Positions 1 to 60,171 of a stretch of DNA of 60,171 nt are shown in pieces. The DNA is from Burkholderiales bacterium. GTDB taxonomy: Bacteria; Pseudomonadota; Gammaproteobacteria; Burkholderiales; Burkholderiaceae_C. The stretch is from assembly GCA_947451035.1 (NCBI GenBank), contig CANFXR010000005.1, forward strand, positions 1 to 60,171, written 5' to 3'. Numbering within the stretch: position 1 is the first letter of the stretch; each line of letters begins with the position of its first letter. Below the pieces are notes generated by a model that worked only from the letters and a program-made list of their open reading frames with translations, had not been told where the DNA came from and made no database searches. The translations under genes and the position numbers were made by a program.

Positions 1-367
1 ACCGCCTCGAGGGCCGGATCAGATGCGGCCAACCTGGCAACGCCGCAGCTTCGGCCGACTGGGCAAACTGGGCAAACTGCGACCTCCCACCCCGGGAGGG
101 CTGGGCCCTGACAGTCCACAGAGTGAACTCGGTGGGGCCGCACGAATTTTTTTGCGACGTGTTCTCCACCTGCAGCCCCATCGCCCCCGTTGCTTGGGCT
201 GCTCTGGCACAACCGAATTCGACTGCAATCGACGCTGGCCTACGCCGGCCCATGCGCCCCGAGCAAGACTGGTTTGCGGCTCAGGCCAAGCAAGCCAATT
301 CTTGACTCAGCCGTGGGATACGAACTCCAGCGGCAAGGTCTCGCCACCCCGAACACACCCCGACGTC
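1..367. other. Left-edge region without a supported gene
   Basis: No ORF here looks like a known protein, and the short ORFs overlap each other on both strands. A plus-strand frame is open from base 1 to a TGA at about 109-111 and could be the last 36 codons of a gene entering from the left, but it has no recognisable motif. A small GC-rich hairpin (CCTCCC 83-88, GGGAGG 94-99) and a run of seven T (about 145-151) follow, which is weakly terminator-like. Confidence 0.4.
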
Positions 368-1954
368 TCAGAACACGCTTCTGAACAACCAGAACAGCAA
401 GCCTGACAGCAGCACCGAGGCCGGTAGTGTCAGCACCCACGCCAGCGCGATGCTGCGAACCGTGTCCAGGTTCAGACCCGAGCCGCTGGCCGCCATGGTG
501 CCCGCGACGCCCGAAGACAGCACGTGTGTGGTCGACACCGGCAGCCCCAGCAAATCAGCCACACCGATCGTGATGGCGGCCACCGACTCGGCGGCCGCGC
601 CCTGCCCGTAGGTGAGGTGGGTCTTGCCGATCTTCTCGCCCACGGTCTTGACGATGCGCTTCCAGCCCACCACAGTGCCCAGACCGAGTGCGATGGCCAC
701 GCCGACCTTGACCCACAGCGGGATGAAGCTCGTCGCCTCATCGACCGCCTTGTGATACGCCACGACCACCCTCAGGTCGTCTTCTGAGACCTTGAGCTGC
801 TGCCTCTTGTCGATGAGCTTGAGCGCCTCGCCTATCAAGTACATGTCGTTGCGCAGGTTCGACACCATCGTCGTCGGCACGTCTTTCAGGGTCTTGAAGT
901 CCTCGACATCCTTGAGCGTGCCCTGCACCATGCCGCTCAGGCCCACCGTGGTGGCGTCTGTGTAGTTCTTCTGGCGCACCGCATCCTTGACGGCTTCACG
1001 GGGGTCTGACACCGTCAGCCCGGGCTTGGTGTAGCGCTTGAGCACTTCTTCCATCTGAACCGAGGCCTCACGGAACTGGGACAGCTTGCTGGCATCGGGC
1101 GTGCGGTTGAGCGCGAAGGCGGTCGGCACGATGCCCACCAGGATGAGCATGATCAGGCCCATCCCCTTCTGGCCGTCATTCGAGCCGTGCGCAAAGCTCA
1201 CGCCGGTGCACGTAGCGATCAGCAGCGCGCGTATCCACCGCGGCGGCGGCGCATTGCCCTTTGGCGGCTCGTACAGCGCCTTGCTGCGCACCAGCGCGCG
1301 CATCCCGAAGTAAAGCAGCACTGCGGCCACGAAACCGCAGATCGGCGAGATCAGCAGGGACAGACCGATTTGCTTCACCTGGCCCCAGTCGACACCGTTG
1401 CTTGCCGCGCCTCCAGTTAGCCACTGATTGGCCAGGCCCACGCCGACGATCGACCCGATCAGCGTGTGCGAACTGGACGCAGGCAGACCGAGCCACCAAG
1501 TGCCCAGGTTCCAGAGGATGGCCGCCAGCAGCAGGGCGAACACCATGGCCAGCCCCGAAGCGGAGTTGACCTGCAGGATCAGTTCGACCGGCAACAAAGA
1601 CACGATCCCCCAAGCCACCGCGCCGCTCGCGGCCATCACCCCCAAGAAGTTGAAGAAGCCCGACCACAACACCGCGAGATTCGCAGGCATTGAGTGGGTG
1701 TAGATGACGGTGGCAACAGCGTTGGCGGTGTCGTGAAAGCCGTTGACGAACTCAAAGCCCAGCGCCGCAAGAAGCGCCAGAATCAAGAGCGCCCAGGGCA
1801 CCGCCTGAGCGTCGCCGATATCGCCCAGCAGCGAGTAGACGACATAGCCCAAGCCCAGAACCAGCAGCGTGACGAAGGCAACTATCCCCAACGCGTTGGC
1901 AGGGTTGCCTGATTCGAGCGGGTTGATGCGTCGGGCCGGATGAGCAGAGTGCAT
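368..1954 (-). CDS. pit: PiT-family inorganic phosphate transporter
   Basis: A 528-residue polytopic membrane protein of the low-affinity, cation-coupled phosphate transporter family (PiT/PHO4). The two inverted signature regions are present: GFHDTANAVAT near residues 72-82 in the N-terminal half and LPVSTTHVLSSG near 487-498 in the C-terminal half. LPASSSHTLIG and FAHGSNDGQKG lie between them. A hydrophilic stretch of about 130 residues splits the membrane helices, as in the larger bacterial PiT proteins. The ATG at 1954 is the first good start. No DUF47/PhoU-like partner is adjacent. It sits far from the pst operon at 25-28 kb, so the cell has two phosphate uptake routes. The family assignment is secure; the ion coupled (proton or sodium) cannot be read from the sequence. 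Confidence 0.95.
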   Translation of the reverse strand: MHSAHPARRINPLESGNPANALGIVAFVTLLVLGLGYVVYSLLGDIGDAQAVPWALLILALLAALGFEFVNGFHDTANAVATVIYTHSMPANLAVLWSGFFNFLGVMAASGAVAWGIVSLLPVELILQVNSASGLAMVFALLLAAILWNLGTWWLGLPASSSHTLIGSIVGVGLANQWLTGGAASNGVDWGQVKQIGLSLLISPICGFVAAVLLYFGMRALVRSKALYEPPKGNAPPPRWIRALLIATCTGVSFAHGSNDGQKGMGLIMLILVGIVPTAFALNRTPDASKLSQFREASVQMEEVLKRYTKPGLTVSDPREAVKDAVRQKNYTDATTVGLSGMVQGTLKDVEDFKTLKDVPTTMVSNLRNDMYLIGEALKLIDKRQQLKVSEDDLRVVVAYHKAVDEATSFIPLWVKVGVAIALGLGTVVGWKRIVKTVGEKIGKTHLTYGQGAAAESVAAITIGVADLLGLPVSTTHVLSSGVAGTMAASGSGLNLDTVRSIALAWVLTLPASVLLSGLLFWLFRSVF

Positions 1955-2583
1955 GGTGAGATCGGGTCATTGCGGGGGATGTGTTGCGCCGAGCTTCTCA
2001 CCCGAACAGCGCCACGTGCGGTTGTTAGTCTATTCCGTGCACCCCGCGGCACTCCGCGTCGATTACCTGCGCCGCCGCCCTGAGCCTGCTCCAGCGCCGC
2101 AAGCGCCTGCCGGCCCCTGAGCCCCCCCGTGGCCGGTTTTTGCTTTGTGGCGTTCAGCAATCCATCTCATCAACGGTCTGCCGGTGCGCGCGCAACACAC
2201 TCGCCACCTCGCGTGTTCCTGCCTGCCAGGCACTGCGCAATGCTGCATTCTTGACAGGCGCTTGCCCGATGGGCCAAACAGCAAAGGCAAGGGGGCAGCC
2301 CCCCAAAGACGGCGGCCAAATGACCCGCTGAGCCGCCGTCTTATCGCGCGTCGGCGGTTATGCTGCTGCCGCAGCGCTTGCGCCCGATGGCCTCGGCGAG
2401 TATGCCATCGGCGCAGAATTGACACTTTCTCGTCTCCCGATGATTCTGTGGGTTCGGCGATTCTGGTGAGGCAAACTCCGGAGCAATTTTGATGGTTGCC
2501 GGACAGGATATTCCATAGAATCGGTTGATTCGATATTCCATTTTAATTTAATCATCAATCGCGATTTTCAAAAGGTTTGACCT
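1955..2583. other. Gene-free stretch holding the left flanking repeat and an AT-rich promoter region
   Basis: About 630 bp between the divergent pit and sulfotransferase genes. The first half is GC-rich and contains copy 1 of a diverged repeat (2129-2190). From about 2470 the base composition turns AT-rich and stays so into the sulfotransferase gene. The motif GATATTCCAT occurs twice, at 2507-2516 and 2532-2541, 25 bp apart. A small inverted repeat (GAATC-GGTT-GATTC) lies between the copies. No protein-coding ORF is supported. Confidence 0.6.
2129..2190. repeat. Imperfect flanking direct repeat, copy 1
   Basis: About 62 bp aligning with 5133-5193 in the same orientation. The first 17 bases (GTGGCCGGTTTTTGCTT) are identical, the last part (TC.CATCAA.GG.CTGCCGGTGCGCG) is nearly so, and the middle is diverged with a one-base indel. 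The two copies bracket the AT-richer sulfotransferase patch. The repeat may be a remnant of a dispersed element, but no transposase is recognisable beside it. Confidence 0.6.
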
Positions 2584-3483
2584 ATGAATATGGCGGCGTC
2601 ACGGATTATGGAGCCCGCAAAGAGGGAATTTCGTGGCCGCGCGACCAACCCTGAGCGCTGGTCTACTTGGCAACCGCGAAGCGGTGATGTACTGGTTTGC
2701 ACGCCAATGAAATGCGGAACGACATGGACGCAGACCATAATTGCCATGTTATTAGCCGGGTCGACAGAATTACCCGATAAAATCTCTGTTCTTTCCCCTT
2801 GGGTAGACTCTCGTCTCGGAGACGCTGACGAAGTCAGGCGTGCACTTTCGAATCAGGACGGGCGGCGCGTGGTGAAAACTCACACGCCAGCCGACGGTTT
2901 TCCGGTATGGGAGGGCGTTACGGTGATCGCCGTATACCGTCATCCGCTGGATGTATTCCTGTCCTCACGTGCTCATGCGGAAAACCGGTATGAGAAGGCA
3001 GATCTGCGGATGCTGCGTCCGGTCGCAGGGGCGCTGAGATCGTACTTGAACGAGCCGTTGAATACGGAGGCTTGGGACGACAATACCTTGGCAACACTTG
3101 TGGAACACTACCGTCAAACAGTTCTGAGTTGTCGATTACCAAACCTGACTTTGCTTCACTACGCCGACTTGATATTTGATCACGGAAGTTCTGTGAAGCG
3201 ACTTGCGAAGGCTGTTGGCGTGGCTGTTGATGATATCCAGGTCGACCGCATCGTTGCCGCCACGAAACTCACGGCAATGAGGGCTGAGGCGGAAAAGTTT
3301 GTGCCAGAAGCCGGGAAAAACTTCTGGACCAACGACAAAGATTTTTTCGGCTCGGGCGGTACTCAAAAATGGTGCGGAAAATTCTTGCAGGAGGACTTGG
3401 ATCTTTACCTGACACGGCTTGCCGAGCTGGTTCCAGAAACTGCGCCACGCGATTGGTTGGAACGCGGGTATGGCTATCCGTAA
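2584..3483 (+). CDS. Sulfotransferase-domain protein
   Basis: A 299-residue cytosolic-type sulfotransferase, expected to move a sulfuryl group from PAPS to a hydroxyl or amine acceptor that cannot be named from sequence. The 5'-phosphosulfate loop is PMKCGTTWTQ at residues 41-50. The 3'-phosphate-binding segment is YRHPLDVFLSS near 119-129. The C-terminal FFGSGGTQKWCGKF matches the family's conserved RKG..GDWKN..T region in altered form. The ATG at 2584 follows AAAGG by about nine bases. The gene is AT-richer than its surroundings and uses different codons, has no operon partner, and lies between the flanking repeats at 2129 and 5133, all pointing to horizontal acquisition. Family assignment is firm and the substrate is unknown. 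Confidence 0.9.
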   Translation: MNMAASRIMEPAKREFRGRATNPERWSTWQPRSGDVLVCTPMKCGTTWTQTIIAMLLAGSTELPDKISVLSPWVDSRLGDADEVRRALSNQDGRRVVKTHTPADGFPVWEGVTVIAVYRHPLDVFLSSRAHAENRYEKADLRMLRPVAGALRSYLNEPLNTEAWDDNTLATLVEHYRQTVLSCRLPNLTLLHYADLIFDHGSSVKRLAKAVGVAVDDIQVDRIVAATKLTAMRAEAEKFVPEAGKNFWTNDKDFFGSGGTQKWCGKFLQEDLDLYLTRLAELVPETAPRDWLERGYGYP

Positions 3484-3831
3484 GCGCGCGCCTCGGGGAG
3501 TTCTTGCAGGGCAGATCCACCATCATCGGCGTCATGCTTGCCGCTCCCGTCCGCGTGGGCATGTTGCCGAAACGGCCCATGAGGCAATCGTCTCGACAAC
3601 GAATTCCTACGCCAAATCAACGAATGACGCCACATCCGCCAACTCAAAATCAACGCGCTCGTGATTAATTTGGGCTGATCATGCCCTATCATTCAAAATG
3701 GGTCCCCGATTGGGGGATTCTGATCATAAGCGTAATAGTATTCCGTATTCTGCGTTCAAAGTGCTTTCCTCACTTGCGACAACTGAATGCTTGTGTCAGC
3801 GTCTTAATTTAATGAACAGCAGAGGTTGAAA
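3484..3831. other. Gap between sulfotransferase and secreted protein
   Basis: About 350 bp with no convincing gene. The first 180 bp are GC-richer than the flanking genes and carry overlapping short ORFs on both strands without recognisable domains; this could be debris of a lost gene. A small hairpin (TCCCC 3703-3707, GGGGA just after the GATT loop) follows. The last 110 bp are AT-rich and lead into the ribosome-binding site AGAGG (3821-3825) of the next gene. Confidence 0.5.
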
Positions 3832-4833
3832 ATGGGTTTAAGAATGACTTCTAATAGGTTGTGTGTTGCAGTTTTCGCGCTTCTGTTTTTGATTCTGCCA
3901 AGCGCTACTTTCGCAGGCGATGCTACATATGAAAAACTATTCAGTAAGAAGGGCGCAACAGGCGAAGAGTTGGCTCATGCGTTCTTTGACCTGTTGTCCA
4001 AAACTGGAGGTCCTGCAGGAGCAGTGGGCACAACTGCTGAGCAGGATGCTGCCTCAAAGAGGCTAATCAAGCCCTATCTTGATCCTGCTTTTCAGCTTCA
4101 AAGATCATCCGGTCAGCATTACATTGCTGAGACCTATCTTCCTGCTGATGTCGACGACTTTGAAATAGGTGAAGTTCGTGAGACACGTCCTGCTGAGGAT
4201 GTGGTGGTGGTGAGATACTTCGTGGGAGCATCACAAACGCTTCCAGATGCTGCTCTGGTGATGAGTAAAGATAAGGCTGCGCGTCTATCTGTCTTCCATT
4301 GGAGTATTTCAGATGCTCGCTGGAAGATATTGAGTCATGCAAACTTCAATACACCCATTGCAGCCTTCTGTAATCAGAAGCCTATAGTGGATAACGGACT
4401 TGAGTCGCCCGCTAGTTCTGAAGATCAGACCTTGGGGGAGGGGCTTATGAGGAATTTTTATGATCTTCTGGTTAACGGAAATGCAGAGCTAATATTAAAT
4501 CCGCTTTTTCAATACCAAAGTGCAATTGGCGTTGGCTTCACGACTCTGTCTGAGAGAAAAACAAAAACAAAATTCTCGGAGACGCAGTTTGATCATGCAG
4601 TAGTGACGCGGAATAAACGTCTTCTCATTGTTTCGCTCTATAACACAACGAAGGAGAGAGTCCTCATGGGCCAGTATCATCTTCGTGCGGGCAAGTCCGC
4701 GAGTATGGCAACGTTTCTTCAAGGGAGTGACGGAGTCTGGGCGATGATTGCCCTTGCGTCTTTCGCGCCCTCAAAGGCTCTTCCTGAGGGTGTTCTGTGC
4801 GTACCTGTTGAGAAAATGGAGCGTCTGCAATAG
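3832..4833 (+). CDS. Secreted protein with two NTF2-like repeats, function unknown
   Basis: A 333-residue protein with a clear Sec signal peptide: a basic start (MGLRMTSNR), a hydrophobic core (VAVFALLFLILP) and an ATFA cleavage site near residue 28, so it is probably periplasmic. The mature part looks internally duplicated. LAHAFFDLL near residue 45 parallels LMRNFYDLL near 204, and each half ends in a similar strand pattern (WKILSHANFNTPIAA and WAMIALASFAPSKA). This resembles tandem SnoaL/DUF4440-type NTF2 folds. The ATG at 3832 is chosen because AGAGG lies six bases upstream; a TTG two codons earlier is less likely. The gene is the AT-richest in the window and shares the patch with the sulfotransferase. 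The domain call is an inference from pattern; no substrate is suggested. Confidence 0.75.
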   Translation: MGLRMTSNRLCVAVFALLFLILPSATFAGDATYEKLFSKKGATGEELAHAFFDLLSKTGGPAGAVGTTAEQDAASKRLIKPYLDPAFQLQRSSGQHYIAETYLPADVDDFEIGEVRETRPAEDVVVVRYFVGASQTLPDAALVMSKDKAARLSVFHWSISDARWKILSHANFNTPIAAFCNQKPIVDNGLESPASSEDQTLGEGLMRNFYDLLVNGNAELILNPLFQYQSAIGVGFTTLSERKTKTKFSETQFDHAVVTRNKRLLIVSLYNTTKERVLMGQYHLRAGKSASMATFLQGSDGVWAMIALASFAPSKALPEGVLCVPVEKMERLQ

Positions 4834-4954
4834 AAGTTTCTTGTCGGCGGCAAAAATAAATGTTTCATCTTCAGTCTGATCGCAGGAATAAAAAAACCTT
4901 CGGTTTCAGTACTCTCAATCGCGTTAGTGATATTTGAAGTAAGCGCCCGATTCT

Positions 4955-4974
4955 GCTGCTTATTTGTAAGCAGC
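4955..4974. repeat. Perfect 8-bp inverted repeat
   Basis: GCTGCTTA and TAAGCAGC around a TTTG loop, in the AT-to-GC transition zone at the right side of the putative acquired patch. It has no T tract on either side, so it is not an obvious intrinsic terminator. It may be a relic of a mobile-element end. Confidence 0.5.
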
Positions 4975-5132
4975 CTTCTACGCCCCATTGGATATCGGGG
5001 CTTTGAGCCGGGATTCGTGGAGGCTGTTTGGTTTGAGTCAGTCCGCCGCCGTGGTGGCTTGACGGGCGAGTTGCTCCGCCGGCGCAAGGCGCAGTAATCC
5101 GTCAGTTCATCGACGCAGCGAAGCCGGCGCCA

Positions 5133-5193
5133 GTGGCCGGTTTTTGCTTGGTGGCACTCAGGCTGCGTCCCATCAAGGGCCTGCCGGTGCGCG
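5133..5193. repeat. Imperfect flanking direct repeat, copy 2
   Basis: Partner of 2129-2190 in the same orientation, with the strongest identity at both ends and a one-base indel in the middle. It marks the right side of the AT-richer segment. Confidence 0.6.
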
Positions 5194-5264
5194 TCCACGG
5201 GCTTCGCGCATTTCTTACCGTGCCGGCGGGCGACACTGTGTGCTGCCACCGATCCCACGCCCCC

Positions 5265-5585
5265 ATGTACGACCACAACCAGTCTCAGCTCCCGCACTCG
5301 TTCATTGAGCTGTTCATCCCGCCCGGAAAGATGAAGCCAAGCGAGACGCGGGAGGTCATCGCTGCCCGCTACGACCTGTGCGAGGACATGGCGCAAATGC
5401 TCACCGAGCACGCGAGTGCGAAATTGTTCGAGCTGGGCGTGACCGAAAACGATGTGCTCGAGCGCATGCACCTCGGCTTGCTGCAGGACCCTGCCGCGGT
5501 CACGGCGCCCGAGGCGCGGTGGATCGTTTGCCGTCTGGCCGAACTGCTCGACTGGCCCATGGGCGCCTGGCTCAAACCGGACTGA
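5265..5585 (+). CDS. Conserved hypothetical protein (small acidic)
   Basis: A 106-residue acidic protein without signal peptide or membrane helix. The sequence from MYDHNQSQLP onward has the look of a real soluble domain: helical, with LCEDMAQMLTEHASAKLFELG near residues 44-64 and a closing RWIVCRLAELLDWPMGAWL. I recall similar short proteins in Burkholderiales, sometimes labelled as chaperone-like ATPase, but no Walker motif is present to support that label. The ATG at 5265 is preferred because the 44 codons upstream run through the repeat at 5133-5193; no clear Shine-Dalgarno site precedes it. It sits just outside the repeat-flanked patch and shows ordinary high-GC codon use. Confidence 0.7.
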   Translation: MYDHNQSQLPHSFIELFIPPGKMKPSETREVIAARYDLCEDMAQMLTEHASAKLFELGVTENDVLERMHLGLLQDPAAVTAPEARWIVCRLAELLDWPMGAWLKPD

Positions 5586-5638
5586 GCCTCGGGGCGTCAG
5601 CGCACCGCCTCAATCGCCGTGACGGTGATGGCGCCGCC

Positions 5639-6127
5639 TCATCGCACGATCACCTTGCCAACCATGCCAGCCCCGTAGTGGCCGGGGATCAGGCAGGCGA
5701 ACGGGTACTCGCCGCGCCGGGTGAACTGCCACACGATGTCGCCGCTGGCGCCCGGGGCGACGTGCGCCATGTTGGCGTTGGCGTGTTCCATCTCGGGAAA
5801 CTTCTTCATCAAATCGGCGTGTACCTTGAGTTCTTCGGTCGTGCCTAAGACCATCTCGTGGAGTTGCTGCCCGCCGTTGTGCACCATGAAGCGGACGGTC
5901 TCGCCGAGCTTGACGGTGACCTCGGACGGTGTGAACCGCAACGCGTCCGACATCTCGAGCCGGATCACGCGGTTGACTTTCTTCGGGTTGCCTCCATGGC
6001 CGAAGGAGCGTTCTTCGACCTTGGCGGGGTCGTAGGACTTCTTGGCGGTGACGTGCATGGCATCGCCGTGGGCCGCTGCAAAAGTTGAGCCGAGTGCGAG
6101 CAGGGCGAGCGTGATCAGTTTGTTCAC
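5639..6127 (-). CDS. Periplasmic cupredoxin-domain copper protein
   Basis: A 162-residue exported protein with a signal peptide (NKLITLALLALGSTFAAAHG) and a single cupredoxin fold. The type 1 copper ligands can be seen: a histidine in GGQQLHEMVLG near residue 95 and the C-terminal Cys-His-Met set in FACLIPGHYGAGM. The mature N-terminus is histidine-rich (AHGDAMH, FGHGG), a further hint of metal handling. The GTG at 6127 is preferred over an ATG at 6250 because GGAAAG lies five bases upstream and the signal peptide begins there. Related proteins accompany copper resistance genes or act as small electron carriers; no cop or cus gene is nearby, so the role is open. Confidence 0.85.
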   Translation of the reverse strand: MNKLITLALLALGSTFAAAHGDAMHVTAKKSYDPAKVEERSFGHGGNPKKVNRVIRLEMSDALRFTPSEVTVKLGETVRFMVHNGGQQLHEMVLGTTEELKVHADLMKKFPEMEHANANMAHVAPGASGDIVWQFTRRGEYPFACLIPGHYGAGMVGKVIVR

Positions 6128-6422
6128 GGGGTGCTTTCCAGCTGCTGGGTCAGTGACCGGAATGCCCGGGCTTGCGAACCTGCAAGGCGGTGCGGTCGGC
6201 GATGGAGTATGGGCCGCGCGCAGTGGTTCCCGGCTTGCTCGTGTATTCACCGGTCAGCGCGCCAGCGGCGGCTAAAGGCGCACTGGTGTGACACCGACAG
6301 GAGGCTGTATCGCCGCGAGGGCGCTTGGCATCGGCGCTAGCGAGCAGCATGACGTGCAGGCGTCGCCGTACGCCCCCGTGCGGTGTCCGAATGTCTTTGC
6401 TCTGCTCCCCCTGGGAACGGGC
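6128..6422. other. Intergenic region downstream of the SOS mini-ORF
   Basis: About 295 bp with no supported gene on either strand. It lies between the cupredoxin start and the stop codon of the 28-codon ORF. No clear intrinsic terminator is visible, so minus-strand transcription from the LexA-controlled promoter could continue toward the cupredoxin gene. Confidence 0.45.
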
Positions 6423-6509
6423 CTACAGCCAGACCCACAAGCGGCGCACCCAAGTGGGAAACGAGAGCGAAGGTTCTGGCTGGTAGCACTGGCGGTAATC
6501 GACGTTCAT
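6423..6509 (-). CDS. Candidate SOS-induced 28-residue small protein
   Basis: A 28-codon ORF beginning MNVDYRQ and ending WVRRLWVWL. It is called for its control region: a near-consensus sigma70 promoter with a LexA box over its -10 region directs transcription straight into it, and the ATG at 6509 has GGAAT about five bases upstream. An in-frame ATG at 6521 lies inside the LexA box and would leave almost no leader. The N-terminal half is polar with one cysteine. The C-terminus is a short tryptophan-rich, basic-hydrophobic tail that could touch a membrane or partner protein. Small SOS-induced peptides are known elsewhere (TisB, DinQ), but there is no sequence similarity to claim. It might also be the remnant of a longer SOS gene. 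Confidence 0.45.
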   Translation of the reverse strand: MNVDYRQCYQPEPSLSFPTWVRRLWVWL

Positions 6510-6517
6510 GGCGAATT

Positions 6518-6547
6518 CCATATACTGTATGAAAGCACAGTATATGG
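6518..6547 (-). promoter_or_regulatory. LexA (SOS) box, perfect 11-bp inverted repeat
   Basis: CCATATACTGT (6518-6528) and ACAGTATATGG (6537-6547) are perfect reverse complements around an 8-base spacer. The core CTGT-N8-ACAG, flanked by TA and TA, matches the LexA operator used in Gamma- and Betaproteobacteria. It overlaps the -10 element and presumed start site of the minus-strand promoter, the expected place for repression. Confidence 0.88.
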
Positions 6548-6566
6548 GGCGACGCGGGGCTGTCAA
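6539..6566 (-). promoter_or_regulatory. Sigma70 promoter of the SOS mini-ORF
   Basis: On the minus strand, TTGACA (plus 6561-6566) is followed after 16 bases by TATACT (plus 6539-6544). Both hexamers are at or one base from consensus, making this the best-looking promoter in the window. Its -10 lies within the right arm of the LexA box. Confidence 0.8.
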
Positions 6567-6795
6567 GGGTGCGTGGGTGTTTTGCGGTGCACGGCTCGGT
6601 CCTGGCTTGGGCAGGCGTGAGCCCTCGTAGATGCAGGCCAGTGCGGCGAGCCAGGGCCGCCCGTCGGGCTGCCGCCGCGGGTGGTCAGCCAGCGCCACGT
6701 GGCATTTCCAGGGCTGGGCGGCTCTCTGGGAATCCACAACAATGTGCCGTCCACATCAGCACATCACCACGTCGCAAGGACGAAAGGCCGCGCCC

Positions 6796-7653
6796 ATGCT
6801 TCCTGAGAATTTTTCGATCGCAGCGATGCGTGCGGAAGAAGTCCCGTTGCTGGCCGGTCTGGCGGCGGCCGAGGGGTGGAACCCGGGGTTGGCTGATGTC
6901 GATATCGCGTGGGATGTCGACCCGGGCGCCTTCATCGCCTTGCGCCGGGGTGATGAGTTGGCCGGTGGAGGAACGATCGTGTCCTATGACGGCCAGTTCG
7001 GCTTCATGGGGTTGTTCATCGTTCGCCCGGAATTCCGCGGGTCTGGCCTGGGTGGAGTCCTTTGGCGTCACCGGCTCGAGCGGTTGCGCCAACGGCTTCG
7101 GCCCGGCGCGTCCATCGGCATGGACGGCGTGTTCGCCATGGTGCCGTTCTACCAGCGTGGCGGGTTCGAACTGGCCTGGCGAGACCTGCGATTCGAGGGG
7201 GTGGCTCATGGAGTGACCGACCCGGGCGCGATACCGCTGTCGCACATGCCATTCGAAGAGGTGGAGCGTTATGACCGGGCCCATGTGCCGGCACCGCGCT
7301 CTCGTTTCCTGAGCCGCTGGATCCATCAGCCCGGAGCACTGTCAATCGGCCTGCGCGAACGCGGCGTGCTGGTCGGCTACGGCGTCGCACGTCCTTGCCT
7401 CTCGGGCTACAAGCTCGGCCCTGTGTTTGCCGACCGGCTCGATCTGGCCGAGCGGATCATCGGCAGCCTGCTGGCGTCGATCCAAGGCCGGCCGGTGCAA
7501 ATTGACGTGCCCGAGGCGAATCCGGCTGCGGTGGCGCTGGCCCGGCGGCTGTCGTTGTCTGAGGCCTTCGGCTGCGCGAGGATGTATCACGGGATCGCAC
7601 CATCGCTGCCGGTGGAGCGGATCTTCGGCGTGACTTCGTTCGAGTTCGGCTGA
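6796..7653 (+). CDS. GNAT-family N-acetyltransferase (two-domain)
   Basis: A 285-residue soluble protein. The N-terminal half is a GNAT fold with the acetyl-CoA pyrophosphate-binding motif RPEFRGSGLGG near residues 76-86, in the context MGLFIV-RPEFRGSGLG-GVLWRHRLERL. The C-terminal half resembles the second domain of YitH-type acetyltransferases (Acetyltransf_18). The ATG at 6796 starts the conserved region (MLPENFSIAAMRAEEV); the longer frame upstream would run toward the LexA promoter zone and has poor composition. The acceptor (amine, peptide or small molecule) is unknown. It converges on the MEKHLA gene and has no operon partner. Confidence 0.85.
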   Translation: MLPENFSIAAMRAEEVPLLAGLAAAEGWNPGLADVDIAWDVDPGAFIALRRGDELAGGGTIVSYDGQFGFMGLFIVRPEFRGSGLGGVLWRHRLERLRQRLRPGASIGMDGVFAMVPFYQRGGFELAWRDLRFEGVAHGVTDPGAIPLSHMPFEEVERYDRAHVPAPRSRFLSRWIHQPGALSIGLRERGVLVGYGVARPCLSGYKLGPVFADRLDLAERIIGSLLASIQGRPVQIDVPEANPAAVALARRLSLSEAFGCARMYHGIAPSLPVERIFGVTSFEFG

Positions 7654-7723
7654 AGCCGATCAACCGCTGGAAATGCCGGCATGCGGCTGAAGCAGCGACC
7701 GCAAGCCGGCTGTTGACGCAGCG

Positions 7724-8200
7724 CTATGCCGCGGTCCAGTGGTCGAAGGCGGCCGCCTGACCGTGGCACATCCCGCAGGCATCGATCAGGTTCCAGACAA
7801 CCGCCCGTTCGATGCGAAAGCGCTTGCCGCTCGACGAGATCCTGATGCCGGCGTAGTCGCTGATGAAGCCGTCACGGCCCACGCGGTCGAGCACCCGGGA
7901 CCGCTCCTCGCGCAAAAGCGGTTCGGCGGACAGGCGTGAGGGCATCTGCACAAACGCCGCCCATTCCATTTCGAACAAGTCCAGCGCTTGGCGGTTGCCG
8001 TAAAAGAACACTGGATCAGATTCAGTGCCGTGCGCCACGATCACCGTGCGAGCTTTCCACAGTGCCGCGCGCAGATCGCCGGAGGGCACCACCAGCGCAC
8101 GCCCGGTGAGCCTCAAGTGACTGTCGGCGATCAGCGCAAGCCGTTCGTCGCTCACCGCGCCCGCATCGGGTTGGGCGACCCGCTGCTCGCTCACGCTCAC
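7724..8200 (-). CDS. MEKHLA-domain protein
   Basis: A 158-residue soluble protein matching the PAS-like MEKHLA domain: FFYGNRQALDLFEMEW, then MPSRLSAEP, RER, YAGIRISSSGKRFRI and AVVWNLID. MEKHLA domains occur alone in bacteria and at the C-terminus of plant HD-ZIP III proteins; the bacterial role is not settled. The GTG at 8200 overlaps the TGA of the upstream response regulator (GTGA), so the two are very likely translationally coupled. The pairing suggests the PAS-like protein works with, or is a signal input to, the LuxR-type regulator. The CGMCHG near the C-terminus contains a CxxCH-like string but with no signal peptide, so haem attachment is not proposed. Confidence 0.8.
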   Translation of the reverse strand: MSVSEQRVAQPDAGAVSDERLALIADSHLRLTGRALVVPSGDLRAALWKARTVIVAHGTESDPVFFYGNRQALDLFEMEWAAFVQMPSRLSAEPLLREERSRVLDRVGRDGFISDYAGIRISSSGKRFRIERAVVWNLIDACGMCHGQAAAFDHWTAA

Positions 8201-8835
8201 TGAGTCGGACCGCTGGCGCGAACCGATGCGCTCAATTTCTTGCAGACTGCGCTGATGTGCTCGTTGACGCCCGTCCACCGGATCTTCATCAGGTTGGCGA
8301 TTTCCTTGACCGTGAAGCCTTTGCTCAGATGCGTGAGCACGTCGGTCTCGGTCGAGGTCAAGACCCCGGGGTCTTGAGCGTCCTGCCGGAAGTGAGCCAG
8401 CATGCGCCGGGCGAGGGCGGGCGACAGCGGGGGTTTGCCGCGCACGATCTTTTGCAGGGTTTCGATCAGGACCTCGAAGCGGTCTTCCTTCAGGAGGTAT
8501 CCATCGGCGCCTTGCATCAGGGCCGGAAACAGATGCTCATCATCGGCGTAAAGCGTGGTGACGATCTTGCGCGACGGGTGGTTCGAGACCTCGGACAGCA
8601 ACTTCAGAGCGTTGCCTTCCGGCAGATCCAGGTCGATGAGCATGATGTCGAAGCGCTGTGCCGGCTGAGCTTGAACTGCGCTGGCAGCCGCAGCGTCACC
8701 CACCACGGCTAAAGCCGACTCCAGATCATCGGCCCTGGCGATGTTCAAGTCGTCGCTGAAACTTTCGCGAACCACGCGCTCCATGAATGCCATGGCTTGC
8801 GGGTTTTCTTCGACGATCAAGACATTGACGGACAT
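8197..8835 (-). CDS. LuxR/NarL-type response regulator
   Basis: A 212-residue two-domain regulator. The receiver domain has the phosphoacceptor aspartate in MLIDLDLPEGNAL and the conserved lysine in GADGYLLKED. The C-terminal HTH_LuxR domain runs through LTSTETDVLTHLSKGFTVKEI to the recognition helix region VNEHISAVCKKL. The ATG at 8835 gives the canonical N-terminus MSVNVLIVEENP; an upstream ATG at 8970 would add 45 unlike residues. No histidine kinase is adjacent; instead the gene is coupled to the MEKHLA-domain gene, which overlaps it by four bases. It is divergent from surE, with about 115 bp between the starts. Confidence 0.9.
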   Translation of the reverse strand: MSVNVLIVEENPQAMAFMERVVRESFSDDLNIARADDLESALAVVGDAAAASAVQAQPAQRFDIMLIDLDLPEGNALKLLSEVSNHPSRKIVTTLYADDEHLFPALMQGADGYLLKEDRFEVLIETLQKIVRGKPPLSPALARRMLAHFRQDAQDPGVLTSTETDVLTHLSKGFTVKEIANLMKIRWTGVNEHISAVCKKLSASVRASGPTQ

Positions 8836-8950
8836 GGCCAGCAGTTGATCCCAGGTGATGCTAAATGCTAGCAGGATGGACCTGATGAGAGGGACACGAC
8901 GGGCGGTCTTTCGGGTCGCTGGCCAAGCCCCGACTCCTACAATCGTCTCA

Positions 8951-9709
8951 ATGCGAATCTTGATTGCCAACGACGACGGTTATCTGGCGCCCGGGCTCGC
9001 GGCCCTGGTGCGTGCCTGTGAGGGTCTGGGACACATCGACGTGATCGCCCCCGAGCAAAACGCCAGCGGCACATCCAACTCGCTGACGCTGACGCGGCCG
9101 CTGTCGGCCTATGTGGCGGCCAACGGTTTTCACTACCTGAACGGCACCCCGTCCGACTGCGTTCACGTGGCGCTGACGGGGCTGTTTCTCGAGCGCCCCG
9201 ATCTGGTGATCTCCGGCATCAATCAGGGCGCGAACATGGGCGATGACACCTTGTATTCGGGCACTGTGGCCGCGGCGATGGAGGGCTTCTTGTTCGGGAT
9301 TCCATCGATCGCCTTCTCGCAGGCCGACAAGGGTTGGGGTCACCTCGACGCGGCGGCGCGAGTGGCGCGGCAGGTGATCGACCGGGTGTTGATCGAGCCG
9401 CCGTCGACGCGGCCGTTCTTGCTAAATGTCAACATCCCCAACCGCGCTGATGCAGACCGGATTCCTGTGCAGATCACCCGCTTGGGTCGTCGCCACGCCA
9501 GTGAGCCGGTGATCCGCCAGACCAGCCCGCGCGGTGACACGATGTACTGGATCGGCCCTTCCGGCGACGCACGCGAGGCCGGCGAAGGCACCGATTTCCA
9601 CGCGGTGGCCCAGGGCTGCGTTTCGATCACGCCGTTGCAGGTGGACCTGACCGATCACGCATCGCTGCCGGGTTTTCGGACCTGGCTGAGCACGGGCGCC
9701 AAGCCGTGA
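8951..9709 (+). CDS. surE: 5'/3'-nucleotidase SurE
   Basis: A 252-residue survival protein SurE, a metal-dependent nucleotidase and exopolyphosphatase acting on nucleoside monophosphates. The N-terminal metal site ILIANDDG is followed by [12 protein letters not shown] and [22 protein letters not shown], all diagnostic. The ATG at 8951 gives the standard family N-terminus and length. It heads surE-pcm-nlpD, overlapping pcm by four bases (GTGA), a stationary-phase maintenance cluster widely conserved in Proteobacteria. Confidence 0.97.
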
Positions 9710-10572
9710 GCGCAACGACCCCGCGTGGCGGCAAGTTCCCGCTGCGACTGGACCAGATGACTCGGCCACCCAAAAAACTGGTCAGCGCCCCGGGCGAACC
9801 TCAGGCGCAGGGACCGGCCGGCACGCCATTCAATCCGGCGACGCCAGCGTCCGCCACGGCCCGCCGATCGGGCGGCGCCACCCCGGCTGCGGCGGGGCGC
9901 TCGACGGGTCTCGGGATGGACTCCGAGGGCGTGCGCCGAAGCATGGTCGAGCGCTTGCGTGCCTCCGGCCCCCTCGACGCCCGCGTGCTGGATGCCATTG
10001 CAGCGGTGCCGCGGCACCTGTTCGTGGACGCCGCGCTGGTCACTCAGGCCTACGAAGACACCAGTCTGCCGATAGGCCACGGCCAGACGATTTCGAAGCC
10101 GTCCGTGGTCACACGCATGATCGGCGTGCTGATGGATGGCGTCACGGCGCGCGCGGCCGGGCACCTCGGCAAGGTGCTCGAAGTCGGCACCGGCTGTGGC
10201 TATCAGGCCGCCGTGTTGTGCCGTCTGTCGCGGCATGTGGTGTCGGTCGAGCGCATCAAGGGCCTGCATGACAAGGCGCGCGAACTGGTCGCACCCCTGC
10301 GCATGGACCACCTGCGGCTGGTCTACGGCGACGGGATGCTGGGGCACCCGCCGAATGCGCCCTACGACAGCATCATCGCTGCGGCCTGCGGTTCCGATGT
10401 GCCCGAGGCCTGGCTGGAGCAACTGGCCGTGGGCGGGCGCTTGATCTCGCCGGTGCTCGACGCTGCAAACAAGCAGCGCCTGGTCGTCGTCGACCGTCTC
10501 GAAGCGGGTGGTTTCCAGCGCACCGAGTACGAGGCTGTGCAGTTCGTCCCCCTAAAATCTGGTTCGATTTGA
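9706..10572 (+). CDS. pcm: Protein-L-isoaspartate O-methyltransferase
   Basis: A 288-residue protein that would repair isoaspartyl residues in aged proteins using S-adenosylmethionine. The catalytic domain starts near residue 69 ([15 protein letters not shown]). It contains [11 protein letters not shown], the SAM motif [13 protein letters not shown] and a C-terminal LISPV segment. The GTG at 9706 overlaps the surE stop. The first 65 or so residues are a proline/alanine-rich extension absent from enterobacterial Pcm, perhaps a disordered tail or a sign that translation starts later, at the ATG of MDSEG. The coupling to surE favours the GTG start. Confidence 0.94.
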
Positions 10573-10589
10573 GCGAGGTGGCGGCCCGG

Positions 10590-11477
10590 ATGAGAACGAT
10601 GAACGAGGTTCGGCGGTGCGCGGCGGGTCTCCTGTGCGCTGTGATGTCCGGCTTGTTTGTGGTCGGTTGCTCGTCAACCCATCACCGTGCGCCTGTCGAA
10701 GACCGGCGAGCGCCAGCCAAGTCCACCAGTCCGTCGGCTGCCGACTCCAGGCGCGAGGTTCAATCTGCCGCGCCTGCCGGTACCGACAACGCGGGCAAGC
10801 CCGGTTACTACACCGTCAGGCCGCAAGACACGCTGGTGCGAATCGCGCTCGACAACGGCCAGAACTGGAAGGATCTGGCGCGCTGGAACGGGCTCGAGAA
10901 CCCCAACCTCATCGAGGTTGGGCAGGTGCTGCGGGTGGCGCCTCCGGGTGTGGATCCGTCGTTGCCGGGCACCCGCGCGGTCACTGTGGCCAAAGCCGAG
11001 ACCCGCCCGCTCGAGTCGAAGCCGGCTGCCGCACCCGCGGGCGGTTCAGCCGCAGCCTCAACCAGTGCTTCGGCTGCCAGCGCCCCGCCGGTTGCGGTTG
11101 GGGGCGATGACGCCGTCAACTGGCTGTGGCCGGCCAACGGCCCGGTGACCACCGGCTTCGATGAAATCAAGAGCAAGGGTCTGGCCATCGCAGGCAAGGC
11201 CGGCGACCCCGTCATGGCGGCTGCCGATGGGCGGGTCGTCTACGCCGGTTCCGGCTTGCGCGGCTACGGCAACCTGGTGATCGTCAAGCACAACAGCACC
11301 TACCTCACCGCCTACGCGCACAACCAGGTGTTGCTGGTGAAAGAGGATCAGGCGGTCAGGCGCGGTCAGAAGATCGCCGAGATGGGATCCACCGATTCCG
11401 AGTCGGTGCAGCTGCACTTCGAGATCCGTCGCCAAGGCAAACCCATCGACCCTGCGAAGTTGCTGCCCCCGCGCTGA
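10590..11477 (+). CDS. nlpD: NlpD-like lipoprotein, LysM plus M23 (LytM) domain
   Basis: A 295-residue outer-membrane lipoprotein expected to activate cell-wall amidases during division. A lipoprotein signal ends in the lipobox LFVVGC near residue 25. A Ser/Pro-rich linker leads to a LysM domain (YYTVRPQDTLVRIALDNGQNW) near residues 70-115. A second low-complexity linker precedes the C-terminal peptidase M23 fold (GKAGDPVMAAADGRVVYAG and VQLHFEIRRQGKPIDP). The usual HxH zinc ligands of active M23 enzymes are partly missing, as in NlpD/EnvC-type activators. The ATG at 10590 or 10599 is possible. Downstream comes rlmD, not rpoS. Confidence 0.92.
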   Translation: MRTMNEVRRCAAGLLCAVMSGLFVVGCSSTHHRAPVEDRRAPAKSTSPSAADSRREVQSAAPAGTDNAGKPGYYTVRPQDTLVRIALDNGQNWKDLARWNGLENPNLIEVGQVLRVAPPGVDPSLPGTRAVTVAKAETRPLESKPAAAPAGGSAAASTSASAASAPPVAVGGDDAVNWLWPANGPVTTGFDEIKSKGLAIAGKAGDPVMAAADGRVVYAGSGLRGYGNLVIVKHNSTYLTAYAHNQVLLVKEDQAVRRGQKIAEMGSTDSESVQLHFEIRRQGKPIDPAKLLPPR

Positions 11478-11541
11478 TGCGGCGGGGCGACCCTGCGGTT
11501 CGTGATTTTGGGCGGCCCGGCAGCCTCGAGATAATCGCAAG

Positions 11542-12891
11542 ATGACAGCAAGTACCGAATGGCTGAGCGTCGAATCCCTCGACCTCGAGGGGCAGGGCGT
11601 GGCCCACAACGCCGAGGGCAAGGTCGTGTTCATCGAGGGCGCGCTGCCCGGTGAACAGGTCCAGGTCAGCGTCTTTCGCCGCAAGAATCAGTGGGAGCAG
11701 GCCACCATCACGGCGATGCGCCGTGAGAGTTCGCAACGCGTCACCCCGCGCTGCCGGCATTTCGGCACCTGCGGGGGCTGCAAGATGCAGCATCTGCATG
11801 CCAGCGCCCAACTGGCGACCAAGCAGCGCGCGCTCGAGGATGGCCTGTGGCACCTGGGCAAGGTCAAGCCCGAGCAGGTGCTCAGGCCGATCGAAGGCCC
11901 GGCCTGGGGCTACCGCTATCGCGCGCGGCTGTCGGTGCGAGTCGTGGCCAAGAAGGGCAAGGTGCTGGTGGGCTTCCACGAGCGAAAGTCAAGCTACGTG
12001 GCCGACATGAGCAGTTGCGAGGTGCTCCCGCCGCACCTGAGCGCGCTGTTGCCACGCCTGGCCGATCTGATTGGCAGCATGGATCACCCGGATCGCCTGC
12101 CGCAGATCGAAGTGGCGGTGGGCGATGCGGTCGTGGCGCTGGTGTTGCGCCACCTCGAGCCGTTGACGGCTGCCGATTTGCAGCGCCTGCATGACTTTTC
12201 CACTCGGCATTCGGTGCAGTGGTGGCTGCAGCCGCACAACCCCGCATCGGTACACCCGCTCGACGCGCAGGACTCGGAGCTGTCGTACAGCCTGCCCGAG
12301 TTCGGCATCACGATGCGGTTCAGGCCGACCGACTTCACACAGGTCAATCACCAGATCAATCGCGCGCTGGTGGCCCGTGCGATTCGCCTGCTCGACCCCC
12401 AGCCGGGTGAGCGCGTGATCGACTGGTTTTGCGGCCTGGGCAACTTCACCTTGCCGATCGCCACGCTGGCGCGCGAGGTGCTTGGCATCGAGGGAAGCGA
12501 GCCTTTGGTGGCGCGCTCGCGCGAGAACGCGGCGTTCAACGGGCTGGCCGCCAAGACACGCTTCGTGGCCAGCAACCTGTTTGAAATCGACGCTCGCGGG
12601 TTGGCAGCGCTCGGTGCTGCCAGCAAGTGGTTGATCGATCCGCCGCGCGAGGGTGCTTTCGCGTTGGTCAAGGCCCTGGTTGACGTGACCGCAAATCCCG
12701 CTGGTGCACCGGGCTACAAACCGCCCGAGCGCATCGTCTACGTGAGCTGCAATCCGGCCACGCTGGCCCGGGATGCGGGGTTGCTGGTGCACCAGGCCGG
12801 TTACATGCTGGCTGCGGCCGGGGCTGTCAACATGTTCCCGCACACGGCGCATGTGGAGAGCATCGCGGTGTTCGAACGGGCCGAGCCCTGA
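11542..12891 (+). CDS. rlmD: 23S rRNA (uracil-1939-C5)-methyltransferase
   Basis: A 449-residue RlmD (RumA) enzyme making m5U1939 in 23S rRNA. It has an N-terminal TRAM domain ([27 protein letters not shown]). The [4Fe-4S] cysteines lie in [15 protein letters not shown], with a fourth in SSCEVLP. The SAM-binding motif is [14 protein letters not shown], and the catalytic cysteine and flanking residues are in [13 protein letters not shown]. The ATG at 11542 gives the usual length. It follows nlpD by 64 bp and ends at a strong bidirectional hairpin shared with the convergent yccA-like gene. Confidence 0.96.
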
Positions 12892-12908
12892 ATCTGCGCT
12901 TGAAATGA

Positions 12909-12932
12909 AAACGGGGCCCACAGGCCCCGTTT
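12909..12932. terminator. Bidirectional intrinsic terminator
   Basis: AAACGGGGCC (12909-12918) and GGCCCCGTTT (12923-12932) form a perfect 10-bp stem with a CACA loop between the convergent rlmD and BI-1 genes. A residues on the left give a U-rich tail on the minus strand. Confidence 0.85.
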
Positions 12933-12956
12933 GAACGCTCACCGGTGATCGATGGG

Positions 12957-13652
12957 TCAGTCGTCCCCAGCGGTCATCCCGAAGATCGCGAGCAGCGACT
13001 GGAACACGTTGTACAGGCTCAGGTATACGCTGAGCGTGGCGGTGATGTAGTTGGTTTCCTCGCCGTCCTTGACCCGCTTGAGGTCATACAGGATGAACGC
13101 CGAGAAGATGCCGATGGCCAGCACCGACAGCGTGATCATCAGCGCGCTCGACTGGATGAAGACGTTCGCGATGCCCGCGACCAGCAGCATGATCATGCCG
13201 ATGAACAGGAACTTGCCCATCGAGCCCAGATCGCGCTTGATGATCGAAGACATCGTTGCCATGCCCAGGAAGATCGCGCCCGTCCCGGCGAACGACATCA
13301 TGATCAGGCTGGCCCCGTTGGAAAGGCCCAGTACGGCCCCGACCAGGCGCGACAGCATCAACCCCATGAAGAAGGTGAAGCCCAGCAGCACCGGAACGCC
13401 GGCCGCAGAGTTCTTGGTCTTTTCGATGGCGTACATGAACCCGAACGCGCCGGCCATGAAAACCACCAGACCCATCATGGGCGACAGCGCCCTGGTCAGG
13501 CCCGTCGTGACGCCGATCCAGGCCCCCAGAACCGTGGGCACCATCGACAGCGCCAGCAGCCAGTAGGTGTTGCGCAAGACGCGATTGCGCTGTTCCACCG
13601 AAGAGACGGCGCCGGAATACATGTAAGGGGTTGAACGCATACCTTCACTCAT
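12957..13652 (-). CDS. Bax inhibitor-1/YccA family membrane protein
   Basis: A 231-residue protein with seven hydrophobic helices and the family's closing acidic pattern (LSVYLSLYNVFQSLLAIFGM). BI-1 proteins are inner-membrane proteins with proposed calcium-leak activity; enterobacterial YccA is a substrate and modulator of the FtsH protease, and ftsH lies 7 kb away. The ATG at 13652 has GGAGG five to six bases upstream (minus strand), so it is preferred over one four codons earlier. It is monocistronic and convergent with rlmD. Confidence 0.92.
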   Translation of the reverse strand: MSEGMRSTPYMYSGAVSSVEQRNRVLRNTYWLLALSMVPTVLGAWIGVTTGLTRALSPMMGLVVFMAGAFGFMYAIEKTKNSAAGVPVLLGFTFFMGLMLSRLVGAVLGLSNGASLIMMSFAGTGAIFLGMATMSSIIKRDLGSMGKFLFIGMIMLLVAGIANVFIQSSALMITLSVLAIGIFSAFILYDLKRVKDGEETNYITATLSVYLSLYNVFQSLLAIFGMTAGDD

Positions 13653-13894
13653 GGTGACCTCCAAGGGGACATAACGACTTCGTGTGACCCGAAGGGATCA
13701 TTCTAGTTCCCTACCGTTCGAGTCAGGTATCGATGCGGTGGCTAGGCTGATCGGATGCTGGCGTCTCGCACCAGAGCGCGACGCGACGCCATTTGACAGG
13801 CCTCAGCGCGCGGTCTCGACTTACAATGAGCGACTCATCTGAGCATCCCCCGCCCCCAGAGAAACCCTTACAGTTTCCCACCGGATTCGAACTT

Positions 13895-13908
13895 GCAGCT
13901 TGCGCTGC
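13895..13908 (+). other. Small hairpin in the carA leader
   Basis: GCAGC-TTGC-GCTGC in the untranslated region about 35 bases before the carA start. It may contribute to leader structure; no known riboswitch can be matched by eye. Confidence 0.3.
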
Positions 13909-13941
13909 GGGGCAGAACTGGGTGCATCAACGGAGTTTTCC

Positions 13942-15115
13942 TTGCTGCCCGTCTTGCCCCCCGCAATCCTCGTACTCGCAGACGGCTCCCGCTTCATCGG
14001 CACTTCCATCGGCTCACCGGGCCAGACCGTTGGTGAGGTGGTGTTCAACACCTCGCTGACCGGTTACCAGGAAATCCTGACCGATCCGAGCTACTGCCGC
14101 CAGATCGTCACGCTGACCTATCCGCACATCGGAAGTTATGGCGTCAATCCGGAAGACGTTGAATCCGATCGGATTCACGCGGCCGGCTTGATCATCCGTG
14201 ACCTTCCCCTGCGGGCGTCCAATTTTCGAATGACCGAGACGCTGGCGCAGTACCTCCAGCGCGAGGGCACCGTGGCGATTGCCGACATCGACACGCGCCG
14301 CCTCACCCGCCTGTTGCGCAGCACCGGTGCGCAAAACGGTTGCATCCTGTCTTTGGGTGTAGGCAAAAGCATCGGCGAGTCGCATTTCGACGCGGCCCTG
14401 GGCGCTGCACGTGCGGCTCCCAGCATGACCGGTCTCGATCTGGCCAAGGTGGTGAGCAACCCCAGCAGCCATGTCTGGACCGAGACCGAATGGGCGCTCG
14501 GTGAGGGCTATGGCAGCCTGGGCGATGCAAAGTTCCATGTGGTCGCCTATGACTTTGGCGTCAAGCGCAACATCTTGCGCATGCTGGCCAGCCGCGGCTG
14601 CAAGGTCACGGTGGTCCCGGCCCAGACCTCGGCCCAGGACGTTCTCGCTCTGCGACCGGACGGCATCTTCTTGAGCAACGGCCCTGGCGATCCGCAGCCT
14701 TGCACTTACGCGATAGACGCCACGCGCCACCTGATCGAGACCGGCATTCCGATGTTCGGCATCTGCCTGGGTCACCAGATCCTGGCGCTGGCCTCCGGAG
14801 CCAAGACCTTCAAGATGAAATTCGGGCACCACGGTGCCAATCACCCGGTCAAGGACCTTGATACAGGCCGGGTGAGCATCACCAGCCAGAACCACGGCTT
14901 TGCCGTTGACGAGAGTACTTTGCCGAACAACCTGAGACCGACACACGTGAGTTTGTTTGACGGCACCTTGCAAGGCCTGGCGCGCACCGACCGCCCCGCG
15001 TTCTGTTTCCAGGGCCACCCCGAGGCGTCGCCCGGGCCGCACGACATCGGCTACCTGTTCGACCGCTTCATTGGTTTGATGCAAACGCCCCGCGCGGCGT
15101 CGATCGGAGACGCAA

Positions 15116-15123
<8 letters not shown>
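13942..15123 (+). CDS. carA: Carbamoyl-phosphate synthase, small (glutaminase) subunit
   Basis: A 393-residue glutamine amidotransferase subunit that feeds ammonia to CarB for arginine and pyrimidine synthesis. The N-terminal CPSase small domain includes [18 protein letters not shown]. The class I glutaminase domain has the nucleophile cysteine in [12 protein letters not shown] and the His/Glu pair in [12 protein letters not shown] place the start at TTG 13942, which has GGAG six bases upstream and matches the usual N-terminus ([13 protein letters not shown]); the ATG 14 codons upstream lacks a ribosome-binding site. It overlaps carB by eight bases (ATGCCTAA). Confidence 0.96.
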
Positions 15124-18382
<3,259 letters not shown>

Positions 18383-18413
18383 ACTGATCTCACGACATAG
18401 ATTTTGACTTTCG

Positions 18414-18449
18414 GCCGCCGCTGGATCTTCCGGCGGCGGCTTCATTTTT
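18414..18449 (+). terminator. Intrinsic terminator after carB
   Basis: GCCGCCG (18414-18420) pairs with CGGCGGC (18431-18437) around a 10-base loop, followed by TTCATTTTT. It lies between carB and greA and would separate their transcription. Confidence 0.75.
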
Positions 18450-18465
18450 GCCCTGGATATTCATC

Positions 18466-18942
18466 ATGCAGACCATTCCCCTCACCAAGCGCGGCGCCGA
18501 AAAACTCAAGGAAGAACTTCAGCGTTTGAAGACGGTCGAGCGACATTCCGTGATCCAGGCCATCGCCGAGGCTCGCGCCCAGGGCGACCTGTCCGAGAAC
18601 GCCGAATACGAGGCCGCGAAGGACAAGCAAGGCTTCATCGAGGGGCGAATTCTCGAAATCGAAAGCAAGTTGGCCGCGGCCAAGATCATCGACCCGTCGA
18701 CCCTGGACGCCGAAGGCCTGGTGGTGTTCGGATCCACCGTCGATCTGGAGGACGAGAGCAGCGGTGCCAGCGTGACCTACCAGATCGTGGGTGACGACGA
18801 GGCTGACCTCAAGCTGAGCCTGGTTTCCATCAGCTCACCCATCGCGCGTGCTTTGATCGGCAAGCAAGTGGGTGATATCGCCGAGGTGCACGCGCCCGGC
18901 GGAGTCAAGAGCTATGAGGTGATGGCGGTTCGTTACTGCTGA
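18466..18942 (+). CDS. greA: Transcription elongation factor GreA
   Basis: A 158-residue protein, the exact family length, that rescues backtracked RNA polymerase by stimulating transcript cleavage. The N-terminal coiled coil carries the tip acidic residues in [16 protein letters not shown]. The C-terminal FKBP-like domain includes [11 protein letters not shown] and [11 protein letters not shown]. The ATG at 18466 gives the standard [14 protein letters not shown] start. The gene order carA-carB-greA is common in Proteobacteria. Confidence 0.97.
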
Positions 18943-18957
18943 TTCGGCGCCACCTTC

Positions 18958-19386
18958 ATGCTGCAACGTGTCGCCACCTGCCTGGCCGGACTTTGGTGCG
19001 GCGTGCTCATCGGTGTGGGGTTGATCGGTGCACCGGCCGGGTTTGCGGTTGCGCCGTCTGAAATCGCTGGTCGCAGTGCGGCCAGGATGTTTGCCATCGA
19101 GGCTCATGCCAGTTTGGCTGTGGCCGTGGTGTTGTTGATCGTGCTGCGCCAGATCGGCGCGAGGCGCGCTCAGCCTCCGGGCATCGACGCGAACGTGCTG
19201 CTGGTTCTGGGCAGCCTGTTTTTCACGATCACCGGTTACTTCGTGCTGCACCCGATGATGGCGGCCGCGAGGGCCGGCGAGGGCGTCCTGTCGTTCGGCG
19301 CGCTGCACGGTTTGTCAGCAGCGTTCTTCGCATTGAAAGCCGCAGTGGTGCTCGCCCTGGCCTGGCGCCTGACGTCGTCGGGCTGA
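18958..19386 (+). CDS. DUF4149-family membrane protein
   Basis: A 142-residue protein with four hydrophobic helices (residues about 5-28, 44-63, 76-96 and 112-135). The pattern [31 protein letters not shown] and LHGLSAAFFALKAAVVLALAW matches the DUF4149 family often found beside greA in Betaproteobacteria. Function unknown. It starts 15 bp after greA and is probably co-transcribed. Confidence 0.85.
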   Translation: MLQRVATCLAGLWCGVLIGVGLIGAPAGFAVAPSEIAGRSAARMFAIEAHASLAVAVVLLIVLRQIGARRAQPPGIDANVLLVLGSLFFTITGYFVLHPMMAAARAGEGVLSFGALHGLSAAFFALKAAVVLALAWRLTSSG

Positions 19387-19432
19387 ACTCAGTCGAGCAT
19401 GTCTGCCACAGCGGCAGACGATCCCGTTGGTG

Positions 19433-19906
19433 TCAATCCACGGCCTTGCGTTTCACGCTGACCACGCGCTTGCGGGCTCGTTTGATCTCGCCGCCCGCAG
19501 CCAGTCGCTCGTTGCCCAGCACCCTGATCTTCTTGACCTGAGGCCGATGGTTGCCGCTCTTCGAGAACTTCAGAAGCTTCACGACCTTGGGGCCGGGCTT
19601 GCGATCTTCACGCTCGACCTTCTCCTTGGGGGGGACGGGCCGCCACAGCACCAGCAACTTCCCGATGTGCTGGATGGGTGCTGCGCTGAGTTGGTCGGAC
19701 AGTGTCGTCAGCATGAGTTCGCGTGAGGCGCGTTCATCCGAAAAAACCCGGACCTTGATCAACCCGTGCGCGTTGAGCGCAGCGTCGGTTTCGCGGATCA
19801 CGGCAGGCGTGAGCCCGTCTCCGCCGATCAGTACCACAGGATCGAGGTGATGAGCCTCGGAGCGCTTTTCTTTCCGCTGGTGGGAAGTGAGGGAGATGGC
19901 TGGCAT
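19433..19906 (-). CDS. yhbY: YhbY/CRS1-domain RNA-binding protein
   Basis: A 157-residue protein whose first 95 residues form a CRM (CRS1-YhbY) domain, with the RNA-binding loop as GGDGLTPAV in place of the classical GNKG. E. coli YhbY associates with pre-50S particles. The last 60 residues are an unusually long, lysine/arginine-rich tail not present in the roughly 97-residue E. coli protein; a disordered basic RNA-binding tail is likely. Start ATG 19906. It is divergent from rlmE with only 20 bp between the genes, so their promoters must overlap. Confidence 0.93.
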   Translation of the reverse strand: MPAISLTSHQRKEKRSEAHHLDPVVLIGGDGLTPAVIRETDAALNAHGLIKVRVFSDERASRELMLTTLSDQLSAAPIQHIGKLLVLWRPVPPKEKVEREDRKPGPKVVKLLKFSKSGNHRPQVKKIRVLGNERLAAGGEIKRARKRVVSVKRKAVD

Positions 19907-19926
19907 CCCTCCATTATCGTTGCAGC

Positions 19927-20616
19927 ATGAAGGTCAAATCCAAAAGCAAGAAGATCAACAAGGCGTGGCTGCTCGATCACCTGAACGACACCTACGTCAA
20001 GTTGGCCAAAAAAGAGGGCTTTCGCGCCCGTGCCGCCTACAAGTTGAAGGAGATCGACGAGACGCTGGGCTTGTTCAAGCCTGGGCAGGTCGTCGTCGAT
20101 CTGGGCGCCGCTCCGGGAGCTTGGAGTCAGTACGTGCGCCGCAGGCTCTCATCGAAGGTCTCTGACGTGGTGGGGGCGGCCCTGGGGCCGCTCAATGGCA
20201 CCATCATTGCCCTCGACATCCTGGATTTCGAGCCCATCGAGGGGGTGGTCTTCATTCAGGGCGACTTCCGTGACGAGGAAGTCCTGCAGCGGCTCGAACT
20301 GGCGGTCACCGGCCGTCCGGTGGACGTGGTGATCTCCGATCTGGCGCCCAACTTGTCTGGCATCGCCAGTTCGGACGCAGCCCGGGTGGAGCATCTGGTC
20401 GAACTGGCCGTTGATTTCGCCACACGGCACCTGACCGAGGGCGGCACTTTGGTGTGCAAGGTTTTCCACAGCGGCAACTACAGCCAACTCGTGGATCTTC
20501 TCAAATCGAGATTTCGCACGGTCAAGCCCATCAAGCCCAAGGCCTCGAGGGACAAATCGTCAGAAACTTTTCTCGTCGCTGTCGGTCTCAGAAAGGGCGA
20601 TCACTCAAACGGCTGA
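19927..20616 (+). CDS. rlmE: 23S rRNA (uridine-2552-2'-O)-methyltransferase
   Basis: A 229-residue RlmE/RrmJ (FtsJ) enzyme that methylates U2552 in the A loop during late 50S assembly. The basic N-terminus is followed by RARAAYKLKEID with the first catalytic lysine. The SAM motif is VVVDLGAAPGAWSQY, the catalytic aspartate is in VISDLAPN, and lysine (LVCKVFHSG) and glutamate (SSETFLVA) complete the K-D-K-E set. Start ATG 19927. It precedes ftsH, the classic ftsJ-ftsH arrangement. Confidence 0.97.
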   Translation: MKVKSKSKKINKAWLLDHLNDTYVKLAKKEGFRARAAYKLKEIDETLGLFKPGQVVVDLGAAPGAWSQYVRRRLSSKVSDVVGAALGPLNGTIIALDILDFEPIEGVVFIQGDFRDEEVLQRLELAVTGRPVDVVISDLAPNLSGIASSDAARVEHLVELAVDFATRHLTEGGTLVCKVFHSGNYSQLVDLLKSRFRTVKPIKPKASRDKSSETFLVAVGLRKGDHSNG

Positions 20617-20768
20617 GCGCGGGGGGTTTATGTTCGGTTCAACGCCCGACCGCCGGCATGGTTTACACGTTCTTGGGGGCTTGTGTCGCATAAACTCGTT
20701 CCCATATGGCAGATGAGTCGCCGCCTCGGGCGACGGCTGGTTTGTCGGAATAAACAACTGGAGCTGCG

Positions 20769-22670
20769 GTGAACAATCAATGGTTCTCGAAGGTGGCTGT
20801 TTGGCTCGTGATTGCTTTGGTGCTTTTCACGGTGTTCAAGCAGTTTGATCGCAGCGCGGCCTCGGGCAGCCAGATCGGATACTCGGATTTTCTGGAAGAA
20901 GTCCGCAGCAAGCGGGTCAAGGCTGTGACCTTGCAGGAAGGTCCTTCGGGCACCGAGATCATCGCAACGACCAACGATGACAAGCGCTTGCGCAGCACGG
21001 CCACCTACCTGGACCGTGGTCTCGTGGGCGACCTCATCAACAACGGCGTCAAGTTTGACGTCAAGCCGCGCGAAGAACCGTCGCTGCTGATGAACATCCT
21101 GGTCTCCTGGGGTCCCATGCTGTTGTTGATCGGCGTGTGGATCTACTTCATGCGCCAGATGCAAGGCGGAGGCAAGGGCGGTGCGTTCAGTTTTGGCAAG
21201 TCCAAGGCCCGCATGCTCGATGAGGCCAACAACACCACCACTTTCGCTGACGTTGCCGGGTGCGATGAGGCCAAGGAAGAGGTCAAGGAACTCGTTGACT
21301 TCTTGAAGGACCCTCAGCGGTTCCAGAAGTTGGGTGGGCGCATCCCGCGAGGTGTGTTGCTCGTCGGCCCCCCGGGAACCGGCAAGACCTTGCTGGCCAA
21401 GGCGATTGCCGGCGAGGCGAAGGTGCCGTTCTTCAGCATCTCCGGGTCCGACTTCGTTGAAATGTTTGTCGGCGTCGGCGCCGCTCGCGTGCGTGACATG
21501 TTCGAGCAGGCCAAGAAGAGCGCGCCTTGCATCATCTTCGTTGACGAAATCGACGCTGTCGGTCGCCACCGCGGTGCGGGATTGGGCGGCGGCAACGACG
21601 AGCGCGAGCAGACCCTGAACCAGATGTTGGTCGAGATGGATGGTTTCGAAACCAATCTGGGCGTCATCGTGATGGCGGCGACGAACCGGCCTGACATTCT
21701 TGACCCCGCATTGCTGCGTCCGGGACGCTTTGACCGTCAGGTCTATGTGACGCTGCCCGATGTTCGCGGGCGTGAGCAGATCCTGAATGTGCACATGCGC
21801 AAGGTGCCTGTGGGGCAAGATATCCGCGCTGACATCCTGGCCCGAGGCACACCTGGTTTTTCGGGTGCGGATCTGGCCAATCTGGTCAACGAGGCGGCGC
21901 TGTTTGCTGCGCGCCGCGCCGGCCGGGTGGTCGAGATGATCGACTTCGAGAAGGCCAAGGACAAGATCATGATGGGCCCCGAGCGCAAGTCGATGATCAT
22001 GCCGGAGGAGGAACGCAGGAACACCGCGTATCACGAGTCCGGTCATACCTTGGTGGCCAAGTTGATGCCCAAGACCGATCCGGTGCACAAGGTGACGGTC
22101 ATCCCGCGTGGTCGTGCGCTGGGTGTGACGATGCAGCTGCCTGAAGGCGACAGGTACAGCCTCGACAAGGAGCGGATGCTCTCGACCATCTCGGTCCTGT
22201 TTGGGGGCCGTATTGCCGAAGAGGTGTTCATGCACCAGATGACGACGGGGGCCAGCAACGATTTCGAGCGTGCGACTCAAATTGCGCGCGACATGGTCAC
22301 GCGCTACGGCATGAGCGACGAACTCGGTCCCATGGTCTACGCCGAGAACGAGGGAGAGGTCTTCCTGGGGCGCTCCGTGACGAAGCAGGTCAATGTGTCC
22401 GAGCAGACGATGCAAAAGGTCGACGGGGTCATCCGTCGCATCATCGATGAGCAATACGCGATCGCGCGCAAGCACATCGAGGGCAACCAGGACAAGATTC
22501 ATGCCCTGGCGAAGGCACTGCTGGAATGGGAGACCATCGACAGCGACCAGATTGACGACATCATGAAGGGCGATGCCCCCCGCGCGCCGAAGGATTGGAC
22601 CGGACCATCCAACCGGCCCAGTGGTCCGGCTGCACCCGTGACCACGGACAGCACGCCGGCCGTGGCTTGA
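20769..22670 (+). CDS. ftsH: ATP-dependent zinc metalloprotease FtsH
   Basis: A 633-residue inner-membrane AAA+ protease that degrades membrane proteins and regulators. It has two N-terminal membrane helices (residues about 7-25 and 105-125) around a periplasmic loop. Walker A is GPPGTGKT, Walker B is CIIFVDEID, and the second region of homology follows near residue 310. The zinc site HESGH lies near residue 421. The GTG at 20769 is the only sensible start. A GC hairpin follows the gene. Confidence 0.98.
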
Positions 22671-22692
22671 GCGTGACTCTTTGATCGAGATG

Positions 22693-22714
22693 ACGGGGCT
22701 TCGGCCCCGTTTCC
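22693..22714 (+). terminator. Hairpin terminator after ftsH
   Basis: ACGGGGC (22693-22699) and GCCCCGT (22704-22710) form a perfect stem with a TTCG tetraloop, followed by TTCCGTTTC. The T tract is short, so termination may be partial. Confidence 0.7.
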
Positions 22715-22748
22715 GTTTCATTTGACCCTCGCATTGAGTCATCGCCCC

Positions 22749-23606
22749 ATGTTCTGGCAGACCGCACGCCATCGCCTCGATCTGAGTACGCCCAAGGTGA
22801 TGGGGATCGTCAACGTCACGCCGGACTCGTTCTCGGACGGCGGAGCGTTTGCATCAACGGCGGCGGCGGTCGAGTACTGCCGGCGGTTGGTCGATGAAGG
22901 CGCCGACATCCTCGACATCGGGGGGGAGTCCAGCCGACCCGGCGCGCAGTCGGTCTCCCTGGAGACAGAGCGGCAGCGGGTGCTGCCCGTGCTCGAGGTG
23001 GCTCTGACGATGGGCTGTGCCGTGTCGCTCGACACCACCAAGCCGGCCCTGATGTCCGAAGCGCTCGCCATGGGCCTCGACATCGTGAACGACATCAACT
23101 CGTTGAGCGCCCCGGGTGCCGTGGAGATCGTTGCTGCGCAGCCTCTTTGCGGCGTGTGCCTGATGCACATGCGCGGCAATCCGGCTTCCATGCAGTCGTT
23201 GGCGGTTTACGGTGACGTTGTGATTGAAGTCAGGAGCGCCCTGGCCTTCAGGGTTGCTGCACTGAGGGCCGCGGGGGTCCACTCGGAGCGTATTGTTCTC
23301 GACCCCGGGATCGGTTTCGGCAAGAGCGTCGAACACAACCTGGACCTGCTCAGGCGTCAGCGCGAACTGCTCAGCCTCGGTTTCCCATTGCTGACCGGGT
23401 GGTCCCGGAAATCGTCTCTTGGCGCGATCACGGGCCGCGACACTGCTGGGAGGCTGGCTGCGAGTCTTTCGGCCGCGATGGCGTCAGCGCTCAATGGAGC
23501 CAGTATCGTGCGCGTGCACGATGTCGCGGCGACCGTTGATGCGCTGAAAATTCTGCTGGCGGCCGGTTTGCTGGCGGCCGGTTCCAACCAATCCAAAGAC
23601 AAATAG
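22749..23606 (+). CDS. folP: Dihydropteroate synthase
   Basis: A 285-residue enzyme joining p-aminobenzoate to dihydropterin pyrophosphate in folate synthesis, the target of sulfonamides. The signature VMGIVNVTPDSFSDGG is near residues 17-32. DILDIGGESSRPGA and LDPGIGFGKSVEHN follow, and the SRKS loop is in TGWSRKSSLGAI. The ATG at 22749 (MFWQTARHRLDLS) matches the family N-terminus; a TTG nine codons earlier is less likely. It ends three bases before glmM, the conserved ftsH-folP-glmM order. Confidence 0.97.
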   Translation: MFWQTARHRLDLSTPKVMGIVNVTPDSFSDGGAFASTAAAVEYCRRLVDEGADILDIGGESSRPGAQSVSLETERQRVLPVLEVALTMGCAVSLDTTKPALMSEALAMGLDIVNDINSLSAPGAVEIVAAQPLCGVCLMHMRGNPASMQSLAVYGDVVIEVRSALAFRVAALRAAGVHSERIVLDPGIGFGKSVEHNLDLLRRQRELLSLGFPLLTGWSRKSSLGAITGRDTAGRLAASLSAAMASALNGASIVRVHDVAATVDALKILLAAGLLAAGSNQSKDK

Positions 23607-23609
23607 AAC

Positions 23610-24962
23610 ATGAGCAGACTGCTTTTTGGGACGGATGGCATTCGCGGTACCGTGGGCCAAAGCCCCATCACTCCCGATCTGATGCTCCGGCTGGGGCATT
23701 CGGTCGGCCGGGTGCTCAAGGCCTCGTTTGCCAAGCCCACGGTGCTGATCGGCAAGGACACCCGCATCTCGGGATACATGATCGAATCGGCGCTCGAGGC
23801 GGGTTTTGCCTCTGCTGGCGTCGATGTGCTGTTGACCGGCCCGCTTCCCACTCCGGGGGTTGCCTATCTCACGCGCGCACTCAGACTCAGCTTGGGCGTG
23901 GTCATCAGCGCCTCGCACAACCCATTTTTCGACAACGGGATCAAATTCTTCTCGGCATCAGGCGAAAAGCTCAGCGATGCATGGGAGGCGAATGTCGAGG
24001 CCATGCTGGAGCAGCCTGCGCAGTGGGTTGACTCCGCGGCGCTTGGCAAGGCCCGGCGGTTGGACGATGCCCGAGGGCGCTACATCGAGTTTTGCAAGAG
24101 TACGTTTGCCGGTGATCTCACGCTGCGCGGCTTGAAGGTCGTCGTCGATGCTGCGCATGGCGCTGCCTACCAGGTCGCACCCGAGGTGTTCCACGAACTG
24201 GGCGCCGAAGTGGTGCCCATTGGCTGCAGCCCCGATGGCTACAACATCAATGCCGGGTTTGGCGCCACCGATCCCGCCGCGTTGGTAAAGGCCGTCAGGG
24301 AATCGGGGGCGCACTATGGCGTGGCGCTGGACGGCGATGCCGACCGGTTGCAGATCGTCGACGCCACCGGGAGGCTTTTCAACGGCGACGAGTTGCTTTA
24401 CGCCTTGGTGGCCGATCGCCTTTCACAAGGGCAACCCGTAGCGGGCGTGGTCGGCACGCTGATGACGAACCTCGCCGTTGAACTCGCACTGCGCAAAGAC
24501 GGCGTGGACTTCGTCCGTGCCCGAGTCGGTGATCGGTATGTGCTCGAGGAACTGCTTTCGCGGGGCTGGACGCTGGGCGGCGAGGGGTCCGGGCACATCC
24601 TGGCGCTGGATCGCCACTCGACGGGGGACGGCATCATCAGCGCGCTCCAGATTTTCCAGGCGGTGATCCGCAGCGGCAGGTCACTTGCTGATCAACTGGA
24701 CCGCGTGAAGCTGTTTCCCCAAACGCTGATCAACGTCGAGACCCGGCCGGGCTTTGACTGGCGTCGCCACCCACCCTTGCTGCAGATGCAGCAGTCGATC
24801 GAGGCAGAACTTGGCAGTTCAGGGCGAATCCTGATTCGTCCATCCGGCACCGAGCCGGTGCTTCGCGTCATGGTCGAGGCAGACGACGCGCGCCTTGCAG
24901 CGTCCTGTGCTCGCAGGCTGGCCGATTCGGTTCAGGTGCCGTCGGCCGCGGGCACCCCCTGA
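23610..24962 (+). CDS. glmM: Phosphoglucosamine mutase
   Basis: A 450-residue alpha-D-phosphohexomutase converting glucosamine-6-phosphate to glucosamine-1-phosphate for peptidoglycan and LPS. It starts at the signature [12 protein letters not shown]. The phosphoserine loop is [17 protein letters not shown] near residue 100. The metal-binding loop is LDGDADR, the sugar loop is GEGSGHIL, and the phosphate-binding [14 protein letters not shown] closes the protein. It starts just after folP and is co-transcribed with it. Confidence 0.98.
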
Positions 24963-25266
24963 TCCCCCAGCCTTTCGCTTGGTGATCGTGAGACCTTCGG
25001 CTGGCAATCTTCGGTGGCTGCCCGAGGCGATCGACACGGCACGGCGTCGTGCCCGACTTGGCCACGCACCGTGAGGCTTGGCCCGCCTTGCGGGTCATCT
25101 GAAGGCACGCTGCAGGGTGCCGCCGGGTGTCAAAGGCGGGCCAGCCTTGTCACAACCTGGTCACGAACCTGTCTTAAAGTGAAAAAGTCTGCGATGAAGT
25201 TCATCTGCAGCGTCACTTTCGGCACTGCTGTGCACCAAGCGAGCCGTTGCCCGATACGGAGAAATT
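24963..25266. other. glmM-pstC intergenic region with Pho box and possible pstS leader remnant
   Basis: About 300 bp. The first 180 bp show nothing recognisable. A three-unit Pho box occupies 25146-25178. Just after it, a short frame reads GTG AAA AAG TCT GCG ATG AAG TTC and continues as a signal-peptide-like start for about 18 codons ([18 protein letters not shown]). It then loses that character before the pstC start, where a substrate-binding protein gene pstS would be expected. Confidence 0.6.
25146..25178 (+). promoter_or_regulatory. Pho box (PhoB-binding site), three tandem 11-mers
   Basis: CTTGTCACAAC, CTGGTCACGAA and CCTGTCTTAAA follow each other in an exact 11-base register, as in PhoB operators (CTGTCATAWAW repeats). 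It lies about 90 bp upstream of pstC and heads the operon that itself encodes PhoB and PhoR, predicting autoregulated induction under phosphate limitation. Confidence 0.8.
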
Positions 25267-26286
25267 GTGTCTTCCACCATGCCGCAAGCTCGATATGTTG
25301 AGGACAGCCTCGAACGCTTTGGACCGACTGGCGGCCCCCCCTCAATGAGAAAAACATCGCCCTGGATCGACAAAGTCTTTTCCGGACTGGCGCACGGCGC
25401 CGCACTCCTGACACTGACGCTGCTGGCTGCCATCATCATTTCGCTGGTGATCGGGGCATGGCCAGCCATCGCGGAATACGGGGTGTCATTTTTGTGGCGC
25501 AGCGAATGGGATCCTGTTCAAAACCAGTTTGGCGGCCTGGTGATGATCTACGGCACGGTGATGACCTCCCTCATCGCCTTGTTGATTGCGGTTCCGGTCA
25601 GCTTCGGAATCGCGCTGTTTCTGACCGAGCTGTCTCCCAATTGGTTGCGTCGGCCTCTGGGCATCGCGGTGGAACTGCTGGCGGCGGTTCCTTCGATCGT
25701 CTACGGGATGTGGGGGTTGCTGGTTTTCAGCCCCGTCCTGTCCAAGTATGTCCAGCAACCGCTGCAAGGGTTGCTCTCAGACGTCCCGTTCCTGCGCGGT
25801 CTGGTGTCCGGCTCTCCTGTGGGGATCGGCATTCTTTCCGCTGGGGTGATCCTGGCCATCATGATCATTCCGTTCATCGCCTCGGTGATGAGAGACGTCT
25901 TTGAAGTCACCCCGGGAATGCTGAAGGAGTCTGCGTACGCCCTTGGGTCTACGACCTGGGAGGTGGTTTACAAGGTGGTCTTGCCTTTTACCAAGACGGG
26001 AGTCATCGGCGGGATCATGCTGGGCCTGGGGCGTGCGATCGGAGAGACGATGGCGGTGACCTTCGTGATCGGCAACTTCAATCAGTTGAACAGCCTGTCC
26101 CTGTTTGAGGCCGCCAACAGCATCACATCGGCCCTGGCCAATGAATTTGCAGAGGCGGCTCCGGGGCTGCATCAGGCGTCGCTGATTTATCTTGGCCTCG
26201 TGCTGTTCTTCATCACCTTCGTGGTGCTTTCGCTGTCCAAGCTGTTGCTCAGTCGCTTGCAAAAGCGAGAAGGGAGCTCTTCATGA
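25267..26286 (+). CDS. pstC: Phosphate ABC transporter permease PstC
   Basis: A 339-residue inner-membrane permease with six main helices and the BPD_transp_1 coupling loop near [20 protein letters not shown] and [12 protein letters not shown]. With PstA and PstB it forms the high-affinity phosphate channel. The GTG at 25267 is chosen because GGAG (25258-25261) precedes it by five bases. It overlaps pstA by four bases (ATGA). A periplasmic PstS is missing from its normal place upstream. Confidence 0.96.
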
Positions 26287-27152
26287 GCGATGCCGTTTCC
26301 CTGCAGGCATCCCGCCTCGCGAGGCACAAGTACCGCAAGATGGTCAACGTTGTTGCCTTGGTGCTGTCCATGGCGGCGATGGCCTTTGGCCTTTTCTGGC
26401 TGATCTGGATCCTGATCGAGACCGTTCGACTCGGGATCGGGGGGCTGACCCTGGCCATCTTCACCGAAATGACCCCACCCCCCATGGCGGACTCCGGCGG
26501 GTTGCTCAACGCCATCGCCGGTTCGCTGGTGATGGTCACGCTCGCCACCTTGCTGGGCACCCCGATCGGCGTCCTCGCGGGTATTTATCTGGCCGAGTAT
26601 GGAAATAAAACAAACCTTGGTGCCATCACCAGATTCATCAACGACATATTGTTGTCAGCACCGTCGATCGTCATTGGACTGTTCATCTACTCGGTCGTGG
26701 TTGCGCCCATGAAGTCATTTTCTGCCTACGCTGGGATATTGGCATTGGCGCTGATCGTGATTCCGGTGGTCATCAGAACCACCGAGAACATGCTGATGCT
26801 GATCCCCGGCTCGCTGCGCGAGGCTGCGTACGCCCTGGGGACGCCCAAATGGAAAGTCATCATGAGCATCACGCTGAAATCCGCCCGCGCTGGCGTGATC
26901 ACGGGTGTACTGCTGGCGGTGGCTCGAATCTCCGGAGAGACCGCACCCTTGCTGTTCACTGCACTCTCGAATCAATTCTGGTCATCGAACCTCGGCGATC
27001 CGACAGCCAGTCTGCCGGTCACGATATTCAAGTTTGCACTCAGCCCCTACGAGAATTGGCAAAAATTGGCGTGGGCGGGGGTGTTTCTCATCACGACTGG
27101 GGTTCTGGTGCTCAACATAATTGCCAGAGTTCTTTTCAGAAACAAGAGCTGA
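26283..27152 (+). CDS. pstA: Phosphate ABC transporter permease PstA
   Basis: A 289-residue partner permease with an N-terminal helix ([21 protein letters not shown]), a periplasmic loop, and a core of five helices. The EAA-type coupling loop is [21 protein letters not shown], followed by [14 protein letters not shown]. It starts within the end of pstC, so the two are translationally coupled. Full length for the family. Confidence 0.97.
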
Positions 27153-27170
27153 TCCAAGGAATCATCCGTC

Positions 27171-27956
27171 ATGGACCAAAAAGTCGACATTCCAGCCACC
27201 GAGAAGATCAAGATTTCCGTCAGGAACTTGAATTTTTTCTACGGCAAGTTTCATGCTCTAAAGAATATCAACATCGAAATTCCCGAGAAGAAGGTCACCG
27301 CATTTATCGGTCCTTCCGGGTGTGGCAAGTCCACCTTGCTGCGCACCTTCAACCGAATGTTCGAGTTGTATCCAGAGCAGCGGGCGGAAGGCGAGATCCT
27401 TCTGGATGGTGAGAACATCATCAATTCGAAGCAGGATGTCTCATTGCTTCGTGCTAGGGTGGGCATGGTCTTTCAAAAGCCGACACCGTTCCCGATGTCG
27501 ATTTATGACAACATCGCATTCGGCGTCAAATTGTTCGAGAATCTTCCCCGGATAGAGATGGATGAGCGGGTGGAGTGGGCGCTCAAGAAGGCCGCCTTGT
27601 GGACCGAGGTGAAAGACAAGTTGAACCAAAGTGGTTCAGGCTTGTCGGGGGGTCAGCAGCAAAGGCTCTGTATCGCCAGAGGTATTGCCATCAAGCCCGA
27701 AATTCTTCTGCTAGACGAGCCATGCTCCGCGCTGGACCCCATTTCTACCGGCAAGATTGAAGAGCTGATTCACGAATTGAAGTTCGACTACACCGTGCTC
27801 ATCGTGACGCACAACATGCAGCAGGCGGCTCGCAGTTCCGATTACACCGCCTACATGTACCTTGGGGATTTGGTGGAAATCGGTCCGACGGCTGACATTT
27901 TCATGAAGCCAAAGAAGAAGGATACGGAAGACTACATTACGGGTCGTTTCGGTTGA
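27171..27956 (+). CDS. pstB: Phosphate ABC transporter ATP-binding protein PstB
   Basis: A 261-residue ATPase powering phosphate import. Walker A is GPSGCGKST, the Q loop lies in [14 protein letters not shown], the ABC signature is LSGGQQQR, and Walker B is [13 protein letters not shown], followed by [12 protein letters not shown]. Start ATG 27171, 18 bp after pstA. PstB also takes part in phosphate signalling to PhoR through PhoU. Confidence 0.98.
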
Positions 27957-27993
27957 TTGGTGTTTGCGTAAATTAATATCGGATGGATTAGCC

Positions 27994-28701
27994 GTGTCAG
28001 AAAAACATTTGTCTACTCAGTTCGATGCCGAGCTCAGCGAAATATCGACCCGCGTTCTGGAAATGGGCGGTCTGGTTGAGTCTCAGGTCGCCCAAGCCAT
28101 TTATGCGCTGACGAATTTCAGCGAGGCGACGGCAACCGAAGTTCTGGTTCGTGAAGAACTGGTGAACACCATGGAGGTGGAAATCGACCGCGCGCTGTCG
28201 AGCATTCTTGCGAGGCGACAGCCGACTGCGCGTGACTTGCGTTTGCTGATTGCCATCAGCAAGAGCATCGCCAATCTCGAGCGGGTGGGCGACGAGGCGG
28301 CGCGCGTGGCGCGCACGGTGCAGCGGCTGATCAGCGCTGGTGTGTCGAGCCGGATGCGGCTTCCCGTGGCTGACTTGAAGTTCGAGTCGGAATTGGCAAT
28401 TGCTCAGTTGCGCAAGGCGCTCGATGCCTTCGCCAGACTCGACGTCGACAAGGCTCTCGAGGTCCTCAAGCAGGATGATCAGATCGATCAGGAATTCGAA
28501 GGCCTGCTGCGCAAGCTCATCACCTTCATGATGGAGGACCCCCGCACGATCTCTTCAAGCATTGATCTGGTGTTTGTTGCGAAGGCGATTGAGCGCGTCG
28601 GAGACCATGCCAAGAACCTCGCGGAGCAGATCATCTACGTCGTCAAGGGTACCGATGTGAGACACAACTCTCTCGAGGCTGTCGAGACCATGGTGCGATG
28701 A
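27994..28701 (+). CDS. phoU: Phosphate signalling complex protein PhoU
   Basis: A 235-residue all-helical protein made of two PhoU repeats. Metal-binding E/D-rich motifs are recognisable, for example NLERVGDEAARVA in the first repeat and IERVGDHAKNLAEQIIY in the second. It links Pst transporter state to PhoR and keeps the regulon off when phosphate is ample. I choose GTG 27994, which gives the family N-terminus (SEKHLSTQFDAELSEIS) and has GGATGG upstream, over a TTG ten codons earlier. Confidence 0.96.
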   Translation: MSEKHLSTQFDAELSEISTRVLEMGGLVESQVAQAIYALTNFSEATATEVLVREELVNTMEVEIDRALSSILARRQPTARDLRLLIAISKSIANLERVGDEAARVARTVQRLISAGVSSRMRLPVADLKFESELAIAQLRKALDAFARLDVDKALEVLKQDDQIDQEFEGLLRKLITFMMEDPRTISSSIDLVFVAKAIERVGDHAKNLAEQIIYVVKGTDVRHNSLEAVETMVR

Positions 28702-28720
28702 AGCAACTCAGGAGCCCAAG

Positions 28721-29422
28721 ATGAGCCGTGTTTTGGTGGTCGAAGACGAGTCGGCAATTGCCGAACTGATATCCATCAACCTGCGCCATGCAGGATACGA
28801 GGTGATCATTGCCGCGACTGCGGATCAGGCACAGGCTCAGGTCGATGGTGTTCTGCCGGATCTGGTGGTTCTGGACTGGATGCTGCCAGGGCAGTCGGGT
28901 CTGGTGCTGGCCAAGCGCTGGCGTGCTCAGGCCCGAACCCGCGATCTTCCGATCATCATGTTGACGGCGCGGGCTGAAGAAGGCGACATGATTTCCGGCC
29001 TCGATGCCGGGGCTGATGACTACCTCACGAAGCCGTTTTCAACCAACGAACTGCTGGCCAGAATCAGGGCCGTCTTGCGTCGCAAGGCTCCGGAAGCACT
29101 CGACACGATGGTGGATGTGGGGGGCCTGAAACTGGACCCTGCCACTCGCCGCGTGTCTAGGGAAGATCGGGAAGTGCGCATCGGCCCGACCGAGTTCCGA
29201 TTGCTGCACTTTTTCATGACGCACCCGGAGCGGGTGCACAGCCGCGCGCAGTTGTTGGACCGGGTTTGGGGCGATCACGTCTTCATTGAGGAGCGCACGG
29301 TCGACGTTCATGTGAAGCGGCTGCGCGAGGCGCTGGACCCGGTAGGTTGCTCCCGAATGATAGAAACCGTGCGCGGAGCTGGTTACCGCCTGACCCAGCA
29401 GGTGCAGGTGCTTTCGGCCTGA
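28721..29422 (+). CDS. phoB: Phosphate regulon response regulator PhoB
   Basis: A 233-residue OmpR-type regulator. The receiver domain has the acidic pair in VVEDESAIAE, the phosphoacceptor in LVVLDWMLPGQSG and the lysine in DYLTKPFS. The C-terminal winged helix carries the recognition region DRVWGDHVFIEERTVDVHVKRLREAL. It binds Pho boxes such as the one at 25146-25178. It lies 20 bp after phoU, in the usual pst-phoU-phoB-phoR order. Confidence 0.98.
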   Translation: MSRVLVVEDESAIAELISINLRHAGYEVIIAATADQAQAQVDGVLPDLVVLDWMLPGQSGLVLAKRWRAQARTRDLPIIMLTARAEEGDMISGLDAGADDYLTKPFSTNELLARIRAVLRRKAPEALDTMVDVGGLKLDPATRRVSREDREVRIGPTEFRLLHFFMTHPERVHSRAQLLDRVWGDHVFIEERTVDVHVKRLREALDPVGCSRMIETVRGAGYRLTQQVQVLSA

Positions 29423-29441
29423 GCGGTCGGGAACCCATCAG

Positions 29442-30818
29442 ATGGATTGGCTTTTGCCGCGTTTCCTGGCCGCATGGCTGGCCGTGCTGCTGGCGGCTTC
29501 GTTCGGTGGCCTGGTCGGGCTGCTCTTGCATGTCCCTGCTGCGGGTGTCGTGCTGGGTTCGTTGGTTGGTGCACTGTTCTACACATCGGTGGATGCGTTG
29601 CGCGGCAGGCGCTTCATGAACTGGCTGCAGTACCAGCGCGGCGAAGCCTCGCCTCGCGGGTCGGGATTCTGGGGTGAAATCGGTCATCGGGTGGAGCGGT
29701 CGCTGCGGACTCTCGAGCGACAGGTGGTGACGGAGCAGACGCGGCTGGAGCAGTTCTTGTCCGCCATCGAGGCCTCACCCAACGGCGTGATGCTGCTCGA
29801 TGCCAACGATCAGATCGAGTGGTGCAACTCGGTGGCCGCCGATCAGTTTGGTCTGGATCCCGTGCGAGACCGCATGCAGCCGATCACCAATCTGATCCGT
29901 GAGCCGGCATTCGTGGCTTACCTTCAGGCCGGTGCCTTTGACGATGCGGTCACGTTCCCCGGGCCCGGACTGCGCGGAACGGTCTCGGTGTTGATCCGCC
30001 GCTACGGCGAGAGCATGAAGCTGATCCTCTCGCAAGACATCACCGAGCGCGAACGCAGTGACAGCATGCGCAGGAGTTTCGTTGCCAACGTCTCGCACGA
30101 GATTCGCACGCCGTTGACGGTTCTGTCGGGGTTCATCGAAACGATGGCCAGCGTGCAGTTGACCGAGGTTGAGCGGGTTCGTGTCAATGAACTGATGGCA
30201 CAGCAGACGCGCCGCATGCAACTTCTTGTCGGGGATCTTTTGACCCTCGCGCAGTTGGAGGGCAGTCCACGACCACCCGCCGATCGCTGGGTGCCGGTGC
30301 AGCAGTTGCTTTTGCAGGTTCGCGTTGCGGCCGAAGCGCTCTCCGCTGGTCGGCATGTGATCGTGTGCGGGGAGGCGTGTGGCGCCGATGAACCCAGCGA
30401 CGCGATTGCGGGCTCGGAACACGAACTGCACAGCGCCATTTCCAATCTCGTGAACAACGCTGTGCGCTACACCCCGGCCGGAGGCTCAGTGAAGGTGCTG
30501 TGGTCCATCCGAGGCGACGGGACCGGTGAACTCGATGTCAGGGACTCGGGCATCGGCATCGCGACCGAGCACCTGCTGCGGCTGACCGAACGCTTCTACC
30601 GTGTCGACGGGAGCCGCTCGCGCGATACCGGTGGCACGGGCCTGGGCCTGTCCATCGTCAAGCACGTTGTCCAAAGGCATGGGGGTGAACTGGAAATCCG
30701 CAGCGAACCCGGCAGCGGCTCCAGTTTCAAACTGTTGTTCCCGGCCTCTCGGGTGCGGGCGGCCAGTCGCGTGTCTCAAATGAGAGAACTGGCTCACACA
30801 GACGTCGGGCATCGTTGA
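29442..30818 (+). CDS. phoR: Phosphate regulon sensor kinase PhoR
   Basis: A 458-residue membrane histidine kinase. Two N-terminal helices (residues about 8-30 and 32-48) leave almost no periplasmic loop, as expected for PhoR, which senses through the Pst-PhoU complex. A PAS domain spans about residues 105-200. The phosphoacceptor H box is NVSHEIRTPLTVLSGF, the N box is NLVNNAVRYTPAGG, and the G boxes are VRDSGIGI and GTGLGLSIVKHV. It is the last gene of the Pho operon and converges on the glycosyltransferase gene. Confidence 0.97.
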   Translation: MDWLLPRFLAAWLAVLLAASFGGLVGLLLHVPAAGVVLGSLVGALFYTSVDALRGRRFMNWLQYQRGEASPRGSGFWGEIGHRVERSLRTLERQVVTEQTRLEQFLSAIEASPNGVMLLDANDQIEWCNSVAADQFGLDPVRDRMQPITNLIREPAFVAYLQAGAFDDAVTFPGPGLRGTVSVLIRRYGESMKLILSQDITERERSDSMRRSFVANVSHEIRTPLTVLSGFIETMASVQLTEVERVRVNELMAQQTRRMQLLVGDLLTLAQLEGSPRPPADRWVPVQQLLLQVRVAAEALSAGRHVIVCGEACGADEPSDAIAGSEHELHSAISNLVNNAVRYTPAGGSVKVLWSIRGDGTGELDVRDSGIGIATEHLLRLTERFYRVDGSRSRDTGGTGLGLSIVKHVVQRHGGELEIRSEPGSGSSFKLLFPASRVRAASRVSQMRELAHTDVGHR

Positions 30819-30854
30819 GAGACAACGCTCTCGCCATGATCTGACGTCGGGGGC

Positions 30855-32606
30855 TCAATGAGCCCGCGCCGTAGCAGCCGGCTGTCGACGGTAGACCACG
30901 GTCCAGTCTGTTCGGTCTGTCGGGAGCGACTCCCGTGCGACTCGTGTCCAGCCCTGAGGAGGAACGGGCTTACCGCGGCGCGCTTCGATCTGCAGCAGGT
31001 AGTTGCACGATGTGTTCTTGGCGCTTTCGATGCCATCCACGCGAAACTTCCCGAAGTATTCAAGCGCTGCCTGCAAACTGCGTGGCACTCCAGGCGTCGC
31101 AATGCACTCGTCTGGGGGGACATGCCTGGCCACCCGGTTGACGAGGGGGCGAAAACTCCTCGCGTAATCCACCACTGGCAGCATCAGCGTCATCATCAGC
31201 AACCAGCACAAGGCGACTCCGCTGGCGGGGAGCACCATACTTTTCCACAGCGCATGCTGGTTGCGGCCGGTGCGCCAGCGCACGAGCCAGATCCACGCCA
31301 GGGTTCCCGCACCGGCCAGGAATAAAGACATGGCCGAGAACTCCGACACGAAGCCCGGCGCCAGCTTGATCACGTTTTTCGCTGTGCGCATCGGCACACC
31401 GGTTTGCACAGCGGCGTAGATCACCCAGACGCCAATCACACACACACTAAAGAAAAATACGGAAAACCAGTCGATCGCAGCAGTCGTACTGCGCTTGAGC
31501 GTGGGCAACGCAAAGGCAGCCAGCAGCGCCCAGGCGGGCAGGGAGAGCATCAGCACGCGATCCACCCCACCGCACAGCAAGCTCGCGACCGATGTGACCG
31601 CAGCGCAACTCAAAGGCACGGCAATGTGACGGTTCAGGACATGACGACGCCATCGCCAGAGCGTCCACAACGCCATCGGCCATGCCGGCCAGATGAACCA
31701 CAGCCACTGCCGCACGATGGCCAGAACCTGGTCCATCTTGTGCACGCGGCCCAACTGCCAGGTCCACTGCCCAAGCGCCGTGCTGGTCACAACGGACAGG
31801 CACGCCGCAGCCACCACCCAGATGACGAATGCCCGAACCTCAGGGTATGTCGAGTTCCTGCAGATCAATGCGCCTGCCAAACCGAGGCCAGCCGCGATGC
31901 TCGGTGCTCCACTGGCAGCGAGCGCCGGTAACGCCAGCAGCATGGCGGTCTTGGGGACAAAGCCCTGAGTCGGTCTGGCGGCCAGCGCGTAGATGAACAG
32001 CGAAACACAAGCGAGCTGGGCCAGTTCGGGCGTTGTTTCATGTCCCAGTTGCAGCAGCCCCAACGTGGCGATCAGGGCCAGCAGGGCGCCATCAGCGATT
32101 GCTTTGGCGTAGTCGACAGGGTCAGCCTCGCCCCCGAAGGCAAACGGCAGCGGTTGCGCCGCTTCGGTTTGGGCCAGACGGAATGCGGCCGCCCAAGTCA
32201 AAAGCAACACTGCCGCCAGGAGCGCCGCGAACGGAAGCCGCGCAGCCAGGGCCGGATCCATCCAGTCGCCGAGCAAACGAATGAATCCGGCACCGAGCCA
32301 GTGCGGCAGGGGTGCGGTATTCACGGCGACGCCGCCGACCGTTGGGAGCCACCAGGACGAGCGGCCCTCGGCCATGCTGACCATGAACCCGAACGCCGTG
32401 ACATCGGCGTTTCGCCAAGGGTCGCGGCCGAACACGCCCGGCAAAACGTAGGCCGCGCAGAACAGCAGCAAAGCCCAGCGTGGCAGCCGCTGAACGGCGC
32501 GCTGGGAGACGAGAGCGGGATTGGGTGAGTTCAACGGCGGCTTGGGGTTTCTAGGGGAATGATGCCGCAAGTCTCCGCAACGGCTTGGACGGCTCTCCCA
32601 CGCCAT
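30855..32606 (-). CDS. ArnT/PMT-like integral membrane glycosyltransferase
   Basis: Up to 583 residues with about 11-12 hydrophobic helices and a soluble C-terminal domain of about 130 residues. The first periplasmic loop has the GT-C signature: GRDPWRNADVTAFGFMVSMAEG with the acidic residue expected to bind the lipid-linked sugar donor, then TAPLPHWLGA. This resembles the ArnT (GT83) and related dolichyl-type transferases that glycosylate lipid A, proteins or polymers in the periplasm. The donor and acceptor are unknown. The start is uncertain: ATG 32606 adds a polar leader, while a TTG at 32534 would give 559 residues. It is monocistronic, convergent with phoR. Confidence 0.82.
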   Translation of the reverse strand: MAWESRPSRCGDLRHHSPRNPKPPLNSPNPALVSQRAVQRLPRWALLLFCAAYVLPGVFGRDPWRNADVTAFGFMVSMAEGRSSWWLPTVGGVAVNTAPLPHWLGAGFIRLLGDWMDPALAARLPFAALLAAVLLLTWAAAFRLAQTEAAQPLPFAFGGEADPVDYAKAIADGALLALIATLGLLQLGHETTPELAQLACVSLFIYALAARPTQGFVPKTAMLLALPALAASGAPSIAAGLGLAGALICRNSTYPEVRAFVIWVVAAACLSVVTSTALGQWTWQLGRVHKMDQVLAIVRQWLWFIWPAWPMALWTLWRWRRHVLNRHIAVPLSCAAVTSVASLLCGGVDRVLMLSLPAWALLAAFALPTLKRSTTAAIDWFSVFFFSVCVIGVWVIYAAVQTGVPMRTAKNVIKLAPGFVSEFSAMSLFLAGAGTLAWIWLVRWRTGRNQHALWKSMVLPASGVALCWLLMMTLMLPVVDYARSFRPLVNRVARHVPPDECIATPGVPRSLQAALEYFGKFRVDGIESAKNTSCNYLLQIEARRGKPVPPQGWTRVARESLPTDRTDWTVVYRRQPAATARAH

Positions 32607-32670
32607 CGTCTGGTACGGGAGCTATCGGGGCACCACCGCAACGCACTGGAATGAAAAACTCAGATGCAGC

Positions 32671-32698
32671 AAAAACAAAGGCAGCCGAAGCTGCCTTT
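32671..32698 (-). terminator. Intrinsic terminator after rpmE2
   Basis: Plus-strand AAAGGCAGC (32677-32685) and GCTGCCTTT (32690-32698) form a perfect 9-bp stem with a tetraloop. Read on the minus strand it is followed by T residues (plus AAAAAC, 32671-32676), right after the L31 stop codon. Confidence 0.88.
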
Positions 32699-32726
32699 TG
32701 AGACCACACGCAAGGCGTCGCTTGGC

Positions 32727-32987
32727 TTACTTCTTGAGGCCGACGCGAGCAAACTTGTTGCGGAACTTCTCGACACGTCCGCCAAGAGAGTCGATGCTCT
32801 TTTGGGTGCCCGTGTAGAACGGATGCGATTCGCTGGTGGTTTCCAACTTGAACAGCGGCATCTCGCGGCCGTCGTCAAGCTTGATGGTTTCTTTCGTCTG
32901 TGCACAAGAGCGCGTGACGAATTTGAAACCATTGGACAAGTCCACGAAGCAAACTTCGCGGTAGTTAGGGTGAATGCCGTCTTTCAT
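32727..32987 (-). CDS. rpmE2: 50S ribosomal protein L31 type B
   Basis: An 86-residue L31 of the zinc-independent B type. It starts [20 protein letters not shown] and lacks the paired CxxC zinc ligands of type A, keeping only isolated cysteines. [24 protein letters not shown] is the family signature. Type B copies are often Zur-controlled where a type A copy also exists, but no clear Zur box could be picked out here. It lies next to rho, a common arrangement, and has its own strong terminator. Confidence 0.95.
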
Positions 32988-33091
32988 GGAAACCTCTGCG
33001 CAGTGTTGCGGGAGCCACTTCGAACCGTTCGAAGCACTTTCCGCTTTGGGCCAAGCCCAAGATTCTAACCGGCCATGGCGCGGTCAGGGCG

Positions 33092-34354
33092 TCATCCGCC
33101 TCGACGCATCATGTCGAAGAAGTCGTTGTTGGTCTTGGTGGACTTCATCTTGTCGAGAATGAACTCCATCGCTTCGATCTCGTCCATCGGGTAGAGCAAC
33201 TTGCGCAGGATCCAGGTCTTCTGGAGGATCTCGGGTTTGAGCAGCAACTCTTCGCGGCGCGTCCCCGATTTGTTCAGCAAGATGGACGGGTAGACGCGTT
33301 TTTCGGCCATGCGGCGGTCGAGGTGGATCTCGCAGTTGCCGGTGCCCTTGAACTCTTCGTAGATCACCTCGTCCATGCGGCTGCCGGTATCCACCAGGGC
33401 CGTGCCGATGATCGTCAATGAGCCGCCTTCTTCGATGTTGCGCGCCGCACCGAAGAAACGCTTCGGGCGTTGCAGGGCATTGGCATCGATGCCGCCCGTG
33501 AGCACCTTGCCGCTCGACGGGAGCACGTTGTTGTAGGCCCTGGCCAATCGGGTGATCGAGTCGAGCAGGATCACCACGTCCTTCTTGAGTTCGACGAGAC
33601 GCTTGGCGCGTTCGATGACCATTTCAGCCACCTGGACGTGCCGCGCTGCAGGCTCATCGAAGGTGGAACTGATGACTTCACCGCGCACGGTGCGCTGCAT
33701 CTCGGTCACTTCTTCCGGACGCTCATCCACCAGCAGCACGATCAGGTGCGCCTCGGGATAGTTGGCCACGATCGCATGGGCCAGCTGCTGCATCATGACT
33801 GTCTTGCCGCTCTTCGGCGCCGACACCAGCAACGCTCGCTGGCCTTTGCCGATCGGTGCAATCAGGTCAACGATTCGCGCGGTGATGTTCTCGTCCGACT
33901 TGATGTCACGTTCCAGCTTGAACTGCTCTTTGGGAAAGAGCGGCGTCAGGTTCTCGAACATGATCTTGTTCTTGCTCTCCTCGGGGGTCAGGCCATTGAC
34001 CTTGTCGACCTTGACCAGCGCGAAGTAGCGCTCCCCATCCTTGGGGACTCGCACCTCGCCCTCCACATCGTCTCCGGTGTGCAGGTTGAAGCGCCGAATC
34101 TGGCTGGGGCTCAGGTAGATGTCATCGGTCGACGCCATGTAGCTTGCGTCAGGCGCCCGCAGGAAACCGAACCCATCGGGCAGCACCTCCAGCACACCGT
34201 CACCAAAGACCTGCTCGCCAGCCTTGGCCCGTTTCTTCATGATCGCGAACATCAACTCCTGCTTGCGCATGCGGGTCACGTTCTCGATCTCCAGCGCCTC
34301 GCCCATCTTGATGAGTTCGGAAACGTGAAGCGCTTTCAGTTCGGACAGGTGCAT
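33092..34354 (-). CDS. rho: Transcription termination factor Rho
   Basis: A 420-residue hexameric RNA helicase for factor-dependent termination. The N-terminal Rho_N domain begins [15 protein letters not shown], followed by the RNA-binding cold-shock-like domain ([20 protein letters not shown]). The ATPase core has [13 protein letters not shown] as Walker A and [17 protein letters not shown] as Walker B. The C-terminus is the standard [20 protein letters not shown]. It is transcribed after trxA with a 219-bp gap that probably holds a leader for autogenous control. Confidence 0.98.
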
Positions 34355-34573
34355 GAGGCAAAACCAGGAAGGAGGGGGGTGCTAACCGCTTGCAGGATCA
34401 GCCTTCAAGCGAAAAGGTGCGCAGAGGCAAGGCGGGCTGATTGAAGTCAGCCCGCATCCGGGACACGATTGACGATGTATCGAGAGAACTGCGGAAAATT
34501 CGGGAGCCAACGCGCAAGAAAACGGGCTGCCACCGAGTGGGGTAGACGAGGCGGAGAGCCTCGTACCCATGAA

Positions 34574-34903
34574 TTATAGGTTGCTGTCGATGAAGGCGGT
34601 CAGTTGGGCCTTGGTCAGGGCGCCCACTTTGGTGGCGGCAAGTTGCCCGTTCTTGAAAATCATCAGCGTCGGAATTCCGCGAATCCCGAACTTGGCAGGA
34701 ACGTCACGGTTTTCGTCAACGTTCATCTTGGCGACTTGCAACCGGTCTGAGTAATCTTTCGCGACCTCATCGAGAAGCGGCGCAATGGCCTTGCAAGGAC
34801 CGCACCATTCAGCCCAGTAATCCACCAAGACGGGCTTCGTTGACTGAATGACATCGCCGTCGAAAGAGGCGTCAGAAGTGTGTTTGATCAGTTCGCTGCT
34901 CAT
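34574..34903 (-). CDS. trxA: Thioredoxin
   Basis: A 109-residue thioredoxin with the redox site WAEWCGPCK (cysteines 34 and 37). The cis-proline is in IRGIPTLMIFKNGQ, and the C-terminal helix is LTKAQLTAFIDSNL. It is a general cytosolic disulfide reductant working with thioredoxin reductase. The gene lies directly upstream of rho on the same strand, as in E. coli, where trxA and rho are also neighbours. Confidence 0.98.
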   Translation of the reverse strand: MSSELIKHTSDASFDGDVIQSTKPVLVDYWAEWCGPCKAIAPLLDEVAKDYSDRLQVAKMNVDENRDVPAKFGIRGIPTLMIFKNGQLAATKVGALTKAQLTAFIDSNL

Positions 34904-35257
34904 GGTGAGTCCTCATTACGCACTGGCCCGAAGAATGATCGGCAGCCTGAAAATATTCTGACACATCGCACCGCCGGATCAGGGGCGTTCAGGGGGCGGT
35001 AAGCAACAGCTTTTCTATCGATGCCATCGCAAAGAGTTTTCGCGTCTGTGCAAATGCGTGCTCGCAGATCGCGGGTTTGCTGGATTGTTTCGCTGCCTTC
35101 AGCGGCGAGACTCTTTGCCACGGCCATCGTTGGACACCTCGGGCGCTTGGCGCGGCAAGCCGACGACGCCATCAATTGAGCCACAAACGCCTGTGATTTC
35201 GAGGCTTGCAATCACCCGCACTGCGGTTGCAATCGAAGTCAGTCCATTTTCCGCACC
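34904..35257. other. Divergent control region between trxA and the pseudokinase-HDOD genes
   Basis: About 354 bp. A 103-codon minus-strand ORF overlaps the trxA start but has no domain and is not called. Near the right end TTGCAATC occurs twice, at 35206-35213 and 35227-35234, exactly 21 bp apart (two helical turns), 24 bp before the start of the pseudokinase gene; it is a candidate operator. Confidence 0.45.
35206..35234 (+). promoter_or_regulatory. Direct repeat TTGCAATC x2, candidate operator
   Basis: Two exact copies of an 8-mer spaced 21 bp start to start, immediately upstream of the pseudokinase-HDOD start at 35258. The spacing would place bound proteins on the same DNA face. No regulator can be named. 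Confidence 0.35.
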
Positions 35258-37183
35258 ATGACGGCACCCGCCACACCCGCAGCCGCTCCGTCGGCACAGA
35301 CAGTCCCGCACTTCGGCCGGTTTGAATTGTTGCGCCTGCTCGGCAAGAGTCAGGGCACCATGGTGTGGCTGGTCAACGATCCTCGAACTCAGCAGCAACT
35401 CGTGTTGAGCCTTCCGAGAGTGCAGCCGGTCGACCCTGGTGCGCTCGAGGACTGGCTGGCGCAGGTGCATCAGGCGGGCCGCCTGGCCCACCCCCATCTG
35501 GCGCGGGCGGTCGAGGTGGCGGTTCAGGAGCACTGGCCCTATCAGGCTGTTGACCGCTCGCACGGCGTATTGCTGAGCGAGCGGCTGGCCGAGCATCCGC
35601 ATCCCTCGCCGCTGGAGGCGGTCGGGTGGCTTTGTCAGGTGCTGGAGGGGCTGGCTTTTGCACACGACGCCGGCTCGGCCCACCATGATCTGCAACTCCA
35701 CAGTCTGCAGATCAGTGATGCGGGCAGGGTTCAGGTGATGTCGCTCGGCACCCGTGGTGCGAGCGGAGCGTCCCCGTCCGCGCCTGCCAAAGCAGCAGCG
35801 CGAGGGGCCGACCGGGCTTCGCTGGTTGAGGCCGACGCCCTGCGTGCCCATCGTGAAGCGGCAGGGTGCGATGTGCTGGCCTGCGGCGTGTTGTTGCACA
35901 GGTTGTTGAGTGGCGCCTCGCCGCTCGAAGAGCCCGACGTCATGAAAGTCGGGCGCCGGTTGCCGCCGTTCGGCCATGACTTTCTGAGGCTGCCCTGGAG
36001 CACGCCTCATCCCATTCCCGAGGCACTGCGCGCGATAGCCAACCGCAGCACATCAAGCCAGCCCACGCAGCACTATGTGAACGCACGCAGTTTTCTGCGC
36101 GCCTTGCAAGGCTGGCTGGACGCCGAGGCGCTGGGCAGCGACGGACCGCTCGAATTGATGCTGGACCGTTTGCGCACGGTAGGCGTGTTGCCCGCAGGGC
36201 CCGGCATCAGTTCGCGCATCGAACGTCTTGCCGGCATGGACGGCCAGCACACCGAAGAGATCTCTCACCATATCTTGCAGGACATGGCGCTGAGTTTCGA
36301 GTTGCTTCGCGAGGTGAATTCCTCGCATGTCCAGGGCACTCAGGGACCCGCGGCCGCGCCGGTGTTGACCATCCGCCGAGCGATGGCCTTGCTGGGGCTC
36401 AATGGCGTGCGCCGGGCTGCCAATTCACTGCGGCAGTGGCCCGGGCCGCTGTCGGAAATCCATGCCAAGGCGTTGCGAGCGCTGATGGATCGTGTGCGGT
36501 TGGCCGGCTACACGGCACAGGCGCTGCGTCCCGCGGGGTACGACGGCGAAGTGGTCTATCTGGTGACCGTGCTGCAAAACCTCGGGCGGCTGCTGGCGCA
36601 GTATCACTTTCCGGACGAGTTCGAGCAGATCCGCCGCCTGATGCAAAGCCCGCCCGCGGACCCGGATGCCAAACCGGATGCGCCGGTGCGGGCAGGTTGG
36701 AGCGAGTCCGAAGCCTCTTTCGCCGTGCTGGGCATCGATATCGAGGCGCTCGGAGCCGCCGTGGCGCGTCACTGGGGTCTGGGTGAGGAAATGCTGCACA
36801 TGATTCGCTGCCTGCCCAAGGACCGGCCGGTACGTTCCCCGGAAGGCGACAGTGACGTCTTGCGCTTCACGGCCAGCGCCGCCAACGAGGCGGTCGATGC
36901 GATGCTGGCTTCGGCGACCGAAGGGCATGAACGTGGCGAGCCGTCCTTGGCGGCGTCAGGCTCAGCCGCCTCCAAGGCCGCTGCAGCGAAGGCGGCGGCC
37001 TTGCGCAACTTGCCCGCTCAGCGCTACGCCAAGAGCCTCGGGTTGACGCCGCGTGGCGTCCAGGAAGCCTTGGCCACCGCGCGTGAGGCCGTGCGCACGG
37101 GCGCTCCCGTGCAGTCTGGAGCCCTCGGTTCGAGGGGAGTCTGCGCCCTTGGCAAGGCCGGCCACGACTCTGGGTTGAGATGA
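35258..37183 (+). CDS. Pseudokinase-HDOD signalling protein
   Basis: A 641-residue cytosolic protein. Residues about 20-275 follow a Ser/Thr kinase fold but look catalytically dead: the VAIK lysine is replaced (LVLSLPRV), the HRD loop reads AHHDLQLHS, and the DFG motif is lost (VQVMSLGTRG). Residues about 290-560 form an HDOD domain (LDRLRTVGVLP, HHILQDMALSFELLREVNS, TIRRAMALLGLNGVRRAANSL), a catalytically inactive relative of HD phosphohydrolases used in bacterial signalling. An alanine-rich C-terminus follows. It overlaps the next gene by four bases (ATGA). Together they look like a two-gene scaffold or sensor module; the signal is unknown. Confidence 0.85.
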   Translation: MTAPATPAAAPSAQTVPHFGRFELLRLLGKSQGTMVWLVNDPRTQQQLVLSLPRVQPVDPGALEDWLAQVHQAGRLAHPHLARAVEVAVQEHWPYQAVDRSHGVLLSERLAEHPHPSPLEAVGWLCQVLEGLAFAHDAGSAHHDLQLHSLQISDAGRVQVMSLGTRGASGASPSAPAKAAARGADRASLVEADALRAHREAAGCDVLACGVLLHRLLSGASPLEEPDVMKVGRRLPPFGHDFLRLPWSTPHPIPEALRAIANRSTSSQPTQHYVNARSFLRALQGWLDAEALGSDGPLELMLDRLRTVGVLPAGPGISSRIERLAGMDGQHTEEISHHILQDMALSFELLREVNSSHVQGTQGPAAAPVLTIRRAMALLGLNGVRRAANSLRQWPGPLSEIHAKALRALMDRVRLAGYTAQALRPAGYDGEVVYLVTVLQNLGRLLAQYHFPDEFEQIRRLMQSPPADPDAKPDAPVRAGWSESEASFAVLGIDIEALGAAVARHWGLGEEMLHMIRCLPKDRPVRSPEGDSDVLRFTASAANEAVDAMLASATEGHERGEPSLAASGSAASKAAAAKAAALRNLPAQRYAKSLGLTPRGVQEALATAREAVRTGAPVQSGALGSRGVCALGKAGHDSGLR

Positions 37184-39573
37184 CCCCTGCCGCACCGTCC
37201 ACGCTGTTGCGGGGCCGCTTCGAGCTGCGGAGCATTCTGGGCACCGGCACACGGGTGACCGTCTGGCGGGGCTTCGACCTGCACCTTGAACGAGAGGTGT
37301 CGGTGGCGCTCTTCAACCCCTCCGATTTTTTTGACGAGGACGGGTTGCAGGGGTGGTTGAGTGACGTGCGCCGCGCCAGCCAGCTGTCCCACCACCACAT
37401 TGTTCCGGTGTTCGAGGTCGATGTGCACGATGGCCAGCCCTTCGTGGTCTGCGAGTACGACGAAGGGCAGACGCTGGCCGAAGCCTTGCGTGCCCAGGGT
37501 GCCTTCGCCGTGTCTGCGGCAGTGAGCATCACCCTCGGGGTTCTTGCTGCATTGGACTGCGCTCACAAAGTTGGCGTGGTGCATCGTGACTTGAAGCCCT
37601 CGAGCGTGCGGCTCGACGCCCATGGGCGAGTTCGTGTCACGGGCTTCGGCATTGCGAGGTGGGTCGACGACACCTCACTCGGCGCCCGGATCTTTGGCAC
37701 CCCGGGGTATCTGTCGCCTGAGTCGGCCGAGGGGTTGCCTGCCTCGCCGTCGATGGATATTTTTGCGGCTGGCTTGCTGATGGCTGAACTGCTGGCGGGC
37801 AAGCCGGTCATTCCCGTCGACGACTCGCAGCCGGCGATCGGCCGCGTCGCCCACGAGGACATCGCCCTGCCGGCGGGCATGGGTGCCGATGCCGACGATG
37901 CCTTGCGCGCCATCGTGCTGTGTGCGATCGCACGCGATCCGGCGCGGCGCTTTGCGAGTGCCGAGGCGTTTTCCCAGGCGCTGCAGGGCTGGGCGCAGTC
38001 GGCGCTTGACGCGGGTGGATCGGCCGAAGACGGCAGCCCGGCGCTGGATTTCCTGCTGCGCCGCATGCGTCACCGCAGCGACTTTCCGGCGCTGTCCGAT
38101 GCGGTCAACCGCATCCAGCGCGTGGCCAATTCGGAAACCGAAAACCTCAACAGTCTGGCCAACGAGATCCTCAAGGACGTGGCGCTCACCAACAAGTTGT
38201 TGAGGCTGGTTAACACGGTGAGCTTCCGGCATGGCGGGCCCGGCACCATCAGCACGGTGTCGAGGGCTGCGGCGCTGGTCGGATTCGCCGGCATACGCAA
38301 CATGGCGCTCAGCCTGATGCTGCTCGAGCACATGCACGACAAGGCTCACGCGGGTCTGCTCAAGGACGAGTTCGTGCGCTCGTTGATGGCCGGCACGCTG
38401 GCCGCCGAGTTGTATGGCGCGGGGCCCGACGCCGAAGAAGCCTTCATCGGCTCGATGTTCCAGAACCTCGGGCGTTTGCTCACGGAGTTCTACTTTCCCG
38501 AAGAAGCCCGGCAAATTCGCGCGCTGGTCGGCAGCGGTGTGGCGGCAGGTGATGCACCCCGCGCCGGCGCCGAGCGTGCCGCATCGGTCCAAGTGTTGGG
38601 CCTGGACTTCGAAGATCTGGGCGTGGGTGTCGCCCGGTCCTGGGGGCTGCCCGACACCCTGCAGCGCTGCATGCGCAGGCCACTCGACGAGCCGCCGACG
38701 CGCCCGCCCGAGACACTCCCCGAACGCCTGCGCTGGCTGGCGATGGCCGCCAACGACTTGACCGACACGCTGCTGCGCTGCGACCCGGCGGCGTCAAGCG
38801 TCGCCATCAACCGCACGGCCGAGCGCTACGCCCGGGCGCTGGGCTGCAGCGCCCGCCAGATCTCCGAGGCGACCGCGGCCGCACGCCTCAAGCTGGCAGA
38901 TTCGGCGCGTGCGATGAATCTGTCGGTGCCCGGCCACTCGCCAGCGGCCAGGCTGCTGGCCCCGGCCACGGACAGCCCCGAGCCAGTCGACGCCAACTCC
39001 CTGGCAGCGCATGCGCTGAGAGCGGCGGCTGCCACGCCTGCCGAACCCGGCGAAGGCGCTCAGGCGGCCGACATCCTGGCGGCCGGCATCCACGACATCA
39101 CGGATTCGATGGTCGAGAACTTCAAGCTCAACGAGTTGCTGCGCATGATCCTCGAGACGATGTTCCGCGCGCTTCGTTTTCAGCGGGTGGTGTTTTGCCT
39201 GCGGGACCCCAAGATCGAACGCCTGACGGGCCGGTTCGGGCTCGGTGCGGACGTCCATGCAGCCACCGCGGCGTTCAAGATCGACCTGAAGGAAAGCACG
39301 GACTTGTTCGCGGTGGTCTGCATGCAGGGCGCCGATACGCTGATCCGCGACGCGACCACACCACAAATGGTCTCGCGCTTGCCCGCCTGGTACCGCAGCA
39401 CCGTCAACGCGCCATCGTTCCTGCTGCTGCCGCTGATGCTCAAGGGCGCGCCCTTTGCGCTGATCTATGCCGATCAGTCGACCGCGGGCGGCATCGAACT
39501 CGGGGAGAAGGAACTGGCCTTGCTGCGCACGCTGCGCAATCAGGCCGTGATGGCCTTCAGGCAGGCCACATGA
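37180..39573 (+). CDS. Kinase-like, HDOD and GAF-domain signalling protein
   Basis: A 797-residue protein with three parts. A Ser/Thr kinase-like domain (about 8-270) has a glycine loop (LGTGTRVTVWRG), an intact catalytic loop HRDLKPSS and the APE-like GTPGYLSPES. However, the VAIK lysine is phenylalanine (VALF) and DFG is GFG (VTGFGIARW), so activity is doubtful. An HDOD domain (about 285-560) includes FLLRRMRHRSDFPALSD and ILKDVALTNKLLRLVNTV. A C-terminal GAF-like domain (about 635-797) starts after NFKLNELLRMILETMFRALRFQRVVF. It is translationally coupled to the preceding paralogue. The two probably arose by duplication, with GAF present only here. Confidence 0.86.
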   Translation: MTPAAPSTLLRGRFELRSILGTGTRVTVWRGFDLHLEREVSVALFNPSDFFDEDGLQGWLSDVRRASQLSHHHIVPVFEVDVHDGQPFVVCEYDEGQTLAEALRAQGAFAVSAAVSITLGVLAALDCAHKVGVVHRDLKPSSVRLDAHGRVRVTGFGIARWVDDTSLGARIFGTPGYLSPESAEGLPASPSMDIFAAGLLMAELLAGKPVIPVDDSQPAIGRVAHEDIALPAGMGADADDALRAIVLCAIARDPARRFASAEAFSQALQGWAQSALDAGGSAEDGSPALDFLLRRMRHRSDFPALSDAVNRIQRVANSETENLNSLANEILKDVALTNKLLRLVNTVSFRHGGPGTISTVSRAAALVGFAGIRNMALSLMLLEHMHDKAHAGLLKDEFVRSLMAGTLAAELYGAGPDAEEAFIGSMFQNLGRLLTEFYFPEEARQIRALVGSGVAAGDAPRAGAERAASVQVLGLDFEDLGVGVARSWGLPDTLQRCMRRPLDEPPTRPPETLPERLRWLAMAANDLTDTLLRCDPAASSVAINRTAERYARALGCSARQISEATAAARLKLADSARAMNLSVPGHSPAARLLAPATDSPEPVDANSLAAHALRAAAATPAEPGEGAQAADILAAGIHDITDSMVENFKLNELLRMILETMFRALRFQRVVFCLRDPKIERLTGRFGLGADVHAATAAFKIDLKESTDLFAVVCMQGADTLIRDATTPQMVSRLPAWYRSTVNAPSFLLLPLMLKGAPFALIYADQSTAGGIELGEKELALLRTLRNQAVMAFRQAT

Positions 39574-39582
39574 ACTGAGAAG

Positions 39583-39682
39583 GGTGACGAGCCTGACCCC
39601 GGCACTGGTCGCAACGGTTGGGGCTGCTTCGTTCCCGACCTGACCCGGTTGGCCGCGCTTCCATGCGGGGAGGCCCGTCCCG
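39583..39682 (-). ncRNA. ffs: Signal recognition particle RNA (4.5S type)
   Basis: On the minus strand the hallmark SRP domain IV is visible: GGGTCAGGTCGGGAACGAAG followed by CAGCC (plus about 39622-39647), with the asymmetric loop and GGAA tetraloop. Compared with the common CC-GGAA-GG apex, this copy reads CG-GGAA-CG, a compensated change that keeps both base pairs. The outer stem pairs ACGGGCCT, CCCCG and CATGG with CCAGTGC, CGGGG and AGGCTCGT. A TACAAT -10-like element lies just upstream (plus about 39691-39697). It binds Ffh for membrane targeting. Ends are estimated from base pairing, so they may be off by several bases. Confidence 0.88.
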
Positions 39683-39723
39683 GTCGATTGTAGTGACCGA
39701 CCGCGCGGCCGCGGGCCGGCGAA

Positions 39724-40863
39724 TCAGCGCAATTGCAGCGCGTCGTCACCGAATTCGAGGCCCAGCGGCTCGATCAGCAGCCGCTTGGGGCCGGCTTCGA
39801 CCCGCCCGGCAACCCACGCACGCACGCCTTGCGCTTCGGCCACCGCCACGGTGCGTTCGGCTTGATCGGCCGGCACGAAAAGCGCAAAACCCGCGCCCAT
39901 GTTCAAGGTGCTGTAGGCCTCGCGATCGTCTTGCTGCGCGTGGTGCTGAATGAACCGCAGCACGGCCGGAACCTCGGGCAGCGTGTGGATGCGGTAGGTG
40001 TGTACGGCCGGATGCCGCAGCAGCTTGCGCCAGCCGTGGCCGGTGATGTTGGCGCAGTAGTGCGGGATCACGCCGGCGCGGTAGAGCGCTTCGGTGACGG
40101 GCGAATACAGCGGCGTGGGTGCCAGCAGTGCTGCGCCGTAGGTGAGCGTCGACACGCCGGGTTCGATCGGCGTGAGGTAGCCCTCGGGCAAACGCTCGAC
40201 CAGCTTGCGCGCCAGGCTCAGGCCGTTGGCGTGGATGCCGCTCGAGGCCAGCAGCACGATGGCGTCTCCCGGGGCCAGCCGGTCGCCCACCGACAGGCGC
40301 TCTTTCGGGTTGATGAGTCCGGTGCACGAGGCGGCCAGATCGATGCGGCCGTCGGCCACGATGCCGGCGAGCGCCGGGGTCTCGCCGCCGCCCCAGGCCA
40401 CGCTGCAGCGGTCGCAGGCACTCTTCCAGCCCGCGACCAGCGCTTGTGCCCGTTGTGCATCGGCAAACCAGTCGGAGCCGCCCGCCGCCCAATAGGCCTG
40501 CACGACCAGCGGCGTGGCGCCCACGGTGATCAGGTCGTTGATCGCCATGGCGATCGTGTCCTGCGCGATCGCGTCGTAGTGGCTGATGCCGGTCAATTGC
40601 TGCATCTCGTCGGCCACCAGCGCTTTCGAGCCCAGGCACTCGACGATGCTGGCCAAGTAGAACGGCCCCACATCGACCACGTAGGCCGACTCGCCCCGGG
40701 AGGCCGTGACTTCGCTGAACCCATGCGCCGCGAGGTGGGCGCCGGTGGCTGCGGCAGCGCGCTGGGCCGAGATTTTCAGCGGGTCGATCAGGTCGTAATT
40801 GACGCCCGATTGCGCGTAGCTGAGCGTGCCGTGGTCGGTCGCGAAAGGCGGGGTGGTGGTCAT
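39724..40863 (-). CDS. PurM-like (AIR synthase-related) protein
   Basis: A 379-residue protein of the PurM/AIR synthase superfamily, two domains. Recognisable elements are AMAINDLITVGATPLVVQAYW, the GGGETPALAG loop, LASSGIHANGLSLARKLVERL and NITGHGWRKLLR in the C-terminal domain. It is not the ordinary housekeeping PurM of this group: the N-terminal ATP/phosphate segment normally reading GTDGVGTK is VVDVGPFYLASIVECLGSK, and the protein is about 30 residues longer. It may be a diverged cyclo-ligase or an enzyme on another substrate. The ATG at 40863 gives a sensible N-terminus (MTTTPPFATDHGTLSYAQSG). It is divergent from dnaX and has ffs immediately downstream. Confidence 0.82.
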   Translation of the reverse strand: MTTTPPFATDHGTLSYAQSGVNYDLIDPLKISAQRAAAATGAHLAAHGFSEVTASRGESAYVVDVGPFYLASIVECLGSKALVADEMQQLTGISHYDAIAQDTIAMAINDLITVGATPLVVQAYWAAGGSDWFADAQRAQALVAGWKSACDRCSVAWGGGETPALAGIVADGRIDLAASCTGLINPKERLSVGDRLAPGDAIVLLASSGIHANGLSLARKLVERLPEGYLTPIEPGVSTLTYGAALLAPTPLYSPVTEALYRAGVIPHYCANITGHGWRKLLRHPAVHTYRIHTLPEVPAVLRFIQHHAQQDDREAYSTLNMGAGFALFVPADQAERTVAVAEAQGVRAWVAGRVEAGPKRLLIEPLGLEFGDDALQLR

Positions 40864-40974
40864 GGGCGAGGGCTGCGCGGAGCCGCGGCAAGTGGGACTG
40901 AGGGGGAACCGACGGATTATCCGGCAGCCCCCGCGCCGCCGGGCGCCGCAGTGGTCGGCAACTAGAATCGATCG

Positions 40975-42798
40975 ATGAGTTACCTGGTGCTCGCCCGCAA
41001 ATACCGCCCCCGAAGTTTCGACGCATTGGTGGGGCAGGAACACGTGGTGCAGGCGCTCGCGAACGCGCTCACGCAGGGCCGCTTGCACCATGCCTATCTG
41101 TTTACCGGCACGCGCGGCGTGGGCAAGACCACGGTGTCGCGCATCCTCGCCAAGTCGCTGAATTGCACCGGCGCCGACGGCCAGGGCGGCATCACCGCCA
41201 GCCCGTGCGGCGTGTGCAGCGCCTGCCGCGACATCGATGCCGGGCGCTTCGTTGATTACATCGAGCTCGACGCGGCCTCCAACCGCACCGTCGAAGAGAT
41301 CACGCCGCTGCTCGACCAGGCGGTCTACAAACCGGTGGTCGGGCGCTTCAAGGTCTATCTGATCGACGAAGTCCACATGCTGTCGAACACCGCGTTCAAC
41401 GCGATGCTCAAGACTCTGGAAGAGCCGCCCGAGTACCTGAAATTCGTGCTGGCAACCACCGACCCGCAAAAGGTGCCCGCCACCGTGCTGTCGCGCTGCT
41501 TGCAGTTCAACTTGCGGCCGATGGGCGCGCGCACCGTGCAGGACCATCTGGCGCACGTGCTGGCGGCCGAAGGCATCCCCGCCGAAGCCGGAGCGCTGCG
41601 CTTGCTGGCGCGCGCTGCGCGCGGGTCGATGCGTGATGCGCTGTCGGTCACCGACCAGGCCATCGCGTTCGGTGGCGGTGCGCTGGTCGAATCCGCCGTG
41701 CGCGACATGCTCGGCGCGGTCGACCGCAGCCACGCCATTCGCCTGATCGAGGCGCTGGCCGATCGCAACGGCCGGGCGCTGCTCGCCGAAGCCGATGCAT
41801 TGCGTGCGCTCGGTCTGTCGGCCGTGGGCACGCTCGAGGAAATGGCCGATCTGCTGCAGCAGATGGCCGTGGCCCAGGCGGTGCCCGATGCGCTGGACAC
41901 CAGCGAGCCTGAGGTGCTGGCGGCGGCGCGGTTGTCGTCACGGCTGGCGGCCGACGAGATTCAGCTGATCTACAGCATGGCCTTGCATGGCCGTGGCGAG
42001 TTGTCGCTGGCACCCGATGAGCACAGCGGTCTGGTCATGGTGTTGCTGCGCATGCTGGCGTTTTGCCCGTCCGGCGGCCCGGCGACGCACGAGCCTGTGC
42101 CGTCCTTGGCGAAGCCGGCTGCCGCGGCCGCGGTGGCCAGCCGTGTGGCCAGGCATGAAGTGCCGGTGCCACCAGTCGCTCAGATCGCTGCGCCAGCGGT
42201 TGTCGCAAGGCCGCAGGCGGTGGCCGTTCGGGTGGCCGAGCGCACGCCGCCGCCTTGGGTTGATGCTGAGATTGGCGATGAACGGCCGGTCGAGGTGCTT
42301 GAGGCCTCGACACCGGCCGCGCTCGTCGCCGTCGATCCCGTTCAGGCCGCGCCGCAGCGCGTGCCTTCGGCTGCTGCGGTGCTCAGCGTGGCCACCACGC
42401 CTTTGGGCGATCGCTGGGCGGGCGTGGTCGATGCCATGGCTCGCGCGGGCAGCATCAGCGCGATGGTGCGTGAGCTCGCGCAGCAGTCGCAGTGCCTGGG
42501 CATCGACGAGGCTGCCTCGCCACCGGCCTGGGTGTTGCAGGTCGACCGCGAAACGCTGCGCTCCACGGCCCAGTGCGACAAGCTCGAGGCTGCCTTGAAG
42601 CAGCACTTGGGCAGCGACATCCGGCTTGAAGTGCGTGGCGGCGCGGTCATCGACACGCCCGCCTTGCGCAACGCCGCCGAGCGCGAACGCAGACAGCACC
42701 AGGCCGAACAGATCATTCACGACGACGCGGCCGTGCGCGCGCTGATGGACCAGTACCCCAGCGCGCGCATCGTGCCCGGCTCGGTCAAATACCAATAA
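40975..42798 (+). CDS. dnaX: DNA polymerase III subunits gamma/tau
   Basis: A 607-residue AAA+ clamp-loader subunit. Domain I has Walker A GTRGVGKTTVSR and the zinc cysteines in LNCTGADGQGGITASPCGVCSAC. Walker B is VYLIDEVHML, and sensor 1 with the arginine finger is ATTDPQKVPATVLSRC. A Pro/Ala/Val-rich linker (about 370-480) leads to the tau-specific C-terminal domain that binds the polymerase alpha subunit. No A-rich slippery frameshift site is evident, so a separate gamma form is not predicted. It heads dnaX-ybaB-recR. Confidence 0.97.
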   Translation: MSYLVLARKYRPRSFDALVGQEHVVQALANALTQGRLHHAYLFTGTRGVGKTTVSRILAKSLNCTGADGQGGITASPCGVCSACRDIDAGRFVDYIELDAASNRTVEEITPLLDQAVYKPVVGRFKVYLIDEVHMLSNTAFNAMLKTLEEPPEYLKFVLATTDPQKVPATVLSRCLQFNLRPMGARTVQDHLAHVLAAEGIPAEAGALRLLARAARGSMRDALSVTDQAIAFGGGALVESAVRDMLGAVDRSHAIRLIEALADRNGRALLAEADALRALGLSAVGTLEEMADLLQQMAVAQAVPDALDTSEPEVLAAARLSSRLAADEIQLIYSMALHGRGELSLAPDEHSGLVMVLLRMLAFCPSGGPATHEPVPSLAKPAAAAAVASRVARHEVPVPPVAQIAAPAVVARPQAVAVRVAERTPPPWVDAEIGDERPVEVLEASTPAALVAVDPVQAAPQRVPSAAAVLSVATTPLGDRWAGVVDAMARAGSISAMVRELAQQSQCLGIDEAASPPAWVLQVDRETLRSTAQCDKLEAALKQHLGSDIRLEVRGGAVIDTPALRNAAERERRQHQAEQIIHDDAAVRALMDQYPSARIVPGSVKYQ

Positions 42799-42831
42799 AG
42801 CATTGCTGACACTTACCAAGGAGATCTCACC

Positions 42832-43158
42832 ATGATGAAGGGCCAACTCGCCGGCTTGATGAAGAAAGCCCAGGCCATGCAGGACAACCTGAAGAAGGCT
42901 CAGGACGAACTCGGCGACATCGAAGTCGAGGGCCAGTCCGGCGCCGGGTTGGTCAAGGTGACGATGACCTGCAAGCACGAGGTCAAGCGCGTGGTCATCG
43001 ACCCGAGCCTGCTCGCTGACGACAAGGACATGCTCGAAGACATGTTGGCCGCCGCCTTCAACGACGGCCTGCGCCGTGCCGAAGAGGTCTCCCAGGAAAA
43101 GATGGGCAAGGTGACTGCCGGCATGCCGCTACCGCCCGGCATGAAGTTTCCGTTTTGA
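42832..43158 (+). CDS. ybaB: YbaB/EbfC nucleoid-associated protein
   Basis: A 108-residue DNA-binding protein starting [34 protein letters not shown], the family signature, with a C-terminal PGMKFPF. It forms dimeric tweezers on DNA and is nearly always found between dnaX and recR, as here. An AAGGAGAT ribosome-binding site precedes the ATG at 42832. Confidence 0.97.
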
Positions 43159-43182
43159 CCGGCTCGAGCCGCTCTCACCGGC

Positions 43183-43770
43183 ATGGCTGAGCCCGCGCTC
43201 GACGCGCTCGTCGATGCCCTCAGAGGCCTGCCCGGGGTGGGCGAGAAGTCAGCGCGTCGCATGGCATTGCATCTGCTGCAGCACGATCGGGCCGGCGCGC
43301 AGCGTCTGGCGCTGTCTTTGCAGACGGCGGTGGCCAACGTGCGGCACTGCGCGCGCTGCCACACCTTCACCGAAAGCGAGTTGTGCGGCATTTGCGCCGA
43401 TCCGCAGCGCGACGCGCGCTTGCTGTGCGTCGTCGAGACCCCGGCCGATCAGGCCGCCATGGAGCGCACTGGCAGCTATCCGGGCTGCTACTTCGTGCTG
43501 ATGGGGCGGCTGAGCCCGCTCGACGGGGTGGGTGTGCACGACATCGGGTTGCGTGAACTGCTAGACCGCGCCGCGCAGCCCGGGGTTGAAGAGGTGATCG
43601 TGGCGACCAACTTCACCGCCGAAGGCGAAGCCACGGCTCACGCGGTGAGCGAGGCGCTGAAGGCGCGCAACCTGCGTGTGACCCGGCTGGCGCGCGGTGT
43701 GCCGGTGGGCAGCGAACTCGAGTATGTGGATCTGGGCACCATCGCGCATGCGCTGGTTGACCGTCGTTGA
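43183..43770 (+). CDS. recR: Recombination protein RecR
   Basis: A 195-residue protein that works with RecF and RecO to load RecA at gaps. It has an N-terminal helix-hairpin-helix ([20 protein letters not shown]), a four-cysteine zinc finger ([16 protein letters not shown]), a Toprim domain ([20 protein letters not shown]) and a C-terminal Walker B-like segment. Start ATG 43183. Last gene of the dnaX-ybaB-recR operon. Confidence 0.98.
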
Positions 43771-43780
43771 GGAGCCTTCC

Positions 43781-44179
43781 ATGAGCAGTGTGTCCACCGT
43801 GTGTGTCCTGATCGCTTCGTTGATGCCGATCGTCTGTGCGGGCATCGCCAAGAGCGGCACGTTTTCGAAGCCGCCTTCGCAAGGTGGCTACGACAACAAC
43901 ACGCCGCGTGAGTGGATGGCCCGGCAGCAGGGCTGGCGGCAGCGCGCCAATGCGGCGCAGTCCAACTGCTTCGAGGCGCTGCCGTTTTTCATCGGGGCGG
44001 TGCTGCTGGCTCAGCAGGCCGGCGCCAATCAAGCTCGGGTCGATGCGCTGGCGGTGAGCTTCATCGTGCTGCGCAGCGCGTACATCGGCTGCTACCTGCG
44101 CGACTGGGCCCTGGCGCGCTCGGTGGTGTTCATCGTCGCCTTGGCGGTCAACGTGACCTTGCTGCTGTCGGGCGCCTGA
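43781..44179 (+). CDS. MAPEG-family membrane protein
   Basis: A 132-residue protein with four hydrophobic helices. It has the MAPEG-like signature around residues 47-70 (RQRANAAQSNCFEALPFFIGAVLLA) and LRSAYIGCYLRDWALARS. Related bacterial proteins are annotated as glutathione-S-transferase-like membrane proteins of unknown substrate. The ATG at 43781 has GAGGAG seven bases upstream, giving a 10-bp gap after recR, so co-transcription is likely. Its TGA is immediately followed by the mltD stop on the other strand (TGATCA). Confidence 0.85.
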   Translation: MSSVSTVCVLIASLMPIVCAGIAKSGTFSKPPSQGGYDNNTPREWMARQQGWRQRANAAQSNCFEALPFFIGAVLLAQQAGANQARVDALAVSFIVLRSAYIGCYLRDWALARSVVFIVALAVNVTLLLSGA

Positions 44180-45793
44180 TCAGCGCGAGGCCACCCGCAG
44201 TGGCTTGCGTGCCGGCGCCGCGCTGGCAGCGGCGCTCGCTGCTTTGGCGGACAACGCCCCCTTGCCCGCTGGCGAGCGGGCCGCCAGCTTGGTGCTGCGC
44301 TTGGGCGCTTGCCCGGCCGCTTGATAAATCACGATCGGCGCACCCGGCTTGAAGCGCCCGTCGATGCGCAGCGAGTTCCATTCGGCCACCCGGGCGGCCA
44401 GCAGGCCGTAGCGCCTGGCGATGCCGGGCACCGAGTCGCGCACGCCGGCCTTCAGGACCACACGCTTGAGTGGTGGCACATCGGGTGCAAGTGTCATCGT
44501 GGCGTTGTCGGCCACGCCTTCGGCCACATCGCCCAGGCGGTGTTCGCTGCGCGGCACCAGCAAGGTCGATCCGGCCTTGACCAGCATGCGCGGCGGGATG
44601 TGGTTGACCTCGCTGAGCTGGCGCTCGTCCATGCCCAACTGATGCGCCGCATCGGCCGTGCGCATGGTCTTCGGGGCGACCCAGGCCGTCCAGGTGGCCA
44701 GCGGTGCGCGGTGCGCCGCGAGCTTGTTCACAAAGCTGCTGGCGTTGTCGTAGGGCAGCAGGATTTGCGGCGTGCCGGCCGCCAGGATCACCGGCTTGTT
44801 CATCTGCGGGTTCAGTGTCTTGAACTCGTCCAGCGTGATGCCGGCCAGCCCGGCGGCCGTGTCCACGTCGATGTCGCGCTGGATCGGCACGCTGAGGAAG
44901 TAGGGATGATTGGCCACTGCCGGCAGCGTCAGGCCGAACGACTGCGGCGAGGCGATGATGTTCTTGACCGCTTGCAGCTTGGGGACGTAGTTGCGTGTCT
45001 CGTCGGGCATTTTGAGACTCAGGTAGTCGGTGGGCAAGCCGGCCCTCTGGTTGCGCGCCATGGCGCGCTGCACGTTGCCTTCGCCCCAGTTGTAGGCGGC
45101 CAGCGCGAGATGCCAGTCGCCGAAGATTCCATACAGGCGCTGCAGGTAGTCGAGTGCCGCGCGAGTCGATGCCAGCACGTCACGCCGGTCGTCTCGAAAG
45201 ATGTTCTGCTTCAACGCGAAGTCGCGTCCGGTGGCCGGCATGAACTGCCACATGCCCGAGGCCCTGGCCGATGACATCGCCTGCGGATTGAAAGCACTTT
45301 CGATGAAAGGCAGCAAGGCCAGTTCGGTGGGCATCCCTCGTGACTCGAGTTCTTCGACGATGTGGAACAGGTAGCGCCCGCCGCGCGTGGTCATCCGCTC
45401 GACGTAGTCGGGCCGGCTGACGTACCAGCGCTCGCGCTCGCGAACCAGGTCGTTGTCGATGTCGGGCATGGCGAAGCCGCGACGCACGCGCACCCACAGA
45501 TCGGCCTTGGCCGCAGCGCTGTCGAGATCGATGCGCACACCGGGGCGCATCGGGTCCACGGGTCCCAACGCCCCCGAGGCCAGGGCCGAGCCGAGGGGGT
45601 CGTCGGTCGTGGCCTGCAGGCCCGACGCGCTTGGCCCGGTGAGCATGGCCGTCTGGCCGGACGCCCCTGTGGCCGCCGTCGCGCTCTGGCTGGTCGAGGA
45701 GGTGGCGCAGCCGGAGCCGACGGCCCAGACCGACAAGGTCAGCACGCCGGCAAACAACAGACGGCGCAGGGCCGGGCGGATCGGGTCAGTCAT
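44180..45793 (-). CDS. mltD: Membrane-bound lytic murein transglycosylase D
   Basis: A 537-residue outer-membrane lipoprotein cleaving peptidoglycan. The lipobox VGSGC ends a signal peptide near residue 29. The SLT domain carries the catalytic glutamate in LPFIESAFNPQAMSSARASG, followed by MWQFMPATGRDFAL and YNWGEGNVQRA. Weak LysM-type repeats occupy the C-terminal 150 residues (VKAGSTLLVPR; YGLLAARVAEWNSL), ending in a basic Ala/Lys tail. It overlaps gloB by four bases, the conserved mltD-gloB pairing. Confidence 0.95.
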   Translation of the reverse strand: MTDPIRPALRRLLFAGVLTLSVWAVGSGCATSSTSQSATAATGASGQTAMLTGPSASGLQATTDDPLGSALASGALGPVDPMRPGVRIDLDSAAAKADLWVRVRRGFAMPDIDNDLVRERERWYVSRPDYVERMTTRGGRYLFHIVEELESRGMPTELALLPFIESAFNPQAMSSARASGMWQFMPATGRDFALKQNIFRDDRRDVLASTRAALDYLQRLYGIFGDWHLALAAYNWGEGNVQRAMARNQRAGLPTDYLSLKMPDETRNYVPKLQAVKNIIASPQSFGLTLPAVANHPYFLSVPIQRDIDVDTAAGLAGITLDEFKTLNPQMNKPVILAAGTPQILLPYDNASSFVNKLAAHRAPLATWTAWVAPKTMRTADAAHQLGMDERQLSEVNHIPPRMLVKAGSTLLVPRSEHRLGDVAEGVADNATMTLAPDVPPLKRVVLKAGVRDSVPGIARRYGLLAARVAEWNSLRIDGRFKPGAPIVIYQAAGQAPKRSTKLAARSPAGKGALSAKAASAAASAAPARKPLRVASR

Positions 45794-46566
45794 CGAAATT
45801 CATTCTTCCATTGCCGCAAGGCCGCAAAGACATCGACGGGATCATCGCTGGTCGACCCATGGCGCTTCGCAGCGTTGATCACCGTGGCCACCTCACAGCG
45901 CAGGAATGGATTGACGGCACGCTCCGTGGCGATGCGAGCGGGCAGGGTGGGCAGGCCCTCAGCGCGTTGTTGTTCGCACCAGCGGGTGTAGTCCTTCAAC
46001 GCTGCGCTGTCGGGCTCCACTGCCTGCGCGAACTTCAGATTCGACAGTGTGTACTCATGGGCGCAGCACACGCGTGTGTTGCCGGGCAGCCCGGCCAGTC
46101 TTTGAAGCGAGTCGTGCATTTGCTGTGGCGTGCCTTCAAACAGTCGACCGCAACCGCCTGAAAAAAGCGTGTCACCACAAAACAGCACAGGCGCCTGAGT
46201 GTCATCGGCCGGGCGATGAAGGTACGCGATGTGGCCGCGCGTGTGCCCTGGCACATCAATCACCTCGAAGCGCGAGCCGATCGCCAGCACGCTGTCCCCG
46301 CCCGTCACAGCGATGCAAGGGCCGGGGATGGACTCGAGTGCTGGCGCGTAGACGGGCACATCGAAGCGGGCCCTCAAACCGGCCAGGCCGCCCACGTGAT
46401 CCTGATGGTGATGCGTTACTAGAATCGCCGCGAGTCTCAACTTGAGACGATCCAGCGCTGCGAGCACCGGCGCACAATCTCCCGGATCAACGACGGCGGC
46501 TTCCACCCCATCGTGAAAGATCCAGATGTAGTTGTCGTTGAACGCGGGCAGTGCAAGAAAATCCAT
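45790..46566 (-). CDS. gloB: Hydroxyacylglutathione hydrolase (glyoxalase II)
   Basis: A 258-residue metallo-beta-lactamase-fold enzyme hydrolysing S-lactoylglutathione in methylglyoxal detoxification. The binuclear metal motif is THHHQDHVGG near residues 52-61, with further ligands in VPGHTRGHIAYL and LFCGDTLFSGGCGRLFEG. The C-terminal HAGH substrate domain has CCAHEYTLSNLKFAQ. The ATG at 46566 overlaps the ATG of the divergent methyltransferase gene. Confidence 0.97.
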   Translation of the reverse strand: MDFLALPAFNDNYIWIFHDGVEAAVVDPGDCAPVLAALDRLKLRLAAILVTHHHQDHVGGLAGLRARFDVPVYAPALESIPGPCIAVTGGDSVLAIGSRFEVIDVPGHTRGHIAYLHRPADDTQAPVLFCGDTLFSGGCGRLFEGTPQQMHDSLQRLAGLPGNTRVCCAHEYTLSNLKFAQAVEPDSAALKDYTRWCEQQRAEGLPTLPARIATERAVNPFLRCEVATVINAAKRHGSTSDDPVDVFAALRQWKNEFR

Positions 46567-47404
46567 GTCTGAATCCGCGCCGAGTATAAGTTTGAGCGAC
46601 TGGCTGACGAGTCCGCTCGGGGCTTACTTGCTGCAGTGGGAGCAGCGTTATCTCGACTCGGTGGTGGCCGACGTGTTCGGCTTCCATGCGGTGCAACTGG
46701 GCCTGCCCGAACTTGACTCACTGCGTGCCAACCGCATGCCGCATCGCTGGCGGGTTGATTCCAAACAGACTTGTGCGGCGGCCAAATCGCCGTCAGGCGC
46801 TGTGATGGCCGTGTCGCTGACCTGCGACTTCGATGCCTTGCCCTTCGACAGCCAAAGCCTCGACCTCGTGGTGTTGCCTCATGCGCTGGAGCTGGCGCGT
46901 GATCCCCACCTGACCTTGCGTGAAGTCGAACGGGTGCTGATGCCGGAGGGCCGCGTGGTGATCATCGGCTTCAACCCGACCAGCCTGTGGGGCCTGCGGC
47001 AGTACGGCTCCAACGCGCGCCGGCGCCTGGGTTTGGGCCCGAGTCACTCGCGGTTCCTGCCTCACGAAGGCGAACTCATCGCCTACCGCCGCCTGCGCGA
47101 CTGGCTTCGTCTGCTCAGCTTCGAAGTGGAGACCGGGCGCTTCGGTTGCTACCGACCTCCGATCACGTCCGAGAAGTGGCTTTCGCGCTTTGAGTGGATG
47201 GAGCCTGCCGGCGACCGGTGGTGGCCGGTGCTTGGCGCCGTGTACGCGCTGAGCGCGGTCAAGCGCGTGCGCGGCATGCGGCTGGTGGGACTGGCGCGGG
47301 CGCGCCGCCGCAAGGCCGGGGTTCCCCAGGCCGTGGTGACGAACCAGCAACCGCAGCGCGTCATCGTGCCCCACGGCTTGTACCCATCCAATGAAGATGA
47401 ATGA
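46565..47404 (+). CDS. Class I SAM-dependent methyltransferase
   Basis: A 279-residue protein resembling Methyltransf_11 enzymes. The central region shows the usual post-motif pattern: [40 protein letters not shown]. The SAM glycine-rich motif I is not clearly intact, so cofactor binding should be treated as likely rather than proven. It sits between gloB (divergent) and rnhA (overlapping), a conserved betaproteobacterial neighbourhood. Substrate unknown. The start codon at 46565 overlaps the gloB start on the other strand (CATG); an upstream in-frame start at 46532 would extend into gloB. Confidence 0.85.
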
Positions 47405-47855
47405 TCCTGTCCAAATTTCGCGTCCGCAAGTGACGATCTACACCGATGGCGCCTGCAAGGGCAATCCCGGACGCGGAGGCTGGGGTGCCTGGCTGAGTTG
47501 CGACGGGAATGAGAAAGAACTGTTCGGCGGCCAGTTGCTGACCACCAACAACCGCATGGAACTCACGGCCGTGATCGAGTCGCTCGCGTCGCTCAAGCGC
47601 ACCTGCTCGGTGCTGGTCTACACGGACAGCGATTACGTGCGCAAGGGCATCACCGAGTGGATCCACAACTGGAAGCTGCGCGGCTGGCTGACGGCCGATC
47701 GCAAACCGGTGAAAAACGCCGACCTGTGGCAGCGGCTCGATGCCCTGCGTGCCTTGCACCACGTCGAATGGCGTTGGGTCAAGGGGCACTCCGGCGACCC
47801 CGGCAACGAAAGAGCCGATGCGCTGGCCAACCGTGGCGTCGAAGTGGCGGTCTGA
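47391..47855 (+). CDS. rnhA: Ribonuclease HI
   Basis: A 154-residue nuclease removing RNA from RNA-DNA hybrids. The catalytic acidic residues are in [38 protein letters not shown] and the closing [10 protein letters not shown]. The basic handle and [11 protein letters not shown] loop are present. ATGs at 47391 and 47397 are both possible; the gene overlaps the methyltransferase end by 14 bases. Confidence 0.97.
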
Positions 47856-47935
47856 TCCCCCGACCACCCGAAGTGAAAAACAACCGCGGCTGACCAGGCG
47901 GGTTGATGGATCGCCCCAGGCCTGTGCCGGCGGCA

Positions 47936-47941
47936 TATACT
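47936..47941 (+). promoter_or_regulatory. Candidate -10 element of the rpsF operon
   Basis: TATACT about 75 bp upstream of the rpsF start in the 160-bp gap after rnhA. No good -35 sits 16-18 bp upstream, so the call is weak. Confidence 0.35.
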
Positions 47942-48015
47942 CGCGGGCTCACCTTGCCACACCCATGTCGACGCATCGGGGTGGCTTCCAATGTCGGAAT
48001 TCACAAGGAGATTCA

Positions 48016-48375
48016 ATGCGTCATTACGAAATCGTGCTGCTGATTCACCCGGATCAGAGCGAACAGGTTCCAGCGATGCTGGAACGTTACAAGGGCGTGA
48101 TCACTGCCGGTGGTGGCAAGGTTCACCGGGTTGAGGACTGGGGTCGTCGTCAGATGGCCTATCAGATCCAGAAACTGGCCAAGGCCCACTACCTTTGCAT
48201 CAACATCGAATGCAGCAAGGAAGTGCTGGCTGAACTGGAAACCGGTTTCCGTTTCAACGATGCCGTGTTGCGCCACCTGACCGTGCTCAAGAGCAAGGCC
48301 GAGACGACACCGTCGGTCATGATGAAGACATCTGACCGCGATGACCGCCGCTCGCAGCAGGAGTCGATGGCCTGA
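48016..48375 (+). CDS. rpsF: 30S ribosomal protein S6
   Basis: A 119-residue S6 that pairs with S18 on the small-subunit platform. The N-terminus [20 protein letters not shown] and [18 protein letters not shown] are diagnostic. AAGGAG lies five bases before the ATG at 48016. It heads rpsF-priB-rpsR-rplI. Confidence 0.98.
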
Positions 48376-48412
48376 ACCGGCTTGGTGATGTCCGCTTGAT
48401 CGCGCGGCGCGA

Positions 48413-48694
48413 ATGAACCGACTGGTTCTCACGGCTTGTGTGGTTGAGCGGGGCGCATTGCGCTACACCCCCGCCGGGTTGCCGGCCCTCGATTTGAGCC
48501 TCAGGCATGAATCGCAGGTCACGCAAAACGGTTTGCCGCGTCAGGTTTCCATGGAAATCAGGGCGCGGGCGGTGGGTGATATCACCGGCACGTTGAGCCG
48601 GATCGAACTGGGAAGCACGCACGGTTTTGCCGGCTTTCTGGGTTCGCAGCGCAACGGTAAAGGCATCGTTTTTCACGTGACCGAACTGGACTGA
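48413..48694 (+). CDS. priB: Primosomal replication protein N (PriB)
   Basis: A 93-residue OB-fold single-stranded-DNA-binding protein used in PriA-dependent replication restart. The core MNRLVLTACVVERGALRYTP, QVSMEIRARAVGDI and GFLGSQRNGKGIVFHVTELD match the family. Its position between rpsF and rpsR is the standard one in Beta- and Gammaproteobacteria. Confidence 0.95.
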   Translation: MNRLVLTACVVERGALRYTPAGLPALDLSLRHESQVTQNGLPRQVSMEIRARAVGDITGTLSRIELGSTHGFAGFLGSQRNGKGIVFHVTELD

Positions 48695-48740
48695 TATCCA
48701 AGACGGTCAGTACCCGAACAAAGTTTGAAAGAGGTTTCAT

Positions 48741-49031
48741 ATGGCACCGCCCCGTGGTAAAGGCAAGTTTTCTAAAGACCGCAAGCCCAAGCGCAATCAG
48801 CAATCGCTGCTGTTTCGCCGCAAGCGTTTTTGCCGGTTCACCGTCACCGGTGTGACCGAGATCGACTACAAGGACGTGGACACCTTGCGTGACTTCATCG
48901 GCGAGAACGGCAAGATCACGCCAGCTCGCCTGACCGGCACGCGTGCGTTCTTCCAGCGCCAGTTGACCACCTGCATCAAGCGGGCTCGTTTCCTGGCGAT
49001 GTTGCCGTACAGCGATCAGCATCGCGTCTGA
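48741..49031 (+). CDS. rpsR: 30S ribosomal protein S18
   Basis: A 96-residue S18 with [11 protein letters not shown] and [23 protein letters not shown]. The first 25 residues form a basic N-terminal extension ([20 protein letters not shown]) typical of the betaproteobacterial form. A GAAAGAGG ribosome-binding site precedes the ATG. Confidence 0.97.
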
Positions 49032-49044
49032 GTAAGGAACCATC

Positions 49045-49497
49045 ATGCAAATCATCTTGCTGGAAAAAGTGGCGAACTTGGGCAACCTCGGTGACGTGGT
49101 TCAGGTCAAGAACGGCTACGCCCGCAACTTCCTGATCCCGACCCGTGCAGCACGTCGTGCCACCACGGCCGCGATCGCGGAGTTCGAAGCCAAGCGCGCC
49201 GATCTCGAGAGGGCAGCTGCCGAAAAGCTGGCCGAAGCCCAGGCGCTGGCCGACAAAATGTCCGGTCGCACGATCCACATCACCCAGAAGGCCGGTGTGG
49301 ACGGTCGCTTGTTTGGTTCGGTCACCAACAACGACATCGCCGAGGCGCTCACACGCATCGACTTCAAGGTGGCCAAGTCGCAGGTTCGCCTGCCCAACGG
49401 CCCGTTGAAAACGGTCGGCGAGCACCTGGTTTCGGTGGCTCCGCACACCGACGTCGTGGTTGAAGTCAAGGTGGTGGTGGTGGGCGACGTCGCCTGA
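49045..49497 (+). CDS. rplI: 50S ribosomal protein L9
   Basis: A 150-residue L9 with the N-terminal signature [30 protein letters not shown]-type start, a long connecting helix and a C-terminal RNA-binding domain. It ends the operon at a strong terminator. Confidence 0.98.
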
Positions 49498-49521
49498 CCC
49501 CATCGTCTTTGCGATGCGTTG

Positions 49522-49547
49522 AAAGGCCGGCTCTGCCGGCCTTTTTT
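49522..49547 (+). terminator. Intrinsic terminator after rplI
   Basis: AAAGGCCGGC (49522-49531) and GCCGGCCTTT (49535-49544) form a perfect 10-bp stem with a three-base loop followed by a run of six T, ending the rpsF operon. Confidence 0.93.
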
Positions 49548-49623
49548 CATGGGCACGCGGTGAAGTGCCTTTTCGGCCCCAAGCGCTGAATTTCCACCGT
49601 TCGTGCCCAGGATTTGCACAGGT

Positions 49624-49632
49624 TTACCCACA
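49624..49632 (+). promoter_or_regulatory. Near-consensus DnaA box upstream of dnaB
   Basis: TTACCCACA differs at one position from the E. coli DnaA box TTATCCACA. It lies 34 bp before the dnaB start. A single box may be chance, but the placement fits replication-linked control. Confidence 0.4.
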
Positions 49633-49665
49633 GGTGATCGAGTCTGCCGAACTTATGATGGGCTG

Positions 49666-51090
49666 ATGTCAGCCTTGTTCGCCTCTGCTCAGATTCCTTC
49701 CCCCATGTCTCGTGGCGATGACGAAGTCGCCCGCCTGCGGATCCCTCCTCATTCGCTCGAAGCCGAGCAAAGCGTCATCGGTGGCCTGCTGCTCGACAAC
49801 AGCGCCTGGGACCGCGCGGCCGACTTGCTGACCGAGAGCGACTTCTACCGCTTCGAGCACCGGGCCATCTACAGCGCCATCGGCTCGTTGGTCAACGCGA
49901 CCAAGCCGGCCGATGTGATCACCGTGTACGAGCAGCTGCAAAGCCTCGGCAAGGCCGACGATTGCGGCGGCCTGGTCTACCTGAATTCACTGGCGCAAAG
50001 CGTACCGAGCGCGGCCAACCTGCGTCGCTACGCCGAGATCGTTCGCGAGCGTTCGGTGCTGCGCAAACTGGTCTCGGCCAGCGACGACATCGCGACCAGC
50101 GCGTTCAATCCGCAAGGGCGCGCGGTGTCGGAAATCCTCGACGACGCCGAGAGCAAGATCTTCAAGATCGGCGAAGAAGGCTCGCGCTCGAAGCAGGGCT
50201 TTCAGACCATGGACAACCTGGTGGTGCAACTGCTCGACCGGGTGACCGAGTTGCACGAGAACGGCGCCGAGGAAGTCACCGGTGTGCGCACCGGCTACTT
50301 CGATCTAGACCGCATGACCGCCGGGTTCCAGCCCGGTGATCTGATCGTGCTGGCGGCGCGTCCGTCGATGGGCAAGACCGCACTGGCGCTCAACATCGCC
50401 GAGCACGTCGCGGTCCAGGAAGGCCTGCCGGTGGTGGTGTTTTCGATGGAAATGGGCGCCTCCCAACTGGCCTTGCGGCTGGTCGGATCGCTCGGGCGCA
50501 TCGATCAGCAGCACTTGCGCACCGGTGCGCTCAAGGACGACGAGTGGGGCCGCCTCACCGAGGCCATCGAGAAGCTCGGTCGCGTCAACATGTACATCGA
50601 CGAGAGCCCGGCGCTGACGCCTGGCGAGGTGAGGGCGCGGGCACGCCGGCAGGCCCGACAGTGCGGGCAACTGGGCCTGATCGTGGTCGATTACCTGCAA
50701 CTCATGAGCGGCAGTGGCGGTGCGAACGAGGAGAACCGCGCCACCGTGATCGGCGAGATCTCGCGTGGCCTGAAATCGCTGGCCAAGGAACTCAAGTGCC
50801 CCGTGATCGCGCTGTCGCAGCTCAACCGCAGCGTCGAGTCGCGCACCGACAAGCGACCGATGATGAGTGACCTGCGCGAGTCCGGAGCCATCGAACAGGA
50901 TGCCGACGTCATCATGTTCATCTACCGCGACGAGTACTACACGAAGGAAGCCTGCAAGGAGCCCGGCGTGGCTGAAATCATCATCGGCAAGCAGCGCAAC
51001 GGGCCGACCGGCACGGTCAAGCTGACCTTCTTGAAGCCGCTGACCAAGTTCGACAATCTGGCGCCGGGCAGTGCCGGCTCCGATTACTGA
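49666..51090 (+). CDS. dnaB: Replicative DNA helicase
   Basis: A 474-residue hexameric helicase. The N-terminal domain begins LRIPPHSLEAEQSVIGGLLLDN. The RecA-like motor has Walker A ARPSMGKTALALN, Walker B LIVVDYLQLMSG, the H3/H4 segments and LRESGAIEQDADVIMFIYRDEYY. ATG 49666 is preferred; a second ATG at 49705 would give a shorter N-terminal tail. It converges on the receiver-TPR gene, with the last seven bases shared. Confidence 0.97.
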   Translation: MSALFASAQIPSPMSRGDDEVARLRIPPHSLEAEQSVIGGLLLDNSAWDRAADLLTESDFYRFEHRAIYSAIGSLVNATKPADVITVYEQLQSLGKADDCGGLVYLNSLAQSVPSAANLRRYAEIVRERSVLRKLVSASDDIATSAFNPQGRAVSEILDDAESKIFKIGEEGSRSKQGFQTMDNLVVQLLDRVTELHENGAEEVTGVRTGYFDLDRMTAGFQPGDLIVLAARPSMGKTALALNIAEHVAVQEGLPVVVFSMEMGASQLALRLVGSLGRIDQQHLRTGALKDDEWGRLTEAIEKLGRVNMYIDESPALTPGEVRARARRQARQCGQLGLIVVDYLQLMSGSGGANEENRATVIGEISRGLKSLAKELKCPVIALSQLNRSVESRTDKRPMMSDLRESGAIEQDADVIMFIYRDEYYTKEACKEPGVAEIIIGKQRNGPTGTVKLTFLKPLTKFDNLAPGSAGSDY

Positions 51091-52715
51091 AGCCGAAGGA
51101 CCATGCCGCCGGCGGCGCGCCCCTTGATCTGCCCCAGGCTCACCTGCGTGCCCTTGGAGCAATAGCGGGACCTCAGTTCATTGACCTTGGCTGACAGGGG
51201 TTCGGTGTTTTCGATGGTGGCGGCGTGTCTGGTGAGTACGGCGTTGGCCAGATCGATGAGTTTTGCGTTGCCGGTTTCCGTGCCCTTGACCAGCAAGACT
51301 TCCACCGAATTGGCCGGGCAGCCCGTGACGCTGTGCGACATGGCGTTCTCGGCCATCAGGTTGATGGCCGAGAGCCCTTCGCGAATGATCCCGCAATAGG
51401 TTGGATCCTGAGCGGCTGCGCTGCACAGCAGCTCGCTGGAAGCCTTGGAAGTGCAAAAGCGCTTGGCGATCTGCTCGACCCACATTTCGGCATCGGGCAA
51501 CTGGATCTCCGTGCTCCTCAAGCGCCCCAGCATGGCCAGCAAGTTGGTGGCGCACTCGTAGTCAAAGTCCTCGTCGCGGATGTCTGAGGCCAGTTCCCGG
51601 ACCAGACGAACACATTCGCCCACCTGACGCGCGGTCAGCAGGTGGAACACCTTGCAGATGTTCATGAATCGCTGCAGCCGGACCGAGTCGGGGTTGCGGC
51701 TCAGCGCCTGCTCGAGGCTCGAGATGGCCCGGTTGAATTCCTTCGCATCTCGCTTGTCGAAATAAAGCATGCACAGCAAGACCAGGCTTTGGGCATCGAA
51801 CATCTTCGACTTGAGGCCCAGCCGCACGGTTCGGTCCAGGGACTTCAGCGCTTCTTCCTTGTTCCCCGAGAAAAACGCCAGCATGCCTTGCTTTTGAAGG
51901 CGCGGGATGCTTTGCGGTGTGACCTTCAGCGAATCCTGATACGTGGCCATTGCCGCTTGCATGTCGCCTTGCTCGAGCTGAACGCGGCTCATCACGTCGT
52001 AGGCGTCCGCATAACCGGGCTGCTCGGCGATCAAGCTTTCAAGAATCGTGGCGGCCCTGGGTGCCTCGCCAGACTCGAGTTCCGCACGCGCCAGACCGAG
52101 CTTGGCCCAAGGCAAGGCCTTGGACTCACTGACCGCGCCGTAAAGGGACTTGGCCGACTCGTGGTCTTCGACTCGCAAGAAAAGCTCTGCGCCCATGCGC
52201 GCGGCATACAACCAGTACTCCCCGCGCGCCTCGTATCGCGCCATGCACATGTTGGCGGCCTCGGCATATCTGCCCGCCTGGATGGATTCGAAGATGTAGC
52301 CCAGAGCCCGCTTGCGGTGCCGAGCGGCCAGAACCCGTTCTTCCAGTGCGATCGCCGTGTGGGGCTTGACCAGGTAGCCGTCCAGTGCCGACTCGGCCGC
52401 CTCTGCCACCTTGAGGTAGGAGCACTCGCCCGTCACCATGATGAACACGGTCGCAAACGGCAGAAGCTGCGACTGGCGCAAGTCGTCGAGCAATTCCTGC
52501 CCCGACATCGACGCGTTGTCAAAGTGGTAGTCGCACACCACGATGTCGAACACCTTGGATTCGAGCTCGTGCCTGGCATCGATGATCCGGCTGGTGTGCG
52601 ACACCTGGCCCACGCCCATGTCACGCAAGATGTTGATCAACGCGCTGCGCGATGTCGGGTTCGCGTCAATGATCAGCGCAGTGCATTCCTTCAGGTCGGG
52701 GTCGGCAACTCTCAT
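51084..52715 (-). CDS. Receiver-TPR protein, paralogue 1
   Basis: A 543-residue cytosolic protein. The receiver domain (about 10-130) has an acidic site in IIDANPTSRS, the phosphoacceptor Asp62 in FDIVVCDYHFD and the lysine in GYLVKPH. The rest is helical repeat, TPR-like, with clear motifs near residues 205-300 (WAKLGLARAELESGEAPRAA, GYADAYDVMSRVQLEQGDMQAA). It closes with a conserved LRSRYCSKGTQVSLGQ and a basic glycine tail. No DNA-binding or enzymatic output is visible, so it probably acts by binding partners. It is the third and last of the tandem paralogues in transcription order. The start at 52715 is chosen over 52736 to match paralogue 2. Confidence 0.88.
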   Translation of the reverse strand: MRVADPDLKECTALIIDANPTSRSALINILRDMGVGQVSHTSRIIDARHELESKVFDIVVCDYHFDNASMSGQELLDDLRQSQLLPFATVFIMVTGECSYLKVAEAAESALDGYLVKPHTAIALEERVLAARHRKRALGYIFESIQAGRYAEAANMCMARYEARGEYWLYAARMGAELFLRVEDHESAKSLYGAVSESKALPWAKLGLARAELESGEAPRAATILESLIAEQPGYADAYDVMSRVQLEQGDMQAAMATYQDSLKVTPQSIPRLQKQGMLAFFSGNKEEALKSLDRTVRLGLKSKMFDAQSLVLLCMLYFDKRDAKEFNRAISSLEQALSRNPDSVRLQRFMNICKVFHLLTARQVGECVRLVRELASDIRDEDFDYECATNLLAMLGRLRSTEIQLPDAEMWVEQIAKRFCTSKASSELLCSAAAQDPTYCGIIREGLSAINLMAENAMSHSVTGCPANSVEVLLVKGTETGNAKLIDLANAVLTRHAATIENTEPLSAKVNELRSRYCSKGTQVSLGQIKGRAAGGMVLRLQ

Positions 52716-52870
52716 GACGTCGGGGCGGACAGGCAATCGGAGATCGGCAACAGGACGAACCCGGTCGGCGTGTTTTCAGCGGCAAACGGAAGGGTCGTGG
52801 TCACTGGCGGCCATGGGTTGAGGAGATGACTCCATATCGGACCCTATGGCCTTTGGGGGGAGCGATATAT

Positions 52871-52905
52871 TGCGACGATGTTGTCGCATGGCGATCCAGC
52901 CATGC
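52871..52905 (-). other. Overlapping, mutually exclusive hairpins between paralogues 2 and 1
   Basis: TGCGAC-GATGTT-GTCGCA (52871-52888) and GCATGGC-GATCCA-GCCATGC (52886-52905) are both perfect inverted repeats sharing GCA at 52886-52888, so both full stems cannot form together. They lie just after the paralogue 2 stop and 156 bp before the paralogue 1 start. The T content after them is low, so this is not a standard terminator. Confidence 0.5.
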
Positions 52906-52916
52906 GCCGAGTCCAC

Positions 52917-54542
52917 TCAGGCGCGCAGTTTCAGACCCCCTGCCGATCGTTGGCTTTGTCCGAGGCCGAACTGCGAACCCTGTGTGCAGTAATGGGCCTT
53001 GAGCTCGCTGACTCTCGTGCTCAGGCTGTCGCCATGGGCGATGTGTTTCGAGTGCCTGCTCAGCACCGCGCCAGCCATCTCGATCAACTTCGCGTTGCCC
53101 GTTTGCGAGCCGCCTTGCAGCAGCGACTCCACGGCCACCGCCGGATCGCCCGCCACGCTGTGACTCATCGCCTCCTCGGCCACGCTGCTGATGTGGTGGT
53201 ACCCCTCATGGATCAGTGCGCAGTAGTCCTCGTCGCCATCGGCCGCCACGCAAAGAATTTCGCAGCTGACCTTGGAGACACAGAAGCGCTGAGACAAATC
53301 CTTGACCCACTGAACGGCCTGCGGCAGTTGGATCTCGGCCCGGCGCAGGCGCACCATCAACGCCAGCATGTTGACCGCGCTCTCGCAGTCAAAGGTTTCG
53401 GCGCGTATCTCGAGGCCCAGTTCACCGGCTGCGCGCATGCACTCGTCCGCCTTGCGTTCCAGGAGCACAAGGAGCACTTCGCAAATTCGCAGGAACCGCT
53501 GCGCACGCACCGACTCGGGTTTCTTCTGCGCCAGCATGTTCAGGTTCGCCAAGGCTCGCTTGAATTCCTTGCTGTCTTTCTTGTCGAAATAGACCATGCA
53601 CAGCAGCACCAGGCTTTGCATGTCGAACATCTTTGACCTCAGACCCAGCCGCACGGTGCGGTCGAGGTCGTTCATGGCGTCATCGCGGTTGCCGCTGAAA
53701 AACGAAAGCGAGCCGTGCTTCTGTAGCCGGGGAATGCTCTGTGGCGTGATCTGCAGCGCGGTGCGGAAGGACGCCAGTGCCAGATCCAGGTGGCCTTGTT
53801 CCAGATGCACCTGGCCCATCACGTCATGGGCGTCGGCGTATTCGGGCTCTTCGGCGAGCAACTCGTCCAGGATCTTGGTGGCTTTGCTGACGCTGCCTGC
53901 GGCCAGTTCGGCACGCGCCAGCCCCAACCGGGTCCAGGACACGGGGGCGTTTTCATGGGCGCGCTGGTAGAGATCCTTGGCCGACTTGTGGTCGCCGATT
54001 TGCAAAAACAACTCGGCGCCGATGCGCGCGGCATACAGCCAGAAATCTTCCCGTGCCCGGTAGCGCGCCTGACACAGGCTGGCTGCCTTGGCGAATTCCC
54101 CGGCCTGAATGGCCTCGAAGACGTGACCCAGGCTGCGCTTGCGGTGGCGCGCCGTGAGGATGCGCTCTTCCAGCGCCGACGGCAGGTGGGGCTTGACCAG
54201 ATAGCCGTCGAGTGCCGACTCGGCGGCCTCGGCCACCTTGAGGTACGAGCACTCGGCCGTCACCATGATGAACACGGTGGCAAAGGGCAGCAACTTGGCC
54301 TGCCTGAGGTCGTCGAGCAGTTCCTGCCCGTTGATGGAGGTGTCGTCGAAGTGGTAATCGCACACCACGACGTCGAACATGCGGGTCTCGAGTTCCTGCC
54401 TGGCATCGACCACCCGGCTGGTTTGCGACACGTCCGCGAAACCCATGCTGCGCAGCACGTTCATCAGCGCGCTGCGCGAGACCGGGTTGGCGTCGATGAC
54501 GAGCGCCGTGCAATCGTGCAGGTCAGCACTCGCTCGCTTCAT
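52917..54542 (-). CDS. Receiver-TPR protein, paralogue 2
   Basis: A 541-residue protein with the same architecture as its neighbours: receiver domain with IDANPVSRSALMNVL, phosphoacceptor in VVVCDYHFDDTSINGQ and YLVKPHLPSA, then a TPR-like array (WTRLGLARAELAAGSVSKAT; EYADAHDVMGQVHLEQGHLD). The C-terminus LKAHYCTQGSQFGLGQ parallels paralogues 1 and 3. By eye its receiver is closest to paralogue 1 (LPFATVFIMVT and CSYLKVAEAAESALDGYL are shared). No output domain. It starts 216 bp after paralogue 3 and is in the same orientation. Confidence 0.88.
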   Translation of the reverse strand: MKRASADLHDCTALVIDANPVSRSALMNVLRSMGFADVSQTSRVVDARQELETRMFDVVVCDYHFDDTSINGQELLDDLRQAKLLPFATVFIMVTAECSYLKVAEAAESALDGYLVKPHLPSALEERILTARHRKRSLGHVFEAIQAGEFAKAASLCQARYRAREDFWLYAARIGAELFLQIGDHKSAKDLYQRAHENAPVSWTRLGLARAELAAGSVSKATKILDELLAEEPEYADAHDVMGQVHLEQGHLDLALASFRTALQITPQSIPRLQKHGSLSFFSGNRDDAMNDLDRTVRLGLRSKMFDMQSLVLLCMVYFDKKDSKEFKRALANLNMLAQKKPESVRAQRFLRICEVLLVLLERKADECMRAAGELGLEIRAETFDCESAVNMLALMVRLRRAEIQLPQAVQWVKDLSQRFCVSKVSCEILCVAADGDEDYCALIHEGYHHISSVAEEAMSHSVAGDPAVAVESLLQGGSQTGNAKLIEMAGAVLSRHSKHIAHGDSLSTRVSELKAHYCTQGSQFGLGQSQRSAGGLKLRA

Positions 54543-54758
54543 GAGCCGCCCCTGTCGAAAGGCATGCCGCGCTCGACGCGCAAGGGGTGGTTGGGTTCAG
54601 ACCTTGGGTCCTGGTGTGCTTCAAGGGGCATGGAATTCATTCGCGGGGCGACAGTTCAAAGCCCTTATCGGACCCGCCGTGAGCAGACTTGAGGACGGCT
54701 TCGCCGGCTCGTTGCATGAACCGACGGCCGGTGCCAAAGCGCGCGCCTTGCTGCGGCT

Positions 54759-56387
54759 TCAAACGCGAAGTTGCAGGCCCCCGGTCGCGCGCAGGGGATT
54801 TTTCCCCAGGCTGACTTGCGGCGCCTTTTGACAATAGCGCATCTTCAGGTCCTGGACCCTCGTGCTCAGTGCGTCGAACAGGTCGATGCTGGCCGCGTGC
54901 CGCGTCAGCACGGCGCCGGCCAGTTCAATGAGTTTGGCGTTGCGCGTTTGCGCGCCCTTGACCAGCAGCGCCTCGACCGTGATGGACGGTGATCCCGAGA
55001 CGGCGTGGCTCATGGCCTCTTCGGCCATGCTGCCGATGCCGACATGGGCTGCTTGAATCAGCGCGCGGTAGGCGGCGTCGTTGCCAGTGGCGATGCAAAG
55101 CATGTCGCACGATGCCTTGGACACGCAAAAGCGCTGCGACAACTCGTCGACCCACGCATCGGCTTCCGGCAATTGGATGTTCGCCCGCCGCAAGCGCACC
55201 AGCACGGCCAGCAGGTTGAATGCAGCCTCGCAGTCGAACTCGGTGTGAGCGATGTCCTCCGCCAGTTTGCGGCCCAGGGCCAGGCAGCCCGGTAATTCTT
55301 GTGCGAACAGCCGGTTCAAGGTGCCGACGGCTGTCGCCATCCATTGCAGCCGTGCGCTGCCGGGGCGGCTTTGCGCGGCGTGCTCAAGACGTGCAAGGAC
55401 CCGGCCGAGTTCGCCCGACTCTCGCTGGTCGAAGTGAAGCAGCCCCATCATCACCAGGGTCTGGTGGTCGAACATCTTGGACTTGATGCCCACACGAACG
55501 GCCCGATCCAGCGCTTGGGAGGCTTCCTTGGTCTGTCCCAGCAGGTACGCCAACATGCCCTGTGCCTGCAGCCGTGTGATGCTCTCGGGGGTGGAGCGTG
55601 ATGCGTCGCGCGAGGTTTCGAGTGCTGCGCCGAGATCACCGTCTTCGATGTGGATCCGGCACATCACGTCGTAGGCGTCGGCATAGGACGGGCAGTCTTC
55701 GATCAGACTTTCCAGGATGCGGATCGCCTTGGGTGCCTGCCCGCTTTCGAATTCGGCCCGCGCCATGCCGAGCTTGGCCCAAGGCAGCCCCTCGGATTCG
55801 TAGACGTTGGTGTAAATCGCCGACGCCGAGGCGTGGTCCTTCAGCCGCATCAGCAATTCCGCTCCCACGTGCCCGGCGTAAAGCCAGAACTCGTCCCTGG
55901 CAGAGAACCGCTTCAGGCACATCTTGGCCGCGTTGGCAAAGTCGCCGGCACGGATCGCATCGAAGACGTAGCCCAGCACCCGCTTGCGGCGCAGCGCCTG
56001 CAGCACGCGCTCTTCCAGGGCGCCGGCGCTGTGCGGCTTGAGCAGGTAGCTGTCGAGCGCCGATTCGGCGGCTTCCGCCACCTTGAGGTAAGACCGTTCG
56101 CCCGTGACCATGACGAAGACTGTCGAGTAGGGCAGCAGCGCAGACGCTTTCAAGTCGTCAAGCAAGTCCTGTCCGGTCATCGGCGACTTGTCAAAGTGGT
56201 AGTCGCACAAGACGATGTCGAATGACTTCAGCACGAGTTCGTTGCGGGCATCCACCAGACGGCTCGTTTGCGAGACCTGTCCCACGCCGATGTCTCGCAG
56301 CATGTTCACCAGCGCGCCGCGCGAGTTGTTGTTGCCGTCGATGACCAGCGCCTTGCAATCGTGGACTTCGGGGTTGTCTTGCCTCAT
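54759..56387 (-). CDS. Receiver-TPR protein, paralogue 3
   Basis: A 542-residue protein, first of the tandem set in transcription order. The receiver has VIDGNNNSRGALVNML, phosphoacceptor in FDIVLCDYHFDKSPMTGQ and SYLLKPHSAG. TPR-like repeats follow (WAKLGMARAEFESGQAPKAI; SYADAYDVMCRIHIEDGDLG), then LKMRYCQKAPQVSLGK. It is more diverged than 1 and 2 are from each other. The ATG at 56387 (MRQDNPEVHDC) aligns with the start of paralogue 2; an ATG 18 codons upstream is possible. No histidine kinase gene is in the vicinity; the next gene on that side is dnaJ. Confidence 0.88.
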   Translation of the reverse strand: MRQDNPEVHDCKALVIDGNNNSRGALVNMLRDIGVGQVSQTSRLVDARNELVLKSFDIVLCDYHFDKSPMTGQDLLDDLKASALLPYSTVFVMVTGERSYLKVAEAAESALDSYLLKPHSAGALEERVLQALRRKRVLGYVFDAIRAGDFANAAKMCLKRFSARDEFWLYAGHVGAELLMRLKDHASASAIYTNVYESEGLPWAKLGMARAEFESGQAPKAIRILESLIEDCPSYADAYDVMCRIHIEDGDLGAALETSRDASRSTPESITRLQAQGMLAYLLGQTKEASQALDRAVRVGIKSKMFDHQTLVMMGLLHFDQRESGELGRVLARLEHAAQSRPGSARLQWMATAVGTLNRLFAQELPGCLALGRKLAEDIAHTEFDCEAAFNLLAVLVRLRRANIQLPEADAWVDELSQRFCVSKASCDMLCIATGNDAAYRALIQAAHVGIGSMAEEAMSHAVSGSPSITVEALLVKGAQTRNAKLIELAGAVLTRHAASIDLFDALSTRVQDLKMRYCQKAPQVSLGKNPLRATGGLQLRV

Positions 56388-56630
56388 GCACGCCCCGGCG
56401 CTGAAGCCCGCTCGCTCGGGCACCCGGTCATCGCTGCGCACCGGCGCGCACCGGCAGCCTCACCGCTGTGCCGTGGGACAGGTACCACCGAAATGAAAAA
56501 GCCAGCGCGCATGCGAATCCGAAAGTCACCGAGACAAGGTCGATATCGGCTGGGCCGCCTTGGCCCTTGAGTTCGCATTGCCTTCAGGCGGGTCGGCCGA
56601 ACCGGACCCACCCGCGCGACCGGGGTCACC

Positions 56631-57803
56631 TCACTTGAAGATGTCCTTGACGCGGTCTGACCACGACTTCGAGTTGGGCGAGTGCTTGTCGCCGCTCTTC
56701 TGGAACGACTCTTCCAGATCGCGCAGCAGCTTGCGCTGCGGTTCGGTCAACTTCACGGGTGTTTCGACCGTGACGTGGCAATACAGGTCGCCGGGGTAGC
56801 TCGAACGCAGCCCCTTGATGCCCTTGCCGCGCAGCCGGAACGTCTTGCCGTGCTGGGTGCCTTCGGGCAGTTCGATCTCGGCCTTGCCGCTGAGCGTGGG
56901 CACGTGGATCTGGCCGCCGAGCGCGGCCGTCACCAGGCTCACCGGCGCGGTGCAATGCAGGTCATCGCCATCGCGCTCGAAGATCTCGTGCGGCTTGACG
57001 CGGATCTCGATGTACAGGTCGCCCGAGGGGCCGCCGTTGGTGCCCGGCTCGCCATTGCCGGCCGAGCGTATGCGCATGCCTTCGTTGATGCCCGCGGGAA
57101 TCTTGACCTCGAGTGTCTTGTTCTTCTTGATGCGACCCTGGCCGTGGCAGGTCAGGCACGGCTCGGGGATCACCTTGCCGATGCCGCGGCAGGTCGGGCA
57201 GGCTTGCTGGATGCTGAAGAAACCCTGGCGCATCGTGACCGCGCCCGAGCCATTGCACGTGCCGCACACCTTCGGGCTGGTGCCCGGCTTCGCGCCGGTG
57301 CCGTGGCAGGTGTCGCAACTTTCGTAGGCCGGGATGCGGATTTGCGTGTCCTTGCCGGCTGCGGCTTCCTCGAGCGTGACCTCCATCGTGTACGACAGGT
57401 CACTGCCCCGAAACACCTGCTGACCGCCACCACCACCACCACCGCCGCGTCGCTGACCACCACCACCCGCGCCACCAAAGATGTCGCCGAAGATGTCGCC
57501 AAAGGCTTCCGCGAAGCCACCCATGCCGTCGGCACCGCCGCCACCGGGGCGGAACCCGCCACCCATGTTCGGGTCGACGCCGGCGTGGCCGTACTGGTCG
57601 TAGGCCGCGCGCTTCTGGGCGTCCGAGAGCATCTCGTAGGCCTCCTTGGCCTCCTTGAAGCGCTCTTCGGCTTTCTTCGCGTCGTCACCCTGATTGCGGT
57701 CAGGGTGGTGCTTCATCGCGAGCTTGCGATAGGCCTTCTTGATGTCCTCGTCGGTGGCGTTCTTTGCCACGCCGAGGGTTTCGTAGTAATCGCGCTTTGC
57801 CAT
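56631..57803 (-). CDS. dnaJ: Chaperone protein DnaJ
   Basis: A 390-residue type I Hsp40 that delivers clients to DnaK and stimulates its ATPase. The J domain has the HPD motif in [11 protein letters not shown] glycine-rich linker with an uninterrupted glycine run follows, then four zinc motifs ([32 protein letters not shown]) and the two-part substrate-binding domain. Start ATG 57803. It lies 130 bp downstream of dnaK in grpE-dnaK-dnaJ order. Confidence 0.98.
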
Positions 57804-57933
57804 CGGTACATCCGTCACGCCGCAGCGTCTGGTTCAAACAAGAACGCCGCGCCGGATCTCAGCGAGCGCTGGGGCATCCTGACGCGGCGCAGACACCGGG
57901 TTGCCCCGGCGCCGCAGCTTCATCGTTGTCGCG

Positions 57934-59883
<1,950 letters not shown>

Positions 59884-59917
59884 GTCGAAATCTCCTGAAA
59901 ACTGAATCTGTATGGGG

Positions 59918-59988
59918 CTCGAGGTTTGGACATCTCGAGGTTTTTCAAGGGGCAGCCCGAGCACGCTCGGCCACCCGCCAGGTGGGGT
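59918..59988 (-). other. Structured grpE-dnaK intergenic leader
   Basis: Several short inverted repeats lie between the grpE stop and the dnaK start: CTCGAG twice (59918-59923, 59934-59939), plus GC-rich self-complementary stretches around CCGAGC-AC-GCTCGG and CCACC-CGCCA-GGTGG. There is no T tract. They may tune the ratio of GrpE to DnaK through mRNA processing or stability; this is an inference. Confidence 0.35.
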
Positions 59989-59991
59989 GGG

Positions 59992-60171
59992 CTACTTGGG
60001 TGCGGTGACGGTGACCAGCGCCGGGCGCAGCACGCGGTCTGAAATCAGGTAGCCCTTTTGCAGCACCGCCACCACGGTGTTGGCCTCTTGCTCGGCCGGC
60101 ACCACGCTGATGGCCTGGTGCTGGTGAGGGTCAAACCCCACGCCCGCGGCCGGGTTGATTTCGATCACGCG
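59992..60171 (-). CDS. grpE: Nucleotide exchange factor GrpE, 3' end (cut by window edge)
   Basis: The last 59 codons of grpE, read on the minus strand from the right edge to a TAG at 59994-59992. The segment includes [16 protein letters not shown] and [23 protein letters not shown], the conserved beta-sheet domain of GrpE that opens the DnaK nucleotide cleft. It is too short for the main ORF list but unmistakable, and it is in the canonical place upstream of dnaK. Confidence 0.95.

Follow-up and report, generated by a model that had tools for sequence, protein, structure and literature searches.

A conserved microprotein gene behind a predicted LexA operator in Burkholderiales, very probably an overlooked member of the DNA-damage response

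What does a strong promoter serve when it is overlapped by a LexA-type palindrome and followed by a reading frame of only 28 codons? This question is raised by positions 6,423 to 6,566 of a 60,171-nucleotide stretch of DNA (contig CANFXR010000005.1, assembly GCA_947451035.1; hereafter the window) from a Burkholderiales bacterium, for which a sequence-only reading had proposed three answers: an undescribed SOS-induced microprotein, a regulatory RNA or the vestige of a lost SOS operon. Cleavage of LexA derepresses the genes located behind CTGT-N8-ACAG palindromes. Such palindromes are described as the LexA target of most beta- and gamma-proteobacteria (PMC3108266). From the sequence comparisons presented below, we consider it highly probable that the locus is a real, conserved and LexA-controlled microprotein gene of Burkholderiales, the product of which is very probably an undescribed and overlooked member of the DNA-damage response and not a leftover.

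Promoter, operator and reading frame

On the minus strand, a -35 hexamer (TTGACA, 6561..6566, identical in four congeners) and a -10 hexamer (TATACT, 6539..6544) are separated by 16 bases and match the consensus at 11 of 12 positions. As had been noticed from the sequence, the -10 hexamer lies within the predicted LexA operator (6518..6547, with its CTGT-N8-ACAG core at 6525-6540). This operator had been described as a perfect palindrome of 30 bp; its two 11-base arms (CCATATACTGT and ACAGTATATGG) are indeed perfect, but the 8 bases of the central spacer are not self-complementary and the palindrome is hence an interrupted one. It is the sole match in the window at up to three mismatches, with none found in 100 shuffles. 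On the plus strand, a promoter-like site (6499-6526, 9/12) also has its -10 within the palindrome.

Behind the minus-strand promoter runs, as proposed, an ORF of 28 codons (6423..6509, minus strand, ATG to TAG), whose translation is MNVDYRQCYQPEPSLSFPTWVRRLWVWL and whose ATG is preceded by a Shine-Dalgarno-like GGAA (6516..6519, minus strand; GGAG in the other three congeners). An alternative in-frame ATG at 6521, giving a 32-residue form, is TTG in one congener; the ATG at 6509 is retained in all four congeners compared. The last sense codons (6426..6458, minus strand) specify PTWVRRLWVWL, i.e., a PxW motif followed by eight residues with a free C-terminus, for which AlphaFold2 predicts an amphipathic helix. 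The neighbouring genes encode a cupredoxin (5639-6250, minus strand) and a GNAT acetyltransferase (6631-7653, plus strand), neither of which is an SOS gene, as the sequence-only reading had stated. Elsewhere in the window, a 335-aa ORF (3826-4833, plus strand) has, by eye, a start resembling a signal peptide and matches no Pfam model at E <=1.

From the -35 hexamer to the stop codon, the promoter, the operator and the ORF are kept as one block in the four congeners, the changes within the ORF being mainly synonymous. Past the stop codon, a stretch of 17 bases (6378-6394, ACATTCGGACACCGCAC and variants) shows 0-3 changes among the four congeners compared, in which it sits 26-86 bases beyond the stop (about 28 in the window). 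Elsewhere in the family it was not found, the best match outside the genus being 12/17, and it may be part of the next gene, possibly its promoter. A regulatory RNA with an incidental ORF would suit both this kept stretch and the short RNA that a strong regulated promoter is expected to yield. The mainly synonymous variation of the ORF, the restricted occurrence of the downstream stretch and its possible assignment to the next gene, together with the lack of an Rfam match (window 5500-7500) and of a terminator found at the locus, speak against it, and we regard this branch of the initial proposal as not indicated and very improbable, although a dual function as RNA and peptide may exist.

Regarding the strength of the operator within the host genome, the bare CTGT-N8-ACAG core occurs twice in the window for 0.5 expected, and nine times in the host genome, which is the number given by a reversed-pattern control. 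The bare core is thus at chance level, and the information comes from the length of the arms together with position and conservation. The second core of the window (56466-56481) has a G+C-rich centre and is within chance expectation. With the extended pattern TACTGT-N8-ACAGTA, the microprotein operator is the sole site without mismatch in the host genome, which is 88% complete and from which better sites could be missing; sites with up to two mismatches number 5 against 22 for the reversed control and are therefore without weight. The host carries lexA and recA genes, the best upstream sites of which show 4/12 mismatches for lexA (AACTGGATGAAAATACAGCC, alike in congeners; a four-mismatch site is by itself not rare by chance) and 3/12 for recA (CACTGTACAAACATCCAGCA). 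The next-best site of the host (GACTGTATTTATATACAGTA, one mismatch) is located upstream of imuA, identified by the NCBIfam model NF033429 on a 115-aa fragment (E 8e-24, 84.5 bits for a whole-protein cut-off of 150). With no mismatch compared to one, three and four for imuA, recA and lexA, respectively, the microprotein operator is hence, by its predicted match, the best among the host SOS genes located.

Distribution and conservation of the family

With the 32-residue form as query, the accepted matches were found in the host genome, in four congeners (G002, G005, G010 and G011; 88-97% identity in three and 48% in the fourth) and in two other genera (G027 and G035; 48-52%), each with a LexA-like site upstream, the remaining matches being chance or a frequent unrelated frame. 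A six-member profile gave many further matches in the 399 genomes of the family, and a first loose count (CTG-N10-CAG within 200 bp, superseded by the strict CTGT-N8-ACAG counts below) found a LexA-like site upstream of all 30 top matches fetched. A 40-member profile then yielded 65 matches in 64 of the 399 Burkholderiaceae genomes. The two with the lowest scores (L182 and L183), having neither a box nor the fixed C-terminus, were removed as false and left out of all family counts. The accepted family comprises 63 loci in 62/399 genomes and 27/141 genera (29 in the tally less those of the two removed matches), many of these loci coming from related species and being therefore not independent. 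In the 40-row profile alignment, the row of L063 carries M for a start codon that is GTG in the DNA and the other 39 rows match the DNA, as do, letter for letter, all rows of the other three alignments. The microprotein is 27-30 aa long in 49/63 members; the ATG (63/63) and Shine-Dalgarno-like sequence (54/63) result from a start-choice rule favouring both and are without evidential use.

The presence of the gene is patchy, both in the family (62/399 genomes) and within the genus of the window, in which a convincing match exists in 5 of 15 genomes, own included, several of the genomes being incomplete; the gene may have been lost or gained, or the sequence may be missing. Among the named hosts are Rubrivivax gelatinosus, Ideonella paludis, Piscinibacter aquaticus, Rhizobacter, Roseateles toxinivorans, Paucibacter and Pelomonas, as well as one Inhella MAG and one Rhodoferax MAG. 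Rubrivivax and Roseateles belong to the Sphaerotilaceae (NCBI taxonomy). Across the order (399 genomes), no member was recognised outside the family, the doubtful L103 apart: a 24-member profile gave 11 matches at E 0.01, two of them within the family, and in the other nine, once read, the frame or the upstream region does not fit. A class-wide search (293 genomes) matched the own genome only.

Two loci deserve a separate mention. L103:77-187 (G513, from another family of the order) holds a small ORF, MRQHYTPKPAPIPRWAVVVLECLIGLALGALIGFSL, that shares RQHYTPKPxPxPRW with the microprotein and continues with a hydrophobic stretch where the microprotein has its Trp/Arg tail; its contig starts too near upstream for a LexA box to be visible, and the ORF could be a membrane-anchored relative or chance. 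In G269, the microprotein gene is present as two copies that differ from each other (L162 and L174), with strict boxes located unusually far upstream (-170 and -235).

The census profile was built without any box information, and the strict CTGT-N8-ACAG pattern was found within 150 bp upstream of 50/63 loci and within 250 bp of 53/63, compared with 0/63 for either of the two control regions examined at these loci. Within 150 bp, the best box has at most 2/12 mismatches in 50/63 loci and at most three in 56/63; at the latter threshold, the controls gave 1/63 downstream, 0/63 at -600 to -450 and 2.7% of shuffles. Among the seven members having no box of up to three mismatches in these 150 bp, a strict box is located at -170 to -235 in three, and four (L161, L166, L169 and L178) are without a convincing one. 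When 250 bp are considered, a site of up to three mismatches is present in 59/63 loci and two or more, overlapping and tandem sites counted, in 20/63. A -35/-10 pair of at least 9/12 is seen in only 22/63 upstream regions.

The ORF itself is under frame-specific purifying selection at the protein level. Equal-length ORFs (227 pairs, 70-99.9% identical) give a pN/pS of 0.43 in the microprotein frame and of 0.94 and 1.47 in the other two frames, and 23 non-overlapping pairs give 0.26 in the microprotein frame. Moreover, the stop codon falls exactly eight residues after the invariant PxW in 63/63 members, and since the stop codon is absent from the profile, this fixed C-terminus brings independent support. 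The typical tail is LRRLWxWL, with L in 49/63 members at the first position, R in 38 at the second, R in 47 (S in 10) at the third and L, V or I in 62 at the fourth, followed by W in 60, any residue, W in 62 and L or F in 61. Further upstream, R-x2-Y is kept in 63/63 members and Y-x-P in 61/63.

These features weigh on the idea that the locus is what remains of a lost SOS operon, i.e., an operator and a promoter with a meaningless ORF. Such a vestige would fit a very short ORF with no SOS gene next to it; it is hard to reconcile with an ORF that is present in 62/399 genomes, selected in its frame and fixed at its C-terminus, and with a unit that recurs intact in unrelated neighbourhoods, so that we reject this possibility as next to nil. 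Indeed, a lack of conservation of the ORF in relatives keeping the LexA box had been named as the outcome that would refute the initial proposal, and the opposite was observed: the ORF is conserved, mostly with its upstream box, in line with the proposal of an undescribed microprotein under a LexA-type operator.

Has this microprotein been described before? None of 24 members matches an NCBIfam model at E up to 1; with the same 24 members, Pfam and PHROGs each gave one marginal and unrelated match. No match to the microprotein was found in the PDB, and searches of plasmid records (two members as query) and of phage records (one member) gave no relevant match, a Pantoea match at 32% and E 8 being dismissed. 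In the open-licence PMC literature, no title or abstract describing the peptide was found. Among the closest known cases are hypA and hypB, two hypothetical genes without an assigned function that a comparative SOS study covering beta-proteobacteria names as predicted LexA targets, hypA being restricted to species with several chromosomes and hypB to Burkholderia (PMC3323433). A scan for the box-plus-ORF pattern, which is exact and misses diverged members, gave 41 matches, 31 real and 10 false by translation (the latter including Kiritimatiellia, Bacteroidales, Vibrio, Prochlorococcus, Adonisia and Cupriavidus gilardii), none in viral contigs and no real one in Burkholderia, Ralstonia, Cupriavidus or Variovorax. 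As the named matches exclude the genera of hypA and hypB, the microprotein and these two are probably different genes, as judged from host range.

Genomic context and other SOS genes

In the 31 named-genome loci retrieved with the box-plus-ORF pattern, no neighbour is common to all, and no neighbour cluster (ORFs of at least 80 aa, blastp 1e-8) is common to more than three, these three being congeners of the window. In addition, imuA, part of imuB, part of dnaE2, an integron integrase, recA and the N-terminal part of lexA gave no tblastn match at 1e-5 in these loci (3.4-8 kb each). As judged from these sequences, the promoter-operator-ORF unit is freestanding.

This context informs the possibility that the microprotein assists repair or translesion synthesis, as a partner of RecA, LexA, ImuA/B, DnaE2 or the clamp, instead of acting as a brake on division or growth. 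Specific invariant residues do suggest a protein partner, and other strong boxes, in the host or its congeners, precede imuA and dnaE2; the microprotein loci, for their part, gave none of the imuA, imuB, dnaE2, recA or lexA matches sought, and imuA is kept in congeners in which the peptide was not detected (G003 by family model; G008, G009 and G014 by eye), from which it follows that the peptide is not needed for the cassette. To our knowledge, the peptide also lacks a recognised clamp-binding motif. We consider such an accessory role quite improbable.

Of note, congeners with no detected peptide have other strong boxes. Perfect or near-perfect LexA boxes precede imuA (L120 by family model; L122 and L128 by eye). 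The same holds for the gene of an error-prone DNA polymerase, recognised by family model in L129 and by eye in L123. A strong box (1-2 mismatches) precedes an integron integrase gene in L137 (G009:C27; NCBIfam), an arrangement resembling the SOS-controlled integron described in PMC3108266, and L214 and L215 (G008) probably show the same organization (by eye, L214 being less clear).

Candidate roles of the microprotein

The matched part of the peptide has a median net charge of +4, its longest apolar run is of six residues and, in 63/63 members, the amphipathicity of the last ten residues exceeds that of shuffled versions of these residues (mean moment 0.63 versus 0.40). AlphaFold2 predicts a single helix of nine residues (residues 23-31 of the 32-residue form, pLDDT about 85), the rest of the chain being of low confidence (mean pLDDT 71.4, pTM 0.24). 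With no apolar run above six residues, the peptide is predicted to be unable to span a membrane, and the distribution of invariant residues along the whole chain suggests a protein partner.

We infer LexA binding, induction by damage, a late timing and the way in which the product acts, and propose the following mechanism. LexA would occupy the palindrome that covers the -10 hexamer of a strong promoter of the sigma-70 type, thereby keeping the gene off; following RecA-driven LexA cleavage, a short transcript would be made and translated into the 28-aa microprotein. This microprotein would be a late and tightly repressed SOS effector, arresting growth through a block of division and taking the role played elsewhere by SulA or SidA. 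A protein partner would be recognised by the invariant R-x2-Y...P-x-W part of the microprotein, and the amphipathic Trp/Arg C-terminal helix would dock on this partner or on the inner membrane surface. Late action is suggested by the very tight boxes that characterise late genes, among them tisB, which has the lowest heterology index in E. coli according to PMC9040746. The amphipathic C-terminus of 63/63 members and the nine-residue helix of the model are counted in favour of the C-terminal helix. That the microprotein acts as a brake on division or growth through a surface-bound Trp/Arg C-terminal helix is a serious but tentative possibility, which we place before a TisB-like toxin, itself placed before a repair or mutagenesis accessory.

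SulA, the FtsZ inhibitor of E. coli, has about 168 aa and a RecA-like fold, and the microprotein could resemble it by its role as SOS division brake. It differs by its sequence: none of the 24 members matches the SulA models of Pfam and NCBIfam (PF03846 and TIGR00623) at E up to 1. The SulA model weakly matched 27/399 family genomes, 21 of them over the cut-off, in frames of 246-387 aa in 26/27 cases, the last one (G094) having 97 aa with stops. The only one of these matches checked with family models is ImuA (195.9 bits with its own model versus 42.3 with a SulA model). A clear SulA was thus not seen among these genomes, with or without the peptide, in a reading based on 27 weak matches of which one was checked. 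Both this result and the lack of a SulA-family match to the peptide were counted for the division brake. However, SulA-model matches occur in 6/62 peptide genomes and 21/337 genomes without peptide; since they do not avoid the peptide genomes, co-occurrence gives the brake no support. The lack of a clear SulA makes room for another brake and does not show that the peptide is this brake.

Small proteins are known as SOS effectors. In Caulobacter, SidA is an SOS-induced division inhibitor of 29 aa that resides in the inner membrane and interacts with FtsW (PMC4211646). The microprotein resembles it as a small protein gene under an SOS-type operator, here by the operator only. SidA, YneA (PMC13396833) and DinQ (PMC3567139) are nevertheless described as membrane-spanning, whereas the microprotein has no transmembrane helix, which, for SidA and YneA, counts against the analogy with these division inhibitors.

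A different outcome would be a membrane-active toxin, in which the cationic Trp/Arg peptide would insert into the inner membrane or line it, reduce the membrane potential and slow down the cell. TisB, an SOS-induced type I toxin of E. coli, has about 29 aa, and the microprotein would share with it a similar size, the same type of regulation and an amphipathic part. The two also share an exceptionally tight LexA box, as described for tisB (PMC9040746), and the charge of the peptide and the amphipathicity of its C-terminus are likewise compatible with a toxin. This likeness stops at several points: the apolar run of at most six residues and the nine-residue helix are too short for a membrane span, and invariant R, Y, P and W are spread over the peptide, which fits a specific partner better than lysis. 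Neither an antisense antitoxin nor any Rfam antisense RNA (window 5500-7500) was seen; the plus strand carries the promoter-like site (9/12) mentioned above, its -10 lying in the same palindrome. Furthermore, the nearest site ends 6-62 bases ahead of the chosen ATG in 56 of the 59 loci having one, leaving little room for a long leader. A TisB-like toxin is hence unlikely in our opinion, and a brake on division or growth remains the preferred reading.

None of the three libraries tried (NCBIfam, Pfam and PHROGs) has a matching model, and the microprotein illustrates how a gene of one of the best-studied bacterial regulons can escape such libraries through its small size of only about 27-30 codons. 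It is conceivable, on a more speculative note, that these Burkholderiales, a lineage in which no convincing SulA was found, use this undescribed SOS microprotein family, devoid of a transmembrane helix, as their damage checkpoint. The fixed Trp/Arg C-terminus would then recognise a new target, or engage its target by a new binding mode, to arrest division. How division is stopped in the SOS response of beta-proteobacteria is settled by no gene found here; a conserved gene lying behind the tightest LexA box found in its genome is a direct candidate for this division stop.
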